64,000 nt of DNA, taken from positions 3,100,001 through 3,164,000 of the forward strand of contig JAHQIY010000003.1 of NCBI GenBank assembly GCA_019054805.1. Direction: 5' to 3'. The translations under genes and the position numbers were made by a program. Source of the stretch: Brachionus manjavacas (lineage: Eukaryota; Rotifera; Eurotatoria; Ploima; Brachionidae). The notes under the pieces are model-generated. The model did not search any database and had not been told where the DNA came from. It worked only from the letters and a program-made list of their open reading frames with translations. Below are positions 1 through 64,000 of the stretch, piece after piece. Position 1 is the stretch's first letter, and each line of letters opens with the position of its first letter.

Positions 1-140
1 TTAATTTCAAAGAAACTTTCTCAACAAATTTAGGAATATTTTTAAACGATGATGAATATTTTGTTTTATATGAAGCACTTTGGAAGTTTTTACCGAATGA
101 GACCTCATTTGAAATTGATAAAACTGCACAGCTAAAATAA
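1..140 (+). CDS. Partial open frame, 3' end only, unknown
   Basis: The plus-strand frame starting at base 3 is open for 45 codons from the window edge to a TAA at 138-140. It reads GIFLNDDEYFVLYEALWKFL and ends TAQLK. The amino-acid mix (W, F, E, D) looks more like protein than random AT-rich sequence, but no family is recognised. It lies in what should be PSME4 intron 13, antisense to that gene, so a transposon ORF is the likeliest source. The frame may equally be chance. Confidence 0.3.
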   Translation, partial: NFKETFSTNLGIFLNDDEYFVLYEALWKFLPNETSFEIDKTAQLK

Positions 141-363
141 TGGATAAAGATTTAGGCATCTATTTTTTAAAACTATAATTTTTTGGGAAAATTGAAGTTA
201 ATGATCAAATTTAAATTTCGAATCAAAATTTCTAATTTTAGATTTAAAAAAAAAAGCTATCTCTATAAATTTTTAACAATAAATGACAACTCTTTATTAA
301 ACATGATCTGTTTAGTCTTTTTGAAATTGAAAATCTTTTGAAAATTGATAGTCTCAATTTTTG

Positions 364-364
<1 letters not shown>

Positions 365-403
<39 letters not shown>

Positions 404-745
404 TATAATAATAAGCTACAGCAAGCAAGCTTGCGGAGATGACCTACTAGGAGAACATCTATGGTAGCCGAAATTGTGCAGAAAAGATGGAAAACAACAA
501 ACAAATATATTATTTTTTTTTTTTTAGTTCAGTAAGAGTCATTGTTTAATTTAATCTAAGAAAGTTACTTTTGAATGAAGATGATGAAAAGCAAGGGGCC
601 GAGAACAGTTCCTTGGGGTACACCGCTTAAAACTTCTACCCATTCTGAGGTACAGCCTCTCATTGCAACTCTTTGACGTCTTTCAATCAAAAAGTTTTTA
701 ATCCAATTTATTAAGTTATTATCAAAACCATAAGTCTTTGACGTG
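365..745 (-). repeat. LINE-B fragment (reverse transcriptase piece joined to 3' tail)
   Basis: On the minus strand 715-585 reads SEWVEVLSGVPQGTVLGPLL, a LINE reverse-transcriptase core nearly identical to the plus-strand copy at 2160-2240. The frame then breaks off and is followed by the family's 3' end (CTACCATAGATGTTCTCC...CTGTAGCTTA) and a (TTA)n microsatellite at 371-411. The thumb region and most of the 3' half are missing, so this is an internally deleted, 5'-truncated copy. Confidence 0.75.
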
Positions 746-1198
746 GAATTAAGTATTGTGTGGAATTAAGTAAATATTATGTACAAGAATTTTACAAAGG
801 AAAAATATGCAAGAATAAAAAATAGAATTACAGTTTAAATACTATTACAAATCAAATAAAATTACAATTTAAATAGAATTACAATGAAAAATTAAAATAG
901 AAGAAGTATACAAAAAAAAAGGTGGAAGGAACTAGTGCGCGTTAGTGAAATCATATGCTAGACTTGAAGGCGTAAAGTTTGCTTTTATAAATTGAAAAAA
1001 AAATTTGTAATTTATTAATCGAATTTTTTTTTATTTTTTGAATTTTAAATTTTGCTTTTTAGAAAAAAAAATAATTTCCCCGGACAGCTAATCTTGGATT
1101 TTTCTGGCTATCAACCAATTTTGATCATAACCAAATTAAAGAATTTCCTCACAAAAATTTAAAGGTTAGTAAAAATTTTTTAATTCAGTCTATTTCGA

Positions 1199-1450
1199 AT
1201 GAATAGTACAATCTTGAAAATTGCTGTTATTAAAATAACAGTAAAGTATGACCTAACAGATCTGCAAAACTTTATTGATATTGTTGGAACCCATTTCATC
1301 AATAATCAACGGTGTCTTGTTCAACTATCAGGATATTATAGGCGGTGTAATTTCTGCAAAATTTTTTGTCATATCCATTCAGAATATGAATCGTTCAAAA
1401 AATTTTGCAAGAAATGTTTCGCGAGAGGCCATTACTTAGCTTATTATTAA
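1199..1450 (+). pseudogene. LINE ORF1-like fragment with zinc-knuckle remnants
   Basis: 83 codons from an ATG. The C-terminal half is Cys-rich: CNFCKIFCHIHSEYE, then FCKKCFARGHYLAY, a CX2CX4H arrangement like the gag-type knuckles of LINE ORF1 proteins. The final Cys is absent before the stop. It lies about 240 bp upstream of the LINE-A reverse-transcriptase fragment on the same strand and so may be part of the same insertion. It is in PSME4 intron 13, opposite to the gene. Confidence 0.5.
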
Positions 1451-1674
1451 TTAATGTCAACTAGACCTTTTTGGAGGAAAATAAATAAGTTTGGATCAAA
1501 AAAAAGACAAATATCTCACTATTCAAAAAAAGAGAGGAAAATAATTCAAATACAGAAATAGGAGAAAAAATATTGCGATCTTTTAGAAGCAACCTATAGT
1601 CCTCATATGATCTTGTTGAATCCGAATAAGAGATATAAGAACTAGCGGGTTCTGAGTTCTAGAGTTATTAAGAT

Positions 1675-3984
1675 CCTAATAACTCTTGTCCAATTAGTAT
1701 GACAAGTTGCCTTGGCAAGTTACTTGAACGGATTATTTACACTAGAATATATATACTAAATTTACTTGAAAACGATAAATTATTTATTCAAGAGCCATCA
1801 TGATTTAGAAAAACTAGACGCACTGCAGATAATCTTTATTTTCCTATTCAAAAAGTTGAAGATTCTTTTAATAGAAAGACAAATGTATGTTGTCTTTATT
1901 TTGACATTTCTAAAGCTTTTGATTGAGTTTAGCATGATAGACTAATTTACAAGCTAATTAAAATTGATCTCCCTCCTTATCGAGGCTTCAAACTGTGGAT
2001 TTACGTGTATACTTGTATCCATGGACTTGGCAAAAGCTTTTGACAAGGTATCACTTCGCAGGCTATTAGTAAAGTTAGAGACTTATGGTTTTGATAATAA
2101 ACTAATAAGATGGATTAAAAACTTTTTGATTGAAAAACGTCAAAGAGTGGCAATGGGAGGCTGTACCTCAGAATGGGTAGAAGTTTTAAGCGGCGTACCC
2201 CAAGGAACGGTTCTCGGCCCCTTGCTTTTCATTATCTTCATTAATTACCGGATTGTGCAAATTGTTTGCTGATGACACAAAACTTGTATCTATTATTCGG
2301 AATCAAATGGACTTAACTTATCTACGAAACAAAATGACATAAATCAGCTGTTGAGTGGTCAAACACATGGAAAATGGAGTTCAATGATGATAAATGCAAA
2401 TTCATGGCGTTCAATAACAAGCACTTTTCAATTAGCTTAAAAATGAAAGGGAAACCACTTAATCAAACTGAAAGAGAACGGGACCTAGACATCATCATTA
2501 CTAGCAATCTCAAATGGAACACTCAAGTTTTTCATGCTGCCAACAAAGCAAATACCGTCCTCGCTATGCTGAAAAAAACTTTCAAATGTTGGACCCTACA
2601 TACATTTCGAAAACTATATATTGCATTTGTAGGACCACACTTGGAATATGCCATAGTAGTGAGGAGTCCTTATAAAAAAAAGGATATTTTGCAGTGCTTG
2701 AAAGAGTTCAAAGACGAGCAACTAAACTAGTAAAGATCATAAGGGACTTGCCGTAGGACTGCAGACTCAAAAAGCTAGGCTTGACAACACAATCGATGGA
2801 CCAGTGCGTAGCGTTCGCGGAAGCAAACACCGTTTGGAAAAGCAGTTAACCAAGAATGGATACAGAGAACATTTTCTGTTGAATAGAGTTGTTGACAATT
2901 GGAACAATTTAACAACAGAGGCTATCACATCCAGAAGCAAAAGCCTCTTCAAGAAAAGAGAAGACGATTCAGGAGCCTTCACGGTGCAAAAATTGCTAAC
3001 ATAGCAAGCAATAGCTTGCTCTACAGTTAACATGTTGTAGCCTATTATTATTATTATTATTATTATCTTATTTATTTGATAAGATCGTTTCTCCATTTAA
3101 GATCTTTTAAAGAATAAATGTAAATGATCATCTAAGTCAATATCATCTTAAAGCAAGAGTTCCACAAGGGCCAGTAATTAGTCCACTTCTTTTTAGCATT
3201 TCATAAATGACAAACCAAAACGAAACAAAACAAACTGTCAATATTCACTTCTTTTTGCGGATCATTTGGCTTTTTTTTTATTTTCAAAAAGATAGGAAAT
3301 CTTGAAAACATGATTAATAAGTCCCTAAAAGTATTTGAAAGATGGCTTTTCAGATAAAAAATGAAAATTTCTATTAAAAAGTTATGTTACATGATCTTTG
3401 AGAAAAAAACTAAAATTAAAATCAATCTTGACCTTAAAATTAATGGTTACAATTTAAATTATGAAGAAAAAGTTAAATTTTTAGGCATCACATTGGGCTC
3501 AAAACTTACATTAAGTCCAATGGTAGATGAATTAAAAGAGCGCTGTAATTCAAGGCTTAATATAATAAAATATATCTCAAATAGGAAATGGGGTTTAAAA
3601 CCAAAAACCTTAGGAAATATTTACAAATCTTTGATAGGATTAATCTTGGATTATTCTTTTCCTTGTTTAAATTTATTCTCAGAAACTAACATCAAAAAAT
3701 TACAAGTTATTCAAAATTCAGCAGTTCGAGTTAGAGATATGTCAGGGTAGGTTTGAGTCTTCTGCTCCATTGATCGTCAGACTGGTGGAAGAATATTGTG
3801 AAGGTTTTGAATCAAGATTTATCGAATATCCAACTCCATTGTGTAATTCCTATCAAATATTTAAACATATCTAACCTCTAGATATTTCAACTTAACGTTT
3901 TTAATTTTATTTTCATTTTTTTAATTTTCATTTTATTTTTATTCTGAAGGAGCATTAGCTCGGCACAGATTTACAAATAAATAA
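1675..3984 (+). repeat. LINE-A copy, split by a LINE-B insertion
   Basis: The RT fingers lie at 1690-1983 (PISMTSCLGKLLERIIYTRI, FRKTRRTADNL, CLYFDISKAFD with stops at D*V*HDRL). The frame resumes after a foreign segment at about 3070 with the block matching VNDHLSEEYQITA...PQGSVISP of the other LINE-A copies. It then gives the C-terminal ORF at 3361-3750 (KFLGITLGSKL, KERCNSRLNIIKYIS, LDYSFPCLN). The 3' end is CTGAAGGAGCATTAGCTCGG followed by AAATAAATAAAT at about 3950-3984. Multiple stops and frameshifts make it non-functional. Confidence 0.75.
1984..3066 (+). repeat. LINE-B copy, 5'-truncated, nested inside LINE-A
   Basis: RT core at 1964-2272 (MDLAKAFDKVSLRRLLVKLE, GVPQGTVLGPLLFIIF); FADDTKL in a shifted frame at about 2258-2284; thumb at 2374-2730 (ERERDLDIIITSNLKWNTQV, FVGPHLEYA); 3' end of the ORF at 2804-3004 (LNRVVDNWNNLTTEA). 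It ends in TGTAGCC(TATT)(ATT)n at 3038-3066. CR1/L2/Jockey-type organisation by motif; the exact clade is not assigned. Several frameshifts. Confidence 0.78.
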
Positions 3985-4288
3985 ATCATTATAACTTCTA
4001 TCGGATTCCATTACAAAAACTTTTGACTAAATTAAATTGATTTATTTATCTAATTTTCAATTTTTTTTCACAAAACCCAAAACCCCTAACCCATTAAGCA
4101 AAATCAAATATGCGGCAGTTCAATTTTTTATTAATGCTGCCTCTCTAAAATATCTTGGTAATAGGAAAAAAGACCACAGTTCGAGCGCGACTGTCTAAAT
4201 TTTAAAAATTTTAAAACAATTTTTTTGTTCTAATCAAAAAATAAAATAAAACTAAAAAAATAAATCCATAATTATTTAAAGTACTTAC
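3985..4288 (-). other. Proximal part of PSME4 intron 13, no further feature
   Basis: AT-rich sequence between the LINE-A tail and the splice donor of PSME4 exon 13 at 4288-4283. No ORF, RNA gene or repeat recognised apart from homopolymer runs. Confidence 0.5.
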
Positions 4289-6166
4289 GGATAAATGATT
4301 TCTCTTATTAACTTGTTTGAATGTCCCATAAAGTGAGTTAAATCTTCAATTAACTCATTCCAAAACTCTCCTAATCTCCACTCGAACTGACTCAAGCTTG
4401 TCAATAGCTGCATAAAATTTGTCGTCTTAAAAGCTGGCTTTGTTTTAGCGTCCATCAAATTTAGCTCATTTAAAATTTTAACAAAACCGTTCTTAAAATA
4501 ATTCAAATAAAAAGTCATTCGTCTTGGATCTTGGTCCTCGAATGAATTAGAAAAACATTCTGTCCAGATATCAATTGTATCTTTGGTCATATGTTCCACA
4601 ATCAAATCAAACAAACTCTCTAATTGTGTCCACAAACCGCAAAGCTCCTCATACGGCCAATACTTAGATCCTCTAATCAACCCACTAGTCAATTCAGCAG
4701 CAAGTTTGTGACTGCACTCAGTAGTTTTGGTATCCCGGACCAAATTGAAAAGATGCTCAAATAAACCCTCAAAAACTTCCACTGATCCATAGTTTCTGAA
4801 CAGAGACTTGAACAAATAGAACTTTTTGGCGTCAAACCTTTTCTCGCACTTGTCATCTTCAAGCTGACTTAAACGCAAAAATTTTTTGACAAAATTTCTG
4901 TTTTTAAATCTTGAAAAAATTTGCTCCATCGCTTCAGAATACTTGCCATTTATGTCTTCCGAGTAGGTCAGTCTGTGATTAGAGGCTATTTGCAATCGGC
5001 TAGGCCATGTGTAGTAGCCCCAGTAGGACTTGTCCAAAAACTTTCCATTTTGCCACTCAGCAAAATTGTGATTGTACAAATTCCATTCGTTGTCTTTGCG
5101 GTATCCTGGCGCATAGGTATTTACCCGAGCCTGCTCTATAAGCTCCTCGGTTTGGAATTCACTCATCACTTTCTTAAACTTGCACATTTTCATTATCATA
5201 CACAGCGCATCGGTTGAGATGCGCCGGAAATTTCGCTTTTCATGGACCAAATTTTTGGCAAACATTTCAACGCATTCTGGCGACAAAAGGCCAGCACTGG
5301 TCCTACAAGAATCGAGAAGAAATATCAAAGAAAAAAGACTTATTTCTTTGCTTTTGGGACAAGTGCTTGAATCGTTGACTATGTCGATCAAGTCGTCCAT
5401 TAGTTTGGAAATTATTTGGTTTTCAAAAGTGCATTTTTGTCTGAATAGCTTTAGTCTGAGCTCATCGGTGGCAAATGTGGTCGAAGAGCACAACTCGTAG
5501 GCTGATGACACAGTCTGGTCACTCAAGCATATTTGGTTGTTGAATGAGTTGAAGTTAAGATTGGCGCTGAAAAAAATGCTGTCCAATAATTTTTGAATGG
5601 TTTCATTGTCGAAGTATTTGCAGCGAAAAAGACTTGGCCACAGCTTGCCCAGGATGTACCAGTCTTGTTTTATTAGCAGAGAGGTTTGGATGGAATTTCC
5701 CTTTAGCAAAAGAAGACAGCCTTCGAGTTGTTCTTTGGTGATTTTTTTGTCTGTGTGAGTTTTGTTCAAAAATTTGACAATGTTGGGCAGAATTGTTAGA
5801 ATTGAATATTGAAATTGAGACAAAAGTTCGAAAAGCTGTGTTCGGGCTTCTTCGCGAACCACTTGATAGAATGAGTTAATGGATAAATTGGTGAGAGCAA
5901 TGATTGCTTGGTAATCAAGGTCAGATAGAGTTGTGTGTAAATGAAAGCAGCGAAATTCGTATTGAAGCATAACACGGCGGATCAGCTCTTCTCTGGGATA
6001 TTTTTTCTCAATTAACTATTTCAATAAAAGTAAAAATTTCAAAATTTTTTCTGGGCCTAATTATTACTTTGTTCTGAATTGTGGATTTATTCACGAAATG
6101 GTTTTTCCATGATTTTTCGAAATCGCTAGGCAAAGAGCCGAATATCGAGCAGGAAGTGGACAAAAT
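4289..6166 (-). CDS. PSME4: PSME4 exons 12-13 (residues 965-1572)
   Basis: Exon 12 (99 bp) encodes ILSTSCSIFGSLPSDFEKSW and ends STIQNK. A 52-bp intron follows. Exon 13 (1727 bp) begins LIEKKYPREELIRRVMLQYE and contains SLFRNYGSVEVF, SYWGYYTWPS and LTSGLIRGSKYWPYEELC, the strongest family match in the window. It ends at CC|GTAAGT in the middle of the protein family, so at least one further exon must lie to the left of the window. Confidence 0.94.
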
Positions 6167-9100
6167 CTTAAATATATTAGTAATTTAATTTTGTTCAGAA
6201 TAAGGCTTTTTGTAATAAATTTTAATTTTTTCTAGTTTAGTTTAATTTAGCAATGCTGCGATTTTGGCGTACTCAGGTATTCTAAAAAGGCTATTAGTAT
6301 TTCGTGCCACAAAAATAGTTGAAAATACCACTAAAGATAATTGAAGCATACCTTTTTTTTTAATATTAACAAATTAAATAAAATTTAATTTATTTTTTAT
6401 TTTTTTAAAGTATTTTTATTAAAGTGAGTTGAGTATTCCACTCTTTGTCTCACTGAACAGTTAATTTTAAATTTAATTTTTAAAAAAGAATAAAAATAAA
6501 TAAAAAATAAAATAAAAAGTGAGTAGGTTTTAATATCTCTAAAGACATTGCTGTGAAATTTTTTCGTACGGGTTGTCCTATTCTAACTGAAAATTATAAA
6601 TCTATCTGGAACCAACTAAATTTTCAATATTTACCCTTAAATTACTGACACAAATAGGCTCCTTAAAGGGACTGAAAATGCTTTCTAATTTATTTACAAA
6701 ACACGGAGCCTTTTCCTCATCTTCAATATTTTTTTGGTTCGGATCTGTGTTTAGGAATGGGATTATTTGTTTTTTTTCGGCTAATTATTTATTTATTTAT
6801 TTGTATATCTGTACCGAGCTTAAGCTCCTTCAGATTAAAAAAAAAATAAAAAATATAATAAAAAATCAAAATAAGGTTAAATAGAATAAAATAAGAATAA
6901 AAAATAAAAAAAAAATAAATTAAAAATAATATAAGTTAAAAAATAGAGAAATATTAAAATTAAAATAAGATAAATTAAGATAGAGAGTTACAAAATACAT
7001 TTTCTAAATATCTGATGGTTCAGGAAAAAAAGAAGAAATAGTAAGGTAGCAATTACACAATGGAGTTGGGTACTCGATATTTCTTGATTCGAAACCTTTG
7101 TTATATTCTTCCACCAGTCTGAAAACTATTGGAACAGAGTGGCTCAGCCCTGCCCTAACATATCTCTCACTCAACTCAAAAAGTCGATTTGAGACTGTCA
7201 GTAGTTTAAGTTTTTATATGCTTCATGATGTAATATGTTGGAGTGAGTATCATATCTTAGTTTTAGTATAGAACGAACTGCTGAATTTTGGATTACTTCC
7301 AACCTTTTTATATTAGTTTCTGAAAGAGAGTTAAGACAAGGGAAAGAATGATCTAGAATAGATCCTATCAAAGACTTATAAAGATTTCCTAAAGTTTTAA
7401 AGTCAAGGCCCAATTTTTTTTTTGATAAGATTTTGATTAAGTTTAGCCTTGAATTGCATCGTTCTTTAATTTCTTCTATCATTGAAGAAAAGGTTAGTTT
7501 AGAATCGAATTTAATTCCTAGGAACTTTATTTCTTTTAGGGTTTCGATTTTATTCCCATAGATCCTTAAATTAAACACAGAACTTTCTTTGTTGTTTTTA
7601 GTAAAAATCATTGAGCAAGACTGTTCAACCGAAATCTTCATTTTCCACTTGAAAAGCCACTGTTCTAATTCAACTAAGTACTTATTCATCTTACTTTCTA
7701 TTTCCATTTTTTTATAAATAAAAAAAGTCACAAGATCGTCTGCAAAGAGAAGTTAATATTCAATATTAGATTTATTTCTTTTAAGAATATCATTAATAAA
7801 TATACTAAATAATAAAGACACCTCAAACAAGAGGAATCTGGTACATGCTGGTTCTGGTTAAAGAACAATTATTGTTATCATGCTTCTTTTTGCTGTTTTA
7901 GACTAAGTAAGTATTTTTTATTCTAACGATGTAACTTTATTCTAATATTAATTTTCTTTTATTTTAGGACTCATGAATTTCGAAAAAATTGGTATAGCCA
8001 TATAAACAAAGTTAAATTATAAAAACTCAAAGCCAAGCCAACGAAAAGTATCCAAAATGTAATGCTGATATGCAGATACTAAATGGTTTCTATTGCCCGA
8101 ATGGTTGTAACTAAAAAAAGAATGGTTTAATCAATTTAATTTAATTTTTATCCTATTACGTACATTTCTACTAATTTTGTTCTACTTTTACTATTAAAGT
8201 TTTTTTTTATAATTTATAAGTTCTTGAAATTAAAATAAATAAATACATTTCTATTTTATTAATTTTGTTTTCTTTTAAAAAATTTGTTAATAACGAAATT
8301 TTCAGTAATTACCAAATTTACTATTCACAAGTATTAAGGGTCTTTTAGAAATTCAATTAAAAATCATTAAACAAGATTTTTATCCTTTACCAAAAATTAA
8401 CTGGTAAAGTTTAAATCTTTTTCCCACAAAAAATTAATTTTATTTAGAAATTTGTAAAAAATTTAAATTTCACAAAAATTAAACAAAATAACTCATTAAT
8501 AATTTAGTTTATCTCATAGTTGCACATTCAAAAGCAAGAGATCACTTTAGAAATTTCTAACTATGTCCATAAGAATTGGACCCTGCTATTTGTTTTGTAC
8601 ATAAATGACCTACCTGACTGCGTTTCAAATAAAATGGAATTTTATTCAGATGACTCGAAAATACTCGGTATAGTTAATAATGTTTATGAGAGAGCGATGT
8701 TACAGAAATATCTGGATGCAGAATGTCAATGGATAGAGGTTTGGCGTATGGGATTTTGTGCTAACAAATGTAAAGTAATGCATTTCGGCAGACTAAATGA
8801 AAGGCATAAATATACACAAAAAAGCAACAGGAATGTTATACTAGCGACCACAGATTGTGAAAGGGATCTTGGAGTGATGGTTTCATCAGATTTGAAGTGG
8901 ACCAGCCAAGTGAAAAGTGCTTGTGCGAAAGCGAGTAGGGTGCTAGGAATGCTAAAGCGAACGTTTACAAGTAGAGAGGAAAGACTGTGGGTAAGATTGT
9001 ATATATCCATGGTGAGACCCCACCTAGATTACGCAGTGCAGGTTTGGAATCCAAGTATGAAAATGGACGTGAATGCGTTGAAAAAGGTGCAAGAGAGGGC

Positions 9101-12100
9101 AACAAAAATACCTTTGTCTGTAAGAAATATGCCGAATATGAAAAGAGGCTGAAAAAATTAGGACTGACAAAGCTGAGTGAAAGAAGAGTGAGAGGGGACT
9201 TGATTGAAATGTACAAACTAGTGAATGGAATAGAAAAGGTATGCTTGGTCAAGAATCTAGTGAATAAATCAGAAAACAAGGGACCAGCCGGGGCGTTAAG
9301 AGGAAATAGCATCAGAGTCCAGAGAGAAAATTAGAAAATAATCCCAGCTAAAATTAGAAACGATTTTGAGGCTGCAGTAAATGCCAGACATGTATTTTTC
9401 TCAAACAGAGTAGTTCCGCATTGGAATAGGTTGCCAGAAAACGTGGTGAAATCCAAGTCAACTGCTAATTTTAAAATGGCTTTAGATAAGTTCAATGGAA
9501 TCGGCTGCTACAGCTCTACACGGCCAATTGGCGGTGTTGGGCTTAGACAATCTACATGTTAGGTGTCGCAGCAAGAACTACTACTACTACTACTAGAATG
9601 CACTCGGACTGTCTTATGAGAATATAATCTTTTTTTTTTCTTAAATTTTATGACTTAATATTACCTGTATTTCCAAAATTATTAATTTAGTGTCAGACAA
9701 AATGTTTTGTTTACTTATTTTATTGTTCAAATTAATTATTATATTGCTCAAAATTTCATTTCAAATTAATAATGTCTATTTTTTTATTTTCGTGTTCAAA
9801 ATTATTAACAAAAATTTTAAAATAAAAAAAATTTATAAAAATTAACCAAAATTATATTATTTTCCAAGTCATTTTAAAAAATGACAGTGACATATAAAAT
9901 AATGCACCAATAATTTTGGCATAAATTTTCGTCAGTAAACAACAGTTGTTTTTTTAAGATTATTTAATTCAAAAAAGCAAATAATTGGATTATCATAGTA
10001 ATATATTTTCAGAAAAATTTAAAGAAAAAAACTTTTTCTAATAAGGTAGTTTTTTTGTAAAATTTTGATTTTGACGAGTTAATTAAGTGAAGCACGAAGT
10101 GAAAGCGAAAGTGAATAGTCTAAAGTTAAAGGAAAAAGAATGAAAACAGACTTGCGCAAAAGTCAAAAGAAATCTAATTTTAAAGAATTTTCAAAGTCAT
10201 ATCAGATGGGTTGTAAAAGAACGATTTTTAGAAAAAAATAGATTTTTTTATTTAGAAAAAAAAAGAAAATTATTTTCAAATTTTTATTTAATTTAAAAAA
10301 AAATAATAAATGAATAGAATTTTATTTATTAATCTGTTGTTTATTTGTAAAAAATCATAGATAAAAAGTTTGATTATTTAAGACTTAATATTACCTGTAA
10401 TTCCAATTTTATTAATTTAGTGTCCGAAAAATTATCAGTAATTATTAATTAATGTCAAAATTATTTTTTTTTGTGTTCAAAAACTTATTTCTGTTCATAT
10501 TTTTATTTATTGTTCAATTTCAGTAAAAACAATATATTTTTTTATGTCTAATCTATTTACAATATTTAGTTCTAGTGCAATTATTAGAACATTACTAAAT
10601 TCTTCAACACTTACATCAACTTCTTTTTCATTACCAATTTCTTTTTCTTCTATTTTTAAACCATTTTTAGCAACATATTCATTTAGTCTTTTAATCAATA
10701 CAGCTTAAGTAACATGTTACGAATTATTGAATTCTTTAGATTTTATTTTGCGATTATTCGGCAAGAAAGTTGACAAATATTTTGAGTAAAATATAAAAAC
10801 TGGGACGAAAACTAAATAATTATAGCAAAATAAAAAAAAAATTTTCACAAATTTAATACACATGAAAATAAATTTTTGAACAGTAAAATAAATTTTTGGA
10901 ATCACAGGTTTAAAAGAATGAAAACAATTAAAAATGGATAAATCGTAAAAAATAGCCTTTTTTACGATTTATCCACAGAATTTCAAATTTTTAATTTATT
11001 GAAAATTATTTAAAAAAAAAATTTTTTTAGATAACATAGTTATGCTTGTTGTTTTCCATGCTTTGGGAATCCTACAGTGTTCAGGCCTAAAATTATAACA
11101 AGATAAAATTCAAAATATCTCCTTTAATAAATTTTAATAAACTGTTAGTTTCTCAGAAATTGAAATCTTTGAAACACTTTTTTTTTAGATATTTTTGAGA
11201 ACAGTACAATTCACAGTTGGAAAAATTTTTCAAAAAATTTTAAGTTATTAATACCAAGTGAATTTGAAAAATTCAAATTGGGAAATTACATCACGAAAAG
11301 CTTTTATTTTTTTTTAAAATTACAAATAATAATTATTCTATTTTTTTCGATTTCTTATTCTTATTTTTCCTTCAATTAAGTCATTTCTTTAAAGCAATTT
11401 TGATATCATTCATTAATTAACCGAATATTTATGTAAATTTTTTTTGTGAACAAAAAAACTTTTAATTTTTATTAAACTTTAATTTGTAAAAATTAAAGCC
11501 AAAATTAATACACATTTATCCGACCTGACTACAATTTTTAATGGTCTGCCCTGATAGTCTTCTCTTATGTCCCCTTTGTGGAAACCCAGGGCAAAAGAAA
11601 TTTTTTTCAACCTTGCCTGATAACTTCTGGGATTTTAGTATGAAAATTGAAATCTAGTAAAGCTCTGACGTTTTGTATTTTTTAATGAAAGGAAAAACAT
11701 TACAAATTAAATTTAAACTTTACTTACTCTTGATAGCAAAATGATCATAACTGTATCATTGGATTTTTCTTCGATAATCTTATCCACCAATTTAAGACTA
11801 AATTCGACGACTTCTTTTCTCAAATTAAGCAAAATTCGCTTGTCTGAATCACTCAAGCTAAAATATTCATGTGACTGTTCATTAATGTTAACTGATTCAA
11901 ATCCCAGTCCTTTGTTTAATTCCTCTCTTTGTGCACAATTCACCAAAGAGTCAATACTTGGATAAAAATTAATTTTTGATTGTAATTTAATTTAGGCATT
12001 GTTTAATTTTAATAGAAAAAAAAATAGCGAATAAAAATAAAAAAATAAAATTTTTCTTAAAGTCTAAAAATCTGAAATCATCATTGTATCACCTTAATTG

Positions 12101-15100
12101 AGCCTCTGCAGCAACTTTTAACTTTAAATATATTCTCAAAGAAATGCACATCTTTGCCAATGGATGAAACTTGAATTGCAGAATACTTCCAGAGACTGGG
12201 TTCAAGTAAAAAGTTTAATGAACCATCAAATAAAATTTAAAGAATAAATTATAAAAAAAAATTTAGAATTCTCATTTTTTAACTTGTATTTTTTGCACTA
12301 AAATGCACAACACCTGGAATCAGAGTTGTATTAAAGTCACAAGTCTCAGTTCAAGTTCAAACTTGTGACTTAAAAACAATTCTGAGTCAAATTAATACTT
12401 ACTGTTCATCTACACTTTTTTTACTATTAGGCCTTTTTAAAAGACAGGAAGAACTGTAGACTAAATGATAAATAAAATTCAGCTCCCTGTAATTATCTTC
12501 TTTGGTTGATCTAAAATCTCTGGATTCAATTTTCTTCAGAAACGATTTTTTTAAAAAAGACATCGATTCATTTAGCACTGAACTAGTAATATCCAAAGCA
12601 GCTGATATCTCGTGAACATTGGGGATGTGGTACTCGATTTTGAGCTCATCAGGACTGATGTATTTTCCCCAATCCTATATTAAAATTAATAAAATTAATA
12701 TAAATAAAATATAACTGATAAAATTTTAAAATTCGTATCTTTTTTTTAAATAAAAAATACTTACTCTAAAAGGAAGATGCTCTGAAAAAAAATCTTTCTC
12801 ATTTTCGAATACAAAGGTGTAATCAACTGAACGATTTTCAATGGGATAAATCCTGGTCAGAGACGTAATTAAGTTATTATAGCATGAAGTCATATTTGAT
12901 ATACAATCTTTGTTTGTAGTTTGACGATAGATTTTTAGAATTTCTTTAATATCATGCATATTTTCTAGTAGTATGGTTCCATTTGATTTAAGAAGCTTTG
13001 GATAAAATTAGATTTAAAGATTGTAAATATTTTTGAGCTAGGGATTTACATGCGAAAATAGATGAAGATTCCAGAGAATTGATGGATCACATCTTTCGGA
13101 TTTAATCAAGATATTGACTAAATAAAAAAGAAGAATTTTAAAATTTTAATTTTTAAAACCGGCAAAAACGATGATTTTGTCAAAAAACTACTACTTTTTG
13201 AAAATCAAACGATGATATAATTATACTATGGTAACAAATAGTAAAAAATAGAAATATTTAAAAAAAAAATTTTTTAAAGTTTTTTTTTTATTTTTTAAAA
13301 AATCCTTTTTTGTTAAAGTCAAATATTACTTCTATTCTTAAAAATTTAGTAAATAAAGAATTTAAAATCAAATAAAAAATTTCTCTTAAATAAAAAACTT
13401 ATTTTTTAATAATTCAAATGGGCAAATTTTAAAATATTTAGGCAAAATATTTTACTAGATGAAATAGCTTAAATATTTATATTTTTATCTCATAATATAT
13501 AAATATGAATCCATTTTCTTAATCTTTAACCCTATACTTCTGTTTAAAGATTTTTTTTAAAGTTTCAATAAAACTACTATCGGATTCACTTTCTAAATCA
13601 AGCATTTCATATTTTGATTTTCGCAAAAAATCTGATGTCAATAAAAGGTTTTTTTTAAATCAAAATAGTTGTTTATTTTTTTTCAAACTGATTTTAAATC
13701 CAAAAAACCTTTTATTGACATTAGAATTATTTCTAAAATTATAATAGAATTTTTTCATTTAATTCAGAAATGCTTAATTTAGAATATCATATCATATTTA
13801 GATAATACATGTAGCATTTTTGTAAAGTAAATCAGAGTTGTTTAAAAGTCCCCAATTAAAGTCCAAGTCAGGACTTTAAATTAAAAAAAAAAAAATAACT
13901 TAATCTCGATGACTCGAAGTTTCGAGATGGCTTAGTCAATTTTTTCTCCAGTTATACAAATTAATCAAATAAATTTTTCTGTTTTTCTATTTATCTAGAG
14001 TAATTATTCTAGGAACGGAAGATCAAAAAAATTTGCGCCTAATTCTAAACTACTTTCAAAGCATTTTTTTCAATTTTTTTTTATTTCTTAACATGATCGT
14101 CAATTTTATGAAAGACCAACTAACAACAAAAAGCCAAGTAAAAATGATTCTTTGTAATTTAACAGAAATTAAAAGAAACAGTTGTCATCAATTTTGTGGG
14201 TATAAATTTGCAGAATATCTTTAATTTATAGAAAAATAAAAAAATAAAAAAACTAATTTGTAGAATATTTCTTCTCTACAATATCACTCTCGGCATAAAA
14301 ATATAATTAACTTTTTAATATTTATTATCAAAAAACTTCCTTTAAAAATTAAAAAATAAAAGTCGCTTAAAAAGATTTAAAATTCGGATAATCGAATGAT
14401 TAAATAATTGTAGCAATCTTTTTTCACATTTTATATTAATTCTTTCATATATTCTAATTTTGAGTAAATTGTGCACTAAACTTGATTAATTTAAATAAGT
14501 AACATTTGCAATGCTATTTAAATTTTTTTTTTAAATCTCTTTCCATATTCTTGTAGTAAATAAATACTGACAATAGAATTTCAATGTCTGAAAAATCAAT
14601 AAGTTTTTTTGTGAGTTCAAAAAGATTATTATCAATAGCCAATCACACAGCAACAATACAAGCCGATTCAACTTATAAACTCAACTGGCATAACTTCCCA
14701 GTATTAATAATTGGTTCAAGTGATAGTGATCACAAATTTCATCCTTTAGGGGTTGCCCTATGTACAACTGAAAACTGGACAACTGAACAGTATCGCACTG
14801 CATATGATTGGTTAAGACGCAAAGATAATGTCATAACATCAGCTAAAAATGGCCCTAAAAGTTGTTACTTTAAATCAGGCCCTTCTCAACATCAAGTAAC
14901 GAATCAAATGAAAAAAAAATACAATGAATCCAATTCAAATCTACAATCGAATCTCGAATCATTTGATCATTATCATTCAATTCTGTTTTCCATGTGGAAA
15001 ATGACATTAAACTCCGATAATTGGAAGAAAAGTAAATGCAATTGTCCAGCATTTTTAAAAAGAAACATGTGCAAACATATAATTGCAATTGCAGCAATGA

Positions 15101-18100
15101 AACACTTAGTTACAATACCAATTGCAGCCAAACAAGTGTTGATTGATGGTAAAAAACCAAAAGGGCGTCCGCCGTTAGCAAAAAAGGCATTGGTTTATTA
15201 TCCTAAAGATATTATAAAGTCACAAGCAACAACAAGTACTCCAGCAACGAGTAAACCAACCGCTAAGCCTGCTCGCAAACGAAAACAGACTGAAGTTACT
15301 GAAAATACTGATGAAATCAGTAATAAAAAGCCTAAAATAGGTGAAAATCAGGTAAGTGATTTAATTCTTAAAGCTAGACGGACGTGTTAGACCTCGCAAA
15401 AATTAATACTACTACTACATCTTACACTTCTTTTTTTTAAATGTTACTTGATTTAAAAACTTTTTCTTTAAATAAAAAATACTTTTTCTGTTCAATAAAA
15501 TTTATTTTTACTACCGCTTTTATTTTTTATTCTCATCGTTATAACAATTTTTTGGGTCCTATTAATTATTTATTTTCTGCTCATTAGTTGTTATTATTTT
15601 TTTTCAATATTTTTGTCTTTATTGAAACCTAAAACTCCTTCAAAGTGCCAAAAAGAGACTAATCTAGTCTCTTTTAAAATTTAAAAAATTATACTTAAAA
15701 TTTCCGTTCACCATTATGTCAAATCAATACTGTATGGTCTTTTATAGGAATTCTAACGAAAAAAATTTTAATTTAATATTTTAATCTCAAGATTAAGGGG
15801 AAGTTTAACTTCTTGGCATTCGTAGCCAGAAATTTTTAATTAGAGAGTCGAAATTAAATAAAATTACACACTTAAACATTAGTCATTCCTAGAATGTAAA
15901 AATAAATTAAAAAAATAATTACAATTTTTCATTTTCGACAAACAAACCATACTTTCAAAGACATGCTGAAAAAATTTTTCAAAAGCTTTTCGTCCATATG
16001 AAGATGATACCAAAGAGCCAATTAGATAAACAATAATTTCACCTGACTTTGCATTGAACACTCTTCCATTGATATAACTAAATGTTTTGTCAACAATTAT
16101 TTTCAAAATTTGACTCGATGACTGATTGACCAAAACATTAAGCATTTGAACAATGTGCACTTGAGTTACATTTTCATCCGTAAGTGTGCTGCTGACCCTT
16201 GAGTAATAGGAAGCCTGGTGCGCAGTGTCGGACACATCAACCGAAGTATCACTTGCCAAATGATCAATAAATGTAAAAAGTCTGCTGAATAGTGAATGAA
16301 TAAAATCCACAAAATTTCCAGTCATCAAACAAATGTCTTTGTCGTAGTCAGTCAAATCATCTCTGATTTTCAAGGCCGGCGTACAATCACACAAAATTAT
16401 GTGACTGAGCATATTTGTCAAAAACTGAAAAGTAAGAATGAGTTTGTTCAGATCGTTTAGGTCGATGCCGGGAAGGACCGAAATTAGCAAACGAAGAACG
16501 TGTTTTTGTGTGCCAAGACTTTGGTCATATGATACCAGCTCTCTGGGCACAGAGACTAAACAAGCCAGCAATGGAGTGTATCGGTGAGGCTGAGCATTAA
16601 TCTCAAAACTTTCATGCATTTGATCGATTAATGTCGGCAGCATCAGATCTGCTCGCAAAAAGCAAAGGTACTGAAAGGTTTTGATGGCATCGTTAAAGTT
16701 GTTTTTGCTAAAAAGCCCTTTGAGAACAATGTCTTTCAAACAAAAAACTAATTCTTCGATATCACTAGGTTGAATAAAACTCTCTGTGCCTCGACCTTCT
16801 CTTAACCATTCATATTTTTTGAGCTTCTCACTTTTTAAATAATTTATTTCATTATTTTTTTAATAAAATTTATTTAAAAAAAATTTGGTGAATTATCAAA
16901 ATATGGACAAAAATTAAGGTTTAAATTATTGGTTTTGAGAAAATCAGTACAAAATGAAAAAAATAACAGAAAATTTTTTTTAACTTTTTAAAAATTGAAT
17001 TACTTTTTTTCTAAAGGTTTAAAATTAATTCTGAGAGTGCATCATGGTGCATTCATTTATTTGAAATTTTATAGAAAAAAAAAAAAATTACTGCTGAAAT
17101 CCTTTCTTTTTTAACTATTTTTTCTATCATATTTTTCTATCTGAAAATAAGCTATTTATTTAAAATTAAATAAAGAACGGGAGACCTATTCATGCTACAC
17201 AAGATCACTAATGCGATATGTGGCTATTCAAAGAAAAGATTAACATTAGTAAAAGAAAAAGAAGGTAGTATTCTAACAATTGAAAGAGAGCAAGGAAAAA
17301 ATATGGATTGAGTCTTTTAGAGAAGTTCTAAATAGACCAGAACCTAAAGAGTCTTCACAACCTGTACCAGCTAGCACTGACCTCGATATCGACGAAGAAG
17401 TGCCCAGTCATAAAAATAAAGAATCTGAAAAATAGAAATCAACCAGAAGACTGGTCAAAAGGCCTAATTGTCAAGCTCCCTAAGAAAGGTAACAAAATGA
17501 TCTGTGACAATTGACGAGGAATAAAACTGCTATCAATAGCTATCAATTGCAAGCTGCAGCATTATTAAGGAAAGAGTGAAGAACTCCTTAGTCAGTGTAT
17601 TAAGAAAAAGATTGAGATAGCTCGGGCATGTAATAATAACAGAGTTGGTCAAAAGTCAAACTTAAAAGTCAGAATAATTAAAAGTCAATTATTATTTTTG
17701 TCAAATGATTATTTTTGGATCAAAGTCAGACTTTGACTTGAGTCCACTCAAGTCAACTTAATTATTTTCAGGCTATAACATTAGACCTCATCTTTCTATA
17801 TTAACACCAAATTACAGAAAATTAACAATGATAAAATGTAATTTAAAAACCTTGAAATTCGAGAACTAAATTTTATTTAAAACAAAAATTTTTAAAAAAG
17901 AATTTTAGTTTTAGTCAAAGCCCAGACTTGACTTTGATTTTTGACCAACTCTGACTAATAATGAAAGAAACAAGGTTACCAAAAAGAGCCCTTAAATAAA
18001 CTCCTCAAGTGCGACGTAAGGTAGGACGACCAGCATGAACATTGAGGTCAACAATCACGAAAGAGCTCATCAAAATGAGGGTCATGGGGAAGAGCAAAAG

Positions 18101-21100
18101 TAAAGGCAACAAATCGACTTTGGTAGAAATTAAAGTAATGACCCTATCCTCCACAAGTAGTGTACAAGGAAAAAAAAAACGAAGTATTTTGGGAATGCCT
18201 CTGGGTCTAATTGAAAATTTTTAAGATCTAAAAAATTTGCCTTAATATCACAAAAAGAGCTACAATCTTGTCGTGAACGAAATCATGATCGCAAACAAAC
18301 TTGCCAAGTTGGACGAATTTAAATCGATCGGACAGGACGGAATTCACCTTCGCGTTCTTAAGGAGTGTGCCACATAAATCGCTCAGCAACTTGCCCATAT
18401 CTTCAATTTTCCCTCAGCACTTCATCTCTTCCTGCGATATAAGTAGCAACGAGCATACAACAAAAACCAGGTCATCTACGCTAAAAAATAAGGATGGCTC
18501 TCGGATTAAGCTTCATAACACCTCCGAAGAGCGTAACCTGGGCATCATTCTGATCATTTATTTGGAAATGCATCTGGGTCTAATCGAAAATTTTGAAGAT
18601 CTTGATTTTGCGAATGATTTTGCCTTAATATTGCAAAAAGAACTACGTGAAGGAGAAAACCGGAAGTTTAAGCTTAACACTAGATGTGTAAGTCTGGAAA
18701 TGAACATCAGAAAAATAAAAGTAACTTCCATTAACAAGGAACTGAAAGCACCAATTCTTGTTTCAGATGAAAATCTAAGATTATGTTTAAATCGCCATCT
18801 CTTCGACTGAGGACTAAATTTTATCTTTATAGTAGTCTCGTTAAATCTGTATTGCTATATTGATCTGAATGTTTGAGAATGATTGATTGTTATCTTCAAA
18901 AAGTTGAAGTACTTCATAAATCGTCTATCCGAAAGTCATTATAAATGAGGAGCTGTAAAGGAATTCAAGGACCGAGCCGATCTACAACATGATATGCAGC
19001 AGACGACTTAAGTGACTTGGAAATGTTCTAAGAATGCCAACAGACAGAATTCTTAGAGTTGCATTACCTTTGAAATCTAAGGGAGGAGAACAACTGAAAG
19101 AGATCTGAAAGAAATGAAACTCACATGGGGTCAATCAGAAATTTACGCTAACGATAGGATAAAATGGAGGGGATGTGTGGACGCTTTATGCTCCACTGGG
19201 AGTAGAAGATTAAGGAAAAAGAAGAAATGAATTTAAAAAGATTATATTTAAAAATTTGGTCCCGAAAAGAAAATTTCTATTCAGATAGATCATATTTTCT
19301 TTTAAGTAGAATTTAAAAAAAAACTTACAATCGCATTCTCTCGATTAAAGCTTCAGGTATTCGTTGGAGCAAAGAAAAAAAATTATCCTTAAAAATTAAA
19401 ATTAAAATTAAAAAAAAAACAGCTAAGTTTTTAAAGCTTTTAAAAGTGATTTTTTTGGTTTAATGATAAAAAAATTTTTTTTTATTTTTAAGTTCGAAAC
19501 AGCCATCGAAAAAATTGTTTCGAATATTAAATCTAAAGTCGCGTCAACGCAATGACTTAAAATTTTTATTTCTATAAGTTGAAGTCATGACTTGAAGACT
19601 ATTGCTTTAGCCTTTTAAATATTTTTAAAAGTAAAGTGTGAAAAAAAATTACCAATTGACCATCGTTTGATGGATAATAATATGATCTTAAAATATGAAA
19701 AAGCTTTTTAATGTGGAGCATGCAACAATTTCGGTCTGATCCAGTGCCAATCATTGATACAATCCATAAACCGATGGAATCGATTTCTATCTCCGAATAG
19801 GAGAAAGTATTCAAAAAGCCGTTTATTAGATTTATTGAATCCTTAGGAGTGTTGTCATCAATATTAAGGGTCATGCTATTAGCCATTGTCAAGCCCAATC
19901 CACGCAGCAGCTTACTGAATATATATGGAATGTAACAAGTCCAGTCAAATAAACCCACACAATCTTTGGCGACGCGTGAAAAAAGACCCAAAATATTCTA
20001 GAAAGAAAGCTTTTAGATTTACTTCAAAAATATAAAACTCAAGTACCATCTGAATATAAAATCCTAAAAGTTAAGATTTTCTTATTGGAACTTGAATTTT
20101 AATTTAAAAAAAATTAAATATTTATTTATTGAAAATTTAATTTTTTCAGAATAAATAGACTCTTTAGTAATTTGTTAATCTTTGAGACTAAAAAAATCTT
20201 TTAAATATTAAGTTTTTTGGAAAAATGGTTTTTAAACAGTAAGGAAGTCAAATTTATTTTAAAAAATTTTACTAATTTTTGAAAAAAAAATTTCAAAATT
20301 ATTATTTCTATATTTCAAAAATTTTTTAAATTTTAGTGAATTTAATACTCTTTTGGAAAATGTAATCGAAAATTCCATCATTTTCTCTAAAAAATTTAGA
20401 CTCAAAGAGTACCAACTTATAAAAGTATCGATTAAAGTTGAACCTAATGATTTCATTTTTGAAAACATTCAAAATTCATATTTTAGTTTTTATCAAATTA
20501 TAATGATCAATTAAGTATCTTCTTCATACCTTTGTATTTTCACAAAAAAAAATCAACTATGGAAATTTTCCAACAGTTGAACGAACATTAAATGCTATTT
20601 AAAATGGGCAAATTGAAGTTAATGATCAAATCAAAATTTTGAGTTTTTGATTTAAAATAATGGTTTTTCAAATCAATTTTTTAAAAAATAAATGGCTTTA
20701 CTTTTTTGAAAGATATCTTTAATTATGAAGAAAATTATATAAATTTTTATCTGAAGAAAACTAAAATCTTGATAATTTGAAATTTTGCAATACAAAATTT
20801 AATTTTTTCGCTTCAATATTTTTCGAATTTTTTTAAAACATTATTTTAAGCCATTGTTTGGATACCTTTATATGGATTTTTAATTTTTCTTTAAAGTTTT
20901 TAAATGACGGTTTTAGAAAAATCAATAAAAGATGAAAAAAAAAAAATTTTTTTTTTTAAATTTAAATAATAGGCATCTTATTTTTAATTAAAAAATTTAT
21001 AACAACAAATTTCATCATTTTTATTAAGATTTTAATCAATTTAATTTTGATCACGTGATCATGATCATGAACTTTTAGCATAATTTGTTCGAGATTCCCA

Positions 21101-24100
21101 AAAATTTTCATAACTAAATTCTGTAAAATTTTAAGAATTATTTTTTGTACAGTGTTTCTGTAAAAAAACCAACATCGTTTAAATTAGGTTATTTTACTTA
21201 AAATTAAGTTAAAAAAATATACATATTCCTAGGCGCTCATATCCTTTTCAAGTACCTTTTTGAGCAACGGCTCCGATCTGACACAGAGGCTATTGCATCG
21301 AGTTGATCATCTACACCGAAATTATTACCCAGTCGAAACTGGTGCCCCTATTTTTATGATGAAAGAAGTTTAAACATTCGCCCCGTATTGTAGAGATATT
21401 TTGAAGATTTTTTTACCCTCAGCTGGTTTTGTACCCTCGATCCTCTGCTTGCATGACTAACACGCAAACCATTCGGCTATACGGGCTCTAATTTTAAGTA
21501 AGCTTACGTAAAATTGCAAAAATGTTAGTTTATTTAGATATATATTTTTTTTTTTTAAATACTAAAAAATTATATTTTATTACAAAATTTTACCAAAATT
21601 TACCTTGAGTAATTTGACCCATAATTGCGTAATGGTAAAATTAGTATTTTGAACAATTTTTATTTTACTCTTTTTCAGGGAAGATTTTACAAAAAATTAT
21701 TAAATAAATTTAATGTAATTTTACCAAATATGGGTTTTTTGTAAGGTTAAGTGCAGTAAAAAATGGACCTGTACGGACTAATTTTTTTATTTCTTTTTTA
21801 AGTAATGGGTATTCAAAAATAATGATCAAACTATTTAGAAGTAAAATTTTATGCTCTAATTGACCGAATTTAATCGAATTTTGTTCAAATATTTTACTAT
21901 AACAAAAAAGAAAATTAAAATATTTAGTTGATAACTGAAAGAAAAAGGTCATCTGGAGCACCTTTGTCTGTAAATCACACCTGTCATAAATTTATTATCA
22001 TATTAATGATTAGAATAAGCACTTAAATTTAGGAATTTACCTCTAAGACCCTCTCGAACGGCGTTTATTCTTCTGTTTAGTTCCCATTTTTATAAAAATA
22101 GAAGTTTGCATAAAAGCTAGAATGTAAAATTATTTAGAATTAGAAATAGAATTTTTTTTTAATTTTAAAAACTAAAAATTAATTAATTTAGTTTGAGTTT
22201 GAGAAAATTTAAATTACAGAGCTGATTTGTTACTAGGACCTGACGATATTTTACGTAAATTAACGTTATTTTACGTTAAAAAATGTAATTTTTCATGATT
22301 TTTGACTTGTCGATGATAAACTTAAATTGAATTGTACCAATTGTTACCAGAAAGAAATAGATCCTAAATTTTCATTTCCAAAAAGATATATTAGAGCTTT
22401 TATCGGCATCTTTAATGCAAATGTTCCTCTCAAAGTCATGTGGTCAAAAATTTATAAAGTTCAATTTGTTTCTGTAATGGAAACAAATCGAGCTTTACTT
22501 GTGACAATTTAAAACAATTTACATGTGATCTTTCTGTAGGAGAGAAGGTTTAAATCGATCTGTAAGAATTTTTAAGAACAAGCTACGAATTTAAAAAACA
22601 TTTTTTTCCTGTTTTTGTATCTAATTTATTTTATGAATGATTTAAAATTTTAACCTTAAAAATATGCATATTTTTTTTAAATTAAAATAAAAATTAATAA
22701 GAGACATTTATCTTTATATTCAGTATATTTTTTTAACATATTTTGAATAATTATGGTACTTGATGTTATCAAAAAAGCATATTTTTTTAAAGGGTTTTTT
22801 TGGACCCTTTTAGTACTTGACGTTTAAAAAAATCGGTGTTTGAGTGTTAATAACAATACAATACCATAAAACATTGTTGCCGGTTATGTTGACTGGATCT
22901 CTTTGACATATTAGTGGGAGTAGTGTTACGTAAAAGATTTAAAATTTTTCTATTCAAAACACAAAAACACTTCCATTTATTATTTATTTAACTATATTTA
23001 TATATTTCTTAACTTGGCGCCGGCAATCAATCAGCTGAGTTAATCTAAAAAACTAGCAACTAGATTCATGACACTCATGAACATGAAAGGAAAAATAACT
23101 AGGGTGAAGCAACGCCTATATAATATAGTAACACGTCAACAAACATGTTAAGGAAATGTTTGCCAACATGTTATTGTTATTCAGAATTTTTCTTATTTTC
23201 CCAATAAGCAAAGCAAGTTCTGAAAATTCTATTTCTATTTTAAAAGGTCTAAAAAGAAGGTATAGGATTTCGATCTGACAAAATTAAAAAATTTTGCTCT
23301 ATTAAGAAATTTGTGTTTGTTGAGAAATTTTGTTCAAAAAAAAAATTGAAAGATAGAATTTTTTGTTTTTTTTGTTTAAATTATTTTTTAAACTCAAAAA
23401 CTAATAATTTTTACGTAAATTCCAGTTAATAAGATCTGTTTTTTAACATGTAAATATTGCAAATTTTCAGCATTTTCAATACTTTTTTTTATTTGATTAA
23501 ATAAAAATTTATCAGAAAATAAATAATGTTCATTTAATTTAAAATTTAATATTTATATTTTGGAGATTTATATTCTTAATTTCAAGTCCCAATAATAAAA
23601 TTTAGATAATACTTAAATTTTAAATTCCTTAACTTAACTAGATATTTACTTACAGTTTCCCAATAGACTTTTCCACTAAAGTTAAGCCATAAATCCAAAA
23701 ATTCTCTTAGCCAAAATTTAAGGCTGTTTCCTTGATCGAGCAAAATTGTGGGCAAAAACAGACTAAATCTATCGAAGGCATAATTCATTGACATGTCAAA
23801 TGGGCACATCAATGGCCGCCATTCTTCAAGCATATCATTTACTGAGCTTTCATCAAAATAAATTCTTGCAAAGCTAATAAAGTTCAAAAATGATATTTGT
23901 TCTATGTTGCTGGAAAAATTAACAATTAACAAAATTATTTTAAAAAATTTGATTTCAACTTACTCAGGCGCAAAGATGGATGATTTCTCATCTATTTTGT
24001 GAATACGTCTATAAAGTGTGTACAAAGGGCGCCAGTCTATTCGAAGATCATCTCTTTTTAGGAGATAGTATTTCCTTTAAAAAATTTTAGACTTAGATTT

Positions 24101-24611
24101 TTAACTTTTAGAAATCTAGAGAAAAAAATTAAAAAGAATACTTGAGAAGTTCAATAAGAATGCTGAAACTCATTTCGACCAAGACTAGGTCGATTTCAGG
24201 AGTGGCAATCACTTGAAGGTAGATTTTGATTAGTTTTATGTGATCGTCTTTGGTGAAAAAGAGCCCAAATTCATTTATGTATGTCTGGAGACGACTGGTC
24301 CAGTGAACCAGTCCTGGACGAAGCTCGTTAAGGATCAGAGCTTTTGCAAGGTTCGATTTGATCTCCACAAGTTCTTGAAGAGCGTTTTTCTTAGTTTTGT
24401 CAAAATAAGGTAGATGTTTGATAAATTGATTCACATATTGGAAACTTTTCAAGTCCGAATCAATGCTTTCATTAAATTTGACTATGGGACGGTCTAAATT
24501 TTCAAAATCACCGCTCTGAAAATCGCTCAAGGTACTAGTTGCAAGAGAGAATTAATTAATACTGGCATATGTAACATCATTAAAAAATTACCCATAAATT
24601 TTTTCACTCAT
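4289..24611 (-). CDS. PSME4: Proteasome activator complex subunit 4 (PA200/Blm10 family), 13 exons, 3' end beyond window
   Basis: HEAT-repeat proteasome cap that binds the 20S core and stimulates ubiquitin-independent degradation, in the nucleus for the animal family. Exons on the minus strand: 24611-24592, 24534-24142, 24074-23964, 23909-23654, 19997-19653, 19387-19329, 16830-15923, 13117-13050, 12995-12765, 12674-12403, 11956-11728, 6166-6068, 6015-4289. All introns are GT-AG, and the 4718 coding bases stay in frame across every junction. The protein aligns end to end with animal PSME4 as I know it: MLEEWRPLMCPFD (exon 4), YPSNDG (exon 5), LLQRIPEALIERMR (exon 6), WGYYTWP (about residue 1330) and GLIRGSKYW (about residue 1445). 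The last exon ends in a good donor (CC|GTAAGT), so the remaining roughly 300 C-terminal residues lie past position 1; I found none of them between 1 and 4288. Introns of 3656, 2498, 2805, 5561 and >4288 bp carry transposons; most of the others are 52-90 bp. The start ATG is inferred from the short exon 1 and in-phase splicing. Confidence 0.95.
6785..7830 (-). repeat. LINE-A copy, 5'-truncated
   Basis: Minus-strand ORF 7731-7198 (177 codons) reads ELEQWLFKWKMKISVEQSCS, IKFLGIKFDSKLTFSSMIEE, LGNLYKSLIGSILDHSFPCL and IQNSAVRSILKLRYDT: the post-catalytic thumb and C-terminus of the LINE-A reverse transcriptase. The catalytic FADD block just upstream is interrupted (about 7750). The 3' UTR is A-rich and ends with CTGAAGGAGCTTAAGCTCGG and AAATAAATAAATAAATA at 6830-6785, matching the plus copy ending at 3984. 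It lies in PSME4 intron 11, same strand as the gene. Confidence 0.8.
8520..9597 (+). repeat. LINE-C reverse transcriptase 3' half with (ACT)n tail
   Basis: The frame at 8520-9152 reads LLFVLYINDLPDCV, FYSDDSKIL (the catalytic YADD block, here YSDD), CERDLGVMVSSDLKWTSQV and SMVRPHLDYAVQVWNPS, typical of CR1/L2/Jockey-type elements. One frameshift near 9145 leads to KLSERRVRGDLIEMYKLVNG. An in-frame TAG at about 9332 is followed by FSNRVVPHWNRLPENVV up to about 9560. The element ends with (ACT)n at 9579-9594. This is the best-preserved LINE C-terminus in the window. In PSME4 intron 11, antisense. Confidence 0.82.
9600..11727. other. PSME4 intron 11 remainder, AT-rich, no gene
   Basis: Long A/T runs and short AT-rich open frames only (for example about 60 codons at 10698-10507 minus), which I do not accept as genes. 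It contains one perfect inverted repeat at 10935-10975, listed separately. Around 11520-11650 the base composition is less extreme, without a recognisable product. Confidence 0.5.
10935..10975. repeat. Perfect inverted repeat, 18-bp arms, 5-nt loop
   Basis: TGGATAAATCGTAAAAAA at 10935-10952 and its exact reverse complement at 10958-10975, with loop TAGCC. It lies in PSME4 intron 11. No flanking duplication or coding sequence. It could be a MITE core or a fold-back template-switch product. Confidence 0.85.
11728..11956 (-). CDS. PSME4: PSME4 exon 11 (residues 888-964)
   Basis: Starts in phase 2 (T-ATT-GAC, IDSLVNCAQREELNKGLGFE) after TCCAAG and ends VMIILLSR at AGA|GTAAGT. The family counterpart is the block around VSLEETKLYTGLEYDLS and SLFLIIKIIG. 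It is followed by the largest complete intron, 5561 bp (11727-6167), which contains two LINE fragments. Confidence 0.9.
12321..12384. repeat. Short MITE-like inverted repeat (CAGAGTTG family)
   Basis: CAGAGTTGTATTAAAGTCAC AAGT at the left and the reverse complement of CAGAATTGTTTTTAAGTCAC AAGT at the right. The arms are imperfect and the whole is 64 bp. The ends resemble the 314-bp element at 17640-17953. No clear target duplication, so it is probably a decayed or deleted copy. In PSME4 intron 10. Confidence 0.5.
12403..13117 (-). CDS. PSME4: PSME4 exons 8-10 (residues 698-887)
   Basis: Exon 8 (68 bp) encodes NILIKSERCDPSILWNLHLF, matching the family's LLWNLQLLSE block. Exon 9 (231 bp) starts LLKSNGTILLENMHDIKEIL and ends SEHLPFR. 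Exon 10 (272 bp) starts DWGKYISPDELKIEYHIPNV and ends KKSVDE plus two bases. The introns are 54 and 90 bp. The intron after exon 10 is 446 bp and holds a short inverted repeat of MITE type. Confidence 0.93.
13631..13725. repeat. 95-bp near-palindrome (hairpin element)
   Basis: TCTGATGTCAATAAAAGG plus a T run at the left end, and the reverse complement of TCTAATGTCAATAAAAGG at the right. The arms match at 23 of 24 positions and continue imperfectly inward (AAATCAAAATAGTT opposite AACTGATTTTAAA). Fold-back MITE is the simplest reading. It lies in PSME4 intron 7. Confidence 0.7.
14584..15390 (+). CDS. Mutator-like transposase remnant with SWIM zinc finger and AT-hook core
   Basis: An uninterrupted 268-codon ORF from ATG to TAG inside PSME4 intron 7, antisense to PSME4. 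Residues 24-50 (TIQADSTYKLNWHNFPVLII) match the first catalytic block of MULE transposases (DSTYK, Asp28). Residues 152-165 are a SWIM zinc finger, CNCPAFLKRNMCKH (CX1CX8CX1H). A GRP AT-hook core follows (KKPKGRPPL, about 190-197), then a basic tail (KPARKRKQ and NKKPKIG), nuclear-signal-like. The stretch that normally carries the second Asp and the Glu between the MULE block and the SWIM finger is much shortened, and the N-terminal zinc-finger part is absent. It is therefore unlikely to be an active transposase. The intact frame may mean recent insertion, domestication or a non-autonomous partner; I cannot tell which. Confidence 0.7.
   Translation: MSEKSISFFVSSKRLLSIANHTATIQADSTYKLNWHNFPVLIIGSSDSDHKFHPLGVALCTTENWTTEQYRTAYDWLRRKDNVITSAKNGPKSCYFKSGPSQHQVTNQMKKKYNESNSNLQSNLESFDHYHSILFSMWKMTLNSDNWKKSKCNCPAFLKRNMCKHIIAIAAMKHLVTIPIAAKQVLIDGKKPKGRPPLAKKALVYYPKDIIKSQATTSTPATSKPTAKPARKRKQTEVTENTDEISNKKPKIGENQVSDLILKARRTC
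15923..16830 (-). CDS. PSME4: PSME4 exon 7 (residues 395-697)
   Basis: This 908-bp exon begins EKLKKYEWLREG and runs through FQYLCFLRADLMLPTLIDQM, SVLPGIDLNDLNKLILTFQF and CDCTPALKIRDDLTDYDKDI, all family-typical helical-repeat blocks. It ends SKMKN plus one base at a T|GTAATT donor. The preceding intron (19328-16831) contains an RTE-like LINE and a MITE; the following one (15922-13118) contains a Mutator-like ORF on the opposite strand. Confidence 0.93.
17180..19215 (+). repeat. RTE-like LINE, heavily decayed, with internal duplication
   Basis: Frame pieces on the plus strand: EDWSKGLIVKLPKKGN (17447-17494), IGQDGIHLRVLKECAT (about 18330-18380), LGLIENFEDLDFANDFALIL (18570-18630; FAND in place of FADD), SSLVKSVLLY*SECL (about 18828) and VLRMPTDRILRVALPLKSKG (about 19022-19081). 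This order and wording is that of RTE-type LINEs as I know them. Stops occur every few tens of codons. The LGLIENF segment is present twice (about 18194-18266 and 18568-18646). It fills most of PSME4 intron 6 and hosts the MITE at 17640-17953. Confidence 0.7.
17640..17953. mobile_element. hAT-type MITE with terminal inverted repeats
   Basis: Left end CAGAGTTGGTCAAAAGTCAA; the right end is the reverse complement of CAGAGTTGGTCAAAAATCAA. The first 15 bp match perfectly, and subterminal AGTC-rich repeats follow on both sides. Flanking octamers AATAATAA (17632-17639) and ACTAATAA (17954-17961) agree at 7 of 8 bases. CAG-type ends with an 8-bp duplication are a hAT superfamily trait. No coding capacity (314 bp). 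Confidence 0.75.
19329..19997 (-). CDS. PSME4: PSME4 exons 5-6 (residues 261-394)
   Basis: Exon 5 (345 bp) starts NILGLFSRVAKD and ends YYYPSNDGQL at a G|GTAATT donor; read-through after that point hits a stop, which supports the splice. Exon 6 is a 59-bp micro-exon encoding DNFFSLLQRIPEALIERMR, flanked by AAG| and TT|GTAAGT. It is too short to see without the family alignment (KLLQRLPNSVVRRLHRE-like block). Its phase (2) matches the start of exon 7 exactly. Confidence 0.9.
20000..21215. other. PSME4 intron 4, distal part, no gene
   Basis: AT-rich. A segment near 20605-20645 (GGCAAATTGAAGTTAATGATCAAAT) also occurs at about 187-212, showing a shared dispersed repeat of unknown type. No ORF with recognisable sequence. 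Confidence 0.45.
21220..21488 (-). repeat. tRNA-derived SINE
   Basis: Read on the minus strand from 21488: GAGCCCGTATAGCCGAATGG, with an A-box-like TAGCCGAATGG (21479-21469), then a B-box-like GGATCGAGGG (21443-21434), correctly spaced for a tRNA promoter. A tRNA-unrelated body of about 200 bp follows, with GGGGCACCAGTTTCGACTGG and AGATCGGAGCCGTTGCTC. The 3' boundary is estimated from the return to AT-rich sequence. The region is clearly more GC-rich than its surroundings. No clear target duplication seen. Confidence 0.7.
22875..23141. mobile_element. Solo LTR (TGTTGCCG...CGTCAACA)
   Basis: 267 bp starting TGTTGCCGG and ending CGTCAACA (TG...CA with short inverted ends), flanked by perfect 5-bp direct repeats AACAT (22870-22874 and 23142-23146). 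The same sequence family recurs, interrupted, at 57816-57923 plus 60681-60832. No internal retrotransposon region, so this is an LTR left by recombination. It contains TTGGCGCCGGC internally. Strand of the parent element unknown. In PSME4 intron 4. Confidence 0.88.
23654..24611 (-). CDS. PSME4: PSME4 exons 1-4 (N-terminus, residues 1-260)
   Basis: Exon 1 is only 20 bp (MSEKIY plus two bases of a Gly codon) and is followed by a 57-bp intron. Exon 2 (393 bp) reads GTLSDFQSGDFE and ends in ELLK. Exon 3 begins KYYLLKRDDL and contains DWRPLY. Exon 4 contains NDMLEEWRPLMCPFDMSM, the best conserved N-terminal block of the family. Introns 2 and 3 are 67 and 54 bp. Exon 4 ends at a strong donor (ACT|GTAAGT), followed by the first transposon-swollen intron. 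Confidence 0.93.
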
Positions 24612-24791
24612 TTTGTCATCTAGATTTTAAAGTTTTGGAAAATAAATTTTTTTTTCCAATTTTCTAATAGTTTTTTATTTGGGTTAAAATTTAATGAAGC
24701 AAAAAGTTTTAAATGCATGAAAGATAATTAAAATATATATTGATAGCCTGTGTACTTAAAAATTAGATTTTTTGAAAAAATTGACAGCTTC

Positions 24792-24798
24792 AAAAAAA
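24792..24798 (-). terminator. RNA polymerase III T-run terminator of tRNA-Asn
   Basis: Seven consecutive T residues on the minus strand, two bases after the discriminator end of the tRNA gene: the standard polymerase III stop signal. Confidence 0.85.
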
Positions 24799-24800
24799 TC

Positions 24801-24816
24801 GTCCCTAGGTGGATTC

Positions 24817-24853
<37 letters not shown>

Positions 24854-24873
24854 GCCGATTGCGCCATAGAGAC
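24801..24873 (-). tRNA. tRNA-Asn (anticodon GUU)
   Basis: A 73-nt cloverleaf. The acceptor stem is GTCTCTA/TAGGGAC with one G-U pair. The anticodon stem is TTCGG/CCGAA around loop CTGTTAA, with GTT at 24839-24837. The D arm (A box TGGCGCAATCGG) and T arm (GGTTCGAATCC, B box) are canonical. No intron and no encoded CCA. A run of seven T follows at 24798-24792. It lies on the same strand as PSME4, about 190 bp upstream of its start codon. Confidence 0.97.
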
Positions 24874-25990
24874 ATCAATGATCTGATGGCTAACAGATCC
24901 TAAAGATTTTTTTTGAAAATCACAAGTTTGCTCACAGAAAATAAATTTATTTTTTCTTTGATATATATCGGTTGATAGATTACTAGTTAAAATATTTCTA
25001 TAAATCGTTCCATTTTCTTAGATTAAAAATTTGAATTTTAGCTTTTCATTTCATTATAAGCGTTAAATGTGAAAAATGTCATATTTTTTTAATTTAATTT
25101 CTTTTTCCTTGTTAATTCGATTTAATATATTCTTATTTTTCTTTTTGTTAAACAAAATTTAAAATTTATATCTAATTTTTAAGCATAATTAAATTTAAAA
25201 CTGAATTTGCTCTAAAAAAATGAGCTGAAAATGAAGTAAAATTAACGATCACAGTTTTTCGTAAAAGTTTTAACTTCAACTTTTTGGTAAATTTTAAGCA
25301 TTTTTTGAGCGTTTTTTACGCTTCTTTTTTTCGTTGACTTAAAATTTTTTTATTTTCAGTTAAATTTAATAGAAGAGTTTTTTTAAATTAGATATATTTT
25401 TTTAAGATTGAGTTTAAAAAAACTAGTCACAAAAAAATTAATCTAGTCATATTTGTATGAACAGTTAAAAGTTAAAATTTTACCCGGGCATGAAATTTTC
25501 ATACCACTGGTCTAATTCTTTACATGAACCAAATCATCTTGATCATCAATTTGGCTACCAATCTTGTCTACTAGAACCAGCTTCATCAAAATAAACGCAT
25601 TTTGGCATTATTGGGTTTATGCTCAATTTTTGATGTTCAAAATGATCAAGTCAAGTTTTAAATATGAAATGGATTGCTTTTTCTTTAAAAAAAAATGCAG
25701 AGATACTTGGGTTGAGTGGGTAAATAAAAAGATAGATTCTGCAATATTAAAATGCACAGAGCAGAGTGCACACTATCTAAACGAAGCTATTTTAAGTGAG
25801 TAATTTTTTGGCATTGTGAATTTTGAAACAAAGTGCAAAAACTAAAATTTTAAAATGAAATAACTTTTTTACTTTGAGTCTTAAAATTGTTATGCAAAAT
25901 GTATCAGCTGACACAAACTTTGTACCAACCAAATTAAATCTCTGAAAAAACTCTGCAAGCAAGTAGAAAATCATTAAAATTAAATTTCAA
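24874..25990. other. Intergenic AT-rich stretch, no confident gene
   Basis: The only candidate is a plus-strand open frame at 25564-25803 without ATG (contains MDCFFFKKKCRDTWVEWVNK). Its composition is protein-like, but it has no recognised family and no visible splice context. The rest is A/T runs. Confidence 0.4.
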
Positions 25991-25999
25991 CGCGTAACA

Positions 26000-26960
26000 C
26001 ATGTTTACAAAGTTGAAGCTTCAGGAAAAATAGAGGTAATAGTAAGGTAGCAATTATACAATAGAGTTGGGTATTTAATATATTTTGATTCAAAACCTTC
26101 TTTGTATTCCTCCAATAGTCTGACAACCAAAAGAATAGAATGACTCAGTCTTGTCCCAACAAATCTCTCACTCAACTCAAAAAACCAATTCGAGACTGTC
26201 AGTAATTAAAGTTTATTAAAAGCCTTAAGATGGACGATGTTGGAGGGAATATCATATTTTAACTTAAGGATAAGGATAGATCTGACTGCTGTATTCTGAA
26301 TTGCTTGTAGATTTTTGTTATTATCCTCTGCAAATGAATTCAAGCAAGGAAAAGAATAGTCTAAAATTGGCCCGCCAAAAAATTTAAATACATTTTTTTG
26401 TATAAATTATATAAATCCTCTGGTGTATTTTGATTAAGTCCCCACTTTTTATTTGACAATATCTTAATAATATTTAACCTTTTATTGCAGCGTTCTTTGA
26501 TTTCGTTTACCATTACATTAAAGTTTAACTTAGAATCAAATTTAATGCCAAGAAACTTGATTTCTTTTTGGCTCACTATTCTGTTTCCATAAATTTTTAA
26601 GTTTAGATCATCACTCTCTTTTTTATATCTAGAAGACTCCTGAACACGACTTTTCTACTGATATCTTCATTTTCCATTTAATAAGCCATTGTTCTAGTTC
26701 GTTGGTGTATTTATTTATCTTATTTTCAAGGTTCCCTGTTTTGTTATAAATGAAGAATGTAACTAGATCATCTGCGAAAAGCAGAGAGTATTCATTATTT
26801 GTTTTGTTTATTTTTGGGATGTCATTAATATATATACTAAATGATAGGGGACTAATAACTGAGCCTTGAGGAATACCTGCAGTTATTTGGTATTCTTCGC
26901 TCAAGTGGTCATTCACATTTACCTTAAATGACCTAGAGTCTAGAAAGGATATGAATGATT
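26000..26960 (-). repeat. LINE-A copy, 5'-truncated at the RT palm
   Basis: The minus strand from 26960 reads SFKVNVNDHLSEEYQITA, GIPQGSVISPLSFSIYINDI, SLLFADDLVTFFIYNKTGNL (intact FADD), ELEQWLIKWKMKISVEKSC, then IKFLGIKFDSKLNFNVMVNE and the C-terminal region with CNKRLNIIKILSNKKWGL. Disrupted by frameshifts around 26600 and 26400. The 3' region 26180-26000 matches the plus copy ending at about 34350 and the minus copy at 7020-7200. Confidence 0.8.
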
Positions 26961-27002
26961 CAAATGAAGTTTAAACAATTAGTTTATAAATGAACTTGAG
27001 TG

Positions 27003-29560
27003 GATATTTATTTATTAGTTTACCATTGACGAGCTAAAGCTCTTTCCTTCAGACATGTTTTCGTATTCAAAAGAGCGCCTTTGATGAGTTTATCGAATCT
27101 AAATAAAGCTTTGTCCCTTCTTGAAACCCTTAATATAATTATATCTAATTAATTTGTCATATTTGTAAAAAAAATTTACGCCGTAAAATTTTTTAAAATA
27201 CGGATTATTTTAACTCGTAAAACTTTACTTTTTTTACTGAGCCTTGAGGAACACCTGCAGTTATTTGATATTCGTCGCTCACAAGTGGTCATTCACATTT
27301 AGCTTAAATGTCCTACTATCTAAAAAGGATCTAATCCAGTTAGTCAATTAATGAGGTGGATTCATTTTAATCAATATAGAAGTAAACCTTCATACCAAAT
27401 CCTATCAAAGGCTTGATATTTATTAAAAACACGCCGCAAACTCTTTATTTTCCTTTTTTATGATTCCACAGTTTTTTGAATTAAAAAGAATAGATTATCC
27501 GATGTTCGCCGGTTTTTTCCTAAATCAAGATTGCTCCTGGATAAGGAGCGAATTATGTTCCAAAAAATTGTATAATCTTGAATAAACTATTCGTTCCAGT
27601 AAATTTCCTAAACAACTCGTTATACTAATTGGTCTATAATTTAAAGGATCTTGTAAAGAAGAGGCTTTTTTTTGAATCATAGTAATGTTCGAAGTTTTCC
27701 ACGCTTTCGGGACTTTACCTACTCTAAGAGATAAATTAAAAAGTTCTAAGATTTCTATTAATGAAATTCTTGGTAATTTTTTTAGCATCAAATTATGAAT
27801 TTGGTCAGGTCCTGATGCCGCTTCATTTTTCAATCTTTTTATAGCTATAATTAATTCTTTTAAGCAAATTGGATCATTAAAATAAGGCTGATCATAATTG
27901 CTAAAGAATTCAGAGTTAGAATTAAGTATTTCGAAATCTATATCAAGATCTATTAAATCAGAATTAGAACTAAAAATTGATCTAAATTTATTTATTTTTT
28001 TTCCAGATTGGTCTACTTGTCAGTGGATTTTTTCCCATCTTCACGATAAAATCAAACCAATTTTGATTCCAGAATTTTTTTAAAGAGACTTTTAATTCAA
28101 ATGTCAGTTGATTAAATTTTTGCTTTAGCTTTTGAAAGCGAGTTTTTTGAAAGTTTCTTCTTACTTTCCTACGTTCTTTAATTAAATTAACAATGTCCGG
28201 GGGAAGACTGGATTTGTAGATTTTCTGAGAATGGTAAGGAATACTTTTATGTGATGCATAAATGATTTTTTCTTTAATTTTATCGTTTAGTTGATCAAAA
28301 GTGAGGATACTTTCAGTGATATTAACTATTTGAGAATTTAAAATCTCGCTAAAGAATTGCCAGTTTGCTTTCTTAAGGTTTTTTAGCTGTAGATTTATTT
28401 TTTAATTGATAGCCCATAGAAATTGATGCTTCGATTGGGAAATGGTCACTAGTCATGTCTTGACAATTTAAGACATTGAAGTCGGTAATTTTTTCAATTA
28501 ATGAAGTTGAAGCAAAGAAAAGATCAAGAATTTCAAAGTAATTCCTATTAAAAATATTGAAAGGAGGGCGCTTATCATTGATTACTGAAAAGTCTAGCTC
28601 ATTAATTTTTCTTTTCGGCATTATTCAATTATCATTTTCCCCTACGCAGCCTATTTGCTTTGTTCTAGCGTTTAGATCACCACCTAAAAAGTAGTTTTTA
28701 CATTTATTATAAACTGTTTTAAAAAGCTCAAAGTTAAGAAGAACATTGGGTGGGTTATAAAGACTAAATCATTATAACCCACCCAATGTTCTTCTAAAAC
28801 CACTAATTCATTATTCTTTCCCAAGTATAATTTTATACAAAGCAGTTCGAAATTGAATTCCTCATAAGAAAAATCTTGTATAAATTCAATTCCTTCATTA
28901 ATTAAAATGGCTACTCCTCCACCATACTTGTTGCGTGGTTTTTCTACAAACTGATATTTCATAAAAACAAGATTTAATTTGCCTCACTCAAATCTATCTT
29001 TAATTCATTGGGCAAAACAATGTCGGGACATTTTTGAGCTAAAAAATTTCTTAAGAGATGAACCCTACTGGGTAAGTGAAGGCAATTCCAGTCTTTAATT
29101 ACTTACCTGTTCTTAGAGGAAAGTTGACTTTTTCGATTCTGCTGTTCGTGAATCGTCAGATTCTGAAACGGGCTTGATTTGCTAGTTCAATCGATATAAG
29201 CCTCTCGGCATTTCTGTGTTAAATGTCCTTTTTGATTACAGTTTTCGCAAGCTTGGTTCTTAACAGGACATCTATAATGTTGTGACCTTCACCATTACAA
29301 AAAAAGCAATTTTGTTTTTGTCCAGCAATTGAAATTACGCACTTTAATCTGTATAGAACTGTTGTACCAGTCCAATTTCTAACTAACTGATCTGATTCTT
29401 TCGGGAAGGAAATTTTTACTAGTTTGACACCGTTTTTAACTTGACTATCTTTGTACGCATCGAAAAATTCTTGGAGTAATTGCTTGTTGAAATCATCTGG
29501 GAGAAAGTGAAATTATAATATCGAGTACCTTCTTGTCTCTGGTGATTTGTTGGCATTTTC
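27003..29560 (-). repeat. LINE-A copy with ORF1, endonuclease and part of the RT
   Basis: The longest LINE-A. ORF1 zinc knuckles lie at about 29340-29200 (CFFCNGEGHN, then CENCNQKGHLTQKC after a frameshift). The AP-type endonuclease at about 29040-28400 reads CPDIVLPNELKIDLSEAN, NKYGGGVAILINEG, LGGDLNARTKQIG and TSDHFPIEASI. The RT fingers at 27833-27525 read LNYRPISITSCLGNLLERIV. The palm breaks at about 27237, and the sequence then goes to a 3' tail (GAGCTTTAGCTCGTC...AAATAAATA) near 27060-27003. So the RT catalytic part is deleted. Numerous stops; the endonuclease carries a fold-back insertion at 28737-28795. Confidence 0.82.
28737..28795. repeat. Perfect 24-bp inverted repeat inside the LINE endonuclease
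   Basis: Arms 28737-28760 and 28772-28795 are exact reverse complements (AGAAGAACATTGGGTGGGTT plus ATAA), with an 11-nt loop. It sits in the endonuclease coding region before the GGDLNA motif. One arm appears to be an inverted copy of the other, inserted during replication or reverse transcription. Confidence 0.9.
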
Positions 29561-29586
29561 AAGCTTGAAGTCACCATTTATTTCGA

Positions 29587-30180
29587 TTGAACGAAAATAC
29601 TGAAATTTACAAAGAAATGGTTGCAAAGGCAAATGAAGATAACAAATTAAAATATCAAGTTGAAAACTATTCCAAACGAAGAAAAAGTACTAGAGTTGTT
29701 CAAGTTGAGGAGCTTGAATTTCCAAAATTAACCGAGGCATATATAAAATCGATAACTTATGGAGTTTAACAGCTTAAACAATGTGTTCCTTATACCATCT
29801 CGCATTTGGAACAAAATGCTGATTATGTATGCGAATTCTATGGTGAAAATGAAGAACTAATCCGGGTCAAAATAAAGTCAAGATATTCTTCACAAGTAAT
29901 TCATAACACCTTGATAAAATATTCAACTGTTTCAACAATGGATCCAATTCAAGAATGGTACTGCGATTGTAAAGCTGGTGCAAGGGTATTTGGTGCATGT
30001 TCTCATGTAACAAGTATCATCTGGTATCATCTGGACAAAATAGAAAAGATTTGTTAGTTTCTAAAAAAAAACGAAAATTTGTATAATTTTTGTCTGGATT
30101 GTGATAAAAAGGATCTCGTAGAGAATGATTTATCATTAATCCAAAATGAAAACGAAGAAAAAATTTCTGATACTGAATAA
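29587..30180 (+). pseudogene. SWIM zinc-finger protein, broken by two in-frame stops
   Basis: One reading frame from ATG 29587 to TAA 30180, interrupted by TAA at 29767 and TAG at 30055. The segments are NENTEIYKEMVAKANEDNKL, then LKQCVPYTISHLEQNADYVC, then EWYCDCKAGARVFGACSHVT, which is a SWIM finger (CX1CX9CX1H), then IIWYHLDKIEKIC and a Cys-bearing tail (NFCLDCDKKDLVEN). SWIM fingers with this wording occur in transposon-linked genes of invertebrates (family knowledge; the exact family is not assigned). It converges on the CxxC-finger ORF at 30440-30188, with about 10 bp between the stop codons. Confidence 0.7.
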
Positions 30181-30187
30181 AAGAATA

Positions 30188-30440
30188 AAAATATTCTAAT
30201 TTCTTTCAGTTTCAATAAGCTCTTCAAGCTTCAATTTATTAATAAATTCGTCTTTATTAGTGCATGAATTTGAAAGATACCGATGGCAATCAAAACAAAC
30301 ATATTTGTAGTGTTCCCACTCTATTCCCAATGTCCGAAGTGTAATTTTCACCCAACTGGATGAAATTCCAATCTATTGAGTTTAGGTTTAGAATCAAACC
30401 GGATTTTGCAAAAAGCACATGTACGATAAAGATTGCTCAT
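30188..30440 (-). pseudogene. Small CxxC zinc-finger ORF with one frameshift
   Basis: ATG at 30440: MSNLYRTCAFCKIRFDSKPK, then LNRLEFHP up to a TGA at 30350-30348. Shifting one base in GTTGGG resumes an open frame (WVKITLRTLGIEWEHYKYVC, FDCHRYLSNSCTNKDEF) ending at TAG about 30188. Two CX2C pairs (CAFC and CFDC) suggest one zinc-binding domain of about 85 residues. It faces the SWIM ORF tail to tail, so the two may come from one element. Confidence 0.55.
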
Positions 30441-31789
30441 ATTGAATTTTTAAAAAAGTTAAAATAACAAAAAAATATCTGAGTCAAATTAACTTAAGCT
30501 TGTACAAACCTAGTAGACTTCTATGAATTAAATCTAAAGTAGGAAAGAGTAAAAATTTAGAAATTAAACTTATATGCAAAAAATACTTTCCTAGATTTTA
30601 ATTATTTAATATTCTAATGCCTACGCCCTTTTTATTAAAAAATGTTATTAAATTTTTCTAAAATTGTAATTTTTAAAATAAAAATAAAATTGACATTTTT
30701 TGTATGCATATTTAGTTAAGGAAGCAAAATTTTATAGGAGCTGTTTTTTTTATATGTTTTAGTCACTTAGTAGAACAAAAAAAAAAAAAAAAATCGATGG
30801 CCCTTTGGCTATGGGGTATCTTTAGACCTCAAAAGTAAATAAAGTGTAAATTTTAGTTTTTGAAAGGCTAATGGATCAACGAGTATTTTTTTAGTTATTT
30901 TTTCTGCCATTTTCGGATTCCTTGCTCAATTCTGAACATTTTGTTACACAAAAAGTCTAATTAGCTTCAAAATTAACCGAGATACGGTTGTCTAACTTAA
31001 AACAGTAATTAAAAAAATCTAGAACTTTGAAGCGCTGTAACTTTTGATTGGAAGGTCAGATTTTTATAATTCTAACAGATTATAATTCAGCTCGTCGAGA
31101 TCTACCAGAAAATATATAAAAGTTTAATTTTTCGATTTTTTATTTATGATTGCCCCATTTCCTTTATAATAATTAAAAAAGTCAAAATAAACTTTTTTAA
31201 ATCTAATCTACCAGAATTTACAAACTCAACTTGTAAATTCTGGCTAAAATTTTTATTTTGTAAACATATCACAGCGGTGTCTAGCAGAAAATTCGGCTTT
31301 CATTAAAACATCAGCCAAATTAAAATTGTGAAGAATTTGCATGGAATCAAGATGCAATTACACCAAACTCAAAACCACAAACACTTAAATTTATCTCTCG
31401 TAATGAAAATGCAATGAACACAATTCAACCTAACAAAGCTTCTCAAACAATTCCAGTATTGGTTAAAAAAAATGAAATTTGTAAATCAGAAAAAAAATGA
31501 GGAAAAAAAAAGAATTATTTGTATTTTGAATTAGATGGGAATTATTGTAAAAATTAATTTTTCAATTTTAAATTAACTTCAATTTGATTTAGAATAATCA
31601 GATTTTTGGCAAATATCCCTTAATTATTTTCTTAAAACTGGACTGTTTAAATTAAATATTGTTTGTTTCACCTTTTAAAACTCATAAAAAACCTCTATTA
31701 AAAAATCCATATTTTTAAAATGTTATGAATCAATTAACGAGTTATTTTATTTTTCAAAAAAAAATTCAATTCGTTAATATCTATAATTT
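30441..31789. other. AT-rich spacer, no gene
   Basis: Homopolymer-rich sequence (A16 at about 30778-30793). 31260-31460 is somewhat less AT-rich and contains a run of plausible codons without a stable frame. No recognised repeat or gene. Confidence 0.45.
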
Positions 31790-31795
31790 TTTATT
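31790..31795 (-). promoter_or_regulatory. Putative polyadenylation signal of the DOMON gene
   Basis: AATAAA on the minus strand, 40 bases downstream of the DOMON stop codon. In DNA this AT-rich the hexamer is common, so the position is the only support. Confidence 0.4.
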
Positions 31796-31834
31796 ATTCA
31801 TTTAAAACAAAAAAATTTAGTTAAGTAATTTTTG

Positions 31835-32440
31835 TTACATTAAAGAAGTATAGAGTGATTTTTTGTTTGGTCCATGATAAATCCAATTTTGCGATACAGG
31901 ATCTTGATTATTCCAAGCGAAGATCAAATAAGTTGGATCATTTGTTATTGGTCTATCTGATGGATCGCTCGTAATCAATTTTCGTTTCATCTTTATCATT
32001 GTGAATCCATTAACTTCTCTTGCTTCCAGAAGAGTCCAATCTTGTTGAGAATCTTTTGTTGGCGAAGATTTAAATGAAGCAAAAGTGTCCTTAAATTTGC
32101 GATCAATTCTTTAGCTTGAAAATAAAGTCATTCATCTTACGTATAAATGAGATCCGCTTGAATCAACCCAACCGATGACAATGTCACTCATTGGCATCTT
32201 TCCATTTGGTGACAACCCAAAAGCAACATAACCAGTTGTTTGACAATGAATTTCTATTTGAATTTCATCGTTTACAATCTTCCAGTACATGCTCAGAAAA
32301 TCAGGTCTACTTGAATCAATGCTTAAATGGAAGACATAGTCTTCGCTTGGCACTAATGGTGTTAGCAAACGATTACTAGCGCTTGCGAAATTTAATGCAA
32401 TGAATAAAATTAAAAAAAATTCAAGTCTCATTTTTAACAA
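31835..32440 (-). CDS. Secreted DOMON-domain protein (DBH/MOXD1-like), two exons
   Basis: Exon 1 is 32440-32141 and exon 2 is 32089-31835, with a 51-bp GT-AG intron in phase 0. Together they make a 184-residue product. Residues 1-21 form a signal peptide (LEFFLILFIALNFASAS). The rest is one DOMON domain: DYVFHLSIDSSRP, VNDEIQIEIHCQTTGYVAFG, LSPNGKMPMSDIVIGWVDSS, then QQDWTLLEAREVNGF, FTMIKMKRKLITSDPSDRPI and LIFAWNNQDP. These match the N-terminal DOMON of dopamine beta-hydroxylase-like monooxygenases. The two copper-monooxygenase domains that follow in those enzymes (over 300 residues) are absent and the frame ends in TAA. It is therefore probably a heme- or catechol-binding secreted DOMON protein rather than an enzyme (inference). 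A second Met at codon 4 is an equally good start. Confidence 0.85.
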
Positions 32441-32753
32441 TTAACAAGGGTTTAATTTAAATTTAAATAGAGCTAATAATTCATGTTTTGAGAATAAAAA
32501 AACATTTTTTTAAATTGATTTAATAATACATATTGAAAAGGTTTTTAGAAAAATAACGCTAAATCATGCTTGTCTTTAAATCATCTTTTAAGTTCACAAG
32601 ATACCTTAAATTGCTTCATCATGCGACATATTTGATAACGCTTTAAGAAAATACATCTTTTTACCCAAAAGATGAGTGAGCAAAAAAAAAAAATTTTTCA
32701 CATTATTAATTTCACATGTCTTCAATAATCATATTTATTTGAAAAATAATATC

Positions 32754-32800
32754 GGCAAAGCAATGGCCGGTTGGAATGGAGACTAAGTCTTTCCCATCAG
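32754..32800 (-). repeat. LINE 3'-tail fragment (copy 1 of a pair)
   Basis: GGCCGGTTGGAATGGAGACT followed by AAGTCTTTCCCATCAG. A second copy is at 41715-41761 (GGCCGATTGGAATGGAGACT...). On the minus strand the order CTGA-GGA...GACTAAGTCTCC then A/T-rich AAATAAA resembles the LINE-A tail layout (CTGAAGGAGCTTAAGCTCGG plus AAATAAAT), so a related LINE family is likely. Confidence 0.45.
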
Positions 32801-32859
32801 CCACGTGATTAAATTTTTTAATAAACAAATGAATAATAACCTCATTCCTTGACTTACTG

Positions 32860-33680
32860 TATTAGATCCTTTCAAGACTCTCGGACGTTTAGGGTAAATG
32901 TGAAAGACCACTTGAGCGAAGAATACCAAATAACTGCAATTGTTCCTAAAGCCATGGCAATGCAAATGGAAGATGAAAATTTGCCCAAATACATTTATGT
33001 TTCAGTTATTCAACAAAGCTATTCCTTATTCTAAAACTAATAAATTTCTTGTCCTTTGATAGAAGTCTCTGATTTGATTGACAAATTAAAGAAGCAAAGA
33101 ATAAACGCATGAATAGACTCAATATAATAAAAATTTTGTCTTAAAAAAATCAGGTTTACAAAAGTTACAAGTTATTCAAAATACTGCTGTTAGATGCATT
33201 CTAAACTTTCCTCTCAGAACCTCCTCTGAATCATTATTCTATGAACCAGAAAATAAATTAAATATAAGTAAAATTGACCACAGATTAAGCAATCTCTAAT
33301 AAATTACCTTCGAAATGCTCTTGATTTTCAGTTCCATTTACTAAAAGATTTTTTTTGAGTATCAAAGAGACTTCGATTCTAGATTTATTACGAATCCCAC
33401 TCCTCTATGTAGCTGCTATCTAATTTTACAAAAATTTTCTGACTTTTACGATCTTATCTATGTTTTTTGTTTTTTTTCTGATTATCATGCAATTTTTATT
33501 CATTTATTTTCCCAATTCCATTTATTTCTCAACTAAACAGTTCTTTAATTAGTATTTTTGTCCCTCATCCTTTCATTAATAAATGAAAAATGAATTACTT
33601 CAAAAATGTTCTAATTATTTTATTTTATTTTTTTTATCTGAATGAGCTTATGCTCGAACAAAAAAAACAAATAAATTATT
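32860..33680 (+). repeat. LINE-A-related fragment
   Basis: SRTFRVNVKDHLSEEYQITA at 32879-32940 is the LINE-A palm segment. The frame then leaves the family. From about 33100 it resumes as RMNRLNIIKILS, LQVIQNTAVRCILNFPLRTS and KIDHRLSNL, i.e. the RT C-terminus of a relative with a large deletion. It ends with CTGAATGAGCTTATGCTCGA and A-rich AAATAAATT at about 33635-33680. Confidence 0.65.
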
Positions 33681-33699
33681 AATAATACAATTGCTAATT

Positions 33700-34355
33700 A
33701 AATGGGAAATGAAGATCAGTTTAAATTTCGTGTTCAGTAGTTTTTTCTGAGTGAAAAAAAGAGTCATAATCTTAATAATAAAACTCAAAAGTTTAAAGAA
33801 ACAGAAAAGTGGGCCTATAAGAAATCAAGTATCTTGGTATTAAAATTGATTCTAAGTTAAATTTTAATATACAGGTAGACGAAACTAAAGAACGCTGCAA
33901 TAAAAGGCTAAATATTATTAGGATATTGCCAAACAAAAAATGCTGTCTTAATCTAAATACACTAAGAAATTTAAATAAATCTTTAGTCGGATCAATTTTA
34001 GACTATTCTTTTCCTTGCTTGAATTAATTTTAAGAAAATAATATCAAAAAATTACAAGCAATTCAGAATACGGCAGTCAGATAAATCCTTAAGTTAAAAT
34101 ATGATAATCCATCCAACATCGTTCATCTCAAGGCCTTTATTAAATTTTAATTACTGACAGTCACGAATTGGCTTTTTGAGTTGAGTGAGAGATATCTCAG
34201 GGCATGGTTGAGTCATACTGTACCACTGGTCGTAAGACTGGTGGAGGAATACAAAGAGGGCTTTGAATCAAGATATATTAAATGCCCAACTTCATTGTGT
34301 AATTGTTACCTTACTGTTTCCTCTATTTTCTCTGAAGTTTCAACTTTGTAAACAG
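33700..34355 (+). repeat. LINE-A copy, 3' end
   Basis: Pieces KYLGIKIDSKLNFNIQVDE, KERCNKRLNIIRILPNKKC, SLVGSILDYSFPCLN and KLQAIQNTAV are followed by a 3' region (34150-34350) matching the minus copies at 26000-26200 and 7020-7200. Truncated at the 5' end and carrying stops. Confidence 0.72.
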
Positions 34356-34739
34356 TTAATTTTATTATTTTAGATTATAGTTTAATTAATTAAGAAGGTG
34401 TTAAAAATAATTGTTCAAACATAATATTAAATTTAAAAAAGGTTAGAAAAATTTCATAGTCAACTAAATATATTTTTAAATTAAGTAAAAAATTCAGTTT
34501 GTTATGTTCAAAGCAGAATTCAATCTTAAGAACACTGTAAGCTACATCATATTCATTGAAATTTAGATGAGTTAAATCTTTTAATTTTGACAACTGTTAG
34601 ATGAATGAAATTTTTTTCTATCTAATATCTTATGGTCTTTTCTTAAAAAATTAAAACCATTTTTGCAAAATTTGGTTGTAACAAATTTTTCAAATTGACC
34701 CCAATACTAGTTTTTTGTTTAAAGGCTTTGTTTCAAAAA

Positions 34740-36260
34740 TTCAAATTCAAAAATTTATTAAAATCTTTTCATTAATGGAGATATTAACGAAAAGATATCT
34801 AAAGAACTGTTTGTATAAGAAAGCAATAATTTCAGGTCTCATTAGTTTTGGTTTGGATTACATTTGATCGGTGAAAATATAAAATATAAATGGAGATAAT
34901 ATTCCTCGTTGTTTAACCCCTTCAGTTATTAGAAGCGGAGTCCTTTTTTCTTCACCAACTTTGATGATCACTTAAGAAATTTCATATTAGGTTGTTTAAT
35001 AAGTTTTTTCGTTTTTTTCTAGACTTTATTTATAAAAACTAAAATAATTGGTCACTAAAATAATTTCCTTCGCTAGAAATACACATATCCCATCTTTCTG
35101 GCAGCATTTTGATTCCTCGCTCGTAGAAGCTGGCTGGTTTTGAGGTTAAATATTGACTGATGTCTTTTTTGATTTCCTCCAAGTCTGAGTAACTTTTTTC
35201 ACTGAGGAAGTGCTGCATGGATCGGAACAAATGGTAATCTGAAGGAGCTAAGTCTGGTGAATAAGCTGGGTGAGATAAGACTTCCCAGCCTAGATTCTCT
35301 ATCGTGTTCCGAGTCGTTTTTGCAACATGTGGCCTAGCGTTGTCATGTAAAAGAATCACTTTTCGCTCTCCTGTAGCTCTGTGTGGCCGTTTTGGTTCCA
35401 AAGCGTGACTCAAACGTATCAATTGTTGTGAATAAAGGTCTGCGGTTATCGTTTGCTTGGGTTGCAGTAGCTCATTATAGATTATACCCTTCTGATCACA
35501 CCAAACACGCGTCATCAGCTTCGACGGTTCTCCCAACGCGTTCTTTGTCATTGAGGTCGAAATATCCAGCTTTGAATCGAGCAAACCAATTTTGACAAGT
35601 GCGAACAGTCAGAGCGTCGTCGCCATATACCAAACAAATCGATTTGGTAGCCTCTGTCGCATTTTTTCCTTCGTTAAACTTGAATAACATGCAATGGCGG
35701 ATGCATTTTTTTGTCATACATTTTTATTTAGTTAATTATTTATAAATTTAAAAAGCAAACATATAATCTTATGTATCATTTGAAAGAGCAACTCTTGTTC
35801 TGTGATGTACAACATTGCATAAAAAAGTTTAATCTTTGTTGAGATTTTTTCATTTAAAAATCGACGAAAAAACTTATTAAACAACCTTATAATATCTGTA
35901 TGATATTCTCTGCAAATAATTATACATTCTACCAATTAGTATGTAGAAAAGTTCAGAACCTCATTGTTTATCAAATTCTATACTGGCATCAAGACTTATA
36001 TCCTAGTGATAATGATTGACTACTTGGTTGGCTAAAAGATAGCAATGTTTACATGAACTCTTTTTTTTTTTATCCCGGATAAAAAATCAATTTGGCAAAT
36101 TGATTGTTATGCATGTCATTAAAAAATTCGTCTTGGTCAAAATAAGTTTCTCAAAAATGGTTGCCAAACAGGTTGACACAATGATAGGTCTTCAATCTGA
36201 TGGATAATCTCTTTTAAAGAATCGGTTTTAATAAGGAAATATTGAAATTCTTGGGGAAAA
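34740..36260 (-). repeat. LINE reverse-transcriptase fragment, split by a mariner
   Basis: Right part on the minus strand (about 36220-35895): DYPSD*RPIIVSTCLATIFE KLIL (RT finger motif), SLDASIEFDK and SELFYILIGRMYN. Left part (34980-34860): VGEEKRTPLLITEGVKQRGI LSPFIF, the QGxxLSP motif of the RT palm. The mariner at 34987-35889 sits between the two parts. The family is different from LINE-A and LINE-B. Non-functional. Confidence 0.65.
34987..35889 (-). mobile_element. mariner transposon, internally deleted, with TIRs and TA duplication
   Basis: The terminal inverted repeats are about 25 bp: TTAGGTTGTTTAATAAGTTT TTTCG at 34987 and the reverse complement of TAAGGTTGTTTAATAAGTTT TTTCG ending at 35889. 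TA dinucleotides flank it (34985-34986, 35890-35891). Transposase on the minus strand: N-terminal HTH (35717-35496, IRHCMLFKFNEGKNATEATK, TCQNWFARFKAG). A deletion and frame change follow, then 35584-35039 with LLHDNARPHVAKTTRN and PAYSPDLAPSDYHLF. The last two catalytic Asp residues are spaced 34 apart (DD34D). The 903-bp length against about 1.3 kb for the family, the missing first catalytic Asp and the missing middle HTH region show a roughly 400-bp internal deletion. Mobilisable in trans at most. Confidence 0.9.
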
Positions 36261-36415
36261 AACCGAATATTGTAATAATATTGATCAAGAAAATGTATTT
36301 ATTATTAATAAAAAATATAAATAATTTTTAAAGTAAAATGATCCGTTAGATTATTCACAGCATTAGTCCAAAATTAATAATACTCTTTGATTTGGCGTTT
36401 GCTTATTTACATGAT

Positions 36416-37141
36416 TCAGATATGAATTGGCTGCTTGCTCATTAAAAATCTAAGCTCGTCGTGATTCTTAACACTTACAATCGGCTTTTGCAACGAGTTC
36501 AAATAGATGGCTTTTTGGCGCTGCTTTAAATCTTCAAGTGTTAAATTGGTCACTCTAAACGACAAACGAGGATCGCTACTTTCACCATCTTTGACCACAC
36601 AAGCTGAGCTAGATTTTTTAATTTCTTTTTTTATCTTTTTGTCACTGTTGTTTTTGACGCGTTTCTGCTTTTCAGTTTTGTCCGGCAAGCGATTCAAAAA
36701 GTCGTCAACTATTTGATTGAAAGCTAGAGAATGGCTCGAACTTGATGAGTTGCTGGAATTTGTGCTGGATATGGAGTTGTTTGTGTAGTAGCCAAAGGCA
36801 GAAAACGAGCATGAAGAAGCGGTGGACGACGATAGGTCCGACTCGGTCGAGTCATGGCAGGGCTTTTTTAGAATGCTGTTGAACGTGTTTGTTTTGACCG
36901 GCTCAGTGCGGTTGTTGAAGCGGACACATTTTCGATTTTTGGACACCTCGTTATTCAGGCTAGAGTAGTAATGGTTGGGATTGTTGTCTTGGATTTCTTC
37001 GTAGACGTGTTCCTCGTGGTCGTGAATGTTTAAATGCGGTAATTTAAACGAGTTCAGTTCGATCATGGAAGATTCGACCTGGCTCAAGCTATCACTCGAT
37101 TGACGTTGAGTGGAAAGCTTTTTTAGCAAGCTATCAAACAT
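36416..37141 (-). CDS. Hypothetical Ser/Asn-rich protein, 241 codons
   Basis: A single uninterrupted ORF, MFDSLLKKLSTQRQSSDSLS to FLMSKQPIHI, with base composition clearly richer in G+C than the flanks, as expected for a real gene. No family recognised. Visible features: an acidic/aromatic stretch EEHVYEEIQDN at about 43-53 (YEEI could be an SH2-type ligand, speculative), a Ser/Asn low-complexity tract at about 105-140, a Lys-rich segment KQKRVKNNSDKKIKKEIKKS at about 158-178 (nuclear-signal-like), and a conserved-looking C-terminus RVTNLTLEDLKQRQKAIYLN. Largely disordered by composition. No transposon hallmark. AATAAA at 36303-36298 could end the transcript. It may have upstream exons; none are visible. 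Confidence 0.72.
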   Translation of the reverse strand: MFDSLLKKLSTQRQSSDSLSQVESSMIELNSFKLPHLNIHDHEEHVYEEIQDNNPNHYYSSLNNEVSKNRKCVRFNNRTEPVKTNTFNSILKKPCHDSTESDLSSSTASSCSFSAFGYYTNNSISSTNSSNSSSSSHSLAFNQIVDDFLNRLPDKTEKQKRVKNNSDKKIKKEIKKSSSACVVKDGESSDPRLSFRVTNLTLEDLKQRQKAIYLNSLQKPIVSVKNHDELRFLMSKQPIHI

Positions 37142-37199
37142 TTTCAGTGGCTCTTGACTAATTTAAATTGGCCAAATTAATTCACATTATATTTTGTCT

Positions 37200-39470
37200 A
37201 AATAATAAATAAAATTGATAATTAAATATTTTTGTTTTATTATACTTTGAGGAATTTGAAGAAACTAGATACGGAACATTAGTTTAAAAATAATTTGAAT
37301 CTAACTTATATCTTCAAGATTGAAGTATCTCTAGCGAATTGAATATTAATTTAGTTCAATTTGAACGCTGTAAATTATTGATTTAGAGACTAATCGAATT
37401 TCTAATCTTAGATCTATCAGCAATCGTGGATTAAAAAATGTTCTTTTAGAATCTTTCAAAATCCTATTTTTTTTTGTTTGTTTGATAAAATTTTTTATTT
37501 AAAGTTTCTAAAATTCAAAAACTTAAGTGCTATCTAAATTTCTAATTATTTACTTGAAATTCATGATAAATTTCTTAAAATAAATTTCATTTTTTTGGGA
37601 GGCTCAAAAAAAAATTTATACCGAGGGGTCTAAAAATAACTAAATCTTAGAAAGTTATGGTTCTTTGAGACCCGAAATTCAGTGATAAAATTTAAATATT
37701 TTCTAAATTTATATACATTCTGAAAGAGTGCAAAATTTTCTACAATCTGATGCATATTTTTATTAAAAAAAGGATGTGCCAATATTTATTAAAGAAATAA
37801 AAATAAAAAACATTTTTTTTAGTTGTATGCAGTGCCAAGGATCACTTAAGAACCGGCTTTTTTTATATTTTAAATAAACTAGACAAAATTGTAAAAAAAT
37901 CGACGGTTTTGAAGTTTTTTTTGGTGGCATATTAATAATTTTTAATGAGATTGGGTTTAAAATTTAGTGAAAAAATTCAAAATTTTAAAAAAAATTAATC
38001 ATCAAAAAAAGTCGAGTCCATTTTAAAAAATGAAAAAGATAAATAAAATTAAACTAAATCTTTTTTTGAGGGTTCAAAACTTGTCCTGCAAATTTAAAAA
38101 CTTTTTTTTCACTAAATTTTTATATATCTGCCTATTTATTATTTAATTACAAAAATTTATTTAGTGTACAATTTTGCAGAAATTTGCAAAATTTTAGCAG
38201 ACTTGCAGAGTGAGTGAAACTGAATCAAAATTTTAATTGAGATAAAATTCTAGAAGATTTTATTATAGTAAAACGAAAAAAAATTAAACTTTTTTATTTT
38301 AAATTTTTTTTAATGGTTGATGAGTTTCTATGAGAGTATGCCTTTAAATTCTTTATATTCATTTATAATGGAAGCCCTTTAAATGACGAATCTTGTTTTA
38401 GTGAGTTTAGTGAAATTCTTTAGGAAAAAACTAAATTGAATTCTAAAAATCTTATAACTTACAAGAGGTAATCAATTTCAACATATTTTAATAAAGTATT
38501 TTTTGAAGAGATCATAAACGTGATGCACCGAATTTAATAGAACCTTGTAGTGACAAAGTGAATTTTAAAATCAATTTAAAGGACCAGAGAGATAAATCAA
38601 TTTTGAATTATCAAAAAGATGAATTTTTAGAAATAAATAAAGAAAATTTCAAATGACTATTATTTGAAATTATTTTAATAAAAAAAAATATTTAACATTG
38701 CTTGGTAATTAAAAAAACATTTATGATTAAAAATTGATTTAACAGCTTTGATAGTTTAAATTGAATTTGCTGTTATAACGAGGACTAGAATGGAGACCTA
38801 AAACGTTGTTAATAAGAAAAAAGAGATAAATATATCTTTTAGAATCTGCGATGACAATAAATTAAAATAAATAGATATCGAAAAACTGAAAATAAAATTA
38901 TGTAAAAAGAATCTAATCGCATCAAATATTCAAATAGCATTTTGTTACTAAAATAAAAATACAATTAATTCAACCAAGCAAAAATTATTATATTAAAAAA
39001 AGGGCAAATTAATTGAATATGAATAATTTGTTATAAAAAAATTAAATAGAATTTAAAAGGCTAATAGTCAATTAATTATTAAATTAATTGGAAATCAATA
39101 AATTGAAAAGTTAAATAGATTAAAGGTTTGAAAGGCTGAAAAGTTTATGTTTAAAAGTTGAAAATTAAAAAATTGAAAAAAAATTCTTTCTTAAATTCTT
39201 TTCCATTAGTCAAACTTCTTCCAAAATATTTGGATTTAAACAATTTTGATTTTATTAGAACAATCATTTAACAGGCTTCATACTCTTACTTGCCGGGTGA
39301 GTAAAAAAGGCTATAAAAATAATCCTATAATTTTTTTTAAAAGAAGTGAAATTTAATTAAAAATTTCATTTTTCATCTGTATCTAATTTAAAAATTTTTA
39401 ATAATTTTTTTTAAAAAAAAAACTTTTTAAAAACAAATTTAAATCATTTAAAAGACCAAATTTGTAGAAT
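37200..39470. other. Gene-poor AT-rich stretch
   Basis: No ORF of note on either strand, no RNA gene, no repeat that I recognise. Long A/T tracts throughout. Confidence 0.5.
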
Positions 39471-39477
39471 AATTAAT

Positions 39478-39565
39478 AACAATAATAATAGAAGCTAGGG
39501 CCTACTAAGGGGTCGTCTATGGTAGCACATTTAACTATACAAGGTGAAATTACAGAAATAGAAAA
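39478..39565 (-). repeat. LINE-B 3' tail fragment
   Basis: (AAT)n followed by GCTAGGGCCTACTAAGGGGT CGTCTATGGTAGC: the reverse complement of the LINE-B 3' end, also seen at 410-470 and 48815-48875. Only the last about 80 bp of the element remain. Confidence 0.65.
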
Positions 39566-39570
39566 ACAAA

Positions 39571-40430
39571 TGAGTTTTTAGATTCGATAGACATTATTTA
39601 TATTCCAATATAAGAATAGAGAAAATTTTCTAAATTCAAAAAATATTATTAAATATTAATGTCTCTAGATCCTAAAATTCAAGATTTAATAATTGAAAGT
39701 TCTAGAAGAATCAGTACTGGGTCCCGAATTTCTTTTAAAGACTTTAAGAAATTATCAAAAATAATTTCTTGCCAAAAAAACATCACTTATGTGACATATC
39801 TTTAGAATAAATATCTTTTTTTAATATCGAGGAATCCGAACCACTAGATCATATGGGATTTTTGTATTCAGAAGAAATCGTGAGGAGCCATGGTCGTGCG
39901 CTTTTGTGACTTAAGACTGCTAGATTAAAAATTGATGGGTCAATTTGACAGTCAGAATCTTGGTAATTAATCAGCATGAAAATATTGCCTGCAACTAAGT
40001 CATGTGTTCAAATTCATGCTACAAATTTGACCGTTTAATGATTTTCTCAAATCTAAAAAAACATCTTAATAAAATAAAATAAAAGCCAAGTAATTTATAT
40101 CGCGTGCTCTTTTTATGTTTTGCCCAAATTTTAGTTTATTTGATTTATAAATCAGTTTGTTTCTTGAAGATAAACATTTTTGTTTCATCTTTATCTATTT
40201 TTATTGCACTAAAAAAGAAAAAAGTAATTAAGAGAACGAACGAACGAGCTTAAATTTGAGAAAACTCCAAACAACAAAAATCCCACAACTAAATGGACTA
40301 CAACTAGCTCTTGTATTTATAAACAACTCAAATGATTAATCGATGTTTATTGAACATATTCGATTTATTGCTTTCATATTAAATATAGATAAATTTTTAT
40401 TGATTCCTATTCATGATTAATTTAATTCAA
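39571..40430. other. AT-rich stretch with an unassigned moderately GC-richer segment
   Basis: 39840-40030 has lower A+T and contains a B-box-like GTTCAAATTC at about 40012, but no correctly spaced A box or fold. Otherwise no feature. Confidence 0.35.
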
Positions 40431-40616
40431 ATTTACCTTAATGCAAATAGTTTCGACCGGATGCTAAATAATACTGTAAAAACAGCAATTTAAATAGTTG
40501 TTTAGAGGCTATTATTTTAATCAGCATCCTCTGGGCCTTGTTTGTTTTACTTTTTTTTCCTTCTAAATAATCAAATTTTAATACCTGGATTAAATTTATA
40601 CACCTTAGATTGAACT

Positions 40617-40830
40617 TATCAAAAATGTCTGTTATACGGGCAATAAAATTCAGTTCCACCCGGCTTTTTTTCTGATCAAAAAAGAAACTTATCTTACAAT
40701 TAATCACGGTAATCATAAAATATTTTAAGAACTTCTCTTCTCTTTTATTTTCAGCCGATTGGTGTTATTTTATTGAGAATGAATGAAATTATTTAATATT
40801 TACCGGTTAGACATTGAGACTTTTCCCTAT
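40617..40830. repeat. Dispersed repeat, copy 1 (second copy 45768-45935)
   Basis: Shared blocks, in the same order: TACGGGCAATAAAATTCAGT and TTCTGATCAAAAAA, then GTGTTATTTTATTGAGAATG, then TACCGGTTAGACATTGAGAC. The two copies differ by indels. The minus strand of copy 1 is open for 92 codons (40716-40438; VELNFIARITDIFDKFNLRC), so it may be the edge of a degenerate coding element. Family unknown. Confidence 0.55.
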
Positions 40831-40944
40831 TTCATTTCTTTTTCTAAGTCTCAATAAATTTTTTTGAAATTTTTTTTTATTAAAAAGAAGGTCCTAGATC
40901 CATTATGATTGTTCTTCCCAGATTATTTAAAAGATTTACTGTAA

Positions 40945-41597
40945 ATTAATGTTAAAATATTTTAATGTCAAAAAATTAATGTCAGTGAGTTTAATGTCAA
41001 ATCTTAATTAAGGAATCTAACGTTAAAAATTAAAAAAAGAATTAAATGTTATTTGCTAAATAAGGAAATTATTGCTAAATCTTAATTAATAATCTAATGT
41101 TAAAAAATGATGCTATTCTATTTTAATTTGCCTAATTAAAAAAGACTAATTGACCGCTTTTTGGATTAAAAAAACTTTGAATTAATAGAAGTCCGAAATT
41201 GTTTTTAAATCAGCATTCGTTTGATAAAAATTAAATTTTTACCCTTTAAAATATTGAGTAGTCCAAAATTTACTTAAAACTTGAACAAAATTAACTTTTT
41301 TAAACAATAAAAAACTAAATTTAAAGCAAATATCCGAAATGGAAGACTCTGAAGAGATAATTTACAAAGAATGCAACTTTGGAATCGAGAAAGTAAAAAA
41401 CTCTCATTCAAATTTTTAATTATCTTTATTGACTATAGCTTTTAACATCAGAAAATTTTAACATTAAATTCTTTTTTCATTTTTGACATTAAAATTCTTA
41501 TTTCATTTTTGACATTAAAATCCTTATTTCATTTTCGGCATTAAAATATTTTGACATTAAAATTTTTGACATTGTTTTTTTGACACCTAAGTCCAAA
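40945..41597. repeat. Element bounded by inverted arrays of TTAATGTCAAAA motifs
   Basis: The left side (40945-41010) carries repeats of TTAATGTCAAAA on the plus strand. The right side (41455-41590) carries the same motif on the minus strand, including three 26-bp tandem units CATTTTTGACATTAAAATTC TTATTT. The blocks TAATGTCAAAATATTTTAAT G are near-identical in inverted orientation. About 650 bp in total, no protein. A MITE or the ends of a decayed DNA transposon would fit. Confidence 0.5.
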
Positions 41598-41714
41598 AAA
41601 CTTAAGTTACTAAAGAAATTTCTTAAATAAAATACAAAATTAATTTGTATTATTTGATTTTTATTTTTATTATTTTAAAATTAATTGATTTTTTTTATTT
41701 AAAAAAATAGTTTA

Positions 41715-41761
41715 GACAAAGCCTTGGCCGATTGGAATGGAGACTTAGTCCTTCCTTTCAG
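41715..41761 (-). repeat. LINE 3'-tail fragment (copy 2 of the pair with 32754-32800)
   Basis: GGCCGATTGGAATGGAGACT TAGTCCTTCCTTTCAG, flanked on its left by A/T-rich TTATTTAAAAAAATAG as in the other copy. Confidence 0.45.
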
Positions 41762-41944
41762 ACTCTTGATAGTATTTTTAGAAAAATTAAAGGGAATACA
41801 AAATTTTGATGAAATGTTAATAAAATTGAATTTTTTTATTTAATTTGAAAGAACTTGTGGATGATTGTACTAAGAAAATATTTTAATAATTAGCATTTTA
41901 TCTAAATAAAAATTAATCATGAAAGTTTGAATAAACAAACTTTT

Positions 41945-42000
41945 ATATCTTTTTATAATTTACCCTGAAGACTTTAGCTCGGTACAGAAAACAAATAAAA
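41945..42000 (+). repeat. LINE-A-type 3' tail fragment
   Basis: ACCCTGAAGACTTTAGCTCG GTACAG followed by AAACAAATAAAAAAAA; compare CTGAAGGAGCTTAAGCTCGG TACAG of LINE-A. A similar tail occurs at about 42540-42590. Confidence 0.5.
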
Positions 42001-42069
42001 AAAATCTTTATTATTAATTGTTTATTTTCTATATACGCATTTTTTCGTCACACCATTAATATCTAATAA

Positions 42070-42440
42070 AATGAGCAATATTAAAGGTTTTAAAAGAAAA
42101 CTTCAACAAACTTCAATCGAAGATAAATATAATGCAATACTTGCAATTGAGAAAAAAAGAAAAAAATAAGACATAAATCGCAAAGGAGTTGGGACTAGGT
42201 TGGTGGAAGGAACAAAGAAAAGATATATTTGAAGACTATTATGTTCAAATCCTGAAAAGCGTAAACGAGTGAGAGTCACTAAGTATGATCAGGTAGAAGA
42301 GGCATTGTATGAATGGAACAAAGAAGCAAAATCTCAAAGAATATCTTTTTAGTTTTAATCTTATCGGTTTTAATAAAATGTTTTTCTTAGTTTTTTCTTA
42401 GTTGTTTTCGACTTAACCGGGTTTACCTGTATTCGAAAAA
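42070..42440 (+). pseudogene. pogo/Tigger-like transposase N-terminus (CENP-B type HTH)
   Basis: ATG at 42070: MSNIKGFKRKLQQTSIEDKY NAILAIEKKRKK, stop, then after a frame change NPEKRKRVRVTKYDQVEEAL YEWNKEAKSQRIS. This is the two-part DNA-binding region typical of Tigger/pogo transposases (KRK..LS..DKY.AI and R....Y..VE.AL..W). The DDE catalytic domain is missing altogether. Shortly after comes GACTTAACCGGGTTTACCTG TATTCG (about 42411-42436), which looks like a pogo-type terminal repeat. Reads as a non-autonomous or deleted copy. Confidence 0.65.
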
Positions 42441-42689
42441 TTTTTACTAAAAAAAGGACTCAAACATGTAGCACCTTACATTACTAAATTTTTCTTTAAT
42501 TATTTTTTTTATTTATGCACTTTTTGATTTTTGTTCTTTAATCTGAGGGATCTTTAGCTCTAAAAAGTTAAACAAATAAATAAAAAATAAATGCTGTGCA
42601 TTCTAAACTTTGATCTTAGCCAGAGTCCAAGTAGCAAATCTTATTTCGTTTATCTTGTATTTATTCTGAATACATTCACTCTATTTATT

Positions 42690-42985
42690 GAAGAAATAGC
42701 CAAGATTTTTTATCCAACTTTCATTAGGCCTCATCTGGAGTTTGCAGTGTCCACATCTAAAGAGATGTATTGATCAAATCGAAAAAGGCAACGTAAAGTA
42801 AGAAAGTCTACTTATGGCTTTAAAAATGTATGCTTTAGTGAAAGGGTGGAGAGATTAGGATGGGATCAGTGATTGTCAAAATTTAGAATTCCTAGAACTG
42901 TGATTGAAGCAAAGAATTTGAACGATTTCAATTGTTCCATGGAAACTGGAGCTGACAAAGCGCTATTCACTAATTAAACATTAAT
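42690..42985 (+). repeat. LINE reverse-transcriptase C-terminal fragment
   Basis: IAKIFYPTFIRPHLEFAVST matches the (Y)..(F/M)VRPHLEYA block of CR1/L2-type elements. It is followed by RQRKVRKSTYGF, RVERLGWD and FKIPRTVIEAKNLNDFN-like remnants in mixed frames. Truncated on both sides. Confidence 0.6.
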
Positions 42986-44034
42986 TAATATTTTCAGGAA
43001 ACCTACCATCACTTCTACTTCTATTCTAATAATTTTAGAAATTTTCTTTATAATCTAGCATTACAACATTTAAAGATAGACGCTTTTTACTAAAAGCTTT
43101 TACAATACGGACTGAAAGCTTCTAGGTAGCCTCTTTACAAAAACAAATGTAGTTTATTTTGGCTTATTTTTTAAGTAAGAGCTATAATCATTTTTTTCGT
43201 ACCTAATTTATTGTTAAAAATACATTAAATGTTCCTAAACTAATTAAATTAATAAAAGAAGAATTATTTTAACTTTGATTTTGATTTTACCATGTTATTC
43301 TTGTTTAACTCTAGAATGACCCATGTCAATTTGACACTGTCTTTTATTATGAATATGAAAAAGGGAAGCTCTATTAGACTTTTAAAAAATTTATTCTATT
43401 TGTTCATTATACTAAAATCTATAAGATCAAAATTTAAAATTTAAAATTTAGCAAGAGATTTTTCGTAAAATAGCTTTCTAAAAAAGTTTTATTTTGAGTT
43501 TGGTCTTTACAGTATTTTACGCTTAATTACGAGAAACTTGATTTTTTCTTGGCTTTTTCAAAAAAAAATTTTTTTTGATATTAGAATCTGAAATTATACT
43601 AACTATTAAAGAATTTTTAATCTATTTTGTAGAAATTTTTTTTTTAATTCTTAGACAATTCGAACAATTCACTTTAAAATTAAGAATGTACAAGCGAGAA
43701 ATCCTAAAAAATACTGACAGTTTGGTCTCATTATCTTATGCAGCAAAACCATTTGTTTCAGACTTCTTGTTAAAAGAAATATAGAACTAAAATCATATTT
43801 AGCTTGATCTACAATTCATTATGCTAGATCCAAAAAATTGTCCCAGTCACGTCATTTTCATGGCTAAATACACTTTCTCTATTCCTTTTTCTTACGTTGT
43901 TCAGTCTGCAATCAACTAGGTCCCATTCCCTCTCTTTTTTTTCACTTCATAATCTACAAGATTTTTTGTTGTTACTTTGAATTCCAAATTATTTGTGCAA
44001 AAAAAAATTATTTTTTATTCTAATAATTAGAAGT

Positions 44035-44400
44035 GTGACGAAGCTAGTCAGAGTTTGAAACTAAGACCGTATCAGGAAACCCTAATGGATTTAGACATGG
44101 AAAGTTTGGAAGATCTTAGAAAAAAAATGGTCTTATAAAGATGTTCAAAATAGTCATGAGAATATTAACTAAGTGAATGGAGTTAACTTGTCTACACGTT
44201 TGAATCTAAACCTAAGAAGAGAACATAACGTAAAACTAGCTAGAGAAATTAGTAAACTCGGCTCTTTTGGATATAACTTTTTGATAAACAGGTTGGTTTC
44301 AAAATGGAATGTCTTACCACAGTGCGTTATTGATGAAAAAACTGTCAATAGTCTTATGGCGGACATTAACAGATAAGTGCTTGGTATGGGACAAAAAAGG
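44035..44400 (+). repeat. LINE ORF2 C-terminal fragment
   Basis: The frame at 44173-44376 reads LNLNLRREHNVKLAREISKL, then SFGYNFLINRLVSKWNVLPQ and NSLMADINR, the standard ending of CR1/L2-type LINE proteins (NFF.NRVV..WN.LP..VV....VN.FK..LD). The preceding 130 bp is decayed sequence of the same element. Confidence 0.65.
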
Positions 44401-44899
44401 TAGAAAAACTGCCACAGCTCCTTTAGGGCTAAATGCCGGAAGTTGTTAATCTGAAGACAGATTTGAAATCCTCAGAATTTGTTTAGTATATATAACTTGC
44501 AATATAATTTCATTGACTTGCTGAAACTAAAGAAAATGAAACAGAGAGAGACCTTTCGAAATCGTGTGTATTTATACTGTGGTATAGTGGGATGATCAGA
44601 CTATAAATATGACTTGTTACTTTAAAAAAAAGGAGTTCACTTGTTAATTCTAAACTTATTTTAAATAAAGTGTTTTGCAAAATACTAAGCTTATCATTCA
44701 CACACTACATTGGTGGCAAAGGTTAAGCTTTTAGATTGAATTTTAAAATAAAAATAAAAAGTGGTATCAAGTGCGTTGAATAATTGATTTTAGTGGTAAG
44801 CAAAAAGTTTAGAGTTTGAGATGGTTGGAAAAGCTAAATTGTTCGATAGAAGAAATAAAAAAGCTTCTAGTTATTCATTGTTTTAGTCGATTCTGAACA

Positions 44900-45450
44900 A
44901 TAATGAAGAGAAAAGTAAAGCAAGAGATGTTTCAGCGAATAAAGTGAATAATTCTATGTTTCAATCTAGCTTATTTACCAGTGAAAAAAAAACGAGACAG
45001 GCGATTTTTAGGAAAGATCGTGGATTGATGTTTCAACGGCCTGTACTACAATACTATGAAAAAATGAAGGCATTAGGAAAAATTTTACAGTTGATCAAAA
45101 ATGGAAAAGCCAATTATTACTCAAAAAAAAAGCAGCACACGTCAGGTAAATTTAAATATATAAAAAAGGCCAAGTCCGAGTTTTTAATTTGGGTTGCTGT
45201 GATTTTGAAAGGAATCTCAGAGCCATATATCGTTGAAAGCAGCAATGTAAATATGTGGCAAGATAGATAACCCTGCAAATTTACCTGAAGCTAGACCTAT
45301 TGAAGATTTTTGGTCAAAATTGAAAGGGAAAGTTTACGAGAATGACTCGGAAGCGAAAACACTTCATCACTTGAGGCTTAGGATACTAAAATGTCTGCAT
45401 TAAAATAAGTCTAACATCTATACAGACCCTGAAGGTGGAAGGTGTCTAAA
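44900..45450 (+). pseudogene. Tc1/IS630-type transposase remnant
   Basis: The ORF at 44944-45270 includes AKSEFLIWVAVILKGISEPY IVESSNVNMW. After a stop and frame break, NPANLPEARPIEDFWSKLKG KVYEND continues to about 45410. The N-P..(P)EARPIE.FW.ILKG block with its Glu is the third catalytic segment of Tc1/IS630-type DDE transposases. The second catalytic Asp region is missing. No terminal repeats located. Confidence 0.7.
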
Positions 45451-45767
45451 TTCGGATTGACAAAATTCGAGGAAATGATATAAAAGAAAAAAGTTTCTTT
45501 AAATTCTCTTTCAAAATCACTTGGCTTAAGTCTTCATTCTTTAAAAATGAAGGAGTTATGGCTTTTTGAAAAAATTCTGGAAACTTTATTTTCACCCGTT
45601 ACTTCAGCTAAAAAAAATAAAAATTTAAAAAATTATTAAATTTTTTCAAAAATAAAAAAAACAAGAATAATAAAGATTTTTAAAAATTACTTCCGTTTTT
45701 TTGATTTTTGAATAAATTTTTATTTTAAGAAAAAATATTAAAATCTTAACATTACAAGAATATCAGT

Positions 45768-45935
45768 TACACGGGCAATAAAATTCAGTTTCATTCGGCT
45801 CTTTTTCTGATCAAAAAACAAACGGAGAAAAGAACTGTTTTTTTTCTTTTTTGTTTTGAGCCGCATTTTGTGTTATTTAATTGAGAATGGATACAATTAT
45901 TAATATTACCGGTTATACACTGCGACTATTTCCAT
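45768..45935. repeat. Dispersed repeat, copy 2 (first copy 40617-40830)
   Basis: Same block order as copy 1: ACACGGGCAATAAAATTCAG, CTGATCAAAAAACAAA, TGTGTTATTTAATTGAGAAT and TACCGGTTATACACTGCGAC. About 5.1 kb separates the copies. No coding potential here. Confidence 0.55.
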
Positions 45936-46019
45936 AGTATTCTGTTTACTTGTTTTAAGCGTTGTTTTTTTGTCAAGTGAGAGTTCTTTCAAATTATATA
46001 ACACTTGAAATAAATTGCA

Positions 46020-48285
46020 GTGATACCAGAAAAATGACTCTTAAATTCAAAATAACAATAAAATAAAATCCGTATAAATATCAATTAAACTTGTATGGGC
46101 TCTCATAATGGACTTTTGAAATTTCCTCATTATTCTGAGTAGCGATTCAATGAGACCCAGATGGACTAAATAAAACTCAAGATTGGCTAATTTTACAAGC
46201 TTGTTAATTGTTTTACAAATAAACAGAGCTTTTGTTTCCAGGCAATTCCAAATTCTGTGCTACTAAATTTTTAGACGGATCAACTATTTTTGTATTAATA
46301 CAAACCGTGGCATGGTATTGCTAGAAAATGTTTTTTTAATTAATTTATTTTTATATTTGCTTACTCAATTTTTGATTGTAAATAAAAAAAATTTAAAAGC
46401 TAACTTTTTAGTCCATTAGAAATTAATTAATATTTTTTTAAACTAATTCACTTTTGTTTTGTTGCTACAAATTTACTGAAAGCGTTTACATTGATTCTAA
46501 ACCGTGCTAAACCCTTTAGCCGAAAAACCGAAAAGTCATTTGTAAATTTTTGAGACAAAAAATAAAATATTTTATTTATCTATTAAACACATTTAGCTAT
46601 GCATTATAAAAAAAATAGATTGATTAAACTTAATGTGTGTAAAGAGTAACAGGTATGATTAATATTTTGATAAAAATCTTGAAAATCCTTGGCCGTAAAA
46701 TGATTACTTGGAATTTCTTCCTGCCAACATCTGACTTCTTAAAGATGCGATCTTAGAAAACACTTAATAACAGTTGTAAATAACACTTGAATATCAAGTT
46801 TTAACATTTAAAACATACTCTTGAGAATTTCTAAGTATCATTAGCATTAAAACCATAAAATCGCCACATAAATAAACTCATTAGAACACTCTGAGAATTC
46901 CCTACTCTCAAAATATTATTTTAAAAGATAATTTTTTAGACTTTATTAAAAACAAAATGAATTTTCAAATTGAATTTTTTTTAATCAATTAAACGAATCT
47001 AGGTAATTCGGTTAAGTGTTGTGTTCAGCACTACTAGAACAACTAGATTCTCTGAATCAGTTTTTTGTTGTTTTCTTGACAAAACCCTCAAGCTTAAAAC
47101 GCTACTAATAGATGACTTTTTTGGTTCAAATAAAAAGCCGAAACAATACGGTCAAGCTTAATTGTTTTTTTTGCTACTAAAAAAAGATCATAGTGAATCT
47201 AAACTAAGAGTCAGTAAAACAAAAAAAAACAATATCGAAGCTAAAGCTATGATTTCGTTTTCCAGTGGATAACTTTGTTGAAGCTTGGCATGCCTATGGA
47301 ATATATGAAAATGACTCAAAAAATCTATGATTTATCCTAAGAAAATGCTGATCAATTCAAAGAGTTCATCTTCAGATATTTAAATTAATCTTTGAACAAA
47401 TTTAAATAATTTTAGTGTAACATGCTTTTCATGTTATGTAAATTTAAAGATTTAAGAAACAAAAAAATGAAAAGAAATATTTTCTCCATCGATTGAAAAA
47501 TCGAATTTTAAATTCAAATTTATAAACAGACTTTTTGTAAAGTTTGTTTTTTTCAAAATTTGTAGGAAAAGTCGATCTTTTCATTATATTACATATTTGT
47601 AATCTAATATTTAAATTACTAAATTTAATTTTGAATGCTAGACACAAATACTTTTGAAATAAAAAATTTTTCTAAATATATTTTAGCATTTATAAAATTT
47701 GATTTTTTGTTAATTAAAACAGATGCATTTTTTGAAAAAAAGAACTCTAAAAATCACCTTCAAAATAGAAGAGTTGCCAAGTACTTAAGAAAAATACCCA
47801 TACCTCTTTTTGGAGTTTGGTAGCTAGACAAGACAATAATTAATATATCAAAGCATAACAAAGTACAGTTGCACATTATAAAAAAAATTCAAAAATTTAT
47901 TTTAATTAATTTGAAATATTCTTCACTCTTTGTTATTTTTGGTATGAATTAAATGGTCTTTAAAAAACAAATAGCTTAGAAGTAATTAAGCTATCGGCTG
48001 TTTGATAAATATTTGACTTAGTAAAAGACATAAAAGCTAATAAGAGAGTGCATTTGAACAATGTGGAATAAAACATAATGAAAACCGGTGATCAATTAAT
48101 GGCAAATAGATTTGTTGAAAAAAAAACTAAAAAGTAGATACAAGTTGTAGTTGTCTTGGATTTATGCTAAAACTGTGTTTTATTTCAGCTGATTTTAAAA
48201 TTTAAATGTAAAATATCTTAGTAATTTTGACGAAAAAAAATCTCCTAAATTAACCTGATCAGAAAAATTAAAGATTTTAAGTGGA
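46020..48285. other. Gene-poor AT-rich stretch
   Basis: Scattered short frames only. 47260-47380 (WITLLKLGMPMEYMKM then a stop) might be a scrap of a LINE ORF. No other recognised feature. Confidence 0.4.
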
Positions 48286-48289
48286 CATC

Positions 48290-48560
48290 TTTTTTTACTG
48301 AATTCTGCATGTGTCACCCATTAGATCATCATTCGACTACTGTTTTATAATTCTTCAATTTAGTACTTAAAAGATAAAATACAAAATACAAAAAATGCAA
48401 AATCGGGTCTTGAGAACAATAAAATATTTTACGCTAAAGACAAGTATCAAAACAATTCACAAATAGCTAAGAATCGATTCGGCCGATGACAGAACTACCA
48501 ATTTATCACCACCAAAAATACCCATGAAATAATAGGTCAAGAGATCCAGGAAATTCTTCT
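48290..48560 (+). repeat. LINE reverse-transcriptase fragment
   Basis: IRSSFDYCFIILQFST is followed after one stop by KIQKMQNRVLRTIKYFTLKT SIKTIH and RIDSADDRTTNL, the post-catalytic region of a LINE RT (LIRS.FDY...L...QNR.LR.I). Different in sequence from LINE-A to LINE-D. Truncated at both ends. Confidence 0.6.
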
Positions 48561-48784
48561 TCAAAGCTCCTAGAGTAACAACTTAAAGAACAAACCCCCT
48601 TTGATTCAATCTTTTTTACACCGAACTTATGCAGAATTTGATTTATCAATGTAAACACAATATGGCAAGTTTTTTTTCTATTTAACTTTTTTGAAATTTT
48701 GAAATTACGTTGTTTTTTTAAAACTCAATACTTAAGCATGTTAAAATTTGAAATATAATTACGTAATTATTTTTAGAATTGTAA

Positions 48785-48785
<1 letters not shown>

Positions 48786-48817
<32 letters not shown>

Positions 48818-48905
48818 GCTACGGCAAACATGCTTGCGGAGACGTCTTACTAGGAAGACATCTATGGTAGCTAGATGCATTGAAATCTAGTTACATTACA
48901 TAAAC
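48786..48905 (-). repeat. LINE-B 3' end with (TTA)n microsatellite
   Basis: (AAT)n at 48786-48812, then AAGCTACGGCAAACATGCTT GCGGAGACGTCTTACTAGGA AGACATCTATGGTAGC. The reverse complement of the LINE-B terminus shared with 371-470. No coding part retained. Confidence 0.7.
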
Positions 48906-49493
48906 AAAGCTATTAATAGTTTTCTATTTAGATATAGAAAAATCTAAAAAAAAAAAAAAAAAGTACAATACAACGAGATCGAGAACAAAAAAATCCGTAA
49001 AATACAAAAAAAAACTTGCCATATCTATTTTATTCTCCAAATTATTTTTTAAATAAATAATTTGAAAATTTATCAACAAATGCAAAAATATCTAAAAAAG
49101 TAAAAATATTCAAAAAAAAAATAAATTCTGATTGATAAAAAAAGGTTGCCAAATCTATCCGCTTAAATTGGATTTTAAAAAAATTAATGATAAAGAAAAA
49201 TCGTCATGTACCATATTTGAACATCTAGTTAACCAAGTGATTAAAAGACCGAAGTTTGGACATCTCTAATTTTAATTCTAATTCTTCGAAGTCACTCTAG
49301 CTAAACCATTCTAAAAAAAATATTTTTTGTAAAATAAATAACAAATTAAAATGTAAAAAGAGCATTCAAAAATGTAATCTTATCACAAATCAATTTTGTT
49401 CTTTAATTGTTTCTATTAAGTATGCTTGTAATTATTAAAACAACTAACTTATCCATTCCTAATTTAGACTCTCATATAAAATGTTCAAATTTT

Positions 49494-49926
49494 GACTAAG
49501 CATTTGCATTTTATTGCCCAACAAAAACACTGTAGCTGCGGTCGAGCTGATGGTTTGGAAAGTATCGTCTACACCAAAGGCTCTTTTGTAAGCGCGTAAC
49601 TACCAGACCGCCTAAGTAAAACGTAGTTACAAAGAAATCACGAAATCAGAAAGAAGCTCAAGGGAGTAGTCGTAGAATCCCAATGGCCGACACAACGTCA
49701 GTCATCACGCTTGAAACTGAAAACCTACGAGAGGTTGCAAGCAGAAACGTGGGATATTTACTGTGAAACACAGATGTAGAATCGGAACCTGGAATTATCA
49801 AGGCGCGTTCATGGATAAATACGGTTCAGAGGTGCTAGGTGTATGTGAAAGTTGCTGGACCGGATCAGACCAGATTTGGACTTAGTATTTGCATTCTTTG
49901 GCCCAAAAAAAATAATGTAGCTGCCA
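49494..49926. repeat. GC-richer island bounded by about 47-bp direct repeats
   Basis: GACTAAGCATTTGCATTTTA TTGCCCAACAAAAACACTGT AGCTGC at 49494 and GACTTAGTATTTGCATTCTT TGGCCCAAAAAAAATAATGT AGCTGC at 49877. Between them lie about 340 bp of clearly higher G+C (for example CCAATGGCCGACACAACGTC), open in no frame for long. Unknown element; two small terminal direct repeats around a non-coding body, or a partial tandem duplication. Confidence 0.55.
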
Positions 49927-49929
49927 TTT

Positions 49930-51440
49930 CTTCACTTTGGATTTGTTAACTCTGCTTTAAATTCAATCTTTGAAATTTTAGCATTACCTTCTTAAAAACA
50001 GTTATTGCTCAAGTTTTTTTGACTAAAGACAAAACTTGAATTTATTATTTTAGCTTTTTGAATTCTTTGTTTTATTTTGAAATTCACTAAAAAAAAATTG
50101 TTTACTTGAAAATTGAAAGAGAAGCTTTTAAGATTTAAATAAACATTTGAACAACAAAAAAGCAGTTATTCGGCTTAAAAAAATTTGAAACACATACCAT
50201 CGAAAAAAAATTAACTTTGACATTTTGGTCATCAGTAAATGTGAACACACTATTTGAAAGATTTATTTAAAAAAATGCTTCTAAATTTAATAATTTTATT
50301 TAATAAAATAAATTTTTTTAAAAAAATTTGTTTATTTTTTCCAAAGCGCCTATGTTCCAAAAAGTTCAAGTGTTAACTTTTTTTAATAAGAAAAAAAACA
50401 ATTCTTTTAAAAGAAGCAAATTAATCTATAATGATTTTTGGACCAAAGTGTGAACCGCTCCTACTCCTGGAAGTAATAGAACAAAAATGTATAGACTATG
50501 CTCATCGAGACGCTTTTCATCAAATTCTCCCCATGGTTATAAGCCTCAGCATTAATTAAAAAAATTTTGTTTTCAATAAATGTCTTGATAACAAGGCGAA
50601 CTAGATTCGGCTTGAATACGAATCTAATTAGATATATCTTAGAAGAAAGTTTCTCATTAGTGAAAACAATTGTTTATTATAAATGAATTGGAGCATTTAA
50701 GCCGGCCAATGCTCGGCTCAGCAGGATCGATTTGCAAAAACATCCTCTAAAAATTCAAATATTTAAATAAAATACAAATAAGATAAACAACGGATGTTGC
50801 CTCACACAGAACAAATAAAAGGTAATTCTAAATTAAATAGTGATTATACGAGTTTAAGTGTGAAGATCACAATTTCCGACTTTTCAAGTGTTTCCTAAAC
50901 TGCATTCGAATGTGTTCACATATTAGTTTTATGATCGTCTTTAGGATTCTATTTTGATCTGGCCGATTTACAAAACGCATCAACACGCTTAAGATTACTA
51001 TCAATTTAATTAAAAAATTTAATCAATAAAAAGCTAAAACTGATAAAGGAAAATTTAAAAAAAAAAAAAAAAACTATGAATGTTTTTACCCAAAAAAATT
51101 GAAAATCGCCACCGTTGTTGGACTGCTCATGCTAACTCATAGTTCGGTTTGAGTCGGTTTGATTCGGTTTGGCTCAAAAAAAAAATCTTCGTCTGGTATT
51201 TGTTACATAACTATATATCTTTTTTTAATTTCGTTTACTTTAATATTTTTTACTTTATTTTTATTTTGATTTCTATTTGAATTTATCTTGCTTTTTTATT
51301 TTTTTGTAAATATTCCGTTTTTTTTTTTCTTTTTTTAGCTCTTTTCTTCTCTTTTTTCGTATTTAAAAAAGAAAAAAAAAAAAACTTATGAGATAATAAT
51401 TTTATTTTATATTTCTTTTTTTTTGTTTTTTGAAACATTT
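49930..51440. other. AT-rich stretch; minor GGTTTGA repeats
   Basis: 51143-51175 has three tandem imperfect units of TTCGGTTTGAG. Otherwise no ORF or recognised repeat. Confidence 0.4.
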
Positions 51441-51495
51441 TATATAAGCTTGGCAAAGGAGCGAAAGCTCGAGCCAATATTTATTTATTTATTTA
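51441..51495 (-). repeat. LINE-A-type 3' tail fragment
   Basis: On the minus strand AAATAAATAAATATTGGCTC follows the stem-like CTCGAGCTTTCGCTCCTTTG; compare GAGCTTAAGCTCGG plus AAATAAAT of LINE-A. No coding remains adjacent. Confidence 0.45.
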
Positions 51496-51499
51496 AATA

Positions 51500-54150
51500 A
51501 AGACGTTTATCCAAAAGGAAAATTTTAATTTTCTTTAATATTCACTTTTCTCTAGATTTAAATATAAAATTAGAAAAAATTAATAAATTTTAAAAATAAT
51601 TTAAGGAACAGCTATAAGCTAATTGAACCGATGTCAAATTTGAAAAATGGTGAAAAACCTATTTAAGACTAATAAATTGCCTTGGATATTGTGAAATTCA
51701 AATACGAATTGAACAAGAATTCTCCCTTTTTTGATAAATTAAAATAAAAGATAATAAAATATATTAAAAATACTGCAACATATTTTTCAACACCTTTTTA
51801 ACATAAATAAAATAGGACAAAAAAATAAAACGTTAATTGATATTGATTTGATTTACAAAAAAGAAAATAAAGTTTTTATATTAGGTAAAAAAGGGATATA
51901 GTATCTTTAAATATATTTTATTTTTTATCTAAATTTTAATTTATAAAAAAAAAGAATTTTTTTTAAATTTGTATTTGAAGTTCACAACGTCATTGCTTTG
52001 TAATTTAAAAAATAATAAAAATAAAGGAAAATAAACACTTTTACATTAGAACCCAATTCTGGATACTTAACGTATGATCATTCCTGGAAAAGCAATAATA
52101 TTTGAATAATTCAAAGGAAATTTTGCGAGCTGTGTTAATTTTTTGTGAACAAAATTTATTTTTTAATTTTTAATTTATAAAAATATCTTTCTTAATAATA
52201 AATTTTTTTTTATAAAATAACATTTAAATTTAAGTTTGGATTTTGTCACCACATTTTTAAGATTGTTTAAAACCTCGTAGTCATAAATGTCCATGAGAAA
52301 ATCATCAAAAACAATCAATGATATCAATGATAATGACGACTCACAAAGTGGTAACAAATAACCTGAGCCAAATTTTTTAGCGTCTTAAGTTCCTCTAAGA
52401 TAAAAACTGAATTTGTTATTTAATAAAATCGATTTATTAGACCAAAGACTGGTTTTTATAAAACTAAATCATTTATTAGATATCTAAAACTATTCTAAAC
52501 TAAACGTTTTTTATATATTATTCTGATTCTATTTATTTTTTTAAACTTATTTACAATGAAAAATCTTTGATTATTTATATAAAACAATTAATAATTATTA
52601 AAAAGCAAAATCTAGAGGTAATATTTATTAAAAAAGACATAATCAATTTATAATTATTTTTTGAAACAATATTTTAAGTTGACACTGCAACAAAAGCTCA
52701 AAACTTGATTTCACGATTTTCGAAGATATTAAACAATTTTATGATAAACAAACTTAAGCTTTCATTTCATACGAACCTTTAAGCTTATAAATTATGAAAA
52801 CAAATTAGATTTTTTTTTGAAATATTAAAAAATGATTTTCTTTAATTTTAATAAAAAAAGTTTTATAAGGAATATATTTTAAGTTTTATTTTTATTTAGT
52901 TTTTAAAAAATTCATGTAATTATTATTATTAGTTCAACTGAAGAAATTTTAATTATACCCAATTAATTCTGTAAAGTTGAATTTTAAATTAAAGTTTTGC
53001 CTATTTAAAATTAAAAACTTTTATAAATTAGGTAATTGAAATTATAATGGAGCAAAATGGAGACTGATAAAATAAAAACCAAAAAATTAAATTAAGAAAT
53101 GATTTAATGAATTAAAAAAAATTTTTTTAACAAAAAATACAGAAAATTGCCAATTTTAAATGATCTTAAGCCAAAACAGAGTTATTAGGTTTAATGGTTT
53201 TAAAATTCTAATAAAAGAAAATCTTAATAATATTTTAATAAATTTAAAATAAAAAAAATGATAACCAGATAAAAATAAAATAACATTGATGCTTGTAACA
53301 AATTTTTTTTAGCTTTTTTCACCTATGTTTACCGTATACTGAAACTTACTTGATACCGATGCGAATCAAATCGAAGTGTCCTAAAGGGAAACCTGGAATA
53401 AATAATTTAGATTCATTAGATTTAATTAAATTCTATGAAATATCGAAAGATCTTAATAAAAATAAAAATTTTTTTTGCTAAAAAAATTTTATTTTTGAGC
53501 TGTTTCAATTAATGTTTTAATCTCTTTATCCCATTTTAAAATTTCCACACTAATTTGGTCTTACTTTATTAATCAAAACTATATTTATTTTATTAATCAA
53601 AACAGAATCTAAAATGGGTGTCGTGATTTTTTTGAGTCGAGTGTTGCACAATTATAGAAAAATCTAAAAGGTTAACTGATTAAAAGTTAAAAGAAATAAT
53701 AGTTGACATTTTAAAAATTAATTAACTGCTTTTTTTATTTAAAGATTTGAAAATTAAAAAAAAATGAATTGTTGTCACTCACCCTAAATGAAATGTAAAT
53801 ATTTGATTTTAAAACAAAATAATTTACCAAATTGATTAAAAATAATTTTTTTTAGTTTAACTTACATTAAAAAAATTCAAGAATAATTCAAATCAGCAGA
53901 AAAATTTAGATTCCAATCGCTTTAAATCGGATAATGAAGTAATTCAATTTAATTACTTTATTCATTTAAATCAATAAGTCTTATGGGGAAAAATGAAAAG
54001 AATTTCTTAAATTCTTCACTTTTAATTATTTAAAAGTTTATTTTTAAATAAGAAATTTAATAAGCTTATTTGTGACTGCTTGCCTTTATTTAATAAAGCA
54101 AAAAATTTTTAAATTATTTTTCTTATCCTGGAAACCAAACCGCATTAAAA
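51500..54150. other. Gene-poor AT-rich stretch
   Basis: No frame with protein-like composition, no RNA gene, no repeat recognised. Among the most AT-rich stretches of the window. Confidence 0.5.
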
Positions 54151-54159
54151 TTTATTTTC

Positions 54160-54209
54160 TGAAATGGAATCTTGATCTATTTTTACCAAAAGATCAAGAT
54201 TCCATTTCA
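54160..54209. repeat. Perfect 19-bp inverted repeat
   Basis: TGAAATGGAATCTTGATCT (54160-54178) and its exact complement (54191-54209), with a 12-nt loop ATTTTTACCAAA. The similarity extends imperfectly outward (AAAATTTATTTTC against GAAAA...ATTTTATT), giving a hairpin of about 80 bp. Confidence 0.8.
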
Positions 54210-54842
54210 AAAAACAAAATTTATTTTTTTATATTTTAAACATGATAAAAATGTGACACAGTAATTAAGAAACATATAAATTTAGTAAACAAAAAACAAA
54301 AAAATCTTAACATGATTTTTCCTTTAAAAATTTTAAACATAATGAAAATTTAAACCAAGACATGATAGAATAAAATGAATGGTAGAACCATTTGCTCCAT
54401 GGGAAGCGAAAGTTGGAAGAAAAAAATTTTCCATTCTAGAAAATAGATTTTTTTCAAAATTAAATAATCCTTAGATAAATAATCTTGATAAAAAAAGAAC
54501 ATACAAAAAACACAATAATTACTATATTTTTGACATTTTTTTAAACAAAATCAATAAAAATTAATTCCATTTAAAACACTTAAAAAATTGTTAGACTAAT
54601 TTTAAAATTAACAATTTTATTCACTTAATCCTTATTTTCATAATTGAAAAAAAATTTAAATAATCAATTTTTCTATCAAGTGTCATCTTTATGCTCGAGA
54701 CTGTTAATATTGACAAAATTTAGAAAAATAGATATAAAAAAATTCATATGGTTTTTTCTAAAAAATAATTTCAACAAATTTAATAAAAAAAATCTAAAGA
54801 AACAACTTAAAAACTAGCCCAAAAATCTTTCGGTCTATTGAG

Positions 54843-54960
54843 GAAGCACGCTTGCTCAAAGAGCGTAACCTGAAGTATTTTAAACTCGAATGAATCGGAA
54901 ATGAAATTTTTGGTCTGGAAAACAAAGCCAGTTTAGTTCACAGGCTCTATGAGAACTGAA
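54843..54960 (+). pseudogene. Short coding-like fragment, probable transposon relic
   Basis: One frame reads RSIEEARLLKERNLKYFKLE, stop, IGNEIFGLENKASLVHRLYE N, stop. The base composition is less AT-biased than the surroundings. The family is not recognised; LINE linker or other transposon protein is a guess. Confidence 0.35.
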
Positions 54961-54964
54961 AAAT

Positions 54965-56305
54965 TTAGAGATTAAAATCCGGTATGAAAAATTATTTATT
55001 TGATTCCATATAATCAAACAAACAGCAAGTATTTGTATATATTTGTATTGAACACAGGAACAGTTAAGTCTGTTCTAAATTCAGAGCTAAAAAATCGATT
55101 TTAATTAAAAAAATTGAGCTCCTAAACTTGTTAATCTAACATTAACTTTTAGTAAATTTTCAATATTTTTTTGATCGAGAAAAAAAGCTACTTGAAACTT
55201 AGTTAATTAAAAATATTAGCTTCAAGTGCTATTAGAGAAATAATTTCGACAACTTGGACTTCAACAAGTCCGGCCAAGTCGATCCAATTCAAAGACTAAT
55301 TTAATTAGAAAGATTTTTTGAGCAAAAAGGTCTTGGCTATCTCTAACCACGATCTAAATAGTCGAGCATGAAATTTTGAGCGTCTTGTCGCGCAAATAAG
55401 GAAATTAAATTTGAAATTTCTGGTCCAAATAAACAAATTAGTTTGACATTTATTTTGAAGCTTTTAATTTGAATAAATTCCATCATGTTTGATTATCATA
55501 GACACGAATTATCAAAATTATTTATTGTTTAAGAACGTTCAAAAATCTATTTAAAAAAATAACATAGGTATGTTATACAGAAAGATGATAAAATTTTATT
55601 TTTTTTAGACAGTTGTGTTTCAGTTCGCAGTAAAGGAACATGTTTTTGGATATTTTTCTCTTTAGCATGTTTTTGCTGCAATTTTTTTATGTTTAATGTA
55701 AAAATTTGGCGATTTTTTAGCTTTATTTTTATTTATTTATTTGCGGACTAAAGAGGTCGCAACCAAGGTAAAAGAAAAAAACTTTACATAATTTTTATAA
55801 ATGCTATTTATAACATTACAGTTCAATAGAAAGAAGAATTTTATTTATCTAGAAAAAACAAAAAATATAAAAAAGGAAAAAATTCTGACCGTATTTCCTT
55901 GTTTTTAAATGCTGCTCAAAAAGTTTGATCGATTGGTAATAAATTAAATTTACTGAATAATCGGTTTTGTTAATCAGTTTTAGATTTAAACCTGTACAAA
56001 AAATCGGTTACCTTTAATCGGTCGACCAACCCAATGCATGAATTTATAAAATTTACTAAAATAAAGTGGGTACACATCTAAAAAAAATCTTTTAAAAAAC
56101 TTTCTCGGCACTTAAATTGAAATCAAAATGAAAAAATTTTTAAATTAAAAAAGAAAAACAATTTGCTCCTTGTGCTTAACATTTTTCCTTTTTTTATATT
56201 TTTGTTACCAAATTCTCAACAAAACCAATTTTATTTAATTCTTTTTCCTATGTCAGTCTGTAATTTTGAAGGAATTCTCTGACAAATAAGATAAACCTTA
56301 ATTTT
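54965..56305. other. AT-rich stretch with a LINE tail relic
   Basis: 55727-55770 (TTTATTTATTTATTTGCGGA) could be a LINE-A-type tail on the minus strand. 55255-55400 is less AT-rich but shows no stable frame. No gene. Confidence 0.35.
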
Positions 56306-56311
56306 TTTAAA

Positions 56312-56945
56312 GTAGTAGTAATAGTAGTAGTAATATTAGTAGTTTAAACTTGTAGTAGTTTTGCAACTTAGAGGTTCTCTAAGCATTAAAAACTATTAAG
56401 GTTCTTTGCATTTGCCACATCATCCGGGAGTTTGCTCGATCCATTCACGACTCTATTTTCACGTGTCAGAAAATAACTATTTCTCTTCAATTCGTCTCTT
56501 CCGCTTTCCGATTTTGTGTTAAGGTTGTAATTCATTATTTTAATAAATACAATTTTTTAATAATTGTTTATCACTTTTTATATCTGAATTAAATCGCCTC
56601 TTAATCTTCTTGCACTCAAGTTAGTTAAATCTAGCTTTGACAAACGTTGTTGATTATCTAAATCACGCACTTCTGCAATCAACTTTGTGGCTCTTCGTTG
56701 AACTCTCTCAGGTCATTTAAATCTATTTCAAAATAAAAGCACAACGCAATGACATCAGGCTCTAAGTGCGGTCTAACCATTGAACAATACAAAAATTTGA
56801 AAATATCTTTGCAAGGATACTTAAATGCTTTCATAATTAAACCCAACATTCTATTCGATTTAGATGTTGTATTTCTGATTTGTGTGCCCCATTTTAAATC
56901 ACTCTGCATGCAAACAACCAGGTCCCTTTAGAATTTCGACTAGCT
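56312..56945 (-). repeat. LINE-C fragment with (ACT)n tail
   Basis: Minus strand 56909-56679: QSDLKWGTQIRNTTSKSNRM LGLIMKAFKY and FLYCSMVRPHLE, aligned with the LINE-C copy at 8870-9060. The 3' portion is decayed (remnants of VAELRD and ARRLRGDLIQIYK in 56690-56570). It ends in (ACT)n-type repeats at 56345-56312 on the minus strand. Confidence 0.7.
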
Positions 56946-56949
56946 TACT

Positions 56950-57800
56950 TATTTTGACTTTTAGGGGTTTCAAACCGATCAAATTATCAAACTCAAAAAT
57001 ATACAACTTTGCATTTTTTGATTTAAATGAATTGAAAAATACAAAATTAGTTTTGGAATTTGTTTTGTATTCAGTCATCAATTCTCCCTTTGAAACAATT
57101 AATCGAAGTAGCATTCCACACATTCACAGCTCTAATACAGTGTTTAAAGTTAAACTGTATAATGGGTGAGATTAAGTTATTTTACATAATTTTGCGTTAG
57201 AAAATGTAAGCTTTCATAATATTACATCATTACATGTATGTAAAGAAATGTAAGATAACATAATCTTAAGTAATTTTACGTAAGATAGCACCAGTTTAAG
57301 TTAGTTTGACCGAAATCGCTTACGGCCAAACTAGGCGGATTTTAGAGTAAAAAGTGAAAAAAAAAAAAATTTGAATTTTATAAAACAATATTTGAAACAA
57401 AAACACTACACTTTATTACATTTTTTTAAATCTTTTTATGTAAAATTACACAATTTAATATAATAATATGTAATTTTTTGTCATATTTTCTAAATTAATG
57501 TAAATATTAGTAAAGTACCCTTTTTTTTTGTTAGCAAAAGATGATTTTAAAATAACAACACAATTTTTGCAATTAAAAATGATTCGAAAGGTGAAACAAA
57601 AAACAATTTTTTAACTTTACTTTATTTTCTGTATTTTGCGTCCTATTAAAAAGTATTCCAATCAAGTGTGCAATTACATTGCAGAGTTTTTGCAGACATA
57701 TTTTACTGCATTTAGCAAATTTGGATTAAGCGAAGTTGCTTAATCACTAAGCATTTCTTAGAATTAAACTATCTATTTTTGTAAAAAAGTTATTCAAGAT
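56950..57800. other. AT-rich stretch, no gene
   Basis: 57170-57300 holds several TTACAT/TTACGTAA motifs in both orientations without clear boundaries. A similar TTTACGTAAATTAACG segment occurs near 22248. No protein. Confidence 0.4.
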
Positions 57801-58147
57801 TTTCCGAATTGAAACTGTTGCCGGGTAGGTTGACTGGATCTCTTTGACATAGTAGTGGGAGTAGTGTTACATAAAAGATTTAAAATTTTCCAATTCAGAA
57901 CACAAAATCAACACTATTTATTCTAAACTAAACTAAACTAAATTTAAAGTTTTGTGATGGTTTGAGCTGGTCAGCATAACGGGATTATGCGCACCACCCA
58001 TCACAGAATTGCTTTAAGGCCCGGCCTTTTTCAACCCATTTTTTTGGTTTCTTTGTTGTTTGTTGTCTGTATGTCTATCTTCACTGTTTTGCTAATTTGT
58101 TGCTATTAGTGAAAACAAAACTGTTGCTGTTCTAGTTGCTAATTGGA

Positions 58148-59815
58148 CTAAATGTCCAATTGGACAACAAAGTCAATTAGTTTCTGCCAGTTGTTTTTTT
58201 TCTTGGTTTTTGATTGATTAGTTGTCTCTGTCGAGGTAGGTTGGTTAATTGATGTCTTTGTTGTTGATTGAGTTGTTTGTGGAAGAATGTGAGCGAGAAT
58301 GGGTTTGACTCCGTTTTTAACACGCGGCTTGGAGTTTGGATTATAATTCTCAATTAAATCTTTAATTAGTTTGTTGCTGTTCGATGCTTTCTGAAGATAG
58401 CGTGTTGATAGCAACTCGAAGCGGTCCTTGATGCAGTCGATTCTTGCAAGCTTGTAGCAGTCTTTTGTTGCAGTTGAAACGGGGAGTCTATACGCTATTT
58501 TAACTGCTTTTCGTTGGCGCATTTCAAGTGTGGTCATGCTTGTTTCCGAAGCACTGTACTTGATGAACGGTATGTACTTCATTATCGGCCTGATAAGTGT
58601 CTTATAAGTTGTTAGTAGCAGTTTTGGTGAGGCTCCCCAGTTTTTACCCCTTATTGATCGCATCATGTTGATTCTTCGATCAACTCTAGCGTTGATTTTT
58701 TAAATGTGGTCATAGAACGTTAAGTTCTTGTCCAACTTAAGCCCCAGCAGCTAAGGCTTATTGTCGTGCTTGATCCTCTTGCCATGTAGTATTATGTCGA
58801 GCTTGCGTTTTCCCTGTCCATTGAGACGTGTGAATATTGTACAAACTGTCTTTGCTGTGCTGAGTTTCATTCTCCAGTGTATTGACCATGTTTCGACTTC
58901 TTTGATTGCCTGCTGTAGATTGCTTTCCACTTTTTCGATTTTAGGGCTTGTAGTCCAAATTGAGAGGTCATCGGCAAACAGACCTTTGTCCGCTGTTGTA
59001 ATCTTGTCGATAATGTCATCAATGAAGATGTTGAATAGCAATGGCCAGAGTTCACTTCCTTGTGGGACACCACACTTAATTTGATGGAGCGTTGATTTAG
59101 ATGACTGGACACGTACTTGGAATGTTCTGTTACTCAAGTAGTTCCGTATCCATGCTCCTATGTAGGCTGGACATTCTTTCTTTTCCATTTTAAAAAGAAG
59201 TCCGTCGTGCCATAATTTGTCGAAGGCTTTTTCGATGTCAATGAAGACCGCTCCAGTTGTTTTACGTTCGTTTACCCCATGTTGTATTGTTTGGATGAGT
59301 CGGAAGATGTGGTCTCGTGTTTGACGCTTAGACATGAAACCGCTTTGATGCTTGCTAATAACTTGTTTCTCATGGATCCAAGTGAAGATTCTGTTTTTAA
59401 TGATTCGTTCTGTGATCTTGGACATGGTAGACAAAAGGCTAATTGGTCTGTAGCTCGATGGATCTAGCGGATTCTTTCCCGGCTTTGGGATCATGACTAT
59501 TTCCGCGTGTTTCCATTGATTTGAGATGTGGCTTAGTTTAATTGAACCGTTAATAATGTTTGTCATGATGTGGTGGAACTCTTCTGGAAGTTTTTTTAGA
59601 GTTTTGTGTGAAATTTTGTCAGCGCCTGGAGCACCTCGTCCTGTGATGTCTTGGAGGATATTCATTATTTCGTGAGCTGTTACAAGTTCAACTGATTGGT
59701 GTCCATTTGGTGGATTTTCAAACATCTGCTTGGTTGCGCTCTCTACTGTTGCTTTGAAGGTTTCGTTGAATTCAGGCTCGTTTGTTGGTTGAAAAGTTTG
59801 TTCGAGAAAAGCCAA
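58148..59815 (-). pseudogene. LINE-D reverse transcriptase with two stop codons
   Basis: Frame 59815-58751, then in the same frame to 58148 after TAG (58753-58751) and a further TAA at about 58700. It includes GRGAPGADKISHKTLKKLPE, SSYRPISLLSTMSKITERII, SGFMSKRQTRDHI, VFIDIEKAFDKLWHDGLLFK, IKCGVPQGSELWPLLFNIFI and GLFADDLSIWT (catalytic FADD present). The C-terminus reads KTLIRPIMKYIPFIKYSASE and ends FVVQLDI. The layout resembles Jockey-type LINEs as I know them. Only two disabling changes over 550 codons, so this is a fairly young copy. Confidence 0.85.
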
Positions 59816-60667
59816 GCAAACAATTCAAGCTCAAAGACTACACAATTCATAGGCACGACAGATTAAGGGCTGAACGGGGAGGTGTGTGCATCTGCGTGAG
59901 AAAAACCATTCCCTGCCTTGTCGTCTCTAAGAGTCCAAACAACAGCATCACCGAATGGATCACTATTCGTATACCGAAGATCTTCACGTAACGTCGGTCT
60001 ATATTCCGCCAGGTAATGAAATCAGCAAAAATACAATGCAAGGCATCTTTAGTTACTCCAACACTTTAGTAGCTGGAGATTTCAACGCTCACAATACACT
60101 GTGGGCCTCATCAGAGACGGACAAACTAACAAAGGCTCTTTAGACTGTACTCAATGAGCTAGAGCTGACTGTTCATCACACAGATACTCCTACCTACGTT
60201 CCCTACTACAGACTCCACTACGCATCAACGCTTGACCTTATCATAACAAGCAACTCAACTGACGTCCGCATCAACAAACCAACTACACTCACCAGTCCAC
60301 GAAGTGATCATCTCCCAATACTGTTCACCGTCGAGTCTAAGCCGATTGATAGACAGCAGCAAGCTACAATAACAAAGACAAAAGTCGATTGGGACAAATT
60401 TAAAGAAGCTGCCAAAAAAGCCCTTCGTCCATTGCTAGGAGAAAATATCCAAACCAAGGAGGACATTGACAAGTTAACTCGACAACTTGAGTCAACAATC
60501 ACGTCGACTATTAACGGAGCCAAGAAAACATACTCAGTCAAGAGCTATCAAACACAAGTCTTACCAAGAAATATTGTTACTCTCATCAAAGAAAAGAGAA
60601 AACTCCAACGTCATCTTTTGGAAGATAGATCAGCAGAAACAGTGCGACAAATCAACAAACTCTCCGG
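59795..60667 (+). pseudogene. LINE-D endonuclease and linker (inverted segment)
   Basis: AP-type endonuclease motifs in order: LRAERGGVCICVRKT (59782-59991 frame), a frameshift near 59970, then HVTSVYIPPGNE, LVAGDFNAHNTLWASS, one TAG at about 60141, STLDLIITSN, SPRSDHLPILFTVE, and a Lys/Gln-rich linker to AETVRQINKLSG at 60667. The first about 30 residues of the domain are missing at the inversion junction. The orientation is opposite to that of its own RT. Confidence 0.82.
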
Positions 60668-61009
60668 ACACTATTTATTCAAATTTAACTTATATTTATA
60701 TATTTCTTAACTAGGCGCCAGTAATCAATCAGTTGAATTAGACTAACAAACTAGCAACTAGATTCATGACACTCATGAATTTGAAAGGACTAATAACCGC
60801 GACCTAGCTACGCCTTTAATAACACGGCAACAGAAACGATCGAATTGAAAACTTCAAAACCCATAAAAATCTGCTTTTTTTACGATTTTTTATGAAATTA
60901 AGCAATTTTTATAAGAAAAATTTTTTTTTTATTCGAAAGAAAAAATCATTTTGAAAAGTAATTGATACTGATATAATTTTCAGTGTCAATCACTAATCAT
61001 CGGCAAAAA

Positions 61010-61085
61010 TTTTGCAATCTATTTTAATGTGCGCTACCAAGTCATTTACATAGATAGTGAACAGGATATTTCCAAGAAACAAATA
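61010..61085 (-). repeat. LINE RT palm scrap
   Basis: The minus strand reads NILFTIYVNDLVAHIKIDCK IFADD, the (Y)INDL...KLFADD catalytic block of a LINE, then a stop. Nothing more of the element is recognisable nearby on this strand. Confidence 0.5.
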
Positions 61086-61204
61086 TCTCAACACATTCAA
61101 GTCTGAAGGAACAATCAGACGAAACCACTGATGAACTTGCGGCCAAGAAGTTACCTAGAGAATGTAAGAAAAAAGTAAATTACAATCAAACCAAAGTCGT
61201 GTAA
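61068..61204 (+). pseudogene. 3' end of an unknown ORF, possibly retrotransposon polyprotein
   Basis: An open frame ends at TAA 61202-61204 and reads HSSLKEQSDETTDELAAKKL, PRECKKKVNYNQTKVV. Protein-like and Lys-rich at the end. 120 bp downstream, TGTGGAGGATGTGATGTCGT (61324) and an AATAAA look like the start of an LTR. The combination would fit the 3' end of an LTR retrotransposon, but no partner LTR or pol domain is in view. Confidence 0.35.
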
Positions 61205-61789
61205 ATGTATTTGTTAATTAAAATAAATCTGTTTAGTTTTAAACATTTATTGGTATTTAAATATATATTTTAGAATTATTCACTGTAAAGTAATTCAGTC
61301 CTAAGTGTTCTTGTGAATAAACTTGTGGAGGATGTGATGTCGTGATAACGCGCATTCAATAAACGTCGTTTGAAGGTGTTGCATCATCTTGTTTGTTAAA
61401 TTAAAATGAGAACATTTGGTTCAGGATTGGCACTGAAACCTTACATTTTTAAATATAAAGTTCTGCAAAACAATCTTAAAATGGTTAAATTTAGATTTTT
61501 GAAATATTGAACTGATTACAGTAACTGAACTGATTTCTCCATTTCAAATCACTTTGTACGTAATTTTCTTTTCGAGTAAATTTCTTTTCCAAATCCTTTT
61601 CTAATCGAAACTTGCTTTATTAACAGTATGTAATTGACAACGGCGTGCTGGTGGTCATCTTGAAAGGGTTTGACAAAGGATTTATTAGTAGCTCTTAAAG
61701 TCGCCTAGTGGCTGCTTAAAATTTTAAAAAATCACTTAGTGAACTAGTTCAGAGACTTCTTATCGGGTCAGAATCAGTATGTAGTAAAA

Positions 61790-62345
61790 TGGCAGTATGT
61801 GGCAGACTAGAGAAATTAACATGTGGAGTCTCAGGGCAGTGTACTCCTATTTGTTAGCAACATCAGCGACATTAATTTGGTAGATGCTGTTAAACACCAA
61901 TAAATGAAAATTAGTGGAGTTCAGCAGATCAGGCTAGAAGTAGTACTTCGACATTGGCCTCTGTATTGGTGTGACGAGTTAAAAATCAAACCAGTACTGA
62001 AAAAAACCTATGAGTCACTTTCGTGAGCAATCTCAAGTTCTCTTGCTATATTAAGGACAAAACTAATAAGCAACCATCTCATCCTTGGACAGCTAAGAAG
62101 AACGTTCAAATTCTGGTCTTACGATACCTTCACAACGTTAAACTACGCATATGTCAGACATATGCGTAGTTTAACTTTGAGAATGCAGCTTTGATTATGT
62201 CCTCCTTCACTGAGAAGAACAGAAACATTCTTAAGAAAGTATAAAGACGAGCAACTCTTTCCGATAACCTTTAACTTTAGTTACAGCGATCGCCTTTCCA
62301 TCTAGATCGCTCTAAGCGAATGCAGGGCTAGAAAAAATATTATCA
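61790..62345 (+). repeat. LINE RT fragment containing a perfect palindrome
   Basis: Remnants in mixed frames: PLLFVSNISDINLVDAVKHQ-like (61845), LKFSCYIKDKTNKQ (about 62025), ILGQLRRTFKFWSYDTFTTL NYAYVR (62075-62150) and YSDRLSI (about 62280), the palm-to-thumb region of a CR1/L2-type LINE. The thumb is interrupted by the inverted repeat at 62137-62175. Confidence 0.55.
62137..62175. repeat. Perfect 19-bp inverted repeat, 1-nt spacer
   Basis: GTTAAACTACGCATATGTC at 62137-62155, A, then the exact reverse complement at 62157-62175. It begins inside LINE coding sequence (LNYAYVRHM); the right arm duplicates that sequence in inverted form. Confidence 0.9.
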
Positions 62346-62349
62346 AAAT

Positions 62350-62825
62350 GTTAAAGATAAGAAAAAACCTAAATAACAAAGATTAGGTAAGACCTCCCCC
62401 GCACTGTAACTCTCTTTCCCAACACGGACCAAACCAGGGTATTATATTGTGAAGACACAAGAGGGGTCTCTCTATCCAAGCACCTACCAACTGCCTGCTT
62501 CCTGAAGCTTAATATAATTTATTTGAAATTGTATTAAATGTTGTGTAAAGACTGGAGCTTCCGATTTGGGAATTGAAGATAAATGAAAAGAAACTTAAAT
62601 TGAATCAAAACTTTTATTCTGGAGGTAAAATAATAATAAAAAAAAAAGAAATTTTATATTATAGCAGCTAATGAATATATACAAAAATGAAATAAACTAA
62701 ATTTGCCTAGCAAAATTAAGTGACTATATCACTTTGTTTATAAAACAATTGTTTTTGACTCTAGGTTTCTTTGCACTAATATTAACATTACTTGCGGTCG
62801 AAGCATCGTCGTTGTATCAAAAAAT
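62350..62825. other. Non-coding stretch between a LINE scrap and a minus-strand coding exon
   Basis: 62390-62520 is less AT-rich (ACCTCCCCCGCACTGTAACT), without a stable frame. 62600-62700 is A-rich. A plus-strand frame overlapping 62734-62949 has no ATG and is antisense to the coding exon; rejected. Confidence 0.4.
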
Positions 62826-62828
62826 CGA

Positions 62829-63326
62829 CTACTTATTGTCCATAAAATCTTCGGACGTCCAAAAACAAAAGTCTGAGAATGAAGATAATGACCCAAATAC
62901 TCTGCTTGTAAGAGTACTTGTGTTAGCTGTTTTTGGAGGGTCTGTTTGATAAGCGGCTTTTCTAATGACGTATCGTTCACGTGCAAGCAAATGGTGTTGT
63001 TGAGTAAAATTTCGATTAAATTTGAAATTTAAATACTTGCCAGGTCCAACAGGCCATTCGACGCCATTTAGCTCTTTAATAATCTGTTCATGACAGATGA
63101 GATCACGAAATCTCAAGAACATTACTTTTGTTGAAGAGTGTGCATCATCACGCGAGTACAATACCTTTGCGTGATGCAATGGACCCCAGTTTAGGTTGTT
63201 GTGTTTTTTGTATGTGATTATGTCGGCTTCAAACGCTTGACCAGTGTGACGACCAAACGCTGCAAGCGAAACATTGCTAATAAAAATGTCTCGATTTTGA
63301 TTTATACAAGTACACAAGAGCCATTT
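62829..63326 (-). CDS. Hypothetical protein, probably an internal or last exon
   Basis: A minus-strand frame open for about 165 codons with near-normal amino-acid composition: SNVSLAAFGRHTGQAFEADI, NNLNWGPLHHAKVLYSRDDA, VMFLRFRDLICHEQIIKELN, GVEWPVGPGKYLNFKFNRNF, ending SEDFMDNK and TAG at 62829. No ATG near the start of the frame. A TTATTAG|C acceptor at about 63278 suggests that it begins as an exon (NVSLAAFGRH). Possible donors (AGCAGA|GTATTT, about 62923) leave the true end uncertain. Family not recognised. G+C is higher than in the flanks, and the neighbour on the same strand (63555-64000) could be an upstream exon or a separate gene. Confidence 0.55.
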   Translation of the reverse strand, partial: KWLLCTCINQNRDIFISNVSLAAFGRHTGQAFEADIITYKKHNNLNWGPLHHAKVLYSRDDAHSSTKVMFLRFRDLICHEQIIKELNGVEWPVGPGKYLNFKFNRNFTQQHHLLARERYVIRKAAYQTDPPKTANTSTLTSRVFGSLSSFSDFCFWTSEDFMDNK

Positions 63327-63554
63327 TTAATTGATTATTTATCATTAAATTTTAAAACTTTCGAGAGAAAAGAAATATATTTGTTCATTTAATTCACTCA
63401 ATAGTCGAGATGAATTGAAAAAGAGTACGAGAAAAATTAATTTGGATAAATTAAATAAATTTGATTACAAAATATGTCTTATAAATTTGAAAAGCTACTA
63501 AATTAACTAATTGTGAAATAACATTAGATTTAAAATAACATTAAATTGGATAAA

Positions 63555-64000
63555 TTAAGCTTGGTAGCGATCAGGAGTTTTACGCGGTCGAGTGCTATTT
63601 CTATGTTTTACTTGATTTTGACTCGACCGTTTATATTCACGATTTGTATTTTTTAAATATGGCCTAAACGAGAAATCATTTTGGTTAGACAATTCTTCAT
63701 TAGTCTCGTCAACTAGGTATTCAAACACTTGTTGGCTTAAATCTTACTCACCTGACTTTTCAATTGTCTCTAAAATTTTTAGCTGCTTGTTTTTGTTTTT
63801 GTTTTTTTCGCTGTTGGTTTGGAACCTGAGACTCGACTTGAATAATTGAATTGTCTGGTGGAACTAAAACTAAATTTTTATCCAAAAACGATTGATTAGC
63901 ATTTATATCTTGACTATCATTAAAATGACCAAAATATTTTTTCAATAGATTTTTATGTATTAAGGACGCATTCGATCTTTTTTGATTCACAAGCTTAATT
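63555..64000 (-). CDS. Hypothetical protein C-terminus, runs off right edge; frame disturbed
   Basis: Minus-strand frame open from the window edge: NASLIHKNLLKKYFGHFND, NANQSFLDKNLVLVPPDNS, VESQVPNQQRKKQKQKQAAK, ending at TGA about 63763. Alternatively, a one-base change in the A7 run (about 63807) moves to a frame reading KNKQLKILETIEKSGE, which meets a single TAA (about 63745) and continues in the same frame as DLSQQVFEYLVDETNEELSN, DFSFRPYLKNTNREYKR and STRPRKTPDRYQA to TAA at 63557-63555. CAG|GTGAGTAAG at about 63753 also looks like a strong splice donor. So the gene is either spliced, damaged, or carries assembly errors. Family unknown; Gln/Lys-rich and probably disordered. Confidence 0.5.

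Follow-up and report, generated by a model that had tools for sequence, protein, structure and literature searches.

A 5'-inverted LINE inside a solo-LTR-like element of Brachionus manjavacas, and other insertions of the LINE at the same LTR position

Nested insertions and their host element

We analysed a window of 64,000 nucleotides, which is part of the 114-Mb Brachionus manjavacas genome in 61 contigs; all genome-wide counts refer to those contigs. A LINE was found within a solo-LTR-like element, and a second, empty copy of the LTR family lies elsewhere in the window. The features are as follows.

22875-23141, plus strand: second LTR-family copy, empty at the LINE site, with AACAT duplications at 22870-22874 and 23142-23146
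57811-57815: outer target site duplication GAAAC, left copy, exactly matching 60833-60837
57816-57923, plus strand: left part of the solo-LTR-like element, starting TGTTGCCG, with 19 genome matches including itself (alignment of 17 LTR loci)
57911-57923: inner target site duplication ACACTATTTATTC, left copy; its last C may belong to the LINE tail
57924-57942, minus strand: (TTTAG)n 3' tail of the LINE, read in the sequence as plus-strand (TAAAC)n from 57924
57943-59806, minus strand: 3' segment of the LINE with the 3' end and reverse transcriptase (RT), in the same orientation as the tail; RVT_1 match; 57932-59806 is 94.0% identical to C8:4206329-4208192
59807-59808: inversion junction, at most two bases matching neither sister copy (the match to the C8 copy ends at 59806, that to the C8:463 kb copy starts at 59809)
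59809-60667, plus strand: inverted 5' segment of the LINE with endonuclease and linker, placed by sister-copy matches; a 3-nt microhomology extends it to 60670
60668-60680: inner target site duplication ACACTATTTATTC, right copy
60681-60832, plus strand: right part of the solo-LTR-like element, ending CGGCAACA, with 18 genome matches including itself (alignment of 17 LTR loci)
60833-60837: outer target site duplication GAAAC, right copy, exactly matching the left copy

The LTR spans 57816-60832 with the insert and measures 260 bp once the LINE insert is removed. The preliminary description had reported an outer LTR with TG...CA ends and a perfect GAAAC duplication, and its coordinates were exact to the base. 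The perfect 13-bp duplication that it placed around the inner LINE was recovered at 57911-57923 and 60668-60680, as was the layout in which the RT lies on the minus strand with the (TTTAG)n tail at the target site, while the endonuclease and linker lie on the plus strand and adjoin the other duplication copy. The 13-mer of the inner duplication occurs only 13 times in 114 Mb, including the two window copies; thus, the window duplications did not arise by chance.

The LTR family gave 24 genome matches, which were reduced to 17 loci with both halves plus a duplicated left half on C6. Three of these loci carry the window-type LINE and 14 are unbroken at the LINE site (2 of those 14 are broken elsewhere). 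TG...CA ends together with 5-bp duplications typify LTRs; both are perfect at 9 of the 17 loci, including the window, and absent, shifted or eroded at the other eight. In a low-sensitivity test, no same-strand pair within 20 kb that could represent a two-LTR element was found among the 24 matches, except for the locally duplicated C6 left halves. The earlier name 'solo LTR' therefore stands as far as the ends and duplications are concerned, but no two-LTR element was found among these loci, so that the solo status is deduced.

Two further observations were made on this family. The region C6:286001-304500 (L055, L056) is a local duplication, direct and inverted, of 97-99% identity that carries the LTR left half; this half is interrupted, at approximately the LINE site, by a repeat that is abundant and has a TTTA-like tail, and the LINE copy of this region lies between two unrelated frames. 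In the window, a repeat with a TTTA-like tail and a GTACCGAGCT core is present at 3899-3984, 6793-6892 and 41951-41999, and it breaks or flanks several LTR copies.

Domain order of the LINE family and the inverted block

In profile searches, the RT frame of the window LINE (58751-59824, minus strand) matched RVT_1 with E=8.7e-38 (130.5 bits, cutoff 29.6), and the broken endonuclease/linker frame (60144-60710, plus strand) gave a sub-threshold match to Exo_endo_phos_2 (20.7 bits, cutoff 27.4). The homologous endonuclease frame of the sister copy at C8:463 kb (L060) passed for both Exo_endo_phos_2 (42.7 bits, cutoff 27.4) and Exo_endo_phos (27.6 bits, cutoff 24.5); a 60-aa piece of L060 had no endonuclease domain match, although the longer frame did. 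In addition, the ORF1 frame of L060 contains a CCHC knuckle (24.3 bits, cutoff 20.8). Judged by these profile matches, the family has both the RT domain and the APE endonuclease and is an APE-type LINE. The domain order assembled from two partial copies is ORF1(CCHC)-EN-RT. Jockey/I/R1-like LINEs have an ORF1 CCHC knuckle, an APE endonuclease and an RT, and the window family shares this order with them; the likeness is one of domain order. When the RT was compared with PDB proteins, the best matches were near-equal for L1 and R2 proteins. The (TTTAG)n tail is also present in the C1 and C8 copies, and a (TTAG)n tail in the C3b and C6 copies. A cluster of degenerate relatives, approximately 76% identical and in both orientations, lies at C2:3872001-3900500 (L062-L064); no intact relative was found in L062 and L063, which have no frame of at least 150 aa except for one histone H2A frame in L062.

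No full-length copy of the window LINE was found in the genome, and colinearity rests on two partial copies. When these were aligned, as the preliminary description had proposed for a full-length relative, the inverted block and the RT block were colinear. In the C8 copy (L054), window 60226-60670 matches on the plus strand at C8:4205670-4206114 (96.4% identity), followed by the window minus strand from 59806 to 57932 starting at C8:4206329; the endonuclease end, linker and RT are all on one strand. In L060 (C8:463350), the ORF1 frame and then the endonuclease frame are on one strand, and window 59809-60126 is 92.9% identical to C8:463350-463686. A genome search for a second copy of window 60127-60225 found none. 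The same-strand order in these sister copies indicates that the family is colinear and that the window copy is inverted. A natural head-to-head architecture, in which the family itself would carry its endonuclease in the opposite orientation, had been named beforehand as a possible objection and was ruled out by the same two copies. As far as can be read from the sequence, the inversion is a property of the window insertion and not of the LINE family.

A small deletion or duplication had been predicted at the junction near 59800. Compared with the C8 copy, the window LINE was found to have lost 214 nt from between the two blocks (L054 4115-4328), which join at 59806/59809. The junction itself has no clear microhomology and up to 2 extra nt. 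The inverted block adjoins the duplication with its 3'-most base and the RT block with its 5'-most base. At its far end, ...CTCCGAACAAATC in the C8 copy corresponds to ...CTCCGGACACTATTTATTC in the window; ACA at 60668-60670 is common to both and can thus be assigned to either the LINE or the target. Where the inverted block adjoins the right duplication, there is therefore a 3-nt microhomology, ACA, against CCGAACAAATC of the C8 copy.

Insertions at one position of the LTR family

A genome search with the LINE 3' end gave at least nine matches. These nine were reduced to six independent copies, namely the window, C3b (C3:5182968), C13 (C13:3097886), C6, C1 and C8, by taking the two parts of the C1 copy together, treating the C6 pair as a local duplication and leaving out C4, where the match covers just the 35-bp border of an internal fragment. 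Of these six, three (window, C3b and C13) share one LTR family as host and agree in insertion position and orientation; two of the three (window and C13) are inverted. In C13, the 3' block corresponds to 57996-58126 in window numbering, and the inverted block (58433-58886) adjoins the right duplication; the duplication ACAGCTATTTATT is perfect over 13 bp, and the microhomology is 2 nt, AC. The C13 copy is without the 3'-terminal 72 nt of the LINE and its tail, in place of which there is a nested 2.4-kb foldback-like insert. This insert, whose inverted ends were recognized by eye, separates the left LTR half from the LINE (L058 2510-4885). The C3b copy is 5'-truncated and approximately 140 nt long; its duplication is approximately AACACTATTTTTTAA versus AACACTTTTTTTTAA, with one mismatch by eye and a longest exact run of 8 by script.

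The other three copies are elsewhere, and their insertion sites do not share the LTR motif. The C8 copy (L054 433-6468) is embedded in a PIF1-helicase-like frame, whose two sides score 35.3 bits and a sub-threshold 18.1 bits, and has a 12-bp duplication; near it, on the opposite strand, there is a sub-threshold LINE endonuclease-like frame. The C1 copy (L057 2899-6790) has an unusually long duplication of at least 39 bp, itself split by a 2.5-kb insert. No target duplication was found at the C6 copy, which adjoins a LINE-like frame of 395 aa (LINE-like by eye) on its 3' side and a different, unrelated frame on its 5' side; the C6 locus has therefore been rearranged. With three of six copies at the LTR site and three of six elsewhere, strict site specificity was not found; the LTR position is a recurrent target, hit in three events only. 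Given the window copy, the probability that at least two of the other five copies fall in the 17 LTRs is approximately 1.6e-8 under uniform chance, and it falls to 5.5e-12 when the copies must also share a 10-bp bin and the orientation; both values depend on uniform chance, which is a crude null.

The identical LTR position and orientation of all three copies would also be expected if one insertion had later been copied along with the LTR. However, the LINE breakpoints differ, ACAG is private to C13 and ACAC to the window copy, each on both sides, and the outer duplications are GAAAC in the window and GTATC in C3b, the C13 LTR being without a clear one. Furthermore, over the shared 3' stretch, the nearest relative of the window LINE is C1 (98.7%) and that of the C13 LINE is C8 (96.9%), both of which lie outside LTRs; the C3b LINE is also most similar to C1 (95.7%), only slightly more so than to the window copy (95.0%). 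In the LTR tree (17 rows, short flanks included, 9 of 14 inner branches weak), each occupied copy is placed beside unoccupied ones and the occupied copies are not grouped. A single ancestral LINE-in-LTR copy was ruled out on the duplication variants, the LINE sublineages and the LTR tree, and copying of one insertion is accordingly very improbable; the evidence points to separate events, since target variants are private and the copies differ in LINE sublineage and LTR locus. An inversion that arose after normal insertion, by recombination or assembly error, could mimic twin priming, but in the window one end coincides exactly with the target duplication and the other meets the RT block, sequence having been deleted between them, and C13 is organized similarly although its breakpoints differ. 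Such a later inversion has hardly any likelihood, and an assembly inversion at the window locus is unlikely.

Reasons for the site preference can be proposed from the copies themselves. The recurrence may mean only that the endonuclease prefers an AT-rich motif such as TATTTATT, which the LTR happens to contain, and not that the LTR itself is targeted; we regard this as a serious contender at somewhat less than even chances. By eye, four of the six 3' junctions (window, C3b, C13 and C6) follow TTTATT or TTTTTT, which those of C1 and C8 do not, and the C6 LTR left half is interrupted at approximately the same position by a different repeat, whose tail is TTTA-like. In contrast, the 10-mer CTATTTATTC occurs 857 times in the genome (reversed control, 729) and in 5 of the 17 LTR loci; LTRs thus make up less than 1% of the 10-mer targets, whereas three of six insertions, a small sample, are in them. 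The genome counts of the 10-mer and the 13-mer mean that a short-motif preference alone explains the recurrence poorly. A more elaborate proposal is a low-copy LINE with one LTR nucleotide as its preferred, non-exclusive landing site, where the second-cut sequence would favour internal priming and hence inversions; this we find doubtful. The host could also be a short terminal-inverted-repeat element with 5-bp duplications instead of an LTR, as the 8-bp inverted ends TGTTGCCG/CGGCAACA and the lack of a two-LTR element among the loci found would suggest; this reading is countered by the 9 of 17 loci that combine TG...CA ends with perfect 5-bp duplications, and we hold it to be improbable.

Probable twin priming and comparison with known elements

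Ordinary twin priming by an APE-type LINE, together with a recurrent target site in the LTR family, very probably accounts for these insertions. The twin-priming geometry put forward in the preliminary description was borne out by colinear relatives, one outer duplication, the 214-nt deletion and the 5' microhomology. The model, with its frequent microhomologies, is described in PMC2912911. We infer an order of enzymatic steps in which the LTR element would first have left a solo LTR with a 5-bp duplication. The APE-type LINE would then have nicked the LTR plus strand after ...ACACTATTTATT(C), and reverse transcription of the LINE RNA would have started from the (UUUAG)n tail; checked by eye, base pairing of this tail with the primer end ...TTATTC is poor. 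The opposite strand may have been cut approximately 13 bp away, and its 3' end (...TGT-OH) may have paired with ACA in the linker part of the same LINE RNA and primed a second cDNA toward the RNA 5' end. Joining of the two cDNAs would leave the RT block normal, the endonuclease/linker block inverted and the 13-bp duplication outside, with a loss of 214 nt between the blocks (217 if ACA is counted to the target).

Like 5'-inverted L1 copies, the window LINE has a normal 3' block, an inverted 5' block, the duplication outside and microhomology at the 5' junction. It differs from them in being an APE-type LINE that has a TTTAG or TTAG tail where L1 has poly(A), and in residing in an AT-rich genome of 114 Mb. 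Tx1L of Xenopus has strict target specificity. The window LINE resembles Tx1L in inserting repeatedly at one position of another mobile element; unlike Tx1L, half of its insertions are elsewhere, and its target is an LTR. Two of the six copies found of the window LINE are inverted, compared with 30.9% of the 2,000-odd human- and chimpanzee-specific L1s, as given in PMC2912911, which also cites work on zebrafish L1 and on vertebrate L2, CR1 and RTE elements. Some non-LTR elements target other transposable elements, according to PMC8869645, which cites the paper on the Tx1L endonuclease. Twin priming and LINEs that target other transposons are thus both known, and the unusual part is the repeated LTR target; among the open-licence PMC papers listed in literature searches, none was seen to describe an LTR that a LINE hits recurrently. 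The insertions at one defined nucleotide, comprising two inversions with different internal priming points and one plain truncation, form a natural series in which the target is constant, and this series lets internal second-strand priming be compared with ordinary truncation outside mammals. Moreover, with 14 of the 17 LTR loci unbroken at the site, the pre-insertion sequence can be read directly.
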